46,423 nt of DNA from Acidimicrobiia bacterium (GTDB lineage: Bacteria > Actinomycetota > Acidimicrobiia > Spongiisociales > UBA5794). Positions within the stretch are counted from its first letter, which is position 1. Every line of letters starts with the position of its first letter. The translations under genes were made by a program, and so were the position numbers. Shown piece after piece: positions 1 to 46,423 of this stretch. The notes below the pieces were generated by a model. That model searched no databases and was not told the DNA's origin. It worked only from the letters and a program-made list of their open reading frames with translations. The stretch spans positions 1 to 46,423 of the forward strand of contig DASWKR010000006.1 in assembly GCA_036396535.1 (NCBI GenBank). Direction: 5' to 3'.

Positions 1-1
1 C

Positions 2-961
2 ATGGCTCAGATGCAATACCACAACCCTGCGATGACGGAGCAAGTCGTCTCGCTGCTCGCACCCCTCGGGCGCGGCCTGATCGTCGACGCGACTCTCGGA
101 GGAGGAGGGCATACCCGTGCGATCCTCGCTGCAATGCCAGAGGCGACGGTGATCGGACTCGACCGGGATCAGGACGCGGCGGCGCAGGCCCCGGACGACC
201 CTCGATTCCGCTTCGTGAAGGCGAGCTTCGCCGATCTGGATCTGGTCCTCGCCGAGGCGACTGGAACCGAAGGCCCGCAGCTTGAACGCCCTGTCGAGCC
301 TGGTGTCGGCGCGGACGTGGCTGGCGTGCTGTTCGACCTGGGCGTTTCATCGCATCAGCTCGATGCCGGTGGGCGGGGCTTCTCGTATCGCCGTCCGGGT
401 CCGCTCGACATGCGCATGGGCGACGACGCCCCGATCGACGCATCGACCGTCGTCAACGAGTGGGACCAGCGAGAGCTGGCCTCCATCATTCGCCGCTACG
501 GCGAAGAGCGGTTCGCCAACCGGATCGCCGAGGCGATCGTGGCGGCCCGCCCCCTTGCGGACACGCTCGAGCTCGCACAAGCGGTCGCCGGCGCTGTTCC
601 TCAGGCGGCACGTCGCAGAGGTCACCCGGCTCGCAAGACGTTTCAGGCCATTCGAATCGCGGTCAACGACGAGCTCCATGCTCTGGAGCTCGGTCTCGAC
701 GCGGCGCTTCGTTGGACGCGACCCGGAGGAAGAGTCGTTGTGATCTCCTATCACTCGCTCGAAGACCGGATCGTGAAGAGAAGGTTCGCCGCCGGCACCT
801 CCGGCTGCGAATGTCCTCCCGACCTCCCCGTGTGCGTTTGCGGGCGGGTGGCCGAGCTCCGGTCGCTCGCTCGCAAGCCGCTACGTCCGGGCGAGGACGA
901 GACTGCCAAGAATCCTCGGGTCCGCAGCGCCCGCCTGCGCGCCGTGGAGAAGGTGGCATGA
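2..961 (+). CDS. rsmH: 16S rRNA (cytosine-1402-N4)-methyltransferase RsmH (MraW)
   Basis: Methylates N4 of C1402 in the 16S rRNA decoding centre using S-adenosylmethionine. The 319-residue product has the usual family length. It starts with the typical N-terminus (YHNPAMTEQV) and carries the SAM-binding motif LGGGGHT at residues 32-38, then a conserved C-terminal segment ending NPRVRSARLRAVEK. The first ATG is at base 2 and nothing upstream is visible, so a slightly earlier start cannot be excluded. It is the usual first or second gene of dcw clusters (mraZ would lie to the left). The stop overlaps the next start as ATGA, which suggests translational coupling. Confidence 0.95.
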   Translation: MAQMQYHNPAMTEQVVSLLAPLGRGLIVDATLGGGGHTRAILAAMPEATVIGLDRDQDAAAQAPDDPRFRFVKASFADLDLVLAEATGTEGPQLERPVEPGVGADVAGVLFDLGVSSHQLDAGGRGFSYRRPGPLDMRMGDDAPIDASTVVNEWDQRELASIIRRYGEERFANRIAEAIVAARPLADTLELAQAVAGAVPQAARRRGHPARKTFQAIRIAVNDELHALELGLDAALRWTRPGGRVVVISYHSLEDRIVKRRFAAGTSGCECPPDLPVCVCGRVAELRSLARKPLRPGEDETAKNPRVRSARLRAVEKVA

Positions 962-1365
962 CCGCCAGGGTCGCCAGGCGACCCCATCCGCTCGAGCTCG
1001 AGCTCGCCCGGGGGAGGGCCGTCCCCGCGCCGCATCCCGCCGTCAAGCCCTGGATCGTGTTCGCAGTGGCCGTGGTCCTGGCGTTCTTCGGGCTCATCTA
1101 CTCGCGCATCTCACTCGACAACTCGGCGTTCGAGCTCGATGAGCTCGCCGATCGGATCTCCGAGCAGGAGGCGCTCCACTGGGATCTTCGGCTCGAGGTG
1201 GCGCGGCTCCAGGAGCCCCAGCGGGTCGCCAAGCTCGCCAAGGGGATGGGGCTGGTGTACCCGGCGGAACGCGTTTCGCTCGAGGTACCCGGTGTCGACC
1301 GAGAGGGGCTCGATCCGGAGTACCGCTGGGCGCAACTGAAGGCTCTGCTCAGCGCGCAGCCGTGA
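958..1365 (+). CDS. ftsL: FtsL-like septal membrane protein
   Basis: A 135-residue bitopic protein: basic, proline-rich cytoplasmic head (residues 1-30), one membrane segment at about 32-49, then a heptad-like coiled-coil stretch (about 52-90) and a short periplasmic tail. Sequence similarity in this family is very low; the call rests on topology, size and position between rsmH and ftsI, where ftsL lies in nearly all dcw clusters. FtsL pairs with a DivIC/FtsB-type partner and scaffolds FtsQ and FtsW-FtsI at the septum. The ATG at 958 overlaps the rsmH stop (ATGA). A longer reading frame upstream exists but only runs through rsmH in another frame, so it is not used. Confidence 0.8.
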   Translation: MTARVARRPHPLELELARGRAVPAPHPAVKPWIVFAVAVVLAFFGLIYSRISLDNSAFELDELADRISEQEALHWDLRLEVARLQEPQRVAKLAKGMGLVYPAERVSLEVPGVDREGLDPEYRWAQLKALLSAQP

Positions 1366-1457
1366 TGAGCGGGCCGACCATGACACGCGGAGGCGTGATG
1401 AGGCCGAGTGCTGGCGGCCTGAGGGGGGCAATCCCCTCAGTCGAGAAGGACGACTGA
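1365..1457 (+). CDS. possible 30-aa small ORF bridging ftsL and ftsI
   Basis: An ATG at 1365 shares its A with the ftsL stop (TGATG). The frame stays open for 30 codons and stops at 1455-1457, one base before the GTG of ftsI. The predicted peptide starts MSGPTMTRGG, is basic then acidic at the end (VEKDD), and has no membrane segment. The geometry suits stop/restart translation across the only gap between ftsL and ftsI. Open frames of this length are not rare in GC-rich DNA, and it may only be a carrier for the hairpin at 1419-1440. No family is recognised. Confidence 0.3.
   Translation: MSGPTMTRGGVMRPSAGGLRGAIPSVEKDD
1419..1440 (+). other. perfect 8-bp hairpin before ftsI
   Basis: CTGAGGGG (1419-1426) pairs exactly with CCCCTCAG (1433-1440) around a 6-nt loop. 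No T-run follows, so it is not a standard intrinsic terminator. It ends just upstream of a purine-rich stretch (GAGAAGGA, 1443-1450) that probably serves as ribosome binding site of ftsI, so an effect on ftsI translation or RNA stability is possible. Confidence 0.45.
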
Positions 1458-1458
1458 C

Positions 1459-3195
1459 GTGGCGCGCCGGCCGCGCCGCGGGACCCGCGACAACCGGCTG
1501 CTGACGGTCGGGGTCGTGTTCGTGCTCGCCTGGGGCGGGATCGGGTTCCGCCTGTTCGAGGTCCAGGGCGTCCAGGCGGGCAGCTTCGCGGAGCGGGGTC
1601 AAGAACAGCGGGTGCGGAACGAGGATCTTCCGGCCGACCGAGGCACCATCTTCGACAGAGACGGCGTCGAGCTGGCGGTCTCGATCCGGGCGGTGACGAT
1701 GATCGCCAACCCCAGCGTGATCAAGCGACCCAAGGAGACGGCGAGGCTCATCGCGCCGCTCGTCGGGGTCGACCGTGACGACTTGGCGGAGCGGCTTTCG
1801 AACAACGAGTCACAATTCGCCTACGTCGCCAGGCGCCTGGAACGCAGCCAGGTCGAAGAGGTGTACGCCCTCATCGAGGAGCTCGGGATCGAAGGCTTCT
1901 GGTTCGTCGAGGAGCCGAAGAGGGTGTATCCGGCGGGTCCGCTCGCCGCCCAGGTCGTCGGCTTCGTCCAGGACGACGACGGAGTTGGGATCGAGGGCCT
2001 CGAGTTCCAATACGACGCGGCTCTCGCCGGAGAGCCCGGCAGACAGATCGTCGAGCGGGATCCCTTCGGCAAGCCGATACCGCAAGGCGAGTTCACGATC
2101 GATCCTCCCGTGCCCGGGGCGGACCTGGTCCTCACCCTCGACGGGGCTGTCCAATACGCCACCCAACAGTTCCTCGAGAAGGCGCTGCGGGAAACCAAAG
2201 CAGTGGGTGGGACCGTTGTGGTGCTGTCCGTGAAGACAGGTGAGATCCTCGCCATGGCGAACGCGCCGACGTTCGACCCGAACGAACGCTCGGCATACGA
2301 CCCGATCCATTATCGGAATCGCGCCGTTGCCGACGTGTACGAGCCCGGCTCGACGCTCAAGGTGGTGACGATCTCTGCTGCGATGAATGAAGGCATCGTC
2401 GAGCGCAACACGCTCTTCGACGTTCCGGGGGAGCTCGAGATCCACGACAAGGTCTACACCGACGAGGCCCGCAAGAAGGCGGAGCGGATGACCGTGGCGG
2501 ACATCGTCGCCAGGTCGTCGAACATCGGGACCATCCTCATCGAGCAGGAGCTCGGCAACGACCTGCTGTCCGCATATCTGCAGGCGTTCGGTCTCGGGAA
2601 GAAGGCGTCCGGCGAGTTCCCGGGCGAGGCGTCCGGCAGCTTGCAGCCCGTGAGCGAGTGGTGCGACACGACCTGCGGGCCATCGACCGCCATCGGATAC
2701 CGGGTTGGTGTGACCCCGCTCCAGATGGCGAGCGTGTTCGGCGCCATCGCCAACGACGGTCTGTGGATCGAGCCCCACATCGTGCGCGAGACGCTTCACA
2801 GCTCTGGTGAGCGCGATGTCTACGACCCGGTGACCCGTCCGGTGCTGTCGGAGAGCACCGCCGGCGTCATGCGCCGCCTGCTCCAGGGTGTCGTCGAGGA
2901 GGGGACGGGGTGGCGGGCCGCCATCGACGGTTACACGGTCGGTGGGAAGACGGGGACGACGGAGAAGTTCGTCCCTGGAAAGGGATACAGCAAGAAGGAC
3001 CGGATCGCCAGCTTCATCGGCATGGCTCCCGTCGACGACCCGGAGCTGGTCGTGGCGGTGATGCTCGACTCGCCCCATGGCGAGCTCGCCAAGGACGTCG
3101 ACCTCAAGTTCGGCGGCGTCTCGGCCGCCCCGTTGTTCGCCGAGGTCATGGAAGCGGCGCTCCATCGACTGGGAGTAGCTCCCGATGCCGAGTGA
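1459..3195 (+). CDS. ftsI: septal peptidoglycan transpeptidase FtsI (class B PBP, PBP3)
   Basis: Cross-links septal peptidoglycan together with the FtsW glycosyltransferase. The 578-residue protein has a short basic cytoplasmic tail, one membrane anchor (about residues 14-33), a PBP dimerisation domain, and a penicillin-binding transpeptidase domain. All three active-site motifs are present: STLK at 298-301 (acylated serine 298), SSN at 353-355 and KTGT at 497-500. The GTG at 1459 is chosen because an in-frame stop at 1420-1422 blocks extension and no other start lies between; GAGAAGGA precedes it. Its 3' end overlaps murE by 11 nt. Confidence 0.96.
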   Translation: MARRPRRGTRDNRLLTVGVVFVLAWGGIGFRLFEVQGVQAGSFAERGQEQRVRNEDLPADRGTIFDRDGVELAVSIRAVTMIANPSVIKRPKETARLIAPLVGVDRDDLAERLSNNESQFAYVARRLERSQVEEVYALIEELGIEGFWFVEEPKRVYPAGPLAAQVVGFVQDDDGVGIEGLEFQYDAALAGEPGRQIVERDPFGKPIPQGEFTIDPPVPGADLVLTLDGAVQYATQQFLEKALRETKAVGGTVVVLSVKTGEILAMANAPTFDPNERSAYDPIHYRNRAVADVYEPGSTLKVVTISAAMNEGIVERNTLFDVPGELEIHDKVYTDEARKKAERMTVADIVARSSNIGTILIEQELGNDLLSAYLQAFGLGKKASGEFPGEASGSLQPVSEWCDTTCGPSTAIGYRVGVTPLQMASVFGAIANDGLWIEPHIVRETLHSSGERDVYDPVTRPVLSESTAGVMRRLLQGVVEEGTGWRAAIDGYTVGGKTGTTEKFVPGKGYSKKDRIASFIGMAPVDDPELVVAVMLDSPHGELAKDVDLKFGGVSAAPLFAEVMEAALHRLGVAPDAE

Positions 3196-4651
3196 AGCCG
3201 TGTCGGTCGAGGCGCTCGCCGCCGAGGTGCCCGACACGACCGTAGATGTCGTCGGGCGCTCGGTGTTGGTGAGCGACGTCCACCACGACTCGCGCGACGT
3301 GACGCCGGGGTCGGTGTTCGTCGCCGTGCGGGGCGAGCGGCGCGACGGCCACACGAGAGTCGACGAGGCGATCGGCAAGGGGGCCGTTGCCGTCGTGGTC
3401 GACCACCGCCTCGACGTCGAGGTGACCCAGATCGTCGTGCCCGACACGCGCCGTGCCATGCCGTGGATCGCAGCCGCGGCGCACGGTCATCCCTCGCGAT
3501 CGCTGACCGTCGTCGGTGTCACCGGAACCAACGGCAAGACGACCGTCACCCACATGATCGAGGCGATCGCCGTCGCCGCCGGTCGGCGCTGCGCGATCGT
3601 CGGAACGGTTGGAGCGAGAATCGCCGGGACACCCGTGTCGATCAGCAGGACCACGCCCGAGGCGACGGACCTGCAGCGGCTCCTCGGAGCGATGCGGGAC
3701 GAGGACGTCGACGTCGTCGCCGTCGAGGTGTCGTCACACGCCCTGTCGCTCCACAGGGTCGACGCGGTGGATTTCGCCGTCGTGGCGTTCACCAACCTCT
3801 CCCAGGACCATCTCGATTTCCACGGAGACATGGCCTCCTACTTCGCCGCCAAGCGGTCGCTGTTCACCTCGGCCAGGGCCTCGCACGCCGTCATCTGGAT
3901 CGACGACCCGCACGGCGCCATCATCGCGAGGTCGACAGATCTCGACACCACGACGGTCGGGTTCTCGGACGGTGCCGACGTCCGAGCCGTCGACGTCGAG
4001 CTGTCGGTGAACGGCTCGCGATTCGTCGCCGTCTCGCCCGACGGCGAGGCAGCCGTGTCGATCGCCCTGCCCGGCCGGTTCAATGTCGCCAACGCGCTCG
4101 TCGCGATCGCCTGTGCCGCCGGGATCGGAGTCGGGCCGAAGGACGCTGCGGCGGGACTGGCTCACCTCGACCAGGTGCCGGGAAGGTTCGAGACGATCGA
4201 CTCCGGGCAGCCGTTCGGAGTCATCGTCGACTACGCCCACACGCCGGAGGCGATCTCCTCGGTCATCGCCGAGACCCGTCAGATCGCCGACGGCAGGGTG
4301 ATCGTCGTCTTCGGAGCCGGAGGCGACCGGGACCCGCTCAAGCGGCCCCTCATGGGCGCCGCCGCCGAGGCAGCCGACGTGGTCATCGTCACCTCGGACA
4401 ATCCGAGGTCTGAGGACCCGCAGTCGATCATCGATGCGATCGTGTCCGGAATGTCGACCATGCCAGGCGTCGAGATCGAACGGCGACGGGCGATCGCCGC
4501 CGCCGTCGAGCTCGCCCAGCCGTCCGATGTGGTGTTGATCCTCGGCCGGGGCCACGAGCCGCGCCAGGAGCTCGCCCACGGCGACCTCGTCGACTTCGAC
4601 GACCGGGTCGAGGCCGGGAGGGCGCTGCTCGCCGCCGGGTGGTCGCCGTGA
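3185..4651 (+). CDS. murE: UDP-MurNAc-tripeptide synthetase MurE (meso-DAP adding)
   Basis: ATP-dependent ligase that adds the third stem-peptide residue to UDP-MurNAc-L-Ala-D-Glu in the cytoplasm. It is 488 residues long, normal for the family. The ATP loop GTNGKTT is at 114-120. The substrate-choice motif DNPRSEDP at 405-412 is the form typical of meso-diaminopimelate-adding enzymes, so the cell wall is inferred to be DAP-type. The ATG at 3185 lies within the end of ftsI (11-nt overlap), and its own stop overlaps the murF start. Confidence 0.97.
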   Translation: MPSEAVSVEALAAEVPDTTVDVVGRSVLVSDVHHDSRDVTPGSVFVAVRGERRDGHTRVDEAIGKGAVAVVVDHRLDVEVTQIVVPDTRRAMPWIAAAAHGHPSRSLTVVGVTGTNGKTTVTHMIEAIAVAAGRRCAIVGTVGARIAGTPVSISRTTPEATDLQRLLGAMRDEDVDVVAVEVSSHALSLHRVDAVDFAVVAFTNLSQDHLDFHGDMASYFAAKRSLFTSARASHAVIWIDDPHGAIIARSTDLDTTTVGFSDGADVRAVDVELSVNGSRFVAVSPDGEAAVSIALPGRFNVANALVAIACAAGIGVGPKDAAAGLAHLDQVPGRFETIDSGQPFGVIVDYAHTPEAISSVIAETRQIADGRVIVVFGAGGDRDPLKRPLMGAAAEAADVVIVTSDNPRSEDPQSIIDAIVSGMSTMPGVEIERRRAIAAAVELAQPSDVVLILGRGHEPRQELAHGDLVDFDDRVEAGRALLAAGWSP

Positions 4652-5982
4652 CGTTGTCCTGGACCTTGCTCGAAGCGGCGCAGGCGACCGGCGGCACGGT
4701 GTTCGGCGATCCGGCGACGCACCTCGCCGGGGTCTCGACCGACTCGCGAGCCGTGAGGCACGGTGATCTGTTCGTGGCAGTCGCCGGGACGACGTCCGAC
4801 GGTCACGGTTTCGTCGACGGAGCCATCGACCACGGCGCCGCGGCGGTCCTCGTCCGCGCCGGCATGGGAATCGCGGCCGAGCCGCGGGTAGAGGTGGGAG
4901 ACACCACGGTAGCTCTGCGTGACCTCGCCACCCACCGCAGGGGTCAGCTCGATGTGGCAGTCGTGGCGATCACCGGCAGCACCGGGAAGACGACGACGAA
5001 GGATCTGCTGGCGTCGGCGCTGCCCGGCGTCTACGCCGCTCCCCGATCCTTCAACAACGAGTTCGGGGTGCCGCTCACGGTGCTGTCCGCGCCCGATTCC
5101 GCCCGCTACCTCGTCGCCGAGGTCGGCTCACGCGGCGCCGGGGACATCGAGTACCTGATGCCCGCCGTCAAACCGGATGTTGCGATCATCACGAACCTCG
5201 GTCTCGTCCACCTCGAGACGTTCGGTACGACGGACAGGCTCGCCGACGCCAAGTGGGAGCTCGTCGCCGGACTCGGGCGCGGTGGCGTCGCCGTCCTCCC
5301 GGCAGACGAACCGAGGCTGCGCCGGGCCCACGAAGGGTCGACGGTCACGTTCGGCGTCGACTACATCGCCGACGTGATGGCGTACGACGTCGAGCTCGAC
5401 GACGCCGGACGACCGCGGTTCCGCCTGATGACCCCGGACGATGACGTCGAGGTGCGCTTGGCGATGGCGGGCCGCCACAACGCCGCCAACGCGGCCGCCG
5501 CCGTCGCCGCGGCGATCGGGCTCGACGTCGACCTGGAGACGATCCTGCCGGGCCTCGAGGAGGCGAGCGGCTCCCCGTGGCGCATGGAGATCCACCGGGG
5601 CAGGTACACCGTCGTGAACGACGCGTACAACGCCAACCCGGACTCGGTGGCTGCGGCATTGGAGACGGTCGCCGCCATGTCGCACCATCCGATAGCGGTC
5701 CTGGGCCTGATGGCCGAGCTCGGTCATGTTGCCGAGGCCGAGCACCGCCGCATCGGGGCGCTGGCCGTCGAGCTCGGGTTCCGGGCGGTCGTGACCGTCG
5801 GTGACGACCCGGGGATCGCCTTGGGAGCAGGGTCGATCGCCCACCCGGTGGCGGATGACCACGAGGCCGCCGTCGTCCTCAAGCGCATCATCGAGCCGAA
5901 CGACGTCGTGCTCGTCAAGGCGTCGCGGGCCGTCGGCCTGGAACGGCTGGCGGCAGCCCTCATCGAGGAGTCGGCTTCGTGA
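4648..5982 (+). CDS. murF: UDP-MurNAc-pentapeptide synthetase MurF
   Basis: Ligates D-Ala-D-Ala to the UDP-MurNAc-tripeptide, the last cytoplasmic step before MraY. The ATP loop GSTGKTTT is at 110-117, followed by the conserved NNEFGVPLT and the NDAYNANPDS segment typical of MurF. The GTG at 4648 gives a GTGA overlap with the murE stop, the pattern used by the neighbouring genes; an in-frame GTG at 4639 would add three residues. No ddl gene for the D-Ala-D-Ala substrate lies in the window. Confidence 0.96.
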   Translation: MTLSWTLLEAAQATGGTVFGDPATHLAGVSTDSRAVRHGDLFVAVAGTTSDGHGFVDGAIDHGAAAVLVRAGMGIAAEPRVEVGDTTVALRDLATHRRGQLDVAVVAITGSTGKTTTKDLLASALPGVYAAPRSFNNEFGVPLTVLSAPDSARYLVAEVGSRGAGDIEYLMPAVKPDVAIITNLGLVHLETFGTTDRLADAKWELVAGLGRGGVAVLPADEPRLRRAHEGSTVTFGVDYIADVMAYDVELDDAGRPRFRLMTPDDDVEVRLAMAGRHNAANAAAAVAAAIGLDVDLETILPGLEEASGSPWRMEIHRGRYTVVNDAYNANPDSVAAALETVAAMSHHPIAVLGLMAELGHVAEAEHRRIGALAVELGFRAVVTVGDDPGIALGAGSIAHPVADDHEAAVVLKRIIEPNDVVLVKASRAVGLERLAAALIEESAS

Positions 5983-7043
5983 TCTCGCTGCTCCTCTCCT
6001 CGGCGACCGCCTTCGTCATCACCATCTTCGGAACACCGATCGCCATCAGATACCTGCGCGGCCGGGGGATCGGCCAATTCATCCAGGAGGAGGTCGAGGG
6101 CCACAGCCACAAGCGGGGCACGCCGACGATGGGCGGCGTGGTGATCATCGTGTCCGTCGTCGTCGCCTACGTCGTCGCCCACGTGCGGCTCTGGGAGTTC
6201 GACACGGGGTTCGGGTTCACGGTGCAGCCGTTCGCCTCTGTGGGGTGGCTGGCGATCCTCGGCTTCGTCGGCATGGGGGTGATCGGCTTCCTGGACGACT
6301 ACGTCAAGTACGCCAAACGAGAGAACAAGGGACTTTCGAAGCGCTGGAAGTTCATCGGGCAGCTCGTCATCGCCGCGCTGTTCGCCTGGGGGGCGGTGGC
6401 GGCCGACGTCAGCACGAAGCTGTCGCTGACGCGGGCCGACATGGGCTTCGAGCTCGGGCCGTGGCTCTACGCCGTGCTCGTGCTTCTCATGCTCACCGCC
6501 GCCGCCAACGCAGTGAACCTCACGGACGGGCTCGATGGCCTGGTGGCAGGCTCCGGATCTCTCGTCTTCGGAGCCTATGTGCTCGTTGCCTTCTGGCAGT
6601 TCAGGAACGCCGACTTCTATGCGGTCTCGGGAGCGCTCGACCTCGGCATGTTCGCGGCGGCGCTCGCAGGCGCGTCGCTCGCCTTCCTGTGGTGGAACGC
6701 CGCCCCGGCGGACATCTTCATGGGGGACGTCGGCTCGCAGGCGCTCGGGGGCGCACTCGCCAGCCTGGCGCTGCTCACCAACACCCACTTGTTGCTCGTG
6801 CTCCTTGGAGGGCTCTACGTGATGGTGACGATGTCCGTCATCGTCCAGGTGGCCGTGTTCAAGGCGACGGGGAGGCGGGTGTTCCGGATGGCGCCGCTTC
6901 ACCACCACTTCGAGCTCAAAGGATGGCCGGAGACGACGGTCATCGTTCGATTCTGGATCCTCGCCGGGATCTCGGTGGCCATCGGCGTCGGCATCTTCTA
7001 CGCCGACTTCCTGGCGACGACCAACGGTGGGATCCTGCCGTGA
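5979..7043 (+). CDS. mraY: phospho-MurNAc-pentapeptide transferase MraY
   Basis: Integral membrane enzyme that moves phospho-MurNAc-pentapeptide from UDP onto undecaprenyl phosphate, giving lipid I. The 354-residue protein has about ten hydrophobic segments. Hallmarks are GTPTMGG near residue 48, the aspartate pair in FLDDYVK (106-107), NLTDGLDG at 180-187, MGDVGSQALGG, and the histidine run HHHFELKGW near the C-terminus. The GTG start overlaps the murF stop as GTGA. Confidence 0.97.
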   Translation: MISLLLSSATAFVITIFGTPIAIRYLRGRGIGQFIQEEVEGHSHKRGTPTMGGVVIIVSVVVAYVVAHVRLWEFDTGFGFTVQPFASVGWLAILGFVGMGVIGFLDDYVKYAKRENKGLSKRWKFIGQLVIAALFAWGAVAADVSTKLSLTRADMGFELGPWLYAVLVLLMLTAAANAVNLTDGLDGLVAGSGSLVFGAYVLVAFWQFRNADFYAVSGALDLGMFAAALAGASLAFLWWNAAPADIFMGDVGSQALGGALASLALLTNTHLLLVLLGGLYVMVTMSVIVQVAVFKATGRRVFRMAPLHHHFELKGWPETTVIVRFWILAGISVAIGVGIFYADFLATTNGGILP

Positions 7044-8326
7044 AGGTGCTGGTGCTCGGGGCGGCGGTCAGCGGGAAGGCTGCGGCCGCTTTGGCCCGTC
7101 GCCTCGGCCACGACGTGACGGTGTACGACGAGTCACCCGAGCAGGTCGCCGGCATCGACGCCGATCGGGTGGCAACAGGAGAGTGGGACGACGGGCTCCT
7201 CGAGGGCGTCGAGGTGGTCGTCACCAGCCCCGGGATCCCCGAGGGGGCTGCGCCGATTCGGGCCGTCATCGAGTCGGGCACCCCGCTGTGGAGCGAGATG
7301 GAGTTCGCGGCTCGCCACCTCGACATCCCATACGGTGCCGTCACCGCGACGAACGGCAAGACGACCGTCACCCAAGCAGCCGCCCAGATGCTCGCCGTTT
7401 CCGGCATGCACGCCGTGGCAGCCGGGAACATCGGGACGGCGCTCTCGGACGTCGTCGGCAGCGACGCCGAGGTCGCCGTCGTCGAGGCGTCGAGCTTCCA
7501 GCTGCGCTTCATCGACGAGTTCCGACCGGATGGTGCAGTGCTCCTCAACATCGCTCCCGACCATCTCGACTGGCACGCCACGTTCGAGGGCTACGTCGCC
7601 GCCAAGCGGAGAATCGCCGAGAACCAGGCGGCCGTCGATCTGCTGGTGTACGACGCGGACGACCCGGGGGCTTCGGCCGCCGTCGAGGGGCTCCGACCCC
7701 GTTTGGTTCCCGTGAGCGGCGGAAGGCTGCCGGTGGGCGGCGCCGGCCCGCAAGGTGACGACCTCGTGGTCATCGACGAGCGGTTCCCGCTTCCCGACGG
7801 AGGCCCCGTCCACGTCGTCGACATGGCTGCCGCGGCCGTCTTGGCACGTCACCTCGGGGCGACCCGGGAGGGTATCGAGAGGGTCCTGGAGGTCTTCACG
7901 CCGGCGCGGCACCGGAGGACGGTGGTCGGGACGTGGGACGGCGTCGCCTGGGTGAACGACTCGAAGGCGACGAACCCGCACGCCGCCGTGGCGGCCGCAT
8001 CCGCCTACCCATCCGTCGTCTTGATCGCCGGCGGCAGGAACAAGGGCCTCGACCTGTCGCCACTCGGCGCCGTTCCGAGCGTGAAGGCAGTCATCGCCAT
8101 CGGCGAGGCGGCGGACGAGCTGGCTGGGTCGGTCGCCGCCGGCAAGTTCCACCGCGCTCCGAGCTTGGCGGCCGCCATCGCCCTCGCCGACCATCTGGCG
8201 CGGGCAGGCGACACGGTTCTGCTCGCTCCGGCGTGTGCCAGCTTCGACATGTTCTCCTCGTACGGGGAGCGAGGCGACGCCTTCACGCGGCTCGTCACGA
8301 CCCGCAAGGAGGGTTCGCGTGGCTAG
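7040..8326 (+). CDS. murD: UDP-MurNAc-L-alanine:D-glutamate ligase MurD
   Basis: Adds D-Glu to UDP-MurNAc-L-Ala. The 428-residue protein starts with a Rossmann-like motif (VLVLGAAVSGKAA) and has the ATP loop VTATNGKTT at 101-109, where the usual GTNGKTT has Ala103 in place of Gly. The family motifs NIAPDHLDWH, ARHRRTVVG, NDSKATNPHAA and LLAPACASFDMF are all present. The GTG at 7040 is in GTGA overlap with mraY. An earlier open frame from 5801 is only read-through of mraY in another frame. Confidence 0.96.
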   Translation: MKVLVLGAAVSGKAAAALARRLGHDVTVYDESPEQVAGIDADRVATGEWDDGLLEGVEVVVTSPGIPEGAAPIRAVIESGTPLWSEMEFAARHLDIPYGAVTATNGKTTVTQAAAQMLAVSGMHAVAAGNIGTALSDVVGSDAEVAVVEASSFQLRFIDEFRPDGAVLLNIAPDHLDWHATFEGYVAAKRRIAENQAAVDLLVYDADDPGASAAVEGLRPRLVPVSGGRLPVGGAGPQGDDLVVIDERFPLPDGGPVHVVDMAAAAVLARHLGATREGIERVLEVFTPARHRRTVVGTWDGVAWVNDSKATNPHAAVAAASAYPSVVLIAGGRNKGLDLSPLGAVPSVKAVIAIGEAADELAGSVAAGKFHRAPSLAAAIALADHLARAGDTVLLAPACASFDMFSSYGERGDAFTRLVTTRKEGSRG

Positions 8327-9497
8327 CACGATCCCTCGAAGATATGAGGGGGCGGTGACGTCGCTCCGCCACCCTCGGGAGGCCACACCCCGCCCGGCCG
8401 CCGCCGCCGGCGACAGGGCCGCCGTCATGCTGCTGCTCCCGGTGGCCATGCTGCTCATCGTCGGTCTCGGCGCGGTGCTGTCCGCCTCCTCGGTCGTGGC
8501 GATCAGAGAGGGTGTCGACCATCTCTTCTACTTCAAGCGCCAGATCGTGTGGATCGTCGCCGGGCTCGGCCTCCTCGTCGCCGCATCCCGCATCCCGTAC
8601 CGCATGTACGCCCGATTCGCAGTTCCGATCCTCGTCGTCGCCATTGCCGGCCTGGTGGCCACGCTCGCCCTTGGCGACGTCCGCGGCGGGTCGCGGCGCT
8701 GGATCGAGGTCGGCCCGGTCACCATCCAGGCCTCGGAGCTCGCCAAGTTCGCAGTCGTGGTGTTCCTGGCGAGGGCGTTCACGACGAAGGAGGCGTACCT
8801 TCACCGCTTCGCCCATTTCTTCTGGCCGGTTGCCATCTGCCTCGGTTCCGTCGGAGTCCTGCTCCTCGCAGAGCCCGACCTGGGGACCACGATCCTCATC
8901 GCCGCGGCTGCTTTCGCCGTCCTCGGTGCTTCGAAGGCCCCGGTGAGTCACGTGGTCTTCTTGGGCGCTCTCGCGGCCGGGGCGGTGACGTTGCTCGCCT
9001 TCGCCCAGCCGTACCGCAAGGCGAGGATCGTCTCGTTCCTCGACCCACTGGCCGACCCGCTCGGCAACGGCCTCCAGGCGGTCCAGAGCCTGGTGGCTCT
9101 CGAGACGGGTGGCTGGTTCGGCGTCGGGCTCGGGGCGAGCCGCGCCCGCTGGTCGTTCCTGCCGAACGCCCACACCGACTTCATCTTCTCGATCATCGGA
9201 GAGGAGATCGGGCTGGCAGGCGCTTTGGTGGTCGTCGCCCTGTTCGTCGGTTTCGGCGTCATCGGCCTGGTGATCGCCTACCGGGCGGCAGACGGGTTCG
9301 GCCGCCTCCTCGCCGTCGGCCTCGTCGCCTGGCTGACCTTCCAGGCGCTCATCAACATCGGAGGCGTAGCAGTCGTGCTGCCGATCACAGGTGTTCCGCT
9401 CCCGTTCATCTCGTCCGGAGGAAGTGCCATGCTGGCGAACCTGTTCGCGGTCGGAGTCCTCGTGAACATCGCCCGGACGGGGAAGGCACATCGATGA
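8319..9497 (+). CDS. ftsW: septal peptidoglycan glycosyltransferase FtsW (SEDS family)
   Basis: SEDS-family polymerase that links lipid II into glycan strands at the septum with FtsI. The 392 residues contain about ten membrane segments. SEDS signatures are visible: RRWIEVGPVTIQASELAKF, LLAEPDLGTT, NAHTDFIFSIIGEEIG (with the essential Asp) and PFISSGGSAML. The GTG at 8319 is preceded by a strong ribosome site (AAGGAGGG, 8307-8314) inside the end of murD, which fixes this start over the upstream in-frame ATG at 8235. It overlaps murD by 8 nt. Confidence 0.96.
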   Translation: MASTIPRRYEGAVTSLRHPREATPRPAAAAGDRAAVMLLLPVAMLLIVGLGAVLSASSVVAIREGVDHLFYFKRQIVWIVAGLGLLVAASRIPYRMYARFAVPILVVAIAGLVATLALGDVRGGSRRWIEVGPVTIQASELAKFAVVVFLARAFTTKEAYLHRFAHFFWPVAICLGSVGVLLLAEPDLGTTILIAAAAFAVLGASKAPVSHVVFLGALAAGAVTLLAFAQPYRKARIVSFLDPLADPLGNGLQAVQSLVALETGGWFGVGLGASRARWSFLPNAHTDFIFSIIGEEIGLAGALVVVALFVGFGVIGLVIAYRAADGFGRLLAVGLVAWLTFQALINIGGVAVVLPITGVPLPFISSGGSAMLANLFAVGVLVNIARTGKAHR

Positions 9498-10582
9498 GGT
9501 TCGCATTCGCTGCGGCAGGGACGGGGGGGCACGTCTTTCCGGCGCTCGCCGTGGCGGATGCCCTCGAGCGAGCCGGCGTCGCCCGGGACCGGATCGTCTT
9601 CTTCGGCGGCGACCGGATGGAGGCGACGGCGGTGCCCGACGCAGGGTACGAGCTCGTGCAGGTGCCCCTGCAGGGCCTGAAGCGCTCCATGTCGCCCGAC
9701 AACATGCGGCTCCCGGCGTCGGTATGGCGGGCGACCCAGCTGATCCGCGCCGAGCTGCGCAAGCGAGACGTCTCGGTGATGATCGCCTTCGGCGGGTACG
9801 TCACCGTTCCTGCAGGATGGGCGGCCCGCCGGGCGGGCGTCCGGCTCTTCCTGCACGAGCAGAACGCCCAACCGGGCCTCGCCAACAGGCTCATCTCCGG
9901 GAGGGCCGAGACCTCGTTCGTCTCGTTCCGTGGACCGTCGGAGAGGCTGAGATCATCACGCGTCGTCGGCAACCCGTTGCGGCGGGCGTTCTCGTCGTAC
10001 GACGGCGCCGCGCTCAGACCCGAGGCCATGGAGCGATACGGGCTGCCGGGGGGCGTCCCTGTGATCGGCATCCTCGGAGGCAGCCTCGGAGCCAGAGTCC
10101 TCAACGAGGCGGCGGTCCGGATCGCCGACGGCCATGACGCCGGGTCGATCGCCCTGGTGCAGCTCGCCGGGGCGGCCCATGCGCCGGCGTACGCCGAGAT
10201 GGCGTCGTCGTCGCACGTCGCCTGGAGGGTGATGCCGTTCGAGGACGAGATGCAGTACTTCTACGCCGCCAGCGACCTCGTGCTGTCGCGGGCCGGCGCT
10301 CTCACGATCAGCGAGCTGGCGGCGACAGGTACGCCTGCCGTCGTCGTTCCCTATCAGGCGGGCACCGCCGGTCACCAGGCAGCGAACGCCGCGCAACTGG
10401 CGGTGGCGGGAGGCGCCGTGGTCGTTCCCGAAGCCGAGATCGACGCCGTTCCCGTGGTGGTCGAGCAGCTCATCGGAGATGCCCCGCGGCGCCAGGCGAT
10501 GGCGGAGGCAGCCGCCAAGCAGGGCCACCCGCACGCCGCCGATGTCATCGCTCAGACACTCCTGGAGGCCGGCGATGGATGA
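9494..10582 (+). CDS. murG: lipid II synthase MurG (UDP-GlcNAc transferase)
   Basis: Membrane-associated GT-B glycosyltransferase that converts lipid I to lipid II at the cytoplasmic face. The 362-residue protein has the N-terminal glycine-rich loop GTGGHVFPAL (residues 9-18), the conserved FGGYVTVPA and LHEQNAQPG segments, GGSLGA, and the C-terminal donor-binding region SRAGALTISELAATGTPA with YQAGTAGHQAANA. The ATG at 9494 overlaps the ftsW stop (ATGA). Confidence 0.97.
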   Translation: MRFAFAAAGTGGHVFPALAVADALERAGVARDRIVFFGGDRMEATAVPDAGYELVQVPLQGLKRSMSPDNMRLPASVWRATQLIRAELRKRDVSVMIAFGGYVTVPAGWAARRAGVRLFLHEQNAQPGLANRLISGRAETSFVSFRGPSERLRSSRVVGNPLRRAFSSYDGAALRPEAMERYGLPGGVPVIGILGGSLGARVLNEAAVRIADGHDAGSIALVQLAGAAHAPAYAEMASSSHVAWRVMPFEDEMQYFYAASDLVLSRAGALTISELAATGTPAVVVPYQAGTAGHQAANAAQLAVAGGAVVVPEAEIDAVPVVVEQLIGDAPRRQAMAEAAAKQGHPHAADVIAQTLLEAGDG

Positions 10583-11954
10583 CACGGGGATGAGCCCGCT
10601 CTCGAGGTACCCGCGGATCCACATCGTCGGCGCCGGCGGCACCGGGATGAGCGCCCTCGCCAAGATCGTCGCCGGTCTCGGGCACGAGGTCTCGGGTTCC
10701 GACCTGAAGCCGGGGAGGAGCCTCGACGCCCTCGCCGACCTCGGGATCGAGACCTGGGTCGGCCACCGCCCCGAGGCGATGGCGAGGGCCGACCTCGTCG
10801 TGTCGTCCTCTGCGGTGCCGGATGGCGACCCGGAGCTGCGGGCCGCCATCGAGGCCGGCAAGACGGTGTGGTCGCGACCCGACCTGCTCGACGCCCTGAC
10901 GTCGGCGATGCCCGCCATCGGCTTCACCGGGACCCACGGGAAGACGACGTCGACGGCGCTGGCGGTCACCGCGCTGCGCGGCATCGGGAAGGATCCGTCG
11001 TTCATCGTCGGGGGGGAGCTGATCGCCCTCAACACCGGCGCCCACCTCGGCGACCACGACCCGTTCCTCGTCGAGGCGGACGAGGCCTTCGGCACGTTCC
11101 GCCGTCTCCACCTCGCCGGGCTCGGGGTGACGAACATCGAGGCGGACCACCTCGACTTCTACGGCGACGTCGCCCATCTCGAGGAGGCGTTCGCCCTCGT
11201 GGCGAACCGGGTGCGCGGCCCTGTCGTCGGCTGCATCGACGATGCGGGCGTTCGCCGGCTGGCCGAACGTGCCGACGTGATCGCCTATGGCACGGACGCC
11301 GACGCCGACTGGCGCATCGACGACATCGAGCCGCAGCCCGGCGGCGTCCGGTTCCGGCTGGTCGGCCGGAGGTTCGACGAGACGGTGACCGTGCCCCGAC
11401 CGGGAGCACACATCGCCAGGAACGCCACCGGGGTCCTCGCCCTCATCGGCGAGCTCGGGTACGACGCCGCCCGGGCCGCTCGGGCACTCGCCGGATTCGA
11501 GGGAGTTCGCCGCCGCTTCGAGGTGCGCTCGCGCGTCGGCGGCGTGACGGTCATCGAGGACTACGCCCACCACCCGACGGAGATCGCGGTGACGATCGGA
11601 GCAGGGCGCTCGGGAGGATGGAAGCGGGTGCTCGTCGTGTTCCAGCCACACCGCTACAGCCGTACCGCCGAGCTCGGAAACGCCTTCGGGGAGCCGCTGG
11701 CTGCCGCGGATCACGTGATCGTCACAGACGTGTACTCCGCAGGCGAGATCCCGCAGCCGGGTGTGAGCGGCCGGCTCGTCGCAGAGGCGGTCAGGGCGGC
11801 GGGTGGCTCGGTCGAGTACGTCCCGATCCTCGCCGACGTCCCGCCGGTGATCACGCCGCAGCTCACCGAGGGGGACGTGGTCCTCCTGCTCGGCGCAGGC
11901 GACGTCAACTCGATCGCAGATGAGCTCGCTCTGGCTCTCGGGGGTGTGACGTGA
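10575..11954 (+). CDS. murC: UDP-MurNAc:L-alanine ligase MurC
   Basis: First Mur ligase, adding L-Ala to UDP-MurNAc. The 459-residue product starts with a nucleotide-binding motif (IHIVGAGGTGMSALA), has the ATP loop GTHGKTT at 119-125, NIEADHLDFY, and the C-terminal-domain motif EDYAHHPTEI followed by FQPHRYSR. The ATG at 10575 is preceded by GGAGG at 10564-10568 and overlaps murG by 8 nt; an ATG at 10590 is a weaker alternative. Confidence 0.96.
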   Translation: MDDTGMSPLSRYPRIHIVGAGGTGMSALAKIVAGLGHEVSGSDLKPGRSLDALADLGIETWVGHRPEAMARADLVVSSSAVPDGDPELRAAIEAGKTVWSRPDLLDALTSAMPAIGFTGTHGKTTSTALAVTALRGIGKDPSFIVGGELIALNTGAHLGDHDPFLVEADEAFGTFRRLHLAGLGVTNIEADHLDFYGDVAHLEEAFALVANRVRGPVVGCIDDAGVRRLAERADVIAYGTDADADWRIDDIEPQPGGVRFRLVGRRFDETVTVPRPGAHIARNATGVLALIGELGYDAARAARALAGFEGVRRRFEVRSRVGGVTVIEDYAHHPTEIAVTIGAGRSGGWKRVLVVFQPHRYSRTAELGNAFGEPLAAADHVIVTDVYSAGEIPQPGVSGRLVAEAVRAAGGSVEYVPILADVPPVITPQLTEGDVVLLLGAGDVNSIADELALALGGVT

Positions 11955-12877
11955 GCTCGCTCGACACGCTGCCAGACCTCATCAGCGTCGATCAGCCGCT
12001 CGAAGCCCTCACGACGTACAAGCTCGGAGGGCCGGCGCGCTGGTACGCCGAGCCGGGAGACATCGACGAGCTGTCGGCGGTTCTCACGGTGTGGCGGACG
12101 ACGGAGGTCCCCCTCGTCGTGCTCGGGCGAGGCTCGAACGTCCTCGTCGCCGATGCCGGGTTCGACGGGCTCGTGATCAGGCCGATCGGTCGGTTCGCCG
12201 AGATCGTCGTGGCGACGTCCGGGACGGTGACGGCAGGCTGTGCGGCCCCGCTGCCGCGCCTCGCCAGGGCGGCTGTCAAGGAAGGCAGGGCGGGGCTCGA
12301 GTTCTTCGTCGGGATCCCAGGCTCCGTTGGGGGCGCAGTCCGCATGAATGCCGGATGCCACGGCAGCGAGACCAAGGAGTGGCTGGTGGCGGCGCGGGTC
12401 ATCGACGTCGGCACGGGAGAGCTGACCGAGAGAGATCCGGCCGGGCTCGATCTGTCATACCGTCACAGCAATCTGCGCGATGCAGAGATCGTCGTCGCAG
12501 CCCATTTTCGCACCGTGCCGGGCAGCGCCGCCGCGGGCGAGCGTCTCATGCGAGAGATCGGCCGCTGGCGCAAGGAGCATCAGCCTGGGGGAACCCTCAA
12601 CGCCGGCTCGGTGTTCAAGAACCCGCCGGGCGACTCGGCGGGCCGCATCATCGACGAGGCGGGGCTGAAGGGCTTCGCCATCGGAGGTGCGGTCATCTCG
12701 ACGAGGCACGCCAACTTCATCGAGGCGGGCCCCGGCGCCTCGGCGGGCGACGTCTACGAGCTGATACGGCAGACGCGAGAGCGCGTCGCCGGTGCGTGTG
12801 GGGTCACCCTCGACCCGGAAGTCAGATTCGTGGGTGACTTCGAGGAGTCGGCCCACCGGAGAGGGGCAGGCCATTGA
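11951..12877 (+). CDS. murB: UDP-N-acetylenolpyruvoylglucosamine reductase MurB
   Basis: FAD enzyme that reduces UDP-GlcNAc-enolpyruvate to UDP-MurNAc with NADPH. The 308 residues show the FAD-binding motif LGRGSNVLVAD, the GIPGSVGGAVRMNAG loop and the GSVFKNP motif (219-225, with the proton-donor serine at 220). The motif form and short length fit type II MurB. The GTG start is in GTGA overlap with murC. No murA lies in the window. Confidence 0.96.
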   Translation: MSSLDTLPDLISVDQPLEALTTYKLGGPARWYAEPGDIDELSAVLTVWRTTEVPLVVLGRGSNVLVADAGFDGLVIRPIGRFAEIVVATSGTVTAGCAAPLPRLARAAVKEGRAGLEFFVGIPGSVGGAVRMNAGCHGSETKEWLVAARVIDVGTGELTERDPAGLDLSYRHSNLRDAEIVVAAHFRTVPGSAAAGERLMREIGRWRKEHQPGGTLNAGSVFKNPPGDSAGRIIDEAGLKGFAIGGAVISTRHANFIEAGPGASAGDVYELIRQTRERVAGACGVTLDPEVRFVGDFEESAHRRGAGH

Positions 12878-13695
12878 GTGCCATCGACTATCGCCTGGCG
12901 GCGAGGCGGGCCGCCGTCCGCGAGAGCCTGGCCCGCTCGAGGCTGCGCTGGCTGGTTGGCCTGGTGGTGGTTCTGCTGCTGACCGGCGCAGTACTCGTGG
13001 CGCTGCGGTCCCCGATCCTGGCCGTCAAGTCGGTCGAGGTGAACGGCGTGGTGAACGCCAACGTGGATGCGATCCTCGCCGCACACGGGATCGAGATGGG
13101 GGCTCCGACCGTTGCGGTGCGCCCCGGCATCGTCGAGGCGGCGGTGATGCGTGATCCGTGGGTCGCCAAGGCCGACGTGCGTGTCGTGTGGCCTGGCAGC
13201 GTCGAGGTGACGGTTCTCGAGCACGACCCGGCGGGCTGGATCGAGTCCGAGCGCGGCTGGGTGCGGGCCTCGGCAACGGGTGCGATCCTCGAGCGCTCCG
13301 ACCCGCCGGTCCACGCCCCGACGGTGCAAGGCCACGTCGTGACCGGCAGGCCGGGGAGTGTCATCGAGGACCCGGCGGCGGTGGCCGCTCTGGAGTTCCT
13401 GGCCTACCTGCCGGGGAACGTCGCCCGGGACGCGCACATCGCAGTGACCAAGAAGGGCGTGCTGCGCGCCGTGGTCGCCGGCCACGTCGTGCGGCTCGGG
13501 CTTCCCGAGGACATCGCATCCAAGGCCGCCTCGCTGCTCGCGGTCCTCGGGTCGAAGCTCGAAGAAGGCGCCCGGATCTCGGTGGTGGCGCCGACGAGGC
13601 CGGCCGTCACCGGGGCCGTCTCGACAGACGAGGCGAACGAGGATCCGGGCAGGGGCAACGGGAAGACCGACCGCCAACCCTCGATTGACGGTTGA
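12874..13695 (+). CDS. ftsQ: cell division protein FtsQ
   Basis: Bitopic divisome scaffold between the Z ring and the septal synthases. The 273-residue protein has a basic N-terminal tail, one membrane segment at about 26-44, a POTRA domain (about 50-120, starting VKSVEVNGVVN), then the FtsQ domain and a polar C-terminal tail. Identity rests on this architecture and on the position between murB and ftsZ. The start is a rare TTG at 12874 in TTGA overlap with murB. A start further downstream would remove part of the basic tail but keep the membrane anchor. Confidence 0.88.
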   Translation: MSAIDYRLAARRAAVRESLARSRLRWLVGLVVVLLLTGAVLVALRSPILAVKSVEVNGVVNANVDAILAAHGIEMGAPTVAVRPGIVEAAVMRDPWVAKADVRVVWPGSVEVTVLEHDPAGWIESERGWVRASATGAILERSDPPVHAPTVQGHVVTGRPGSVIEDPAAVAALEFLAYLPGNVARDAHIAVTKKGVLRAVVAGHVVRLGLPEDIASKAASLLAVLGSKLEEGARISVVAPTRPAVTGAVSTDEANEDPGRGNGKTDRQPSIDG

Positions 13696-13730
13696 GGGTT
13701 GCGCGCGATCTACAGCTTTCGCGACTTCTC

Positions 13731-13839
13731 TACGCTACAGTTCAAGTTCACCCTCCGGCGTGTCCGGAGGGAATGACGCTCACCCGGAAGATGAGCGTGA
13801 GGTTGGGCCCGGAGGGGACGAGGCATCCTGGAGAGCAAC
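13731..13839 (+). promoter_or_regulatory. ftsZ leader: candidate -10 box and two tandem hairpins
   Basis: The 144-nt gap before ftsZ is by far the longest in the cluster. A TANNNT -10 candidate (TACGCT, 13731-13736) has no clear -35. Two perfect hairpins follow: CCCTCCGG/CCGGAGGG (13751-13758 with 13764-13771, 5-nt loop) and ACGCTCA/TGAGCGT (13776-13782 with 13792-13798, 9-nt loop). Neither is followed by a T-run. The likely ribosome site is GGAGAG at 13830-13835, before the GTG at 13840. This suggests ftsZ has its own promoter and a structured 5' leader. Confidence 0.5.
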
Positions 13840-14910
13840 GTGACCGAGAACCGATCACCGCAGAGTTATCTCGCCGTCATCAAGGTCGTCGGAATCGGGG
13901 GCGGCGGCGTGAACGCCGCCAACCGGATGATCGACGCGGGAGTGTCCGGCGTCGAGTTCATCGCGGTCAACACCGACGCCCAGGCACTCCTGATGTCGGA
14001 CGCCGACGTGAAGCTCGACATCGGCCGCGAGTCGACCCACGGGCTCGGGGCGGGCGCCAATCCCGAAGTCGGCAGGGAGGCCGCCGAGTCTCATCGGGAC
14101 GACATCGAGGACGCTCTCAAGGGCGCCGACATGGTCTTCATCACTGCGGGCGAGGGCGGCGGCACCGGAACCGGCGGCGCTCCCGTCGTCGCCTCGGTGG
14201 CGCGGTCGCTCGGCGCGCTCACGGTCGGCGTCGTCACCCGCCCGTTCGGGTTCGAGGGTCGCCGGCGGTCCGTCCAGGCCGAGCAGGGCATCCAGGAGCT
14301 CAAGCAGGCGGTCGACACTCTCATCATCATCCCGAACGAGCGCCTCCTCGAGATCGCAGAGCCGTCGACACCGATGGTGGAGGCGTTCGAGATGGCCGAC
14401 GAAGTGCTCACGAACGGCGTCAAAGGGATCACCGACCTGATCACGACCCCCGGGCTCATCAACGTCGACTTCGCGGACGTCAAGACCGTCATGCTCGGCG
14501 CCGGCTCAGCCGTGATGGGCATCGGCGTCGCATCCGGGGACAACCGGGCGGAGCAGGCTGCTCAGAAAGCCATCAGCAGTCCCCTCCTCGAGACGTCGAT
14601 GGATGGCGCCCGCGGCATCCTCCTCTCGATCGCCGGGCCGAGCACGATGACCCTCCACGAGGTGAGCACCGCGGCGAGCATGATCTCCGACCACTCCGAT
14701 TCGGATGCCAACGTGATCTTCGGTGCGATCCTCGACGACAGCCTCGGAGACGAGATGCGCGTCACGGTGATCGCCGCCGGTTTCGAGCGGGAGCGTCCTC
14801 AGGCGGGCCGCCGCCATTCGTCCTCACAGCAGCCACTCGTACCCGACTTCCGGTCGATCGGCTCCCGGGACGAAGGCGACCTCGACATCCCGGAGTTCGT
14901 CCAGGGATGA
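13840..14910 (+). CDS. ftsZ: cell division GTPase FtsZ
   Basis: Tubulin-like GTPase that forms the Z ring. It is 356 residues long. The N-terminal loop [13 protein letters not shown] is normal. The tubulin signature reads GEGGGTGTG at 104-112, with Glu105 where most FtsZ have Met or a similar residue. The synergy loop [12 protein letters not shown] is intact. The linker is short and the C-terminal tail [10 protein letters not shown] fits the conserved peptide that binds SepF and other partners. The start is a GTG at 13840. With no ftsA nearby, SepF (16214-16819) is the likely membrane anchor. Confidence 0.97.
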
Positions 14911-15536
14911 TCCGGCCGCCCGGCTTCCGGGGGGCGGCATTCGGTGGCGTGGCGGAAGGGGACGGCAGGACCGACCCCAGCGTGCGCGCCGCCCTCGCTG
15001 CCGAGCACGGTATCCCGCAGGAATGGGCCTTCGTGACGCAGGTCCACGGCGCTCGGGTGGTCAACGTGACCGAGCCGGGACGCCACGGCCAGGCGGACGC
15101 CATCGTCACCGAGCTGGCTGGCTTGACGATCACGGTGGCCACGGCCGACTGCGTCCCGATCATCCTCGAGGGCGACGACGTCGTCGCGGTGGTGCACGTC
15201 GGGTGGCGGGGCGCCAGCGCGGGAATCGTCGACGCAGCGCTCGACGTATTGGCGGCGCGTGGCCACGACGTAGCCAGAGCGGCCATCGGCCCGGCCATCG
15301 GGCCATGCTGCTACGAGGTCGGAGAAGAGGTCGCGGCCCGCTTCCCGAATCACGTGGCGGCGACGAGTTGGGGCACACCGAGCGTCGACCTCGTCGGCTT
15401 CGTGGCGAGCCGCCTCGCAGGCATCGACGTGTGGAGCGACGGTCGCTGCACGAAGCACGGTCGCGATCTCCACTCGTTCCGCAGGGACACGACGACGGCC
15501 AGGCAGGTGAGCCTCGGATGGATACCGCAGGGCTGA
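14907..15536 (+). CDS. pgeF: YfiH/PgeF-type protein (laccase-domain, peptidoglycan editing factor)
   Basis: Member of the COG1496 family. Proteins of this family have been described as multicopper polyphenol oxidases, as purine nucleoside-processing enzymes and, in E. coli, as an amidase that removes wrong residues from peptidoglycan precursors. The family's histidine/cysteine motifs are all present: [25 protein letters not shown] and [14 protein letters not shown]. The 209 residues are slightly short because the N-terminus is compact. The ATG at 14907 overlaps the ftsZ stop (ATGA). Position right after ftsZ (ylmD in Firmicutes) favours a cell-wall role, though the exact reaction is uncertain. 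Confidence 0.88.
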
Positions 15537-16183
15537 CGGCGGTCACCGCCAGGATCGCCGAGGCGGCGGGACGCGTCGGCCGGTCACCGGACGCCGTGAA
15601 GCTCGTCGTGGTCTCGAAGGGACGCTCCGTCGCCGAGATCACGGCGGTCTACGAAGCGGGCCACCGAGTGTTCGGCGAGAACAGGGCCGACGAGCTGGCC
15701 GCCAAGGTCCCCCTGCTGCCCGCCGACATCGAGTGGCACTTCGTCGGGTCGCTGCAACGCCGCAAGGTGGCCACCGTGTGGCCGTTGATCGCCCTGCTCC
15801 ACTCGCTGGATCGCGAGAAGCTCATCGACGCCTGGGCGAGGGAGCAGGGCACCCCGCCTGCGTTGCTCCAGGTGAACATCGCCGCCGAACCCCAGAAGCA
15901 CGGCGCCGCACCCAACGACGCCGCCCGGCTTCTCGACATGGCGCGCTCCTCCGGCGTCCGGGTGGTCGGGCTGATGGTGATCCCGCCGCTGCCGGGCGCG
16001 CCCGAGGACAGCCGCCGGTGGTTCGCCGACCTCGAGGCCCTGCGGGCCGCGCTGCAGCCTGACTTCCCGGGCCTCGTCCACACGTCGATGGGGATGACCG
16101 ACGACTTCGAGGTGGCGGTCGAGGAGGGAGCCACCCTCGTACGTGTGGGACGGGCTATCTTTGGCCCGTCCGTGGCGGGGTGA
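15518..16183 (+). CDS. yggS: YggS/YlmE-type PLP-binding homeostasis protein
   Basis: Single-domain (beta/alpha)8 PLP protein of the alanine-racemase fold, thought to balance cellular pyridoxal phosphate rather than catalyse a fixed reaction. The PLP lysine is Lys34 in KLVVVSKG. Other family motifs are FGENRADEL, WHFVGSLQRRK, HSLDR, VNIAAEPQKHG and SMGMTDDFEVAVEEGAT. It is 221 residues long. The ATG at 15518 gives a 19-nt overlap with pgeF. The order ftsZ-pgeF-yggS-sepF-yggT matches the ylmD-ylmE-ylmF-ylmG order of Gram-positive bacteria. Confidence 0.93.
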   Translation: MDTAGLTAVTARIAEAAGRVGRSPDAVKLVVVSKGRSVAEITAVYEAGHRVFGENRADELAAKVPLLPADIEWHFVGSLQRRKVATVWPLIALLHSLDREKLIDAWAREQGTPPALLQVNIAAEPQKHGAAPNDAARLLDMARSSGVRVVGLMVIPPLPGAPEDSRRWFADLEALRAALQPDFPGLVHTSMGMTDDFEVAVEEGATLVRVGRAIFGPSVAG

Positions 16184-16213
16184 CCACGGCACGACCGGCA
16201 GGGATCGGACCAA

Positions 16214-16819
16214 ATGGCATCGATGTGGCAGAAGACGCTCTTCTACCTGGGACTCGTCGCCGACGATGAGGCAGAGCGCGCCGACGAGGGCGAAGTGCAG
16301 GGCCAGTCCCAGGTGAGGAAGGTGGAGCCGCCCCGCCGCGTCCAGCGCGTCGATCAAGCGCGGCAGGCAGCTCAGCGGCCACCGCAGCAGCCGCGGCCCT
16401 CCGGCGTGGTCGCCGGCAGGCGGGTCGAGCCTCCGACGAAGGTGAGGCGGAGGATTTCCAACAATCCGTCGCACGCCGAAGCGGGTGTCTACGTGTCGAG
16501 CGACTCGCTGTACCGGGAGATGGTGCAGGAGCCGGACGAATCGGCCGTCATCGTGGCCAGGACGTTCTCCGATGCCCAGCAACTCGCCGACCTGATCCGC
16601 TCGGAGCGTCCGGTGGTGCTCGACCTGCGGGGCACGGAGCCGGCGATGGTGCGCAGGTTGGTCGACTTCAGCACGGGCCTGACATATGCGCTCGACGGCC
16701 GCATGGCGAAGATCGGTCAGGGTGTGATCCTGGTGACGCCCGCCGGGACGAGCCTGGAAGCGGACGAGCGGAGACGCCTCGCCGAGCTCGGCCTCTACCA
16801 GGCGCCTCTGGGCGAGTGA
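16214..16819 (+). CDS. sepF: cell division protein SepF
   Basis: Z-ring membrane anchor and bundling protein that binds the FtsZ C-terminal tail. The N-terminus (MASMWQKTLFYLGL) suits an amphipathic membrane helix. A long charged, proline/glutamine-rich linker follows (about 18-85), then the SepF core (about 92-190) with REMVQEP, RTFSDAQQLADLIRS, VVLDLRG, RLVDFSTGLTYALDG and IGQGVILVTP. It is 201 residues long. An alternative start at the second ATG (16223) would shorten the helix. In actinobacteria lacking FtsA this is the main FtsZ anchor. Confidence 0.95.
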   Translation: MASMWQKTLFYLGLVADDEAERADEGEVQGQSQVRKVEPPRRVQRVDQARQAAQRPPQQPRPSGVVAGRRVEPPTKVRRRISNNPSHAEAGVYVSSDSLYREMVQEPDESAVIVARTFSDAQQLADLIRSERPVVLDLRGTEPAMVRRLVDFSTGLTYALDGRMAKIGQGVILVTPAGTSLEADERRRLAELGLYQAPLGE

Positions 16820-16832
16820 GCACTACGACCTG

Positions 16833-17096
16833 ATGGGCGTCATCTGCCTCATCCTGCAACTCGCCTTCTGGGCGATCATCGTTTGGGTGGTCCTCAGCTA
16901 CGTCGTCAACTTCGGAAGACTCCCCTGGGGGCATCCGGTGCGGACCGCGTACGACACCCTGTCGCGGGGAATCGATCCCGTGCTGCGGCCGATCAGGTCA
17001 GCCATCCCCCCCGTCCGGTTCGGCGGGGTCGGCCTCGATCTGTCGCCTCTCATCCTGATCATCGGCCTGTCGCTGCTGCGGCGCATCATCTGCTGA
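16833..17096 (+). CDS. yggT: YggT-family membrane protein
   Basis: An 87-residue protein with two hydrophobic segments (about 3-25 and 68-84) and a conserved centre (YDTLSRGIDPVLRPIRSAIPP), typical of the YggT/YlmG family. Family members sit next to sepF and are linked to membrane or septum organisation, with the molecular role poorly defined. It follows sepF by 13 nt and is likely co-transcribed with it. Confidence 0.9.
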   Translation: MGVICLILQLAFWAIIVWVVLSYVVNFGRLPWGHPVRTAYDTLSRGIDPVLRPIRSAIPPVRFGGVGLDLSPLILIIGLSLLRRIIC

Positions 17097-17135
17097 TCCG
17101 GCTTTCGCGGTCTCGTCGTCGCCGTCGCTGATCGG

Positions 17136-17141
17136 TACGAT
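17136..17141 (+). promoter_or_regulatory. -10 box TACGAT of the DivIVA-like gene (leaderless)
   Basis: TACGAT ends 8 nt before the GTG at 17150, so transcription would start at or next to the start codon. No convincing -35 is seen. The same hexamer occurs in the same place before yggU, xpt and trpC. Confidence 0.5.
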
Positions 17142-17149
17142 CCTCTGCC

Positions 17150-17833
17150 GTGACAGACGGCCCAACCTCCGCAGACGTCCGGTTCGCGGTGCTGCCCGGC
17201 ACGAGGCACGTCTACGAGAAGCGCCCCGTCGACGCCTATCTGCAAGAGGTCGCCAGGGCGATGGAGCGGCTCGAGGAAAGGGCGACCCTCGCTGAGGACC
17301 GGGTCGCCGATCTCGAACGGTCGCTCGTCGCGGCCAACGCCCAGCTCGGGACCCTCGTTGGCCGGCCGGGCCGCCAGGCGTCGGCTGTGCCACCTCCGAT
17401 CGCCGACCACGGTGTCGTCGGCCCCGCCGCTGTGAAGCTCGACCAGCTCGAGCGAGCCGCCAAGAGGAAGCTCGCCGAGGCTGCCGCCAGATTGGACGCC
17501 GCCGAGCGCGAGGCACGCTCACTGCTCGACACCGCGCGGGTCGAGGCAGCTGCGATCGTCCCGGGAGGCAGGGGAGGAGGGGTCGACGAGACCCCGAGCG
17601 CCGAGCTGGAACGGCTCAGGGTGATCGTCGCCGCCCTGCGACGCCTGTCGGACGTGAGACGTGAGCAGTCGCTCGAGCGGCTCACGGCGATCGCCGAGAG
17701 GCTCGAGGGCGCCGGCGTCGCAGGAGGCGCCGAGCTCGACGAGCTGTTCGCCCTGCTGGGCGCGACCCGATCAGGGGAGCCGCTGGTCGTCGATCTCGCT
17801 GCCGAGGACTCGCCGGCAGGCCGCCTCGACTAG
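17150..17833 (+). CDS. DivIVA-like coiled-coil protein (divergent)
   Basis: A 227-residue, alanine- and glutamate-rich protein. The segment at about 12-55 (ending VDAYLQEVARAMERLEERA) resembles a worn version of the DivIVA lipid-binding domain, whose usual form has a GYD..EVD.FL core; here YEKRPVDAYL takes its place. Two coiled-coil stretches follow (about 30-67 and 95-135), then a leucine/arginine-rich helix and an acidic tail. It stands at the divIVA place between yggT and ileS. A role in polar or septal organisation is inferred; the DivIVA assignment is not certain. It appears to have its own leaderless promoter. Confidence 0.6.
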   Translation: MTDGPTSADVRFAVLPGTRHVYEKRPVDAYLQEVARAMERLEERATLAEDRVADLERSLVAANAQLGTLVGRPGRQASAVPPPIADHGVVGPAAVKLDQLERAAKRKLAEAAARLDAAEREARSLLDTARVEAAAIVPGGRGGGVDETPSAELERLRVIVAALRRLSDVRREQSLERLTAIAERLEGAGVAGGAELDELFALLGATRSGEPLVVDLAAEDSPAGRLD

Positions 17834-17852
17834 CCGGTGCTCACGGTCGCCG

Positions 17853-20800
17853 TCAGGCGCGGCTGATGTCGGCTGTCAGCTCGTGGCCGTTCAGGGAAAA
17901 CGTCAGCTCGGAAGCCGGGCCGCGCTCCAGCGTCGACGCGAGCACCTCATCTGCGATGAGGCCGCGATGCCGCTCGAGGGCGCCCGCCAGCGCCTCGCTC
18001 TCTGTCTCCCACGTCACAGTGATGCGGTCGGTGACTGCCAGGCCCATCGTCCGACGCTCCGTCTGGATGCGGTTGATCGTCTCCCGGGCCAGGCCCTCTG
18101 CCACGAGCGAGTCGTCGAGGTGGATGTCGAGGGCCACGCTCAACGATCCCTCGGCCGCGACGACGACGTCGTGGCGCGGCTCCCTCGAGATCACGAGATC
18201 GTCGAGTGTGATCGTGTGGCCCGCAACGTCCCGCCGAGCTCCGGCGAGAACGGACGACACCGCCTCGTGGTCGAGCTCTTCGATGGCGGCCGCCACCCGC
18301 TTGACCTCCGAGCCGAGCCGTGGGCCGAGGGACTTGAAGTTCGCCTTGGCCGACAACTCGACCAGGTGGCCCTCGTCGTCGTCGACGATCACCTGGCGGA
18401 CGTTGAGCTCGTCCCGGAGCAAGGCGGCGTGAGCCGTGACGGCGTCTGCCGCCAAGGGATGGCGCGTCACGACCGTCATCGAGGCGAGCGGCTGGCGCAC
18501 CCTCACCTCGTGCCTGCGTCGCAGCCCCCTGCCCAGGTTCACGACCGTACGCACGGTGTCCATGGCGCCCTCCAGAGGCTTGTCGATGACTGCGTCGTCG
18601 GCGACCGGGTAGTCGGCGAGATGGATGCTGTCCGGTCCTCCTCCTGCCACGGCCCGCACCAGGTGCTGATAGATGTCTTCCGTGACGAAGGGCAGGACCG
18701 GGGCGGCCGCCAGCGAGAACGTCACCAGCACCTCGTAGAGGGTGGCGAAGGCCGCCAGCTTGTCCTCCTCGGACGACGTCTCGCGGTGCGCCCAGAAGCG
18801 ACGCCTCGACCGGCGGATGTACCAGTTCGTGAGGTCGTCGATGAAACCCAGGATGGGCGGGATCACGGCGAAGAGGTGGTAGCGCTCCATCTCCAGGTTC
18901 ACCTGGCGGATGAGGCTCTGGAGCACCGAGATGATCCACCGGTCGATCTCGGGGCGCTCGCCGACCCGAGGGGCGCCTTCTAGGTCGGCGAGCATGATCC
19001 CGTCCGCCTCGGCGTACGTCGTGAAGAACGAGTACGCGTTCCACAGCGGCAGCAGGACGGTCCTGACCACCTCGCGAACGCCCGCCTCGGAGAACCTGAG
19101 CGGGTCGGCTCGCACGACGGGCGAGTTGATCAGGTAGGCGCGCAAGGCGTCGGCGCCGAAGTCGTCGAGCACGTGGGAGGGATCCGGGTAGTTCCGCAGG
19201 CTCTTCGACATCTTGCGGCCGTCCTCGGCGAGGATGAGCCCGGTGACGACGCAGTTGAGGAAAGGTGCCTCGTCGAAGAGGGCGGTCCCGAGCACCATGA
19301 GCGTGTAGAACCAGCCTCTCGTCTGGTCGAGCCCTTCGGCGATGAAGTCTGCCGGGTACCGCTGCCGGAATCTGTCCTCGTTCTCGAACGGGTAGTGGAT
19401 CTGGGCGTAGGGCATGGATCCGGACTCGAACCAGCAGTCGAGCACCTCCGGGACGCGCCGCATCGTCCCCTCACACTCGGAGCACGGGAAGGTCACCTCG
19501 TCGACGAAATGGCGGTGGAGGTCGCCGAGCATGACCCCCGACCGCTCGGCGAGGTCGTCCCGCGAGCCGACGGCGGCGAGCTCCTCGCATGCGTCGCACT
19601 CCCACACCGGGATGCACGATCCCCAGTAGCGGTTGCGGCTGATCGCCCAGTCGCGCGCCTCTTCGAGCCAATTGCCGAACCTGCGCTGGCCGACCGCCTC
19701 GGGCACCCAGTGGACCCGGCTGTTGACCTCGACGAGGCGATCCCTCATGGATTCGACGCGTACGAACCACGTCGGAATGGCCTTGTAGATGAGTGGCGTC
19801 TCGGTGCGCCAGCAGAACGGATACGAGTGCCTGATCCGCTCGCTGCGCACCAGCTTGCCGCTCTCGTCTAGGAGGCGGATGAGCGTTGTGTCTGCCTCTT
19901 TGACGTTCTGGCCGGCCACGTCGGGAACCGCCTCGGTGAATCGTGCCTCGGCGTCGACGGGATCGACGAGCACGTCGAGGCCGGCCGCCTGCAGCGCGTA
20001 GAAGTCGGCTTCTCCGTATGCGGGCGCCATGTGCACCAGGCCGGTGCCCTCCTCGGTGTTCACGTCGCTGCTGGCGATGACCCGAAAGGCGCCGCGATCT
20101 CTCTCCTCACCGAAGTAGTCGAAGATCGGCTCGTATCGGGTGCCGATGAGCTCCGACCCCGAAACGGTCGCCAGCACCTCGGCGCCCTCACCGAGCACCG
20201 AACCGACCCGGGCCGAAGCGAGCCAGTAGATCCCCGCGAAACCCTCGATCTCGCCGGCAACCCTCGAGTATTCGAGGTCCTCGGCGACCGCGATGGCGAG
20301 GTTGCCGGGCAGCGTCCAAGGTGTCGTTGTCCATATGAGGAGGTAGTCGCCATCTGCGACCGGGCCGCCGCCCTCGTCGACGCGGGCACGCACCGTGACG
20401 GCCGGATCGTCGACCTCCCGGTAGTCCATGTTCGCCTCGAAGTTCGAAAGTGGCGTCGTGGCCCCCCACGAGTACGGCAAGACCTTGAAATCCCTGTAGA
20501 CGAGTCCCTTGTCCCACAAGCGCTTGAACACCCACCAGACGGACTCCATGAAGTCGACGTCCAAGGTCTTGTAGTCGTTCTCGAAGTCGACCCAACGGCC
20601 GATCCGTCGAGTGATGACCTCCCACTCTCCGGTCGTGTTCTCGACCATTGCCCGGCAAGCCTCGTTGAAGCGGTCGATGCCGAGCTCGTGGATCTGGCGG
20701 GGACCCGAGACGCCGAGTTGCTTCTCCACCTCCATCTCGACGGGCAGCCCATGGGTGTCCCACCCGAACCGGCGCTCGACGCGGTGGCCGCGCATCGTCC

Positions 20801-21041
20801 AGTAGCGGGGGACCATGTCCTTGACGACGCCCTGCAGGATGTGGCCGTAATGCGGGCTCCCCGTTGCGAACGGCGGACCGTCGTAGAACGTGTACTCGGC
20901 GTCTGCCGGCCGCTGTTCGACGGAGCGAGCGAAGGCGTCGATGTCGTCCCACAGCTCGAGGACGCGGCGGTCGAGCGCCGGCAGGTCGACCCTCGGCTCG
21001 ACGCGCCTGAACCCTGAACGATCGGGTCGAGTAGCTGCCAC
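17853..21041 (-). CDS. ileS: isoleucyl-tRNA synthetase (type 2)
   Basis: Charges tRNA-Ile. The class-Ia signature appears as HYGH at 64-67 and KMSKS at 610-614, with WTTTPWTLPGN of the editing domain between them. The HYGH form and the overall sequence fit type-2, eukaryote-like IleRS, a group often naturally resistant to mupirocin. It is 1062 residues long. The GTG at 21041 is chosen because GAGGAAGG (21055-21048) precedes it, whereas the earlier in-frame GTG at 21068 lies inside the T-box hairpin. It runs opposite to the cell-division genes and ends 19 nt from the DivIVA-like gene. Confidence 0.97.
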   Translation of the reverse strand: MAATRPDRSGFRRVEPRVDLPALDRRVLELWDDIDAFARSVEQRPADAEYTFYDGPPFATGSPHYGHILQGVVKDMVPRYWTMRGHRVERRFGWDTHGLPVEMEVEKQLGVSGPRQIHELGIDRFNEACRAMVENTTGEWEVITRRIGRWVDFENDYKTLDVDFMESVWWVFKRLWDKGLVYRDFKVLPYSWGATTPLSNFEANMDYREVDDPAVTVRARVDEGGGPVADGDYLLIWTTTPWTLPGNLAIAVAEDLEYSRVAGEIEGFAGIYWLASARVGSVLGEGAEVLATVSGSELIGTRYEPIFDYFGEERDRGAFRVIASSDVNTEEGTGLVHMAPAYGEADFYALQAAGLDVLVDPVDAEARFTEAVPDVAGQNVKEADTTLIRLLDESGKLVRSERIRHSYPFCWRTETPLIYKAIPTWFVRVESMRDRLVEVNSRVHWVPEAVGQRRFGNWLEEARDWAISRNRYWGSCIPVWECDACEELAAVGSRDDLAERSGVMLGDLHRHFVDEVTFPCSECEGTMRRVPEVLDCWFESGSMPYAQIHYPFENEDRFRQRYPADFIAEGLDQTRGWFYTLMVLGTALFDEAPFLNCVVTGLILAEDGRKMSKSLRNYPDPSHVLDDFGADALRAYLINSPVVRADPLRFSEAGVREVVRTVLLPLWNAYSFFTTYAEADGIMLADLEGAPRVGERPEIDRWIISVLQSLIRQVNLEMERYHLFAVIPPILGFIDDLTNWYIRRSRRRFWAHRETSSEEDKLAAFATLYEVLVTFSLAAAPVLPFVTEDIYQHLVRAVAGGGPDSIHLADYPVADDAVIDKPLEGAMDTVRTVVNLGRGLRRRHEVRVRQPLASMTVVTRHPLAADAVTAHAALLRDELNVRQVIVDDDEGHLVELSAKANFKSLGPRLGSEVKRVAAAIEELDHEAVSSVLAGARRDVAGHTITLDDLVISREPRHDVVVAAEGSLSVALDIHLDDSLVAEGLARETINRIQTERRTMGLAVTDRITVTWETESEALAGALERHRGLIADEVLASTLERGPASELTFSLNGHELTADISRA

Positions 21042-21310
21042 GTCCGTCCTTCCTCGTCCTGCGCCCACCCGTGCGGGTGGGCAACGGCGCCGGGACGAGG
21101 TGGACCCCGCGGTACCACCCGGCTTGCCGGACTACCGTCCGGCCGCTCGTAGTCCCCGTTTCGTGGGGCGTCCGGCAGGTTCTACTCCCGCTACCGCGGT
21201 TTCTTCCTGCGACTCAGGGGCGATGACCTTCGAGGCGGGAGCGCCGGGCTCACACCGTCCCCGGCTCGCTCGTCCTCCCGTACGCCTGCGAGGGCGTCCC
21301 TTCGACGTCG
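21042..21310 (-). promoter_or_regulatory. T-box leader of ileS, probably translational
   Basis: The minus strand carries the T-box consensus TGGTACCGCGG (within 21120-21105). A candidate Ile codon AUC lies at 21224-21222 and a stem II-like AGTAGAACC follows. Two competing helices are visible: GGUGG (21119-21115) can pair with CCACC (21103-21099) around the T-box bulge, or CCUCGUCC (21100-21093) can pair with GGACGAGG (21059-21052), hiding the ileS ribosome site. Between these arms sits a perfect 8-bp hairpin (21082-21075 with 21070-21063). There is no T-run terminator. This fits the translational ileS T-boxes known in actinobacteria. Confidence 0.9.
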
Positions 21311-21319
21311 AGTGACGTG

Positions 21320-21325
21320 ATCGTA
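21320..21325 (-). promoter_or_regulatory. candidate -10 box (TACGAT) for the ileS T-box transcript
   Basis: The minus strand reads TACGAT from 21325 to 21320, which would start transcription just before the T-box leader. No good -35 is seen. The support is position and identity with the other TACGAT boxes of the window. Confidence 0.35.
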
Positions 21326-21343
21326 GTCCCGCCGCCGAGGCAT

Positions 21344-21381
21344 CCCTACGATCGACCGATGGCCCTACGATCGACCGATGG
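21344..21381 (+). repeat. exact 19-bp tandem duplication over the yggU promoter and start
   Basis: CCCTACGATCGACCGATGG occurs twice, head to tail, at 21344-21362 and 21363-21381. Each copy has a TACGAT -10 box (21347-21352 and 21366-21371) followed after 6 nt by an ATG. Only the second ATG (21378) is in frame with yggU. The first (21359) is in another frame because the unit is 19 bp. Confidence 0.9.
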
Positions 21382-21734
21382 ACTGCGTGCGTGCCGTCGA
21401 CGGGGGCGTCGAGATCGCCGTTTGGGTGGTGCCGAGCGCATCACGGACGGAAATCGCCGGCCTTCGGGGGTCGGCGCTCAAGGTGCGGGTGACCGCCCCA
21501 CCCCATGGTGGCGAGGCGAACCGGGCGGTCGAGCGCCTCATCGGCGGTGTCGTCGGGGGGAGGGCGCAGCTCGTGCGGGGCGGTGGGGGGCGCGCCAAGA
21601 CGGTTCTCGTCTCAGGAGTCGCCCAGGGCGAGGCGCGTAGGCGCATCGCCGAGGCGCTTCCTGGGGTGAGGCGGGACGGCATCGAGACCGGTGGGCGTCC
21701 CGAGGGCGAGCGGCGCCGCGGTGGCGTCGATTGA
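21378..21734 (+). CDS. yggU: YggU/DUF167 family protein
   Basis: A 118-residue member of the UPF0235 family, whose biochemical role is unknown. The core VWVVPSASRTEIAG, LKVRVTAPPHGGEANRAV and the following VRGGGGRAKTVLVSG are characteristic. The C-terminal 25 residues are arginine/glycine-rich and not part of the family core. Transcription appears to start from a leaderless promoter within the tandem repeat. The gene heads a run yggU-dksA-like-lspA-rluD. Confidence 0.85.
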   Translation: MDCVRAVDGGVEIAVWVVPSASRTEIAGLRGSALKVRVTAPPHGGEANRAVERLIGGVVGGRAQLVRGGGGRAKTVLVSGVAQGEARRRIAEALPGVRRDGIETGGRPEGERRRGGVD

Positions 21735-21782
21735 CGCCTCAACTGCGCCCACCTAGCGTCTGCGGCCACCCGGAGGCATCGC

Positions 21783-22154
21783 GTGGCTCGCAAGCTTGCG
21801 AAATCGACGATGAAGCGTCTCCGCGAGAAGCTGGAGGCCGAGAGGGCGCGCCTCGAGGAGATCATCGGCGAGTACGACAAGATGCGAGAGTTGAGTCGCC
21901 TTGCCGAGACGGGATCGGAGCACAACGCCGATCCCAACAATGCGGACGGCGGATCGCTGGCGTTCGAGATGGAGATGGACCTTTCGGTGCAACAGAACTC
22001 TCGGGAGCTGCTCGCCAAGGTGTTGCACGCCCTCGATCGGATGGATCAAGGCACGTACGGGACATGCGAAGTGAGCGGGAAGCCGATACCGATCGCCAGG
22101 CTGGAGGCGCTCCCGTACGCCACGACACTGGTCGAGTGGGCCAACAAGATCTGA
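21783..22154 (+). CDS. DksA/TraR-family protein with a degenerate zinc finger
   Basis: A 123-residue protein: N-terminal coiled coil (about 8-45), an acidic central part, and a C-terminal TraR/DksA domain with GTYGTCEVSGKPIPIARLEA. Of the four zinc-binding cysteines expected, only Cys95 remains; the others are Ser98, Leu116 and Trp119. The family binds RNA polymerase through its secondary channel, and zinc-free versions are known. The GTG at 21783 has GGAGG seven nt upstream. Whether it still acts on RNA polymerase is uncertain. Confidence 0.8.
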   Translation: MARKLAKSTMKRLREKLEAERARLEEIIGEYDKMRELSRLAETGSEHNADPNNADGGSLAFEMEMDLSVQQNSRELLAKVLHALDRMDQGTYGTCEVSGKPIPIARLEALPYATTLVEWANKI

Positions 22155-22633
22155 CGGGGGGCCCCGCAGGGGCCTCCAGCCGTCGCCGGGTGGCCCTCGC
22201 CGTCGCCGGCGTGACGGTGGCGGTCGACCAGCTCACCAAGGCCCTCGTCGTCGAGGGGATCGGTGCGGGGAGCGTTCATCTCATCGGCGACTTCCTGCAG
22301 CTCCGGGTGACCCGCAATCCCGGGGCGGCCTTCTCCTCCTTGCAGGGGTGGGGGGTGCTCATCGCCATCGTCGCCGTCTCGGTGGCCATCTTCATCTTCG
22401 TTCTGGCGGGGTCGGCCGAGCGGAGGATCGAGGTCACGGCGCTCGGCCTCGTGCTCGGGGGGGCGCTCGGGAACCTCGTCGATCGCATCTTCCGGGGCCC
22501 CGGGGTGCTCGACGGTGCCGTCGTCGACTTCGTCGACTTCTCGTTCTTTCCGTCTTTCAACGCGGCGGACTCGGCGATCACGATCGGGGTCGGGTTGCTC
22601 GTCGTGGCCTCCCTGTGGCCGCGGCCGCGATGA
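22136..22633 (+). CDS. lspA: lipoprotein signal peptidase LspA
   Basis: Membrane aspartyl protease that removes signal peptides from prolipoproteins. Motifs: DQLTKALV (about 31-38), NPGAAFS (about 61-67), GGALGNLVDRIFR, VVDFVDF with a catalytic Asp, and FNAADSAI with Asp145. Four membrane segments are visible and the length is 165 residues. The start is uncertain: a GTG at 22136 overlaps the previous gene by 19 nt, while a GTG at 22190 would leave a shorter N-terminus. The lipoprotein cytochrome c at 43381 is a possible substrate. Confidence 0.93.
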   Translation: MGQQDLTGGPAGASSRRRVALAVAGVTVAVDQLTKALVVEGIGAGSVHLIGDFLQLRVTRNPGAAFSSLQGWGVLIAIVAVSVAIFIFVLAGSAERRIEVTALGLVLGGALGNLVDRIFRGPGVLDGAVVDFVDFSFFPSFNAADSAITIGVGLLVVASLWPRPR

Positions 22634-23571
22634 GCCGCACCGTCGAGTTGGTTGTCCCGACCGAGCTCGACGGCTCGAGGGCCGATCGGGCCGTCGCAAC
22701 GCTGACGGGCATCAGCAGGTCGGCGGCCCGCCGGGTGTGCGAGTCCGGCGCCGCGATGAGCGCAGGCAGGGCGGTCGAGCCGGCTGACCGCATCGCCGCC
22801 GGCAGCGATCTCGTGGTGACGCTCCCGGAGGAGCCGACGGTGGCGGCAACCCGAATGGAGATCGCGGTGCTCTACGAAGACGACCTGTTGCTCGTCGTCG
22901 ACAAGCCGGCGGGGCTCGTCGTCCACCCCGGAGCCGGGCACCTCGAGGGCACGCTCGTATCCGGACTGCTGGCGTTTGCCCCAGAGCTGGAATCCCTCGC
23001 CGGAGAACACCGGTGGGGTCTGGTGCACCGACTGGACAGGGGCACGTCCGGCACGCTGCTCGTCGCCAAGTCGGCCGCGGCTCACCGCCTCCTGCAGCGC
23101 GACCTGGCGGCTCGCCGGATCGGTCGAAGCTATCTGGCCCTCGTGCATGGAGCGCTCGACGCCGCCACGGGGACGATCGACGCCCCGCTCGACCGCGATG
23201 CCAGGCACCCGACGCGGCGCGCCGTCGCCATCGGGGGCCGTCCGGCGCGCACCCACTATGCACGAGTTGCCGAGTGGGTCGACGTGTCACTCGTCGACGT
23301 GAAGCTCGAGACGGGCCGCACTCATCAGATCAGGGTGCACTTCGCATCGATCGGTCACGCTGTGGTCGGGGACAAGACATACGGACGGCCTCGGCAGCAT
23401 CCCTCCGAGCCGGGGCGGATGTGGCTGCACGCCCGCGAGCTGAGATTCTCACACCCGGAGGACGGGAGAGAGATCGCCGTCGCGGCGCCGCTCCCTGATG
23501 CGCTGGCTTCGTCGTTGCAGCGCCTCGGCGAGCCTCGGGCCGGCACCCTGCCCGCTGGTCTGATCAGCTGA
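22630..23571 (+). CDS. rluD: pseudouridine synthase RluD-like (RluA family)
   Basis: Converts uridine to pseudouridine in 23S rRNA. The 313 residues comprise an N-terminal S4-like RNA-binding domain (about 12-70) and an RluA-type catalytic domain with VDKPAGLVVHPG, the catalytic Asp136 in HRLDRGTSG, and LETGRTHQIRVH. The ATG at 22630 overlaps the lspA stop (ATGA). The lspA-rluD pair is a widely conserved neighbourhood. The exact target uridines cannot be told from sequence alone. Confidence 0.93.
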   Translation: MSRTVELVVPTELDGSRADRAVATLTGISRSAARRVCESGAAMSAGRAVEPADRIAAGSDLVVTLPEEPTVAATRMEIAVLYEDDLLLVVDKPAGLVVHPGAGHLEGTLVSGLLAFAPELESLAGEHRWGLVHRLDRGTSGTLLVAKSAAAHRLLQRDLAARRIGRSYLALVHGALDAATGTIDAPLDRDARHPTRRAVAIGGRPARTHYARVAEWVDVSLVDVKLETGRTHQIRVHFASIGHAVVGDKTYGRPRQHPSEPGRMWLHARELRFSHPEDGREIAVAAPLPDALASSLQRLGEPRAGTLPAGLIS

Positions 23572-23677
23572 CGGCGGCGCCGGCGACTGCGGGCCAAGGA
23601 GGCAGCCGAGCAGCGGTGTTAGCCTCGGACGAGGACAGGGCGAGGCGCTCGGGGGAGCCACGCCACCGCCCCACCCC

Positions 23678-25192
23678 ATGAATGAGCAAAGCGCGCCACT
23701 GCTGAAGGGAATCGAGGTGAGCACCTTCTACGAACGCCTCTCCACCCTCGACAACTCGTTCCTCGCCCTCGAGACACCCTCGATCCACATGCACGTGGCC
23801 GGCCTCGCCGTCTTCGAAGCGGGCTCGCTGCGCACCCCCGAGGGCGGCGTCGACGTGGCGTCGATCGGCGCCCACATAGCGTCGAAGCTCCACCTCATCC
23901 CGAGGTACAGGCAACGCTTGGCGTACGTCCCGTTCGAGCAGCACGCCGTGTGGGTCGACGACGAGCAGTTCTCGATCGACTATCACGTGCGGCACACCAG
24001 CCTTCCCCGCCCGGGATCGATGAGCCAGCTCCGGGCGCTCATGGGCCGCCTCGTCTCCCAGCCGCTCGATCATTCGAAGCCGCTCTGGGAGGTGTGGGTC
24101 GTCGAAGGGCTCGCCGGTGATCGTTTCGGGCTGATCTCCAAGGTGCACCACTGCATGATCGACGGGATCGCCTCTGTCGATCTCATGGCCGTCCTCTTCA
24201 GCCTCTCCCCGGTCGCCGAGGTCGCCGAGCCGGAGGCGTTCGAACCCCGGCCCATCCCGACAGGAACGGAGCTGGTCGTACGCGAGACGGCTCGAAGGGC
24301 CGGCAGGGCCGTCGGGGCGCTGCGGAGCGTGCGAACGTTGGTGGAGGACGCCCAGACGCTGGCGCAGCACGGGGTGCGGCGCGTCAGGGCCGTCGGAGCG
24401 TCGCTGAGCTCGGGCTGGCTGTCACAGGCGAGTGACACGCCTCTGAACGGCGAGCCCGGCACGAACCGGGTGTTCGGGACGCTCGACACCGATCTCGACA
24501 CGATCAAGTCGATCAAGAACGCCCTCGGCGGGTCGGTGAACGACGTCGTGCTCGCGGCCGTCGCAGGTGGGGTGCGTAGCTTCCTCCGCGGCTCCGATTT
24601 CGACGTCTCCGGGATCGACTTCAGGGTGATGGCTCCGGTGAGCGTCAGATCCCTCAGCGACCGGGGGACTATGGGCAACCAGGTCGCCATGTGGCTCGCC
24701 AGCCTCCCCGTAGGGGAGCCGGACCCCGTCGCCAGGCTCGAAGCCGTCAAGCGTGAGACCATGAAGCTGAAGACGACGGATCAGGCGCTCGGGGCGGCGA
24801 CGCTCGTCTCGCTGAGCGCAGGAGCGCCTGCGACGCTCGTGTCGTTGGCGAGCAGGCTCGCCTCCGGGGCCAGGCCGTTCAACATGACCGTCACCAACGT
24901 GCCGGGGCCGCAGGTCCCCCTCTACTTCCTGGGCGCCGAGCTGGTCGCCCAGTATCCGCTCGTGCCGTTGTGGCACGGTCACGGCATCGGCGTCGCCCTC
25001 TTCTCGTACAACGGGTCGGTCGCTTGGGGGTTCAATTCCGCATACGACGTCGTGCCGGACGTCGACGGATTCGCGGCTGCGGTCGAGGCGTCGATACGGG
25101 AGCTCGCCGCGGCGGCCGCCGGCCCGCCGCGAGCCACACGGGCGAGCCGGCCGAAGAGACGGCCACCGCTCGAGCATGCCAAGTCGCCGTGA
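23678..25192 (+). CDS. wax ester synthase/diacylglycerol acyltransferase (WS/DGAT)
   Basis: Acyl-CoA-dependent acyltransferase of the WS/DGAT family, making wax esters or triacylglycerol. The catalytic motif HHxxxDG is present as HHCMIDG at 157-163. Other family blocks are PLDHSKPLWE, GSVNDVVLAAVAGG and NVPGPQVPLYFLGA. It is 504 residues long. A start at 23678 is given; the in-frame GTG at 23717, preceded by AAGGGA and giving MSTFYERLSTLDNSF, matches family N-termini well and may be the true one. A -10-like TAGCCT lies at 23620-23625. This suggests storage-lipid synthesis; it is not in an operon with other lipid genes. Confidence 0.92.
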   Translation: MNEQSAPLLKGIEVSTFYERLSTLDNSFLALETPSIHMHVAGLAVFEAGSLRTPEGGVDVASIGAHIASKLHLIPRYRQRLAYVPFEQHAVWVDDEQFSIDYHVRHTSLPRPGSMSQLRALMGRLVSQPLDHSKPLWEVWVVEGLAGDRFGLISKVHHCMIDGIASVDLMAVLFSLSPVAEVAEPEAFEPRPIPTGTELVVRETARRAGRAVGALRSVRTLVEDAQTLAQHGVRRVRAVGASLSSGWLSQASDTPLNGEPGTNRVFGTLDTDLDTIKSIKNALGGSVNDVVLAAVAGGVRSFLRGSDFDVSGIDFRVMAPVSVRSLSDRGTMGNQVAMWLASLPVGEPDPVARLEAVKRETMKLKTTDQALGAATLVSLSAGAPATLVSLASRLASGARPFNMTVTNVPGPQVPLYFLGAELVAQYPLVPLWHGHGIGVALFSYNGSVAWGFNSAYDVVPDVDGFAAAVEASIRELAAAAAGPPRATRASRPKRRPPLEHAKSP

Positions 25193-25238
25193 AACGCCTC
25201 ATCCGATTTCGCGACTCGATGCGGTGACGACACGCGTG

Positions 25239-25244
25239 TAATTT
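25239..25244 (+). promoter_or_regulatory. -10 box TAATTT of dnaE (leaderless or nearly so)
   Basis: TAATTT ends 8 nt before the dnaE ATG at 25253, in an otherwise GC-rich 60-nt gap after the WS/DGAT gene. The spacing predicts a transcript starting at about the start codon. Confidence 0.5.
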
Positions 25245-25252
25245 AGGGACTG

Positions 25253-28200
25253 ATGTCGTCCTCGTTCGCCCACCTCCACGTGCACACCGAGTTCTCGATG
25301 CTCGACGGAGCGGCCAGGGTCAACGAGCTCGTGGCCGCGGCGGCCGCCGACGGTCAGCCCGCCGTGGCGATCACCGACCACGGCGTCATGTACGGCGTCA
25401 TCGACTTCTACAAGGCGGCGACGGCGGCGGGCATCAAGCCGATCATCGGCATCGAGGCGTACGTCACGCCCGGAAGCAGGTTCGACCGGCCCCCTCGCCG
25501 TGAAGACCTCCGCTACCACATGACGTTGCTCGCAACGAGCAACCGCGGCTACCAGAACCTGATGACACTCGCCAGCAAGGCGTTCCTCGAAGGCTTCTAC
25601 TACAGGCCGAGGATGGACCTGGAGCTGCTCGCTGAGCACGCTGAAGGCATCGTGGCGACGTCTGGCTGCCTCGGGGGCCACGTCGCCCAGCTGCTCGCTC
25701 CAGACGCGTCTCGGGAGGAGGGCAACACGGGTCAGGTGCGCGACTACCAGGCCGCCGTCGCCGCCGCGGCCACGTACCAGGACATCTTCGGCAAGGACAA
25801 CTTCTTCATCGAGATCCAGGACCACGGGATCCCGGCTCAGCGCAGGGTCATGGACGACTTCCTCCAGATCTCGCGCGACGTGGGGGCTCCCCTCCTCGCT
25901 ACGAACGACAGCCACTACACGTTTGCCCACGAGGCGGACGCCCACGACGTGCTGCTCTGCATCCAGACGGGCGCCAACCGGGCGGACGAGGAGCGCTTCA
26001 AGTTCGAGTCGCAGGAGTTCTACGTGAAGTCGGCTGCCGAGATGCGCAGCCTGTTCCCCGAGGACGCCTATCCCGGCGCCTGTGACAACACGCTGCTCGT
26101 CGCAGAGCGGGTCGACGTGTCGATCGAGTTCGGCAACATCCTCCTCCCGAGCTTCCCGGTGCCCGAGGGCAAAGACGAGCGGTCGTACCTCACCGAGCTC
26201 GTATACGAGGGTGCCCAGCTCCGCTACGGGGTGCTGTCGGAGGAAGCCAAGGAGCGCATCGAGTACGAGCTCGGCGTCATCGGGGAGATGGGGTTCGCCT
26301 CGTACTTCCTCATCGTCTGGGACCTCATCAGGCACGCCAAGGAGCGCGGCATCAGGACGGGACCGGGCCGGGGCTCGGCGGCCGGCTCGATCGTCGCATA
26401 CTCACTCCGGATCACCGACCTCGACCCGCTCGAGTACGGGCTCATCTTCGAGCGTTTCCTCAACCCGGGCCGCCGCCAGATGCCGGACATCGACATGGAC
26501 TTCGACGAGCGGTTCAGGGCGGAGATGATCCGCTATTGCGCCGAGCGGTACGGCACCGACCACGTCGCTCAAATCGTCACGTTCTCCACGATCAAGGGAC
26601 GTCAAGCCCTGCGAGACGCGGCCCGGGTGCTCGGGCATCCGTACAGCCTCGGGGACCGGGTCGCCAAGCTCATGCCGCCTGCGATCCTCGGCAACGAGGC
26701 GACACTCGCCCAATGCCTCGAGCCGCCGGGCCAGGAAGAGGAGGCGAGCTCCCGCGACTGGTACACCGGGGCGGCCGGTCTGCGGGAGGCCTATGCAACC
26801 GACCCGGCGGTCCAGGAGGTCGTCGACACCGCACGAGGCCTCGAGGGGCTCCGCCGCCAGGACTCGATCCACGCCGCTGCCGTCGTCATCTCGCCACAGC
26901 CGCTGACGACGATCGTCCCGCTGCAGCGCAAGGGCGAGGACGCCGAGGTCGTCACCCAGTACGAGATGCACGGCGTCGAGTCGCTCGGGCTCCTCAAGAT
27001 GGACTTCCTCGGGCTCCGCAACCTGGCGACGATCGAGAGGACCCTCGAGCTCATCGAGGCGAACGGGGGCTCGCGGGTCGACATCGACGACGTCCCGCTG
27101 GACGACCCGAAGGTCTACGAGATGCTCCAGGCAGGCGACTCGATGGGTGTCTTCCAGTTCGAGGGCGGACCGATGCGGGCGCTGATGCGCAACCTCAAAC
27201 CGGACAAGTTCGAGCATCTGGTTGCCCTCAACGCCCTCTACCGGCCGGGCCCGCTCGGCGCAGGCATGCACGTCGAATACGCCGACCGGAAGAACGGCAA
27301 GACACCCGTTTCGTACCTGCACCCGGACCTCGAGGAGATCCTCGTCGACACCTACGGGATCATGGTGTACCAGGAGCAGGTCATGCAGGCGGCCGAGCGG
27401 ATGGCCGGCTACTCGATGGTCGAGGCGGACACGCTGCGCAAGGCGATGGGCAAGAAGATCCCGTCCGTCATGAGGGCTCAGGAGGAGCAGTTCGTCGCCG
27501 GGTGTGTCGCCTCGGGCCACTCCGAGAAGCTCGGGAGGGAGCTCTTCGGTTTCATCGAGCACTTCGCCGGATACGGGTTCAACAAGTCGCACTCCGCCGC
27601 CTACAGCCTCGTGGCGTACCAGACGGCTTGGCTCAAGGTCCACTACCCGGGCGAGTACATGGCGGCGCTCCTCACCGCCAGCAAGCGTGACAAGGACCGC
27701 ACCGCCCTGTACCTGAGCGAGTGCCGGTCGATGGGGATCCGGGTCCTCGTGCCGGACGTGAACCGCTCGGACATCGACTTCGCGGCGATCGAGAGCGACA
27801 TCACGTTCGGGATGTCGGCGATCCGCAACGTCGGCGAGGGCGTCGTCGAGCACATCATCGAGGAGCGCGAGAAGAACGGGTCGTACACCACCTTCCAGGA
27901 CTTCATCGACAGGGTGGACCTGGCTGTGCTCAACAAGCGCACGATCGAGTCGCTCATCAAGGCGGGGGCGTTCGACTCGCTCGGGCACCCGCGCCGTGCC
28001 CTCTTCGAGAGGCACCTCGACATGCTCGACGCCACCGTGACACGCCGCCGCGCCGAGGAGATGGGCCAGTTCTCGCTGTTCGGGGGCACGGGGGCAGCCG
28101 AGCCGGTGACGGTCGAACTGCCGGACATCGAATGGGAGAAGAAGACGAGGCTCGCCTTCGAGAAGGAGATGCTCGGCCTGTACGTGTCCGATCATCCGCT

Positions 28201-28753
28201 CCTCGGCGTCGAGTCGCTGCTGGCGAAGATGTGCTCGTCGACGATCCCCGGGCTGTGGGACCAGGCGGACAAGGCAGTGGCGACGATCGGCGGCATCGTG
28301 GGTGCGATCACACGGCGCTTCACGAGAGGCGGCGACGCCATGTACTTCTTCCAACTGGAGGATCTGCAGGGCAGTATCGAGGTGGTGTGCTTCCCGAGGA
28401 TGGTCGCCGACTTCGGGCCGCTGGTGCGCGAGGACGCCATCCTCGTCGTGAGCGGGCGAATCGACCACCGGGGCGACGACGTGAAGTTCATCGCCCAGGA
28501 ACTGCGCGAGCCCGAGCTGGTCGCAGGCGACATGGTGCGGCTGCGGGTGCCCGCCAGCCGGCTGTCGAAGACCATGGTCGCCCGCCTCAAAGAGGCGCTC
28601 CTCAATCATCCCGGCACGGCTCCGGTCTACCTCCACATGCCGTCGGACGCAGGGGAGAAGGTCATCAGGCTCGGTGACGACCACCGCGTCGAGCCCCGAT
28701 CTGCGCTGTATGCCGAGCTGCGCGAGCTCCTCGGGCCATCCGCCGTGTTGTAG
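25253..28753 (+). CDS. dnaE: DNA polymerase III alpha subunit DnaE
   Basis: Main replicative polymerase, family C. The 1166-residue protein has an N-terminal PHP domain (HLHVHTEFSMLDGA near the start), a palm with catalytic PDIDMDFD at 411-418 and a third Asp in KMDFLGL (Asp584), fingers with the FNKSHSAAYS motif, a helix-hairpin-helix region (about 900), and a C-terminal OB fold. Length and N-terminus fit the housekeeping DnaE1 type rather than the mutagenic DnaE2. It ends 12 nt from the convergent GGDEF/EAL gene. Confidence 0.96.
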   Translation: MSSSFAHLHVHTEFSMLDGAARVNELVAAAAADGQPAVAITDHGVMYGVIDFYKAATAAGIKPIIGIEAYVTPGSRFDRPPRREDLRYHMTLLATSNRGYQNLMTLASKAFLEGFYYRPRMDLELLAEHAEGIVATSGCLGGHVAQLLAPDASREEGNTGQVRDYQAAVAAAATYQDIFGKDNFFIEIQDHGIPAQRRVMDDFLQISRDVGAPLLATNDSHYTFAHEADAHDVLLCIQTGANRADEERFKFESQEFYVKSAAEMRSLFPEDAYPGACDNTLLVAERVDVSIEFGNILLPSFPVPEGKDERSYLTELVYEGAQLRYGVLSEEAKERIEYELGVIGEMGFASYFLIVWDLIRHAKERGIRTGPGRGSAAGSIVAYSLRITDLDPLEYGLIFERFLNPGRRQMPDIDMDFDERFRAEMIRYCAERYGTDHVAQIVTFSTIKGRQALRDAARVLGHPYSLGDRVAKLMPPAILGNEATLAQCLEPPGQEEEASSRDWYTGAAGLREAYATDPAVQEVVDTARGLEGLRRQDSIHAAAVVISPQPLTTIVPLQRKGEDAEVVTQYEMHGVESLGLLKMDFLGLRNLATIERTLELIEANGGSRVDIDDVPLDDPKVYEMLQAGDSMGVFQFEGGPMRALMRNLKPDKFEHLVALNALYRPGPLGAGMHVEYADRKNGKTPVSYLHPDLEEILVDTYGIMVYQEQVMQAAERMAGYSMVEADTLRKAMGKKIPSVMRAQEEQFVAGCVASGHSEKLGRELFGFIEHFAGYGFNKSHSAAYSLVAYQTAWLKVHYPGEYMAALLTASKRDKDRTALYLSECRSMGIRVLVPDVNRSDIDFAAIESDITFGMSAIRNVGEGVVEHIIEEREKNGSYTTFQDFIDRVDLAVLNKRTIESLIKAGAFDSLGHPRRALFERHLDMLDATVTRRRAEEMGQFSLFGGTGAAEPVTVELPDIEWEKKTRLAFEKEMLGLYVSDHPLLGVESLLAKMCSSTIPGLWDQADKAVATIGGIVGAITRRFTRGGDAMYFFQLEDLQGSIEVVCFPRMVADFGPLVREDAILVVSGRIDHRGDDVKFIAQELREPELVAGDMVRLRVPASRLSKTMVARLKEALLNHPGTAPVYLHMPSDAGEKVIRLGDDHRVEPRSALYAELRELLGPSAVL

Positions 28754-28767
28754 AGGCGAAACCGCCT
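28754..28767. terminator. small hairpin between convergent dnaE and EAL gene
   Basis: AGGCG (28754-28758) pairs with CGCCT (28763-28767) around an AAAC loop, within the 12-nt gap and the stop of the opposing gene. It is short and has no T-run, so a role as bidirectional terminator is only possible. Confidence 0.25.
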
Positions 28768-30709
28768 AATGCACGGCGACGAGACGGGGCCGGCCGTGCT
28801 CGACGACGTCGGCGGCCATCGGGCGTGCGAAGAAGTAGCCCTGGGCGGTGTCACAACCGAGTGCCTGGAGCACGCCGTATTGCTCGCCCGTCTCGACCCC
28901 TTCTGCAACCACCTCGAGCTGGAGGCTGTGCGCAAGGGCGATGATCGCAGTCGAGATCGCAGCATCCTGGTTGCCGGCGCTCAGCTCGCGGATGAACGAC
29001 CGGTCGATCTTCAGGATGTCGATCGGGAAGCGCTTCAGGTAGCTGAGCGAGGAGTAGCCGGTTCCGAAGTCGTCGACGGCGATGCGGACGCCGAGGTCCC
29101 GCAGCCGCTCCATGTTGTCGATCGGCGCCCGCGTGTCGTCGAGCAGCACGCCCTCCGTGAGCTCGATCTCGATGATCTCGGCGGGGATGCCGTGCTTGTC
29201 GAGCGACACCCCGACGACATCGTCTAGGTCTCCCTGGCGGAACTGACGAGCGGAGACGTTGATCGAGACCGGCACGGTCGCCCCGTGGACGTCGAGCCAC
29301 TCGGCTTGCTGCCGGCAGACCTCGTCGATGACCCAGCTGCCGAGGTCGAGGATGAGGTCGCTCTCCTCGGCGATCGGCACGAACTGCGCAGGCCCGAGCG
29401 CACCGAGGGTCGGGTGGTCCCAGCGAACGAGCGCCTCGTACCCGACGACGGACGAGTCGTCGAGCCGCACCTTCGGCTGGTACGCCAGCCACAGTTGGTC
29501 ACCCGTGTCGATCGCCTCGCGCAAGTGAGAGACGATCTGGAGCCGGCTGCCGGTCTCGGGCCTGAGGTCGGCCGAGTAGTAGCGGTAGTCGTCGCCCTCG
29601 ATGGCGGCTCGTTGGGCGAGGGTTGCCTTCATGAGCAGCTCGTCCGCCGATTCGGCGTCGACCGGGGCGAGGGCGATGCCGACTGTCAGGTCGACCTGGA
29701 CGAGCAGGGAGCCGAGCTGGATCGGCGCCTCGACGGCGGTCCGCAGCTTGATCGCCACCCTGGCGGCGTCGTCGACCCTGGGGGTTGCCTCCATCATCAC
29801 CGCGAACACGTTCCGCTCGACCTTGGCTACCAGGTCCGTGGAGCGAACCGTGGCGCGCAGCCTCCTGGCGATCTCCTGCGTCGCCCGGTCGCGGGTGCGG
29901 GGCGACAGCTCTCGCTGCACGCCGAGGCGTACCGATGCCCCGATGACGAGGACGGCGGTGTACCCGGCGCCGTCTGCGGTCGCGTCGAGGGCCGCCGTGA
30001 GCTGCTCGCGGAAGTAGGCGCGCCGCACGAGACCCGTCAGCTGATCGATGTCGCGCTGATCCGGTGCTCGTTTCACGGCGAGCAGCGAGAGCTCCTGGCG
30101 GTGGGCCATCAGCGCCAGGAGGCCGATCACCAGGACGAACAGCAATGCCGTGGCCGCCAACTGGAACTGCTGGCTGCGAACCGCCGACTGCGACGAGATC
30201 TGGCTCAGGCGGTCCACGACCCTGCTGATCTCGGCCTGGTAAGTCTCGGCGCCGGCGACGACCGTGGTCACGGTTGCGGTCGGTTGGGCGCCCTGCTGGA
30301 GGAGGTGGGCGTCGAGGGCGAGCTCGCTGAGGACGTCTCCCGCCCTGTCGAACGCCATCGAGATCGACGGGTCGTCGACGCCGTCGAAACCGATGACGCT
30401 GTCTCCGTAGCGGAGCGTGAGGTGGCCGCGCTCGAGCTCTCTGGCCAGGTCGTCGACGTCCGTGCCGGCGGTGGCGGAGACGCCGTCGGTCAGCAGGAAG
30501 GCGGCTTGGGTGAGATCGTGGCTCAACTCGACCTGGGTCCTCGCCGCGGCGATCGCTCGATCGATCGAGCCTTGCTCGGCTCGAGTCCTGAGCATGAAGA
30601 CCGCGAAGAGCGACGCGAAGGCGACGACCGCTGCAATCCCCACGATGAAGATCCGCTCCGTGGAGACGAGCTTCGCCCGTCGCATGTCGTCTTGGAGCCT
30701 CCGCCGCAC
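28766..30709 (-). CDS. membrane GGDEF-EAL protein, probable c-di-GMP phosphodiesterase
   Basis: Predicted to break down cyclic di-GMP. Layout (647 residues from this start): membrane helix about 20-40, an extracytoplasmic helical sensor about 41-183, second helix about 184-203, a GGDEF-type domain about 215-380, and an EAL domain about 390-640. The GGDEF site reads ERNVF (298-302), so cyclase activity is unlikely. The EAL domain keeps Glu425 (EAL), Asn484, Glu516, Asp546-Asp547, Lys567, Glu603 and Gln623, so hydrolysis is likely. GTG at 30709 follows GGAAGGG; TTG at 30724 and ATG at 30685 are alternatives. Confidence 0.9.
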   Translation of the reverse strand: MRRRLQDDMRRAKLVSTERIFIVGIAAVVAFASLFAVFMLRTRAEQGSIDRAIAAARTQVELSHDLTQAAFLLTDGVSATAGTDVDDLARELERGHLTLRYGDSVIGFDGVDDPSISMAFDRAGDVLSELALDAHLLQQGAQPTATVTTVVAGAETYQAEISRVVDRLSQISSQSAVRSQQFQLAATALLFVLVIGLLALMAHRQELSLLAVKRAPDQRDIDQLTGLVRRAYFREQLTAALDATADGAGYTAVLVIGASVRLGVQRELSPRTRDRATQEIARRLRATVRSTDLVAKVERNVFAVMMEATPRVDDAARVAIKLRTAVEAPIQLGSLLVQVDLTVGIALAPVDAESADELLMKATLAQRAAIEGDDYRYYSADLRPETGSRLQIVSHLREAIDTGDQLWLAYQPKVRLDDSSVVGYEALVRWDHPTLGALGPAQFVPIAEESDLILDLGSWVIDEVCRQQAEWLDVHGATVPVSINVSARQFRQGDLDDVVGVSLDKHGIPAEIIEIELTEGVLLDDTRAPIDNMERLRDLGVRIAVDDFGTGYSSLSYLKRFPIDILKIDRSFIRELSAGNQDAAISTAIIALAHSLQLEVVAEGVETGEQYGVLQALGCDTAQGYFFARPMAADVVEHGRPRLVAVH

Positions 30710-30789
30710 CTGTTTCCCTTCCAACAGTTCGGTGTGTTCACGTATGAGACAACAGGACGCGCGAAAACTGACTAGGTCATGCGGCTCAT

Positions 30790-30809
30790 TTATCCACAGG
30801 CGGTGGATA
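30790..30809. promoter_or_regulatory. perfect DnaA box within a 7-bp palindrome
   Basis: TTATCCACA (30790-30798) matches the DnaA-box consensus exactly. It is part of an inverted repeat, TATCCAC (30791-30797) and GTGGATA (30803-30809), with a 5-nt spacer; the second arm resembles a second box in the opposite direction. It begins right after the stop codon of the ArsA-like gene. It could also act as an RNA hairpin at that gene's 3' end, but lacks a T-run. Confidence 0.5.
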
Positions 30810-31871
30810 TCAGCGCGGCGGCGGTTGGAGCAATCCCGTCAGGTCGGCGGTCTCGGCGAGCGCCGCCAGCTCGGCGACGGTGGTCGGGGCGTCCTCGAGC
30901 CAGGGGATGGCGTGCACGTCGGTGTGGTGCCGCATCATGAGCTCCTGCTTGGCGTCCTGCGTCTTGCGAGCCTCGTCTCCCCAGCGGCGCAGGTTCTCGC
31001 GGAGGATCGCCCCTTCCTCGGCGTCGAGCCCGGCGATGGCCGGGAGCCGCTTGGGCGCCATCCACTCCTTCGGGAGGTCCCGGTTGAAGATCGTGGCGGC
31101 CGGGGTCACGGAGATCTCCCCCAACCCGCTGTAGAAGCGCCTGACCTCGCGCAGCGAGGCGGGAGCGGCCGTCGTCACGACGAGCGTCGTTGCCGCTCCG
31201 AGGAGGCGCTCGATCGAGCGGGCGCGACTCGAGAGCCCGTCGTACAGGGTCCGCAGATCGAGTAGGAACTCGGCGATGTCCTCGAGGAGCGGGCCCCCGA
31301 GGACGCTGTCTGCGACCCGCAGCATCGGCCGGGCGGTGACGCGGTAGAGGGCCCGTCTCCCCGGCAGGCTGGCGCCGGTCAGCCAGCGCAGCAGTCGCCC
31401 ACCGACGAGCTCACGCATGCGCCGCGGCGCCAGGTAGAAGTCGAGGCCTCCAGCCGACGGAGGCGTGTCGACGATGACCAGCTCCCAAGCTCCGCCCTCC
31501 GAGTACTCCGCCATCTGCTCGCCGGCCGCGTAGGCCTGGGCTGCGGGGAAGCGGTCGGCGATCGCCCTGAAGAAGGGGTTCGACTCGAGTCTGTCCGCCA
31601 CCTCCGGGGCGGCGTGGCGATGGACGATTGCCTCCCACGAGGCGGTGATGTCGAGCATGGCGGCCCACAAGCCATCGGTCCCCGGGACCATGGAGGGCTG
31701 GTTGCCGAGCGAGTCGACGCCGAGCGCCGAGGCGAGCCGCTTGGCCGGATCGATCGTCACGACGAGCGTTCTCGTGCCTGCCGCGGCGGCACCGATGGCC
31801 AGCGCCGCCGACACGGTGGTCTTGCCGACGCCCCCGGCTCCGGTGACGACCACGATGTGTGTCCTCGTCAC
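30810..31871 (-). CDS. ArsA/GET3-like ATPase, subunit without signature lysine
   Basis: A 353-residue P-loop ATPase of the ArsA/GET3 (anion-transporting/tail-anchored-protein) group. The P-loop is GAGGVGKTT at 11-19, with Ala12 where the deviant Walker A motif normally has its signature lysine. Other marks are VTIDPAKRL and the DTPPSAGGLDFY loop. The GTG at 31871 gives GTGA overlap with the upstream ATPase gene and suits GAGGAG as ribosome site; a GTG at 31877 is an alternative. The pair resembles the paired GET3-like ATPases of mycobacteria (Rv3679/Rv3680), so a heterodimer is inferred. Arsenite transport is not implied, as no ars genes are near. Confidence 0.85.
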   Translation of the reverse strand: MTRTHIVVVTGAGGVGKTTVSAALAIGAAAAGTRTLVVTIDPAKRLASALGVDSLGNQPSMVPGTDGLWAAMLDITASWEAIVHRHAAPEVADRLESNPFFRAIADRFPAAQAYAAGEQMAEYSEGGAWELVIVDTPPSAGGLDFYLAPRRMRELVGGRLLRWLTGASLPGRRALYRVTARPMLRVADSVLGGPLLEDIAEFLLDLRTLYDGLSSRARSIERLLGAATTLVVTTAAPASLREVRRFYSGLGEISVTPAATIFNRDLPKEWMAPKRLPAIAGLDAEEGAILRENLRRWGDEARKTQDAKQELMMRHHTDVHAIPWLEDAPTTVAELAALAETADLTGLLQPPPR

Positions 31872-32731
31872 GTCCACTCCTCTGCGAGACGGGCGGCCAC
31901 CTCGGGAGGGGTCATCAGGCCGAAGAGGAACGGGAGATGCCCGCTGGAGTCGAGCTCCGGCAGCAGCTTCTGCTGGCTCTCGTACAGGCCGGCGTGCAGT
32001 TGGGCAGCAGAGCGGTGCGGTCCTGGCGGGAGTGCCGCGATCCTCGACCGCGACATGCCGAGGTCCGGCAGCGTCCTGTTGAAGACCACTCCGGCGATGG
32101 CTACGAGCTGTTCGGCCTCGATCGATGCGACCATCTCCCGCGTCTCGACGACCGGGAGCTCGTCCGGAGTGGTGATCAACAGCACTCCACAGGCGGCGGC
32201 GTCGGAGAGCGTCGCCCTCATCCGCTCCGCCTGGTCGCGAACTCCCCCCGACGGCACGATCGAAGCGATGGTGGCCGGGGCGCGCAGGTACGACCCGAGC
32301 TGTCCCGTCGCAGGGGCGTCGACGATGACGATGTCGTAGTCACCTCGCCACGTCTCGTAGATCGGCTTTCCCATGGAGATGATCTCCCTGACGCCGGGGG
32401 CCGTGTCGACGAGCACCTGCAGCATCCGGCTGAGCTGTCGCGTCGGGGCGGCGCGCGGCACCCTCATCTGGATCCGCAGGTATTCGTCGAGGGCATGGCT
32501 GCGGTCCACGAATGCTGCCTCGACCCCGGGGAGCAGCTCGTGCGCCTTCGGGGTCAACTCCTCGGCGCCGAGATGGGTCGCCAGGCCGATCGGGTCGGTC
32601 ATGGCGAGCGCCAGGGCCCGCATTCCGCGGCGGGATGCGACGTGGGCCAGTGAGGCGACAACGGCGGACTTCCCGACACCCCCCTTCCCGGAGACGATGA
32701 GAAGCCTGCGGTCGAGTGGCGTGGCGTCCAT
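31868..32731 (-). CDS. ArsA/GET3-like ATPase, subunit with signature lysine
   Basis: A 287-residue P-loop ATPase, first gene of the pair. The deviant Walker A motif GKGGVGKS (15-22) is complete, with signature Lys16 and Lys21. The Walker B-like stretch IVIVDAPATGQLGSYL follows. The ATG at 32731 is preferred over an upstream GTG (32773), because a -10-like TATCCT (minus strand, 32748-32743) lies between them. It is translationally coupled to the second ATPase (GTGA). The substrate is unknown. Confidence 0.85.
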   Translation of the reverse strand: MDATPLDRRLLIVSGKGGVGKSAVVASLAHVASRRGMRALALAMTDPIGLATHLGAEELTPKAHELLPGVEAAFVDRSHALDEYLRIQMRVPRAAPTRQLSRMLQVLVDTAPGVREIISMGKPIYETWRGDYDIVIVDAPATGQLGSYLRAPATIASIVPSGGVRDQAERMRATLSDAAACGVLLITTPDELPVVETREMVASIEAEQLVAIAGVVFNRTLPDLGMSRSRIAALPPGPHRSAAQLHAGLYESQQKLLPELDSSGHLPFLFGLMTPPEVAARLAEEWT

Positions 32732-32828
32732 GGCTCGAGGCGAGGATAGGGTGTGCGCCCCCGGGGTCGGCACGCAGGGGAGCGGCTCGCCGTTACCCTC
32801 CGACCTGCTCGTCCGAGGAGAGAATCAC

Positions 32829-33041
32829 ATGGCATCGCTGGACGTCGACGAGTTCCTCGCTCGCTTTCGAGAGCGGGCGGCTGCCGTCAGGTCGCGGGGC
32901 ATACCTCCGCTGGAGGGCGAGGCGAGGAGGGCGTTCATCGCTCAGGCGGAGAAGGACTTCCTCGACTTCGCGCTCATCGGGAGCGCCACGTGGGTCGTCG
33001 ACGAGGACTCACTCGTCCTGAGGATCCCGCTGGCGAGCTAG
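32829..33041 (+). CDS. small hypothetical protein divergent from the ATPase pair
   Basis: A 70-residue soluble, charged protein without membrane segment or known motif; it ends with ATWVVDEDSLVLRIPLAS. The ATG at 32829 has GAGGAG at 32815-32820 and a -10-like TACCCT at 32794-32799, giving a proper expression unit. It shares a divergent promoter region with the ArsA/GET3-like genes, which may indicate a related role. Codon use looks like that of its neighbours. No family recognised. Confidence 0.65.
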   Translation: MASLDVDEFLARFRERAAAVRSRGIPPLEGEARRAFIAQAEKDFLDFALIGSATWVVDEDSLVLRIPLAS

Positions 33042-33054
33042 GTGTGCCGGGTGC

Positions 33055-34707
33055 TCACTCGGGGTCGGAGACGCCGAGCGCCGCTCTCTTGGCGGACGCC
33101 CGCCGCTCGCCCTCCAGCCTGGCGAGGTCGTAGCTGTCGTGGTCCACGTACGACATTGCCGCCGCGATGAGCGGATGTCTGTCGGCGATGAGGTCGTGCA
33201 TTCGCTGACAGACCCGCCGGTAGTCGGGATGACCCCCCTGGCCGCTTCGCAGCTCGATGAGGTGGAAGGCCTCGCGAGCGTTCATCTGCATGAAGAAGCG
33301 GATTCGGTATGCGAAAGGCACGACGTATTGGGCGAGGTCGTTGCCGTGCAACGCGGAGACGGCCCGGTGCAGGTCGGCGGTTCGGTCCATCGCCTGGCGC
33401 CACACCGAGTCTGCCCCGATGTCCGAGATCGCATCAGGGGTCACGTAGCCGTGCTCGACACCGAGCCGCTGCCAGTCGATGGAGAGCATCCGATGCCGCT
33501 GCAGGTCACGGAAGATGCCGTAGTCGCAGAGAACGTCGAAGCGGTAGTCGCACCGCTCCATGCCGCGTCCCGGCTTGTGGCGGCGGTTGGTCCGGTCTCC
33601 GACGTACGAGCGGATGAGCGCCGCCCGGTCCGCTTCCGCCAGGCGGCGTACCACCGTGAGGAGCTGGTCGTCGGGAAGGTCGCTGTACGCGTAGAGGGCG
33701 GCAGCCGCGATCTTCGTCTCCGCCTCCTCGTCCCAGTCGACGAGGGTCACCTCGGGGCGCGGTTGCGCCTCGGCCGTGATGCCGGCGGCGTGACCGTTCA
33801 TCGTCGAAGCGATGTCTGCAAAGTAGGTCGACCAAGCTCCGCCGCGCTCCGGGACGTCGACGCGCCGCAGGAAGGAGGGGATCACCTTGCGCAGCTCGGT
33901 GAGCATCAGGTCGGCGTAGTCGCGTACCTCGGCGAGCGCGTGGGCCCTCATGCGAAGGATCATCATCTCGTACGCCTGCCCGGTCGCGAAGATCCCGACG
34001 TTCGAGAGCGTGCCGGCCGGCAGCAGTCCCCGCAGGTCGTCGCACGCCTTGGCCCTGATCGTCGAGCGCCATATGAAGTTGGAGTCGTCCTCCTGCTTCG
34101 GGTACAGCGTCTCGTAGTAGGCGACGAGCCGCGGGACGAGCTCGGCGTACGTGTCGAACAGCCACTCCATGACCTCCGTGTACCGCCCTTCGAGCGCCGT
34201 CCCGATGAGCTCCGGGGGCGTCATGTAGCGGTAGCGGTCTCCCAGCCGGACGTCGTAGAAGATGTACCTCGTCGACTGCTCGAGGTATGCGGCGAGGCGG
34301 CCCCGCTCCAGCACCTTGGTGAGGACGTTGGATGCCTGCTCGCACGCCAGGTGGGCGCCACCGAGTTGGGCGACCGAGTCGTCGCCATACTCGGAGAAGA
34401 CCCTCTCGTACAGCTGCTCGGCCCGCTCCAGGTTCACCACGGATAGGTGCTCGTCCTCCCCTCCGCCGAGAACGGCCACCCCGACGTCCGGCGCGTCGTA
34501 GAACTCGTCGAGGAAGAGCCGGCGCAGCGACTTGGGCGACCGGGAGTAGCGGGCGAAGAGGGCTCCCTTGACGACTTCCGGCAGGTTCGTCACCGCGAAC
34601 ACCGGTCCGTCGACGTTCGTGAAAAAGCGACCGAGGACCCGCCGCTCGTCCTCCGTGAACGCCTCTTCGTGGTAGCTCGCGGCGCGGTCAGGCAGCGTCG
34701 TCGTCAT
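33055..34707 (-). CDS. double-length ThyX-like (FAD-dependent thymidylate synthase fold) protein
   Basis: A 550-residue protein with two ThyX-like halves; ordinary ThyX has about 250 residues. ThyX makes dTMP from dUMP with FAD and methylenetetrahydrofolate, using the motif RHRxxSxNExSxRY. In the first half the motif reads RGRLAAYLEQSTRY (135-148), keeping ExSxRY but not RHRxxS. In the second half it reads RHRMLSIDWQRL (404-415), keeping RHRxxS but losing SxRY. Large ThyX-like proteins are known in several phyla. Whether this one makes thymidylate is uncertain. The ATG is at 34707; a -10-like TACGGT lies on the minus strand at 34750-34745. Confidence 0.8.
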   Translation of the reverse strand: MTTTLPDRAASYHEEAFTEDERRVLGRFFTNVDGPVFAVTNLPEVVKGALFARYSRSPKSLRRLFLDEFYDAPDVGVAVLGGGEDEHLSVVNLERAEQLYERVFSEYGDDSVAQLGGAHLACEQASNVLTKVLERGRLAAYLEQSTRYIFYDVRLGDRYRYMTPPELIGTALEGRYTEVMEWLFDTYAELVPRLVAYYETLYPKQEDDSNFIWRSTIRAKACDDLRGLLPAGTLSNVGIFATGQAYEMMILRMRAHALAEVRDYADLMLTELRKVIPSFLRRVDVPERGGAWSTYFADIASTMNGHAAGITAEAQPRPEVTLVDWDEEAETKIAAAALYAYSDLPDDQLLTVVRRLAEADRAALIRSYVGDRTNRRHKPGRGMERCDYRFDVLCDYGIFRDLQRHRMLSIDWQRLGVEHGYVTPDAISDIGADSVWRQAMDRTADLHRAVSALHGNDLAQYVVPFAYRIRFFMQMNAREAFHLIELRSGQGGHPDYRRVCQRMHDLIADRHPLIAAAMSYVDHDSYDLARLEGERRASAKRAALGVSDPE

Positions 34708-34819
34708 CTGTCACCAAGCCGAAATGACACGCATGTGATTCTCCACCGTACCGGCGACGCGGCACGCTCGCAACAGCGCGAATTCTGGCGGTGACCGGGG
34801 GGTCCTGGCTCAGGCGGCC

Positions 34820-34835
34820 GGCCCTGTGCAGGGCC
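34820..34835. other. 6-bp hairpin in the thyX-like/membrane-protein divergent gap
   Basis: GGCCCT and AGGGCC (34820-34825 with 34830-34835) pair around a GTGC loop within the 197-nt divergent gap 34708-34904. Apart from this and the two -10 candidates I see no gene or repeat in the gap. Confidence 0.3.
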
Positions 34836-34890
34836 AACCGCGACCTGCGCGGCACCGCCGGGGGTCTCCGCCGTAGAGGCCGTGCGTCCC

Positions 34891-34896
34891 TATCCT
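34891..34896 (+). promoter_or_regulatory. -10 box TATCCT of the 97-aa membrane protein gene
   Basis: TATCCT ends 8 nt before the GTG at 34905, the leaderless spacing seen at other genes here. Confidence 0.45.
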
Positions 34897-34904
34897 CGCG
34901 ATGA

Positions 34905-35198
34905 GTGATCATCTTGCGTCTCGTGATCGGCATCCTCATCGGCCTGGCCGTCGTCGTGGGCCTGGTCCCGCTGTGGATCCTCCTCGACCTCCGCAACGGC
35001 GGCTCAGGCTGGGGAATCTGCTCTGGCGGATTCGGGGCATGCCGCACGAGCTACTTCGCAGGGTTCGAGCTGCTCATCGTGTACCTCGTCGTCATGGCCC
35101 TGCTGCTGCTCGCGATCAGGGTGTGTGTTCGGGCGACGCGGTGGATCGACCGGTCGGACGTGCCCCTGCTCTCCAGGTGGCGATCCGATGGGGGCTGA
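34905..35198 (+). CDS. hypothetical two-helix membrane protein
   Basis: A 97-residue protein with two membrane helices (about 2-27 and 50-75), joined by a glycine-rich loop holding two cysteines (WGICSGGFGACRTSY), and a short charged tail. The cysteines at about residues 38 and 45 could form a disulfide on the outer face or bind a cofactor. Start: the GTG at 34905 suits the -10 box at 34891. It overlaps the next gene by 11 nt. No family recognised. Confidence 0.65.
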   Translation: MIILRLVIGILIGLAVVVGLVPLWILLDLRNGGSGWGICSGGFGACRTSYFAGFELLIVYLVVMALLLLAIRVCVRATRWIDRSDVPLLSRWRSDGG

Positions 35199-35718
35199 CG
35201 AGAGGTCGGGCGACGAGGGCATCGAGCTCGCAGCGCGGCTGCCCGAGTACGTCGTCGTCTTCCTCACAGGCATCGCCTTGTCGGCCGCCCTCGGGCTCAC
35301 CTTCGCCGGCTTCGCAGGCAGGGTCGACGCCGTTCCTGCCGTGCTCGGCATCGCCGGAACCCCGTCGTGGCTGGCTTCGGTCACGTTCGGAGCGCTCGCC
35401 TCACCCGGGGCGGTCACCATCGTCGCGTACACGTTCTTGGCGGGCGCTTTGGTGCTGCTCCTCACCGGGGGAGCGACCGGCGGCGGATTCGCCAACATGG
35501 GTGTCGGGGCGATCGGCACGCTCTTCGGCGGCCACACCAGACCGGGTGACGACTACGACGATCCGGCGGTGCGACGCGGGCTGCCTGGATCGACCGATCC
35601 GCGGGAGCGCTTGCGGAAGGGGCTGCGCCCCGAGGCGAACCCCCGAGCGTTCTGGCAGGTGGTCGCCGGCCTCTGCTATGTGGCCATCGCGCTCGCGATG
35701 CTCTCCAACCTCACCTGA
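35188..35718 (+). CDS. hypothetical membrane protein
   Basis: A 176-residue protein with an acidic N-terminus, about three to four hydrophobic segments (around 18-41, 58-95 and 155-175), a glycine-rich patch (TGGATGGGFANMG) and a charged loop (HTRPGDDYDDPAVRRG). The start is an ATG at 35188 inside the end of the previous gene, with AGGTGG upstream. It is likely co-translated with the 97-aa protein. Its last 8 nt overlap the convergent gene on the minus strand. Function unknown. Confidence 0.65.
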   Translation: MGADERSGDEGIELAARLPEYVVVFLTGIALSAALGLTFAGFAGRVDAVPAVLGIAGTPSWLASVTFGALASPGAVTIVAYTFLAGALVLLLTGGATGGGFANMGVGAIGTLFGGHTRPGDDYDDPAVRRGLPGSTDPRERLRKGLRPEANPRAFWQVVAGLCYVAIALAMLSNLT

Positions 35719-36106
35719 CGGTGCGGCTCGCCGCCAAAGCGGCGCCTGCCAATCCGATGGATGCCGCGGCGACCAGGGCCCACGCCCCGACTCCCACCGC
35801 AGCGGCTGCACCGAGCCCGTGGAGAGCATCGGCGGCTTCCAAGGCGTCGAGGAGCTTGGCGACCGAGAACACGAGTGCCGCACCGTTGATGATCGCGGCT
35901 GCCGGCACCGCCGCCACCGGAAAGCCCTCACGCCGGTCGCCGAGGAGGGCCGCCACCCCGGTCACGGCGAGCAGCACCGCGGCGGGCCAGGCGTCCGCGG
36001 TCAATCCGTTGCGGTCGCCGATGAGCGGGGAGTCCAGGAACGGGAGGATCAAGGCAACCGCCGCGGCTGCGGCAGAAGCGACGAGAGTGAGGCGCGCCAG
36101 GTGCAC
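35711..36106 (-). CDS. hypothetical four-helix membrane protein
   Basis: A 131-residue, alanine-rich protein with four predicted membrane helices and short loops. The GTG at 36106 starts 4 nt after the xpt stop, so the two are probably one transcript. Co-expression with a purine phosphoribosyltransferase might suggest a purine-related membrane role, but nothing in the sequence shows this. A longer open frame (to 36481) only runs through xpt in another frame. Confidence 0.6.
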   Translation of the reverse strand: MHLARLTLVASAAAAAVALILPFLDSPLIGDRNGLTADAWPAAVLLAVTGVAALLGDRREGFPVAAVPAAAIINGAALVFSVAKLLDALEAADALHGLGAAAAVGVGAWALVAAASIGLAGAALAASRTVR

Positions 36107-36110
36107 CGGG

Positions 36111-36677
36111 TCAGTCGTCGTCGATCTCGATGACGCCGCCCTCGATCGAGAGGACCCGCACGATCGAGTCGATATGCCATCCGTGGTCCTCGAGCCGGGC
36201 CCTCCCTCCCAGGAACGCCTTCTCGATGGCGAAGGCGAAGCCGACGACGTCGCAGCCGGCCTCCTCTGCGATCTGGCCGAGCGCCGCGGCGGTTCTGCCG
36301 CCCGAGAGGAAATCGTCGACGATGGCGACTCGCGTACCGGGATCGAGCATCTTGCGGGACACCTCGACCCGATACTCGATGCCCTTCGTCGGCGACACCA
36401 CCTCGCGGGAGAACGAGTATCGGTTCCCGGTGCCGAGGAACTTCTTGGCGTAGACCATCGGGAGCCCCAACTCGAGCGCACAGGCCAGAGCAGGCGGAAT
36501 CCCGGATGCCTCGGCGGTGAGGATCAGACCCGGCTGGCGGGGCGCCAGGCGTTTCGCCAGGTGCTGTCCGAGCGATCGCATCACGTCCGGGTCGACGCGA
36601 TGATTCAGGAACTGGTCGACGAGTATGAGCGAGCCGTCGATGGTGGCGAGCCTCGCCACCGCTTCCCGGAGGTCCAC
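36111..36677 (-). CDS. xpt: xanthine phosphoribosyltransferase
   Basis: Salvages xanthine to XMP with PRPP. The 188 residues fit the Xpt family: LILVDQFLNHRVDP (about 17-30), TAEASGIPPALA, the PRPP-binding loop VDDFLSGG at 120-127, and IEKAFLGGR. The start at GTG 36677 is set by the leaderless -10 box at 36689-36684, and gives the normal family length; an upstream ATG at 36767 would add 30 residues unlike the family. It is divergent from nth. Confidence 0.93.
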   Translation of the reverse strand: MDLREAVARLATIDGSLILVDQFLNHRVDPDVMRSLGQHLAKRLAPRQPGLILTAEASGIPPALACALELGLPMVYAKKFLGTGNRYSFSREVVSPTKGIEYRVEVSRKMLDPGTRVAIVDDFLSGGRTAAALGQIAEEAGCDVVGFAFAIEKAFLGGRARLEDHGWHIDSIVRVLSIEGGVIEIDDD

Positions 36678-36683
36678 GCCGGA

Positions 36684-36689
36684 ATCGTA
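36684..36689 (-). promoter_or_regulatory. -10 box TACGAT of xpt (leaderless)
   Basis: On the minus strand TACGAT (36689-36684) ends 6 nt before the GTG of xpt. This leaves no room for a purine riboswitch, which controls xpt in Firmicutes. Confidence 0.55.
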
Positions 36690-36726
36690 ACGGCTATTCG
36701 CCCGCGCACCACAGGCACGTCGCCGG

Positions 36727-36732
36727 TAGCAT
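36727..36732 (+). promoter_or_regulatory. candidate -10 box TAGCAT of nth
   Basis: TAGCAT ends 10 nt before the ATG at 36743 and overlaps the upstream in-frame ATG at 36731, which argues for 36743 as the nth start. Confidence 0.4.
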
Positions 36733-36742
36733 GCCCCGCCCG

Positions 36743-37441
36743 ATGAGCCCCCGTCGACGCACCGCAACGGATCAGGCGAGCGAGGCTCCCCCCGCCGAGC
36801 TGCGGAGGAAGGCGCGCCTGGTGCTCTCCCGTCTCAGGAGGCGCTACCCGGAGATGCGGACCGCACTCGACTACCGGGATGCCTGGCAGCTCCTCGTCGT
36901 GACCGTACTGTCTGCTCAGACCACGGACGAGAACGTCAACCGGGTGGCCCCCGAGGTGTTCCGACGATGGCCGACTCCTCATGAGCTCGCCGAGGCGAAC
37001 CCGGAAGACGTCGAGCAAGTCGTGTATTCGACCGGGTTCTACCGGCAGAAGACGAAGTCGATCATCTCGCTGGCTGCCGACCTGGTCGAGCAGTTCGGAG
37101 GCGAGGTACCCCGCGACCTCGAAGCGATGACCAAGCTGCGCGGCGTCGGCAGGAAGACGGCCAGCGTCGTTCTCGCAGAGGTGTGGGACGATCCGGCCAT
37201 CGCGGTCGACACCCACGTGCGCAGGCTCACGAACCGCCTCGGACTCACCGAGCACGCCAACCCGGTCAAGATCGAGGCCGACCTCCGCTCCCTGTACCCG
37301 GAGAAGGACTGGTCCGGGATCTCGATGCGGTTCATCCAGTTCGGCAGGGACATCTGCGACGCCCGCGAGCCGCGGTGCTGGGAGTGCCCGCTCGCAAACA
37401 TCTGCGACTACGAGGACAAGACACCTCGCCCGGCGCGATGA
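36743..37441 (+). CDS. nth: endonuclease III (DNA glycosylase/AP lyase)
   Basis: Base-excision-repair glycosylase for oxidised pyrimidines. The 232-residue protein has the helix-hairpin-helix LRGVGRKTASVVL with catalytic Lys138, the catalytic Asp156 in VDTHVRRL, and a C-terminal 4Fe-4S cluster motif with the exact spacing C-x6-C-x2-C-x5-C. The start is placed at ATG 36743 rather than 36731 because a -10 box overlaps the latter. The stop overlaps the transporter gene as ATGA. Confidence 0.95.
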   Translation: MSPRRRTATDQASEAPPAELRRKARLVLSRLRRRYPEMRTALDYRDAWQLLVVTVLSAQTTDENVNRVAPEVFRRWPTPHELAEANPEDVEQVVYSTGFYRQKTKSIISLAADLVEQFGGEVPRDLEAMTKLRGVGRKTASVVLAEVWDDPAIAVDTHVRRLTNRLGLTEHANPVKIEADLRSLYPEKDWSGISMRFIQFGRDICDAREPRCWECPLANICDYEDKTPRPAR

Positions 37442-38757
37442 GGCGCTGGATCGCCGTCGGCAAGACGGCGCACGACGCCGAGATCGTTCGGCTCGCCTTC
37501 CCGGCGCTCGGCGCCCTGGCAGCCGACCCGCTCGTCTCGCTGGTGGACACCGCCTTCGTCGGGAGGCTCGGGGCGCAGCCGCTCGCTTCGCTCGGGTTGG
37601 CGACCGCCGTGTTCGGCGTGGCGTTCGCGCTCTTCATCTTCCTCGCCTACGGGACGACCCCGCTCGTGGCGGGCGCCGTCGGGCGCGGCGACGAACGGCT
37701 CGCCGGGCGCTTGACGGCCGGGGCGGTGGCGGTCGGGCTGGCGATCGGGGTTGCCGCCCTCATCGTCGTCGAGGCTGCCGCCGTGCCTCTCCTCACGCTC
37801 GTCGGAGCGGGCCGGGACACGTTGGGAGACGCAGAGACCTACTTGCGCATCCGGGCGCTGGCGCTTCCGGCGCTCATGGTGATCAACGTCGGCCACGGCG
37901 CCTACCGCGGCTTCCAGGACACCAAGACCCCTCTGTTCGTCACTGTGGGTCTGAACCTCGTCAATCTGGTCCTCGATCCGATCCTGATCTTCGGGGCGGG
38001 GATGGGGATCGCCGGTGCCGCCATCGCGACCGTGATCGCCCAGTGGCTCGGGGCGCTCTACTTCGGGTTCCTGCTGTTCTCGCGTCATCGCGCCAGGCTC
38101 CAGGTCGGTTTTCGCGGGCTGGCGGTGCGCGACCTGCGCCCACTCGCCGGTGCCGGCGCCGCCCTCATCGTGCGGACGGGGGCTCTGCTGGCAACGCTGG
38201 CGCTGGCGACCGCCGTCGCCGCGAGGATCGGAATCGTCGAGGTAGCCGCCCACCAGGTGGCGGTGAACCTGTGGATATTTCTCGCCCTCGTCGTCGACGC
38301 GCTCGCCATCGCCGGCCAGGCGATGATCGGGCGGCACCTGGCAGCAGGGGACACCCCGTTGGCGCACCTGATCGCCACCCGGCTGCTCTATCTCGGCCTG
38401 TTGGGCGGTGTCGGCCTTGCCCTCGTGCTGGCGGTGGCGGCGCCATTCCTGCCGAGGGTCTTCACGGACGACGCCGCCACGCTCGCCGCCATCGGGACGG
38501 TGTATCCCTTCGTCGTCCTGATGCAGCCCATCAACGCCGTCGTCTTCGTTTGGGACGGGCTCGCCATCGGCGCCCGCAGCTTCGACTACCTGGCTGGTTC
38601 GATGGTCGTGTCGGCGGCAGCCGCATCGGCGGTGCTCCTGCTCGTCAGACCGCTCGGGTGGCCGCTCGCCGGCGTGTGGCTCGGCATCATGGTGCTGATG
38701 CTGACCCGGGCGGTGACACTGGCGCGCTGGCATGCTCGTGGCCCGCTCGCGATCTGA
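37438..38757 (+). CDS. MATE-family efflux transporter (DinF-like)
   Basis: A 439-residue membrane protein with about twelve hydrophobic segments in two similar halves, typical of multidrug and toxic compound extrusion transporters. Family-type stretches are PLVSLVDTAFVGRLG near residue 31, AYRGFQDTKTPL and VAAHQVAVNLWIF. The order nth-MATE with ATGA overlap suggests co-expression. The substrate cannot be told; MATE proteins exchange drugs or metabolites for Na+ or H+. Its 3' end overlaps the convergent MFS gene by 71 bp. Confidence 0.9.
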   Translation: MRRWIAVGKTAHDAEIVRLAFPALGALAADPLVSLVDTAFVGRLGAQPLASLGLATAVFGVAFALFIFLAYGTTPLVAGAVGRGDERLAGRLTAGAVAVGLAIGVAALIVVEAAAVPLLTLVGAGRDTLGDAETYLRIRALALPALMVINVGHGAYRGFQDTKTPLFVTVGLNLVNLVLDPILIFGAGMGIAGAAIATVIAQWLGALYFGFLLFSRHRARLQVGFRGLAVRDLRPLAGAGAALIVRTGALLATLALATAVAARIGIVEVAAHQVAVNLWIFLALVVDALAIAGQAMIGRHLAAGDTPLAHLIATRLLYLGLLGGVGLALVLAVAAPFLPRVFTDDAATLAAIGTVYPFVVLMQPINAVVFVWDGLAIGARSFDYLAGSMVVSAAAASAVLLLVRPLGWPLAGVWLGIMVLMLTRAVTLARWHARGPLAI

Positions 38758-39967
38758 CGAGGTCCATCCCCCTCGTCTCCGGCAGCTTGAGCACGAGCCC
38801 CATCGAAAGGACGAGGCCGAAGCCGAGCAAGGAGATGGTCCACGACAGCCCGATCCTGTCGACGATCGAGGCTCCGACGGCGAATCCGCCGATGGCACCG
38901 ATGATGGCGACGTTCGAGATCCATCCTGCGCTGGCGCCCCTCACCCTCGTCGGGAAGAGCTCTGATCGGTGGGCGGCGAACGAGGGTGTGAGCATCGTCG
39001 CACCGAAGGTGGCCAGAAAGATCGCAGGCGCCAGCAACCAACCGCTGTCGAGCGTGTAGAAGCCGATTCCCCCCGCCAAGCCGAGGCCGAGTGCGATCAC
39101 GGACGTCGGTCTCCTTCCCATCGAATCGGCGAGCCTCCCGCCGACGAGCAGACCGACGGACCCGACGCCGCTGAAGACGATCAGCAGGAAGCGAGCCGCT
39201 CCGGTTCCCCACTCGAGGTCTTCGATGAGTCGCTCGAGGACGAAGTCGAACGCCGGGGCGGCGAACGCCGCCGTGAAGAAGGCGATGGCGGCGAGGGGCC
39301 AGAAGTGTTTGTCGAGGCCTGCCGCCAGGGCCTTGCCGAATGGCACCGGCGTGGCGTATTGGACGTACGCCCGGCTCTCCGGCAGGAAGCGATTGAGGAG
39401 AGGAACGATGAAGAAGCCAATGGCTGCGAGACCGAAGAGGATGCGCCACGAGTCGGGGCTGCGGTCGGCGACCGGCAGGAGCAGCAGCCCGAGCCCGACG
39501 CCCATCGACCCGGCCAGTGCTGGAACTCCGAGCCCGAGGGCGCGCTGTCCGGGGTTCAGCTCCTCGGCGAGGATCACGACCGACAGCGCCGCCACAGCCA
39601 CGAATGCGAGGCGCGTGATCGACTGCGAGATCGTGAAGCCGACAACCCCCGGCAATATCGCGGTCGCCACGTTGCCGACCGGCAGCAGCGCGAAGGCGAG
39701 GAGGAACGGCTTGCGCCTGCCGAGGCGATCGGCCGTGATCGCGAAAACGACACCCAGGAGTGACGCCGCCCTCGTGATCGCGAAGACGGTGAACATCCCG
39801 CCCTCGCTGAGCTCGAGCGACGTGCGCACGAACACCAGCGTGTGCGACATGGTCGATGCCGCCAGCCCGCCCACGAAGGTCACCAGCGACATCAAGAAGA
39901 GGACGCGACGGTCTCGGAGCGTGAACGATGGTGGGCTCGACATGCCTGCCGTCACGACCGACCCCAT
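38687..39967 (-). CDS. MFS transporter
   Basis: A 426-residue major facilitator with about twelve membrane helices. The loop motif A appears in both halves: ADRLGRRKPF and GGRLADSMGRRPT. The LPETRG motif at the end of the last helix is as in sugar-porter and related groups. Substrate unknown. The start is given at ATG 39967, with ATG 39943 possible. The 3' end overlaps the end of the MATE gene on the other strand by 71 bp. Confidence 0.88.
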   Translation of the reverse strand: MGSVVTAGMSSPPSFTLRDRRVLFLMSLVTFVGGLAASTMSHTLVFVRTSLELSEGGMFTVFAITRAASLLGVVFAITADRLGRRKPFLLAFALLPVGNVATAILPGVVGFTISQSITRLAFVAVAALSVVILAEELNPGQRALGLGVPALAGSMGVGLGLLLLPVADRSPDSWRILFGLAAIGFFIVPLLNRFLPESRAYVQYATPVPFGKALAAGLDKHFWPLAAIAFFTAAFAAPAFDFVLERLIEDLEWGTGAARFLLIVFSGVGSVGLLVGGRLADSMGRRPTSVIALGLGLAGGIGFYTLDSGWLLAPAIFLATFGATMLTPSFAAHRSELFPTRVRGASAGWISNVAIIGAIGGFAVGASIVDRIGLSWTISLLGFGLVLSMGLVLKLPETRGMDLVRSRAGHEHASAPVSPPGSASAP

Positions 39968-40000
39968 CCGTTCGTTTCCCGGCTCCTCATCCGGTGCGGG

Positions 40001-40006
40001 AGCCTA
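40001..40006 (-). promoter_or_regulatory. candidate -10 box TAGGCT of the MFS gene
   Basis: On the minus strand TAGGCT (40006-40001) lies 33 nt upstream of the MFS start. The same hexamer serves the divergent ccdA gene at 40057. Confidence 0.35.
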
Positions 40007-40056
40007 AACGGTGCGGAGCTCATCCACCGCTGATCCTCATTCCCTGGCGGGGTGCA

Positions 40057-40062
40057 TAGGCT
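40057..40062 (+). promoter_or_regulatory. candidate -10 box TAGGCT of ccdA
   Basis: TAGGCT at 40057-40062 would start the transcript near 40069, just before the hairpin at 40074-40098. Confidence 0.35.
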
Positions 40063-40073
40063 GCGCTCGGAAT

Positions 40074-40098
40074 GACCGGCCGGTCCCTCCGGCCGGTC
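40074..40098 (+). other. perfect 10-bp hairpin in the ccdA leader
   Basis: GACCGGCCGG (40074-40083) pairs exactly with CCGGCCGGTC (40089-40098) around a TCCCT loop. It would lie at the very 5' end of the transcript, upstream of an almost ideal ribosome site. No T-run follows, so it is more likely a 5' stabiliser or control element than a terminator. Confidence 0.6.
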
Positions 40099-40129
40099 CG
40101 CGCCGTCGCCGGCAGAGGAGGTGAGGTCG

Positions 40130-40879
40130 ATGGCGGACGCCACCATCATTGCTGCCGTGTTCGCCGGCGCGGCGTCGTTCCTGTCGCCGTGCGTCCTTCC
40201 CCTGTTGCCCGGCTACCTCAGCTTGATGTCGGGATACTCGGTCACCCAACTGTCCGAGGGTGACGTCTCGTTGTGGCGAGTGTCGAGATCCGCGCTGTTG
40301 TTCATCGCCGGGTTCACGGCCGTGTTCGTGTTCATCGTCGGGGCGGCGGCCACGACGATCGGTCGACTCCTCAACGAACCGGGCTTCGCACGGGGAGCAG
40401 GCGTCGTCGTGATCGCCATGGGGATCTTGATCGCGGTGACGGCCATCTGGACCCCGTCGTTCCTGCTCCCGCTGATGAAGGAGCGCCGCGTCGAGGTGAC
40501 ACCCTCTCGCCTCGGCGCTTTCGGTCCGCCCGTCATGGGGGCCGCCTTCGCTTTCGGCTGGACCCCGTGCTTGGGACCGTTCCTGGCGGCGATCTTCACG
40601 CTGTCCGCCACGGCGGACACGGCGGGCCGCGCCATGGTGCTCCTCTTCTTCTACTCGCTGGGCCTCGGGGTGCCCTTCCTGCTCTCGTCACTCCTGCTTG
40701 CGAGGGCGTTCAGTGCCTTCAGCTTCGTGAAGCGGTTTCTCACGCCTGTCACGGTCGCGTCGGGCGCCCTGCTCGCCCTCTTCGGGGTTCTGCTCGTCAC
40801 CGATCGGATCGTCGAGCTGAACGCCTTCTTCAGCAGGCTCCTCATCGACCTCGGCCTCGATGGGCTGGCGGACGTCTGA
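40130..40879 (+). CDS. ccdA: CcdA-type thiol-disulfide membrane transporter
   Basis: Carries reducing power across the membrane for cytochrome c maturation or extracytoplasmic thiol reduction. The 249-residue protein has six membrane segments and the two essential cysteines in matching motifs: PCVLP (Cys21) and PCLGP (Cys147). The ATG at 40130 is preferred over a GTG at 40121, since GGAGGT (40117-40122) within AGAGGAGGTGA stands 7 nt before it. A cytochrome c gene lies 2.5 kb downstream (43381). Confidence 0.92.
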   Translation: MADATIIAAVFAGAASFLSPCVLPLLPGYLSLMSGYSVTQLSEGDVSLWRVSRSALLFIAGFTAVFVFIVGAAATTIGRLLNEPGFARGAGVVVIAMGILIAVTAIWTPSFLLPLMKERRVEVTPSRLGAFGPPVMGAAFAFGWTPCLGPFLAAIFTLSATADTAGRAMVLLFFYSLGLGVPFLLSSLLLARAFSAFSFVKRFLTPVTVASGALLALFGVLLVTDRIVELNAFFSRLLIDLGLDGLADV

Positions 40880-40909
40880 ATGCTCGACGGGGCGGGCCGG
40901 CTCTCCACC

Positions 40910-40915
40910 TAACCT
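40910..40915 (+). promoter_or_regulatory. -10 box TAACCT of trpE (leaderless)
   Basis: TAACCT ends 6 nt before the GTG of trpE, in the 42-nt gap after ccdA. There is no room for a leader peptide or attenuator. Confidence 0.5.
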
Positions 40916-40921
40916 TCCTTT

Positions 40922-42406
40922 GTGGACACCACGATCTCGGAACGGCGATTCGTCGAGCTGGCAGCCCGCCATCCCGTGGTGCCCGTGTCCGTCGACATCC
41001 TCGGCGATCGCGAGACGCCGGTCACCGTGTTCGAGAAGCTCGTCGGCGACGAGGACGGGTTCCTCCTCGAGTCGGTCGAGGGCGGTGAGCGCTGGGCGCG
41101 ATGGTCGTTCGTCGGGTGGGACCCGGCCTTCACGCTCGTCTCCCACGACGGAGTGTGCCGTATCGAGGGCAACGGCCCGGCCGTTCCCGACGGTGACCCG
41201 CTGGCCGTCCTGGAGCAGCTGCTGGGCGCTCATTCGATCCCCGGTCTCGAAGAGTTGGGCCTCGCCGAGGAGGGAGCCCCGCTCTACGCCGGGGCGGTCG
41301 GCTATCTGGCGTACGACATGGTCCGGTACGTCGAGCATCTGCCGGGGCGCCCTCCCGACGATCGCGGTCTGCCCGAGATGGTCTGGCAGTTCGTCGGCGC
41401 CCTTGCCGTGGTCGACCGGTTCCGTCAGACCGTCAGGCTGGTGCGCAACGTGTTCGTGGGTGACGACCCGGCGGCCGACTACAGACGCGCCGTCGCCGAC
41501 CTGGAAGAGTCGGTTCGGCGGCTCGGGAAGGGCACCCCATACGAGGCGAAGCACCGACCTGCCTTCGGCGCGGTGTCGCAACCGAGATCGAACGTGACGA
41601 GAGCCGAGTTCGAGACGGGCGTGCGCCGCGCCATCGAGCACATCAGGTCGGGCGACGCCTTCCAGATCGTTTCGTCGCTTCGGCTCGAGGTCGACTTCGC
41701 GGGCGACGTGTTCGCCGTGTACCGCGCCCTGCGGCTCGTGAACCCTTCGCCGTTCATGTTCTTCGTGCGCCACGGCGGATTGACGATCGCCGGATCGTCT
41801 CCCGAGCTGATGACGAGAGCCAGGGATGGCCGGGCAACATCCCGCCCCATCGCCGGGACACGGCGCCGCGGAGCCACCCCAGACGAGGACCTGGCGCTGG
41901 AGAACGAGCTCATCGGGGACGCCAAGGAACGGGCCGAGCACGTCATGCTCATCGACCTCGCCCGGAACGACCTCGGGCGGGTGTGCGAGTTCGGGACGGT
42001 GACGGTCGACGAGCTGATGGTGATCGAGCGCTACTCGCACGTGATGCACATCGTGAGTGGTGTCTCCGGGCAGCTGCGCGATGACGTCGGACCTGTCGAC
42101 CTCCTGCGTGCGACGTTCCCGCACGGCACCGTGTCCGGAGCTCCCAAGGTGAGAGCCATGGAGTTGATCGACGAGCTCGAGCCGACAGCTCGCGGCCCGT
42201 ACGCCGGCGCCGTCGGCTACCTCGACTTCTCGGGGAACGTCGACACGGCCATCGCCCTCCGCACCCTGGTGCTGGCGAACGGGAAAGCGTGGGTGCAAGC
42301 CGGAGCAGGGATCGTGGCCGACAGTGAGCCGGCGGCCGAGTACGACGAATGCATGAACAAGGCTGCCGCGGCTCTCGCCGCGGTCGAAGGAGCGGCCGAT
42401 GTCTGA
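40922..42406 (+). CDS. trpE: anthranilate synthase component I TrpE
   Basis: Converts chorismate to anthranilate with the TrpG glutaminase. The 494-residue protein has the tryptophan feedback-site motif LLES at 48-51 and the chorismate-binding core: IAGSSPELMTR, RPIAGTRRRG, LIDLARNDLGRVCEFGTV, and the TFPHGTVSGAPKVRAMELI block. It starts with GTG at 40922. No trpG or trpD is in the window, so the partner must be coded elsewhere. It overlaps ygfZ by 8 nt. Confidence 0.95.
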   Translation: MDTTISERRFVELAARHPVVPVSVDILGDRETPVTVFEKLVGDEDGFLLESVEGGERWARWSFVGWDPAFTLVSHDGVCRIEGNGPAVPDGDPLAVLEQLLGAHSIPGLEELGLAEEGAPLYAGAVGYLAYDMVRYVEHLPGRPPDDRGLPEMVWQFVGALAVVDRFRQTVRLVRNVFVGDDPAADYRRAVADLEESVRRLGKGTPYEAKHRPAFGAVSQPRSNVTRAEFETGVRRAIEHIRSGDAFQIVSSLRLEVDFAGDVFAVYRALRLVNPSPFMFFVRHGGLTIAGSSPELMTRARDGRATSRPIAGTRRRGATPDEDLALENELIGDAKERAEHVMLIDLARNDLGRVCEFGTVTVDELMVIERYSHVMHIVSGVSGQLRDDVGPVDLLRATFPHGTVSGAPKVRAMELIDELEPTARGPYAGAVGYLDFSGNVDTAIALRTLVLANGKAWVQAGAGIVADSEPAAEYDECMNKAAAALAAVEGAADV

Positions 42407-43367
42407 GGCGGCCACCGCGGCCCCCGAGACGTTCGGGGACGTGACGGGGGAGTACCTCGCCATGAAACGAGCAGCGGCGCTCGTCGAGGGCCGCCTCGAG
42501 GTCACCCGCGTCACCGGCCCCGACACGGTGCGCTTCCTCGACGGTCTCTTGTCGCAGGCGATCGAGCCGCTCCCGGCCGGCGGTGCCGCCCGTTCGCTGC
42601 TGCTGGCACCACAGGGCAAGCTCCGGGCCATGCTGTGGGTGCTGCGAGCAGGCGACGGGGTCCGCCTCGTCTCCGATGGGGGGCGCGGCGAGGTCGTGCG
42701 CAACGACCTCAACCGCTTCAGGATCCGCGTCGACGCCACCGTCGAGGCGGGCACCCCTGTTGTCGAGGTGTGGGGGCCCGCCGGCGCCGACGTGCTCGCC
42801 GAGGCGGGGCTGGCTGCGCCGGCGTCCGGCACCTGGCAGGAGGAGGGCGGCATGGTCGCCAACCTGCCGCTGCTGTCGTCGTCTCTGCCGAGATTCGTCG
42901 TCGACGCCGCCCACGCCGAGTGCATCATCTCGGCGGGAGCGGTGCGGGCCGGATCGCTGGCTGTCGACGCGGTACGCATCGAGGCGGGCGAGCCGGCTGT
43001 CGGCGTCGACGTCGACGAGACGACGATCCCGCAAGAGGCGGGCGTGGTGGCTGCTTCGGTCGACTTCACCAAGGGCTGCTACCTGGGCCAGGAGCTCGTA
43101 GCCAGGATCGACTCGCGGGGGCACGTCAACCGGCACCTGAGGGGACTCGTCATCGCCGAGAACGTGATACCTCCTCTCGGAGCGGAAGTGGTCGCCGACG
43201 GCAAGGAAGTCGGGACTCTCACGTCTACCGCCGAGTCTCTCGACCTGCGTGCCCCCATCGCCTTGGCGCTCGTGCGCCGCGAGGTCGAGCCCGGTGCGGT
43301 GGTTGACATCGTCTGGCAGAGGGGACACGTCAAGGCGCACGTCCGCGCCCTTCCCCTCGTCGGTTGA
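42399..43367 (+). CDS. ygfZ: YgfZ/GcvT-like folate-binding protein
   Basis: Folate-dependent helper in the assembly or repair of certain Fe-S proteins. The 322-residue protein has the aminomethyltransferase-like fold and the YgfZ signature KGCYLGQE at 225-232 with Cys227. An ATG at 42399 overlaps trpE, so it is co-translated with it. Its place within the trp genes is unusual; a link to Fe-S enzymes or to the cytochrome c next to it is possible but not shown. Confidence 0.9.
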   Translation: MSEAATAAPETFGDVTGEYLAMKRAAALVEGRLEVTRVTGPDTVRFLDGLLSQAIEPLPAGGAARSLLLAPQGKLRAMLWVLRAGDGVRLVSDGGRGEVVRNDLNRFRIRVDATVEAGTPVVEVWGPAGADVLAEAGLAAPASGTWQEEGGMVANLPLLSSSLPRFVVDAAHAECIISAGAVRAGSLAVDAVRIEAGEPAVGVDVDETTIPQEAGVVAASVDFTKGCYLGQELVARIDSRGHVNRHLRGLVIAENVIPPLGAEVVADGKEVGTLTSTAESLDLRAPIALALVRREVEPGAVVDIVWQRGHVKAHVRALPLVG

Positions 43368-43380
43368 TGCAGGGGCGCCT

Positions 43381-43695
43381 GTGACCATGCACGTGCGGAT
43401 GCGACGCCGACTGCTCGCCATCGGGCTCGCCGCCACCGTGCTGGCCGGATGCTCCGGATCGACGGAAGGCAAGTTCGGGGGGGACCTCTACGCGACGTCG
43501 TGCGCACGGTGCCACGCCCCAGACGGCGCCGGAGGCATCGGCCCGCCGCTGGGCCCCGGTTCGGAGGCCTCAGACCTCACCGACGCCCAGCTTCGCGAGA
43601 CCGTGCGGGTCGGGCCGGGAACGATGCCGTCGTTCGCCAGGCTCAGCGACGCCCAGCTCGACAGCCTCGTCGAGTTCATCCGATCGCTCGATTGA
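43381..43695 (+). CDS. lipoprotein cytochrome c (small class I)
   Basis: A 104-residue c-type cytochrome exported as lipoprotein. The signal peptide ends in a lipobox (VLAGC, lipidated Cys24). The heme-binding motif is CARCH at 41-45, and Met82 in GPGTMPSF is the likely sixth ligand. The fold matches small cytochromes of the c6/c551 type. The start is GTG 43381 or ATG 43387. It sits between ygfZ and trpC. It probably carries electrons at the outer face of the membrane; its partner is not visible. Confidence 0.9.
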   Translation: MTMHVRMRRRLLAIGLAATVLAGCSGSTEGKFGGDLYATSCARCHAPDGAGGIGPPLGPGSEASDLTDAQLRETVRVGPGTMPSFARLSDAQLDSLVEFIRSLD

Positions 43696-43728
43696 CCTCT
43701 CCCGGCGGGGAGCAATCTCGGCGGCCGG

Positions 43729-43734
43729 TACGAT
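43729..43734 (+). promoter_or_regulatory. -10 box TACGAT of trpC (leaderless)
   Basis: TACGAT ends 7 nt before the GTG of trpC. This would give trpC-F-B-A a promoter apart from that of trpE. No -35 is clear. Confidence 0.5.
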
Positions 43735-43741
43735 TCCGCCC

Positions 43742-44512
43742 GTGCTGACTCCGATCCTGGAATCGACCAGGGCAAGGCTCGCCTCGCTCGGCCTCGTGGT
43801 GGGCGAGCTTCGTTCGCGGGCGGCGTCGACCGGTCCGGCCCGTCCCTTTGCGGCAGCCCTCGAGGCGCCGGGCCTCCAGGTGATCGCCGAGATCAAGCGC
43901 CGCTCGCCCTCTGCCGGCCCGATCGATCTCGATCTCGACGCCGTCGCCCAAGCGAGGGAGTACGAGGCCGGTGGCGCGGCCGCCATCTCGGTTCTCACGG
44001 AACCGGAGTACTTCGGCGGCTCGCTCGACGACCTGGTGGCGGTGCGCCGCGCCGTCTCGTTGCCTGTCATACGCAAGGACTTCACCCTGGACCCGGTCCA
44101 GGTCTGGGAGGGGCGGGCGGCAGGGGCAGATGCGATCCTTCTGATTGTTGCCGCCCTCGGCGACGCCGACCTCGCCCGGCTCCTCCAGGAGGCGCACGCC
44201 GCCGGGGTCGCCGCCCTCGTCGAGGTGCACACCGAGGACGAGGCCCGCAGGGCGGTTGCTGCGGGAGCGACGCTCATCGGAGTGAACAACCGGGACCTCG
44301 CCACCTTCAGGACCGACCTGGCGACCGCCGAGCGTGTCGCCGCCGCCCTCCCGGAGCGGGCGACGCTGGTCGCCGAGAGCGGGGTCGCCGACGAGGAGGG
44401 AGCCGCCCGCATGGCGGCCGCCGGGTACGACGCCATCCTGGTCGGCGAGGCTCTCGTGAGGTCTGGCGACCCTGCCCGCCTCATCGCCGGCCTGCGCGCC
44501 GCCGGATCGTGA
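43742..44512 (+). CDS. trpC: indole-3-glycerol phosphate synthase TrpC
   Basis: Closes the indole ring from carboxyphenylamino-deoxyribulose phosphate. The 256-residue TIM barrel keeps the catalytic motifs EIKRRSPSAG, PVIRKDFTLD, VNNRDLATF and VAESGV. It starts with GTG at 43742. It is a separate enzyme, not fused to trpF, and lies 10 nt before it. Confidence 0.96.
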   Translation: MLTPILESTRARLASLGLVVGELRSRAASTGPARPFAAALEAPGLQVIAEIKRRSPSAGPIDLDLDAVAQAREYEAGGAAAISVLTEPEYFGGSLDDLVAVRRAVSLPVIRKDFTLDPVQVWEGRAAGADAILLIVAALGDADLARLLQEAHAAGVAALVEVHTEDEARRAVAAGATLIGVNNRDLATFRTDLATAERVAAALPERATLVAESGVADEEGAARMAAAGYDAILVGEALVRSGDPARLIAGLRAAGS

Positions 44513-44522
44513 CGGTCCCCCG

Positions 44523-45122
44523 ATGACCTGGGTCAAGGTGTGCGGGCTGACCTCGAGAGGCGACGTTCTCTGCGCGGCGGCCGCCGGAGCAGACGCACTC
44601 GGCTTCAACACCATCCCGGCCTCGCCACGCCGGGTGGACGAGCGCGCCATCGCCCGGCTCATCGACGGTGTCGACGTCGCCTCGTTCCTCCTCACCGCCG
44701 ACCTCGGGGTGGAGGAGGTGCTTTCGGCGGCCGGTTCGTGCGGCGTCACCGGTATACAGCCATACGGAGATGGCGCCGCGGAGGTCGCCGAGGCCGCGGC
44801 ACGCGCCGGATACGAGGTGCTGTTGCCGGTGCGCCCTTCGCCGGGTGTCGTGGCGGCGCCTCCATCGCCGGGTGCCCGCTTCCTCTTCGACACGCCTGGG
44901 GGCGTCCTCGGCGGTAGCGGGGAGGCCTTCGACTGGTCGCTGGTCGCCGAGGAGGATCACGGTTTCGTCCTGGCGGGAGGGCTCGGGCCCGACAACATCG
45001 GACGGGCGGTGAGGGCGGTGAGACCCTGGGGCGTCGACGCCGCCAGCCGCCTCGAGGCCGGTCCGGGCGTCAAGGACCCCGTTAAGGTGGCTGCCTTCAT
45101 CGAGAGGGCGAAGACGGCATGA
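44523..45122 (+). CDS. trpF: phosphoribosylanthranilate isomerase TrpF
   Basis: Isomerises phosphoribosylanthranilate, one step before TrpC. The 199-residue barrel has the catalytic Cys7 in KVCGLT, the catalytic Asp in LFDTPGG, and the phosphate-binding [10 protein letters not shown] block. The segment GVDAASRLE has Arg where most TrpF proteins have Gly (SSGVE), a small departure near the phosphate site. The stop overlaps the trpB start (ATGA). Confidence 0.92.
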
Positions 45123-46303
45123 CGCTCATCCGCCCGGACGAACGGGGCAGGTTCGGAGATTTCGGAGGGCGTTTCGCGCCGGAGACGTTGATGCCGGCCC
45201 TCATCGAGTTGGAGACCGCCTTCGAGGAGGCGTGGGGCGACGACGACTTCAAGGCGGAGTTCGAACGCCTCCTCAGCCACTTCGTCGGGAGGCCGACCCC
45301 GGTGTACGAGGCGGCGAGGCTCTCGGAGCAGCTCGGCCTGCGACTCATCCTCAAGCGCGAGGACCTCGCCCACACCGGGGCGCACAAGATCAACAACACG
45401 ATGGGCCAGGCGCTGCTCGCCAAGAGGATGGGCAAGCCGCGCATCATCGCCGAGACAGGAGCGGGCCAGCACGGCGTCGCCACCGCCACCGCCTGTGCCC
45501 TGTTCGGGCTGGAGTGCGCCGTCTACATGGGCGCCAAGGACATCGAGCGCCAGGCGCTCAACGTCTACAGGATGAAGCTCCTCGGTGCCGAGGTGGTGCC
45601 CGTCACCAAGGGGGCGGCGACGCTCAAGGACGCGGTGTCGGAAGCGATGCGCGACTGGGTCGCCACGGTGGAGACGACCCACTACATCATCGGATCGGTC
45701 GTCGGGCCCCACCCGTTCCCATGGATGGTGCGGGAGTTCCAGAAGGTGATCGGAGAGGAGCTCCGGCAACAGCTCGACGGATCGTCTCCCGAGCGTCCAC
45801 GGCCCGACGTCATCGTGGCGTGCGTCGGTGGAGGCTCGAACTCGATGGGTGTCTTCTACCCGTACTCGGGGAGCGGGGTCGACCTCGTCGGTGTCGAAGC
45901 GGCAGGCCACGGCATCGAAACCGGCGAGCACGGAGCGTCGCTCGTCGCCGGCTCACCGGGAGTCCTCCACGGTGCCCGGACGTACATGCTCCAGGACGAA
46001 GCCGGCCAGGTGCTCGAGGCTCATTCGATCTCGGCCGGGCTCGACTATCCGGGCGTTGGGCCGGAGCACTCGTACTTCCGCGACACCGGGATCGCACGGT
46101 ACGTGGCGGTGACCGACGACGAGGCCGTGGCTGCGTTCCACCTGCTCGCCGAGACGGAAGGGATCATCCCGGCTCTCGAGTCGGCGCACGGCCTGGCGTG
46201 GATCGTCAAGGAGGCGAAGTCGCTGGGCGGCAGGACGGTCGTCCTCAACCTCTCCGGCCGCGGCGACAAGGACGTCCAGCAGGTCTCGGCGTTCGATGGC
46301 TGA
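45119..46303 (+). CDS. trpB: tryptophan synthase beta subunit TrpB
   Basis: Joins indole and serine to tryptophan using PLP. The 394-residue protein is the standard TrpB1 type. The N-terminus ([16 protein letters not shown]) is typical; the PLP lysine is Lys90 in HTGAHKINN, the catalytic Glu lies in [10 protein letters not shown], and the phosphate loop is GGGSNSMG. The ATG overlaps trpF and its end overlaps trpA. Confidence 0.97.
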
Positions 46304-46423
46304 CACCGGGGCGGCGCAACTCGGCGCTCTGTTCGCGGCGGCACGCGCCGACGGCCGGGCGGTCCTGCTTCCCTACATGACGGCCGGGCTTCCGAGCCCG
46401 GCGGAGTCGCTCGGAATCTTCAC
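46296..46423 (+). CDS. trpA: tryptophan synthase alpha subunit TrpA, 5' part only
   Basis: The first 42 residues of TrpA, cut off by the window end. The segment [20 protein letters not shown] matches the conserved N-terminus of the family (LxxYxTAGxP). The ATG at 46296 overlaps the trpB stop by 8 nt. TrpA makes indole for TrpB. Confidence 0.88.

Follow-up and report, generated by a model that had tools for sequence, protein, structure and literature searches.

ThyX is both a drug target and a model of how active sites can be shared, and in its 222-symmetric tetramer each site draws three roles, which we call A, B and C, from three different subunits. The single-domain enzymes (ThyX/FDTS, PF02511; for instance, T. 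maritima TM0449 and M. tuberculosis ThyX) are homotetramers in which one chain holds all of the roles, giving four equal sites. In the Mtb and Hp enzymes (Mtb numbering), the FAD of subunit A is bound by that subunit's RHR motif, with B contributing Ser71 and Arg190; dUMP contacts Arg95 and Arg199 from A as well as Ser105 and Arg107 from C, and Tyr108 of C serves as a lid (PMC6514825). The folate histidine, H53, is supplied by a third monomer (PMC11940539). PolB, a UMP/dUMP methylase of antibiotic biosynthesis with the ThyX fold, is also a one-domain homotetramer and holds its substrate with two monomers (Arg82, His83, Arg86 and Arg193 of one; Glu94, Ser96, Arg98 and Arg166 of another), and the A and C roles are patterned on it (PMC5003785). 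In T. maritima numbering (TM), we label RHR and R174 as the A role, ExSxRY and R147 as the C role, and the FAD/folate loop as the B role. In single ThyX, H53, R78, H79, R80, S88, R90, Y91, R147, R165 and R174 all stand in one chain (25/25).

Proteins with two such domains have been noticed before. In the part of their 2009 paper that concerns it, Valas and Bourne mention a duplicated ThyX in Chloroflexi and leave it uncharacterised (PMC3224940). Compared by that description, it has two Thy1 domains per chain, like the protein reported here, and the description includes no partition of active-site residues (PMC3224940). Our literature search found no further paper on duplicated ThyX and none on such a partition. 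Fused "thymidylate synthases" also occur in phages and plasmids (Tunturi_5, BONAISHI, Microcystis phage LMM01 and Paenibacillus/Bacillus plasmids); they are around 18-41% identical to our protein, those that we read divide their residues in the way described below, and most have His at TM H53, where the clade studied here has Asp.

The gene in question lies at 33055..34707 on the minus strand of the window, that is, the whole stretch of 46,423 nucleotides of Acidimicrobiia DNA that was analysed, and is an open reading frame with an ATG start that encodes 550 amino acids. Two neighbouring ArsA-type ATPase genes (30810-32773) lie downstream on the same strand. Pfam matches PF02511 (Thy1) in two stretches of the protein (whole-protein E = 8.6e-45, 153.3 bits): half 1 (33874..34434, minus strand) covers PF02511 positions 34-191 with an E-value of 1.6e-19, and half 2 (33172..33747, minus strand) covers positions 1-190 with an E-value of 2.8e-23. 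In the genome search, half 1 alone scored 70 bits and half 2 alone 82.3 bits, so each half separately, as well as the whole protein, passes the curated cut-off of 24.8 bits, which bears out the earlier note's proposal of two fused ThyX folds in one protein. Half 1 of the family profile also matches Mtb ThyX (E = 1.1e-22). A direct hhalign comparison of half 1 with half 2 gave no match, and their relation is seen via single ThyX, to which each half aligns. TIGR02170, the NCBIfam ThyX equivalog, gives 80.6 bits, under its cut-off of 87.9, and the unbroken motif RHRxxSxNExSxRY is absent. Given the lack of these two defining features, the protein, though a member of the Thy1 superfamily, is better classed as a two-domain variant than as canonical single-domain ThyX.

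Full-length or near full-length relatives were found in 59 of 198 Actinomycetota genomes, its own included, at 41-100% identity. The earlier note had located two halves of the ThyX signature, and both are where it placed them in the 550-residue translation: RGRLAAYLEQSTRY at residues 135-148 (34264..34305, minus strand), in which E143, S145, R147 and Y148 correspond to TM E86, S88, R90 and Y91, and RHRMLSIDWQRL at residues 404-415 (33463..33498, minus strand), which retains RHR and has lost the ExSxRY part. As had been claimed, ExSxRY is found in half 1 only and RHR in half 2 only, and in 59/59 family members each domain holds one part of the motif, with no unbroken copy. R137, Y141, L142, E143, S145, T146, R147 and Y148 in one half and R404, H405 and R406 in the other are invariant in the 59 aligned full-length members, and, on the evidence of this alignment, the half-motifs are thus not due to chance. 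The split is real as far as the motif goes, but it is wider than the motif to which it had been confined: TM R147 accompanies ExSxRY and TM R174 accompanies RHR, and although these two arginines lie around 60-100 residues off in sequence, they are split along with the motif halves.

To map the remaining positions, each half was aligned as a profile to single ThyX with the T. maritima enzyme as anchor; the reference sequence of that enzyme equals that of PDB 1kq4 except at one position near the C-terminus. Half 1 supplies the C-role residues as E143, S145, R147, Y148 and R226, all of them in 59/59. R226 (34030..34032, minus strand) corresponds to TM R147, which contacts the dUMP phosphate, and is also kept in 37/38 rows of a more divergent alignment; the matching position of half 2 is Y461 (Tyr in 57/59 and 37/38), and the other C-role positions of half 2 are W412, R414, G416 and V417. 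Conversely, the A-role residues TM R74, R78, H79, R80 and R174 are R400, R404, H405, R406 and R487 of half 2, again 59/59 each. R400-D401 (33505..33510, minus strand; 59/59) stands at TM R74-Q75, on the dUMP phosphate side, and has equivalents in PolB (PMC5003785), and R487 (33247..33249, minus strand; 59/59 and 38/38) corresponds to TM R174 (Mtb R199), which acts in uracil activation. In half 1, TM R74 is Lys, H79 is Gly, Pro or Ser, and R78 is mostly Trp. TM R80 (R137, 59/59) and TM R174 (R252, 54/59) are still Arg in half 1 of this clade and not in the divergent set, so half 1 of this clade has not shed every A-role residue. Thus, all of the A- and C-role FAD/dUMP residues, which the fused protein shares with single-domain ThyX, are present and divided between the halves, with Asp in place of TM Q75.

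The B role is also assigned to half 1. Its loop, D109-S111 (34375..34383, minus strand), corresponds to TM H53-T55 and includes the counterpart of Mtb Ser71, S111, which is invariant in both sets (59/59 and 38/38). Position 109 (34381-34383), equivalent to TM H53, is Asp in 59/59 of the Actinomycetota fused proteins; the divergent set has His there in 32/38 rows. At TM R165, half 1 carries Gln (Q244) in this clade and Arg in 27/38 of the divergent rows. As read from these positions, the B role is partly altered in this clade. Structures of a T. maritima H53D mutant exist (4kar and 4kas). Outside the Actinomycetota clade, half 2 keeps none of the TM T55/S111, H53 and R165 positions. Half 2 of our protein has in addition a basic patch without counterpart in single ThyX, RTNRRHKPGR (residues 372-381; 33565..33594, minus strand), which follows the pattern RxNRRHxPGR, with R372, R375, R376, P379 and R381 in 59/59 and G380 in 58/59, and which may bind FAD phosphates. 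Taken together, the alignments indicate that the partition spans the whole active site, with the tested A-role residues in half 2 and the C-role residues and B-role loop in half 1.

The structure prediction of the full chain that had been proposed gave a confident model with two ThyX domains. With a 3-row alignment, AlphaFold2 reached a pLDDT of 39, and a 38-row alignment was then used, which gave a pLDDT of 89.8 and a pTM of 0.87. The order of strands and helices is alike in both halves of the model: in half 1, strand 117-126, helix 127-133, strand 140-143, long helices, strand 233-242 and helix 243-254; in half 2, strand 387-395, helix 396-403, strand 409-412, helices, strand 467-476 and helix 477-487. 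Residues 316-525 of the model, in half 2, align to T. maritima ThyX (1o26_A) over 193 residues at 2.5 Å (Z 17.9). In the VIA-align structure list for the whole model, matches from half 2 fill the list and half 1 is absent; because the list is filled in this way, that absence is no evidence against a ThyX fold for half 1. With Foldseek, the whole chain matches the model of a 461-residue viral protein (TM-score 0.66/0.77), a fold match to LMM01.

The same division is found far from the Acidimicrobiia. Plasmids of Euzebya, Miltoncostaea and Parabacteroides encode fused proteins with it at 43-50% identity, Paenibacillus/Bacillus plasmids and jumbo phages do so at around 23-25%, and most of 43 further viral loci show it too. 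The Parabacteroides distasonis copy (L101, 46% identical) is carried by NZ_OY725790, a 278-kb plasmid in Bacteroidota, far from the usual hosts. Scans of viral contigs with the single Tunturi_5 or BONAISHI protein gave no matches, but alignment queries did find loci. In two phage ORFs of around 900 amino acids (L119:1-2694 and L120:46-2775), half 1 is interrupted exactly at its FAD/folate loop by an intein-like insert, which starts CYDEETDVLT or CYDEKTEVLT and ends VSGN or ISGN, just before SVAEH. In the 38-row alignment of Actinomycetota and phages, which spans 18-64% identity, just eight columns never vary (S111, E123, E143, S145, R147, R404, H405 and R487), and the invariance of RHR and ExSxRY is partly selected in the divergent rows that came from two viral scans, one made with a half 1 or half 2 peptide and another with peptides including EYSQRYQ; S111 and R487 are in no selection pattern, and both halves were never jointly required. 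In a tree of the halves, built with a quick method and showing long branches, all half 1s group together (SH-aLRT 100, or 98 without motif columns), as do all half 2s (99 with and without them). Since each kind of half forms its own group with or without the motif columns, the simplest reading of the sequences would be one fusion before the spread.

The distribution of thymidylate synthesis genes among the carriers is informative as well. No separate single ThyX was found in the 59 carriers, in which the Thy1 stretches are only the two from the fused gene. One genome (G040, with 5% contamination) has two fused copies, L007 and L066, and hence four Thy1 stretches; the copies share 61% and 54% identity with the window protein. 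ThyA and FolA are absent from 58/59 carriers. The exception, G129, the only carrier with either, has a FolA gene adjoining a 74-residue ThyA fragment (C181:2540-3746), and this contig is probably foreign. The fused gene and any ThyA match are distributed against each other with a Fisher p of 1.2e-8, treating genomes as unrelated, and the 17 genomes with a strong ThyA all have FolA (17/17). Another genome of the same order, G177, encodes ThyA and FolA and carries no fused gene. As single ThyX, ThyA and FolA are missing in 58/59, the fused protein is very probably the thymidylate synthase of its carriers; the earlier note's refuting case (homologues without either half-motif, alongside a normal synthase) is not seen, both half-motifs being retained in 59/59. 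Thymidine kinase is missing in 42/59 carriers. The suggested search for thyA or a standard thyX in the protein's own genome, which is 96% complete, ruled out a normal synthase elsewhere in it. Because that genome encodes a thymidine kinase, it could rely on salvage, and the argument for the synthase is weaker for this genome alone. Five genomes without the fused gene (G051, G039, G009, G075 and G162; a weak ThyA match in G162 only) encode proteins of around 290-300 residues with weak Thy1 matches (L094, L095, L096, L097 and L098, respectively). These look circularly permuted, with THRxFSRNSxSSRAIP near the N-terminus and ARCARVSYLTHDG..PPHWSPLEHVATP, the normally N-terminal part of ThyX, at the C-terminus.

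We consider it very probable that the protein is a flavin-dependent thymidylate synthase in which two fused ThyX domains share the work of one active site, acting as a homodimer with two sites; what we infer here includes FAD binding, dTMP synthesis, the dimeric state and the spatial arrangement. Given that the residues kept by each half are the ones contributed by a particular subunit in crystal structures of ThyX, a composite active site built from both halves, as the earlier note had suggested, is strongly supported; one chain would probably not suffice for it, as the B role is also assigned to half 1. The surface of half 2 would hold FAD and activate dUMP (R74, D75, RHR 78-80 and R174, T. 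maritima numbering), while half 1 would give the dUMP-binding lid loop (E86, S88, R90 and Y91, plus R147) and also the loop on the FAD/folate side (T55, beside H53, which is Asp in this clade). With half 1 taking the B and C roles and half 2 the A role, the only fit in a 222 tetramer would be a pseudo-tetramer of two chains, with the half 2 domains at A and D and the half 1 domains at B and C. Each homodimer would then have two complete sites, on A and D, and two dead ones, and each working site would combine both halves of one chain with the half 1 domain of its partner. Most likely, neither half could work alone.

Alternatively, the composite site might be formed within one chain, the active unit being a monomer or a different dimer, with a B role that is dispensable or is taken over by half 2 through R381 and R478. 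Within this clade, half 2 indeed has R478 at TM R165 (59/59), where half 1 has Q244, and the TM T55 position of half 2 is taken by R381 (59/59), which lies in the nearly invariant basic patch. Outside the clade, however, neither R381 nor R478 is conserved, and half 1 keeps the subunit B contact S111 throughout the 38 rows and Arg at TM R165 in 27 of them, so we regard this arrangement as rather unlikely.

The shared-site synthase also has to be weighed against readings in which dTMP is not the product. The earlier note had raised a new function on the ThyX fold, and an enzyme that acts on or makes a different nucleotide, for instance by methylating UMP as PolB does or by yielding a modified thymidine, would be consistent with the accommodation of UMP by the ThyX fold in PolB (PMC5003785) and with the Asp that replaces the folate histidine in this clade. 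Nevertheless, the fused protein is the sole candidate thymidylate synthase in 58/59 genomes, 42 of the 59 lack thymidine kinase, and FolA is missing, as ThyX chemistry predicts; the protein occupies the place of ThyX or ThyA, which leaves a new function unsupported and this reading improbable. Two decayed halves without catalysis, retained for structure or regulation, would account for the essential residues missing from each half alone, but the losses are complementary, which rules out mere decayed copies, and, in genomes with no other synthase, no residues of the family are more strongly conserved than the catalytic ones that are left, making this reading very improbable indeed.

If the protein is the dimeric synthase that we favour, it would have two sites per dimer, in contrast to the four equal sites of single ThyX. 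Since H53 is Asp in 59/59 and the basic patch of half 2 is nearly invariant, it is conceivable, albeit doubtful, that one-carbon uptake has changed in the Actinomycetota clade and that an effector binds in the vacated pseudo-sites, which would make for an asymmetric ThyX that handles folate differently or is under allosteric control. With the roles fixed in different halves of one chain, each would be separately mutable, which is impossible in a homotetramer, and the family would illustrate a route from a symmetric to an asymmetric oligomer by fusion and complementary loss. The same fused design recurs in large phages, and the division is kept in distantly related bacteria too. In many deep-branching actinobacteria without ThyA, single ThyX or FolA, fused ThyX is probably the source of dTMP.
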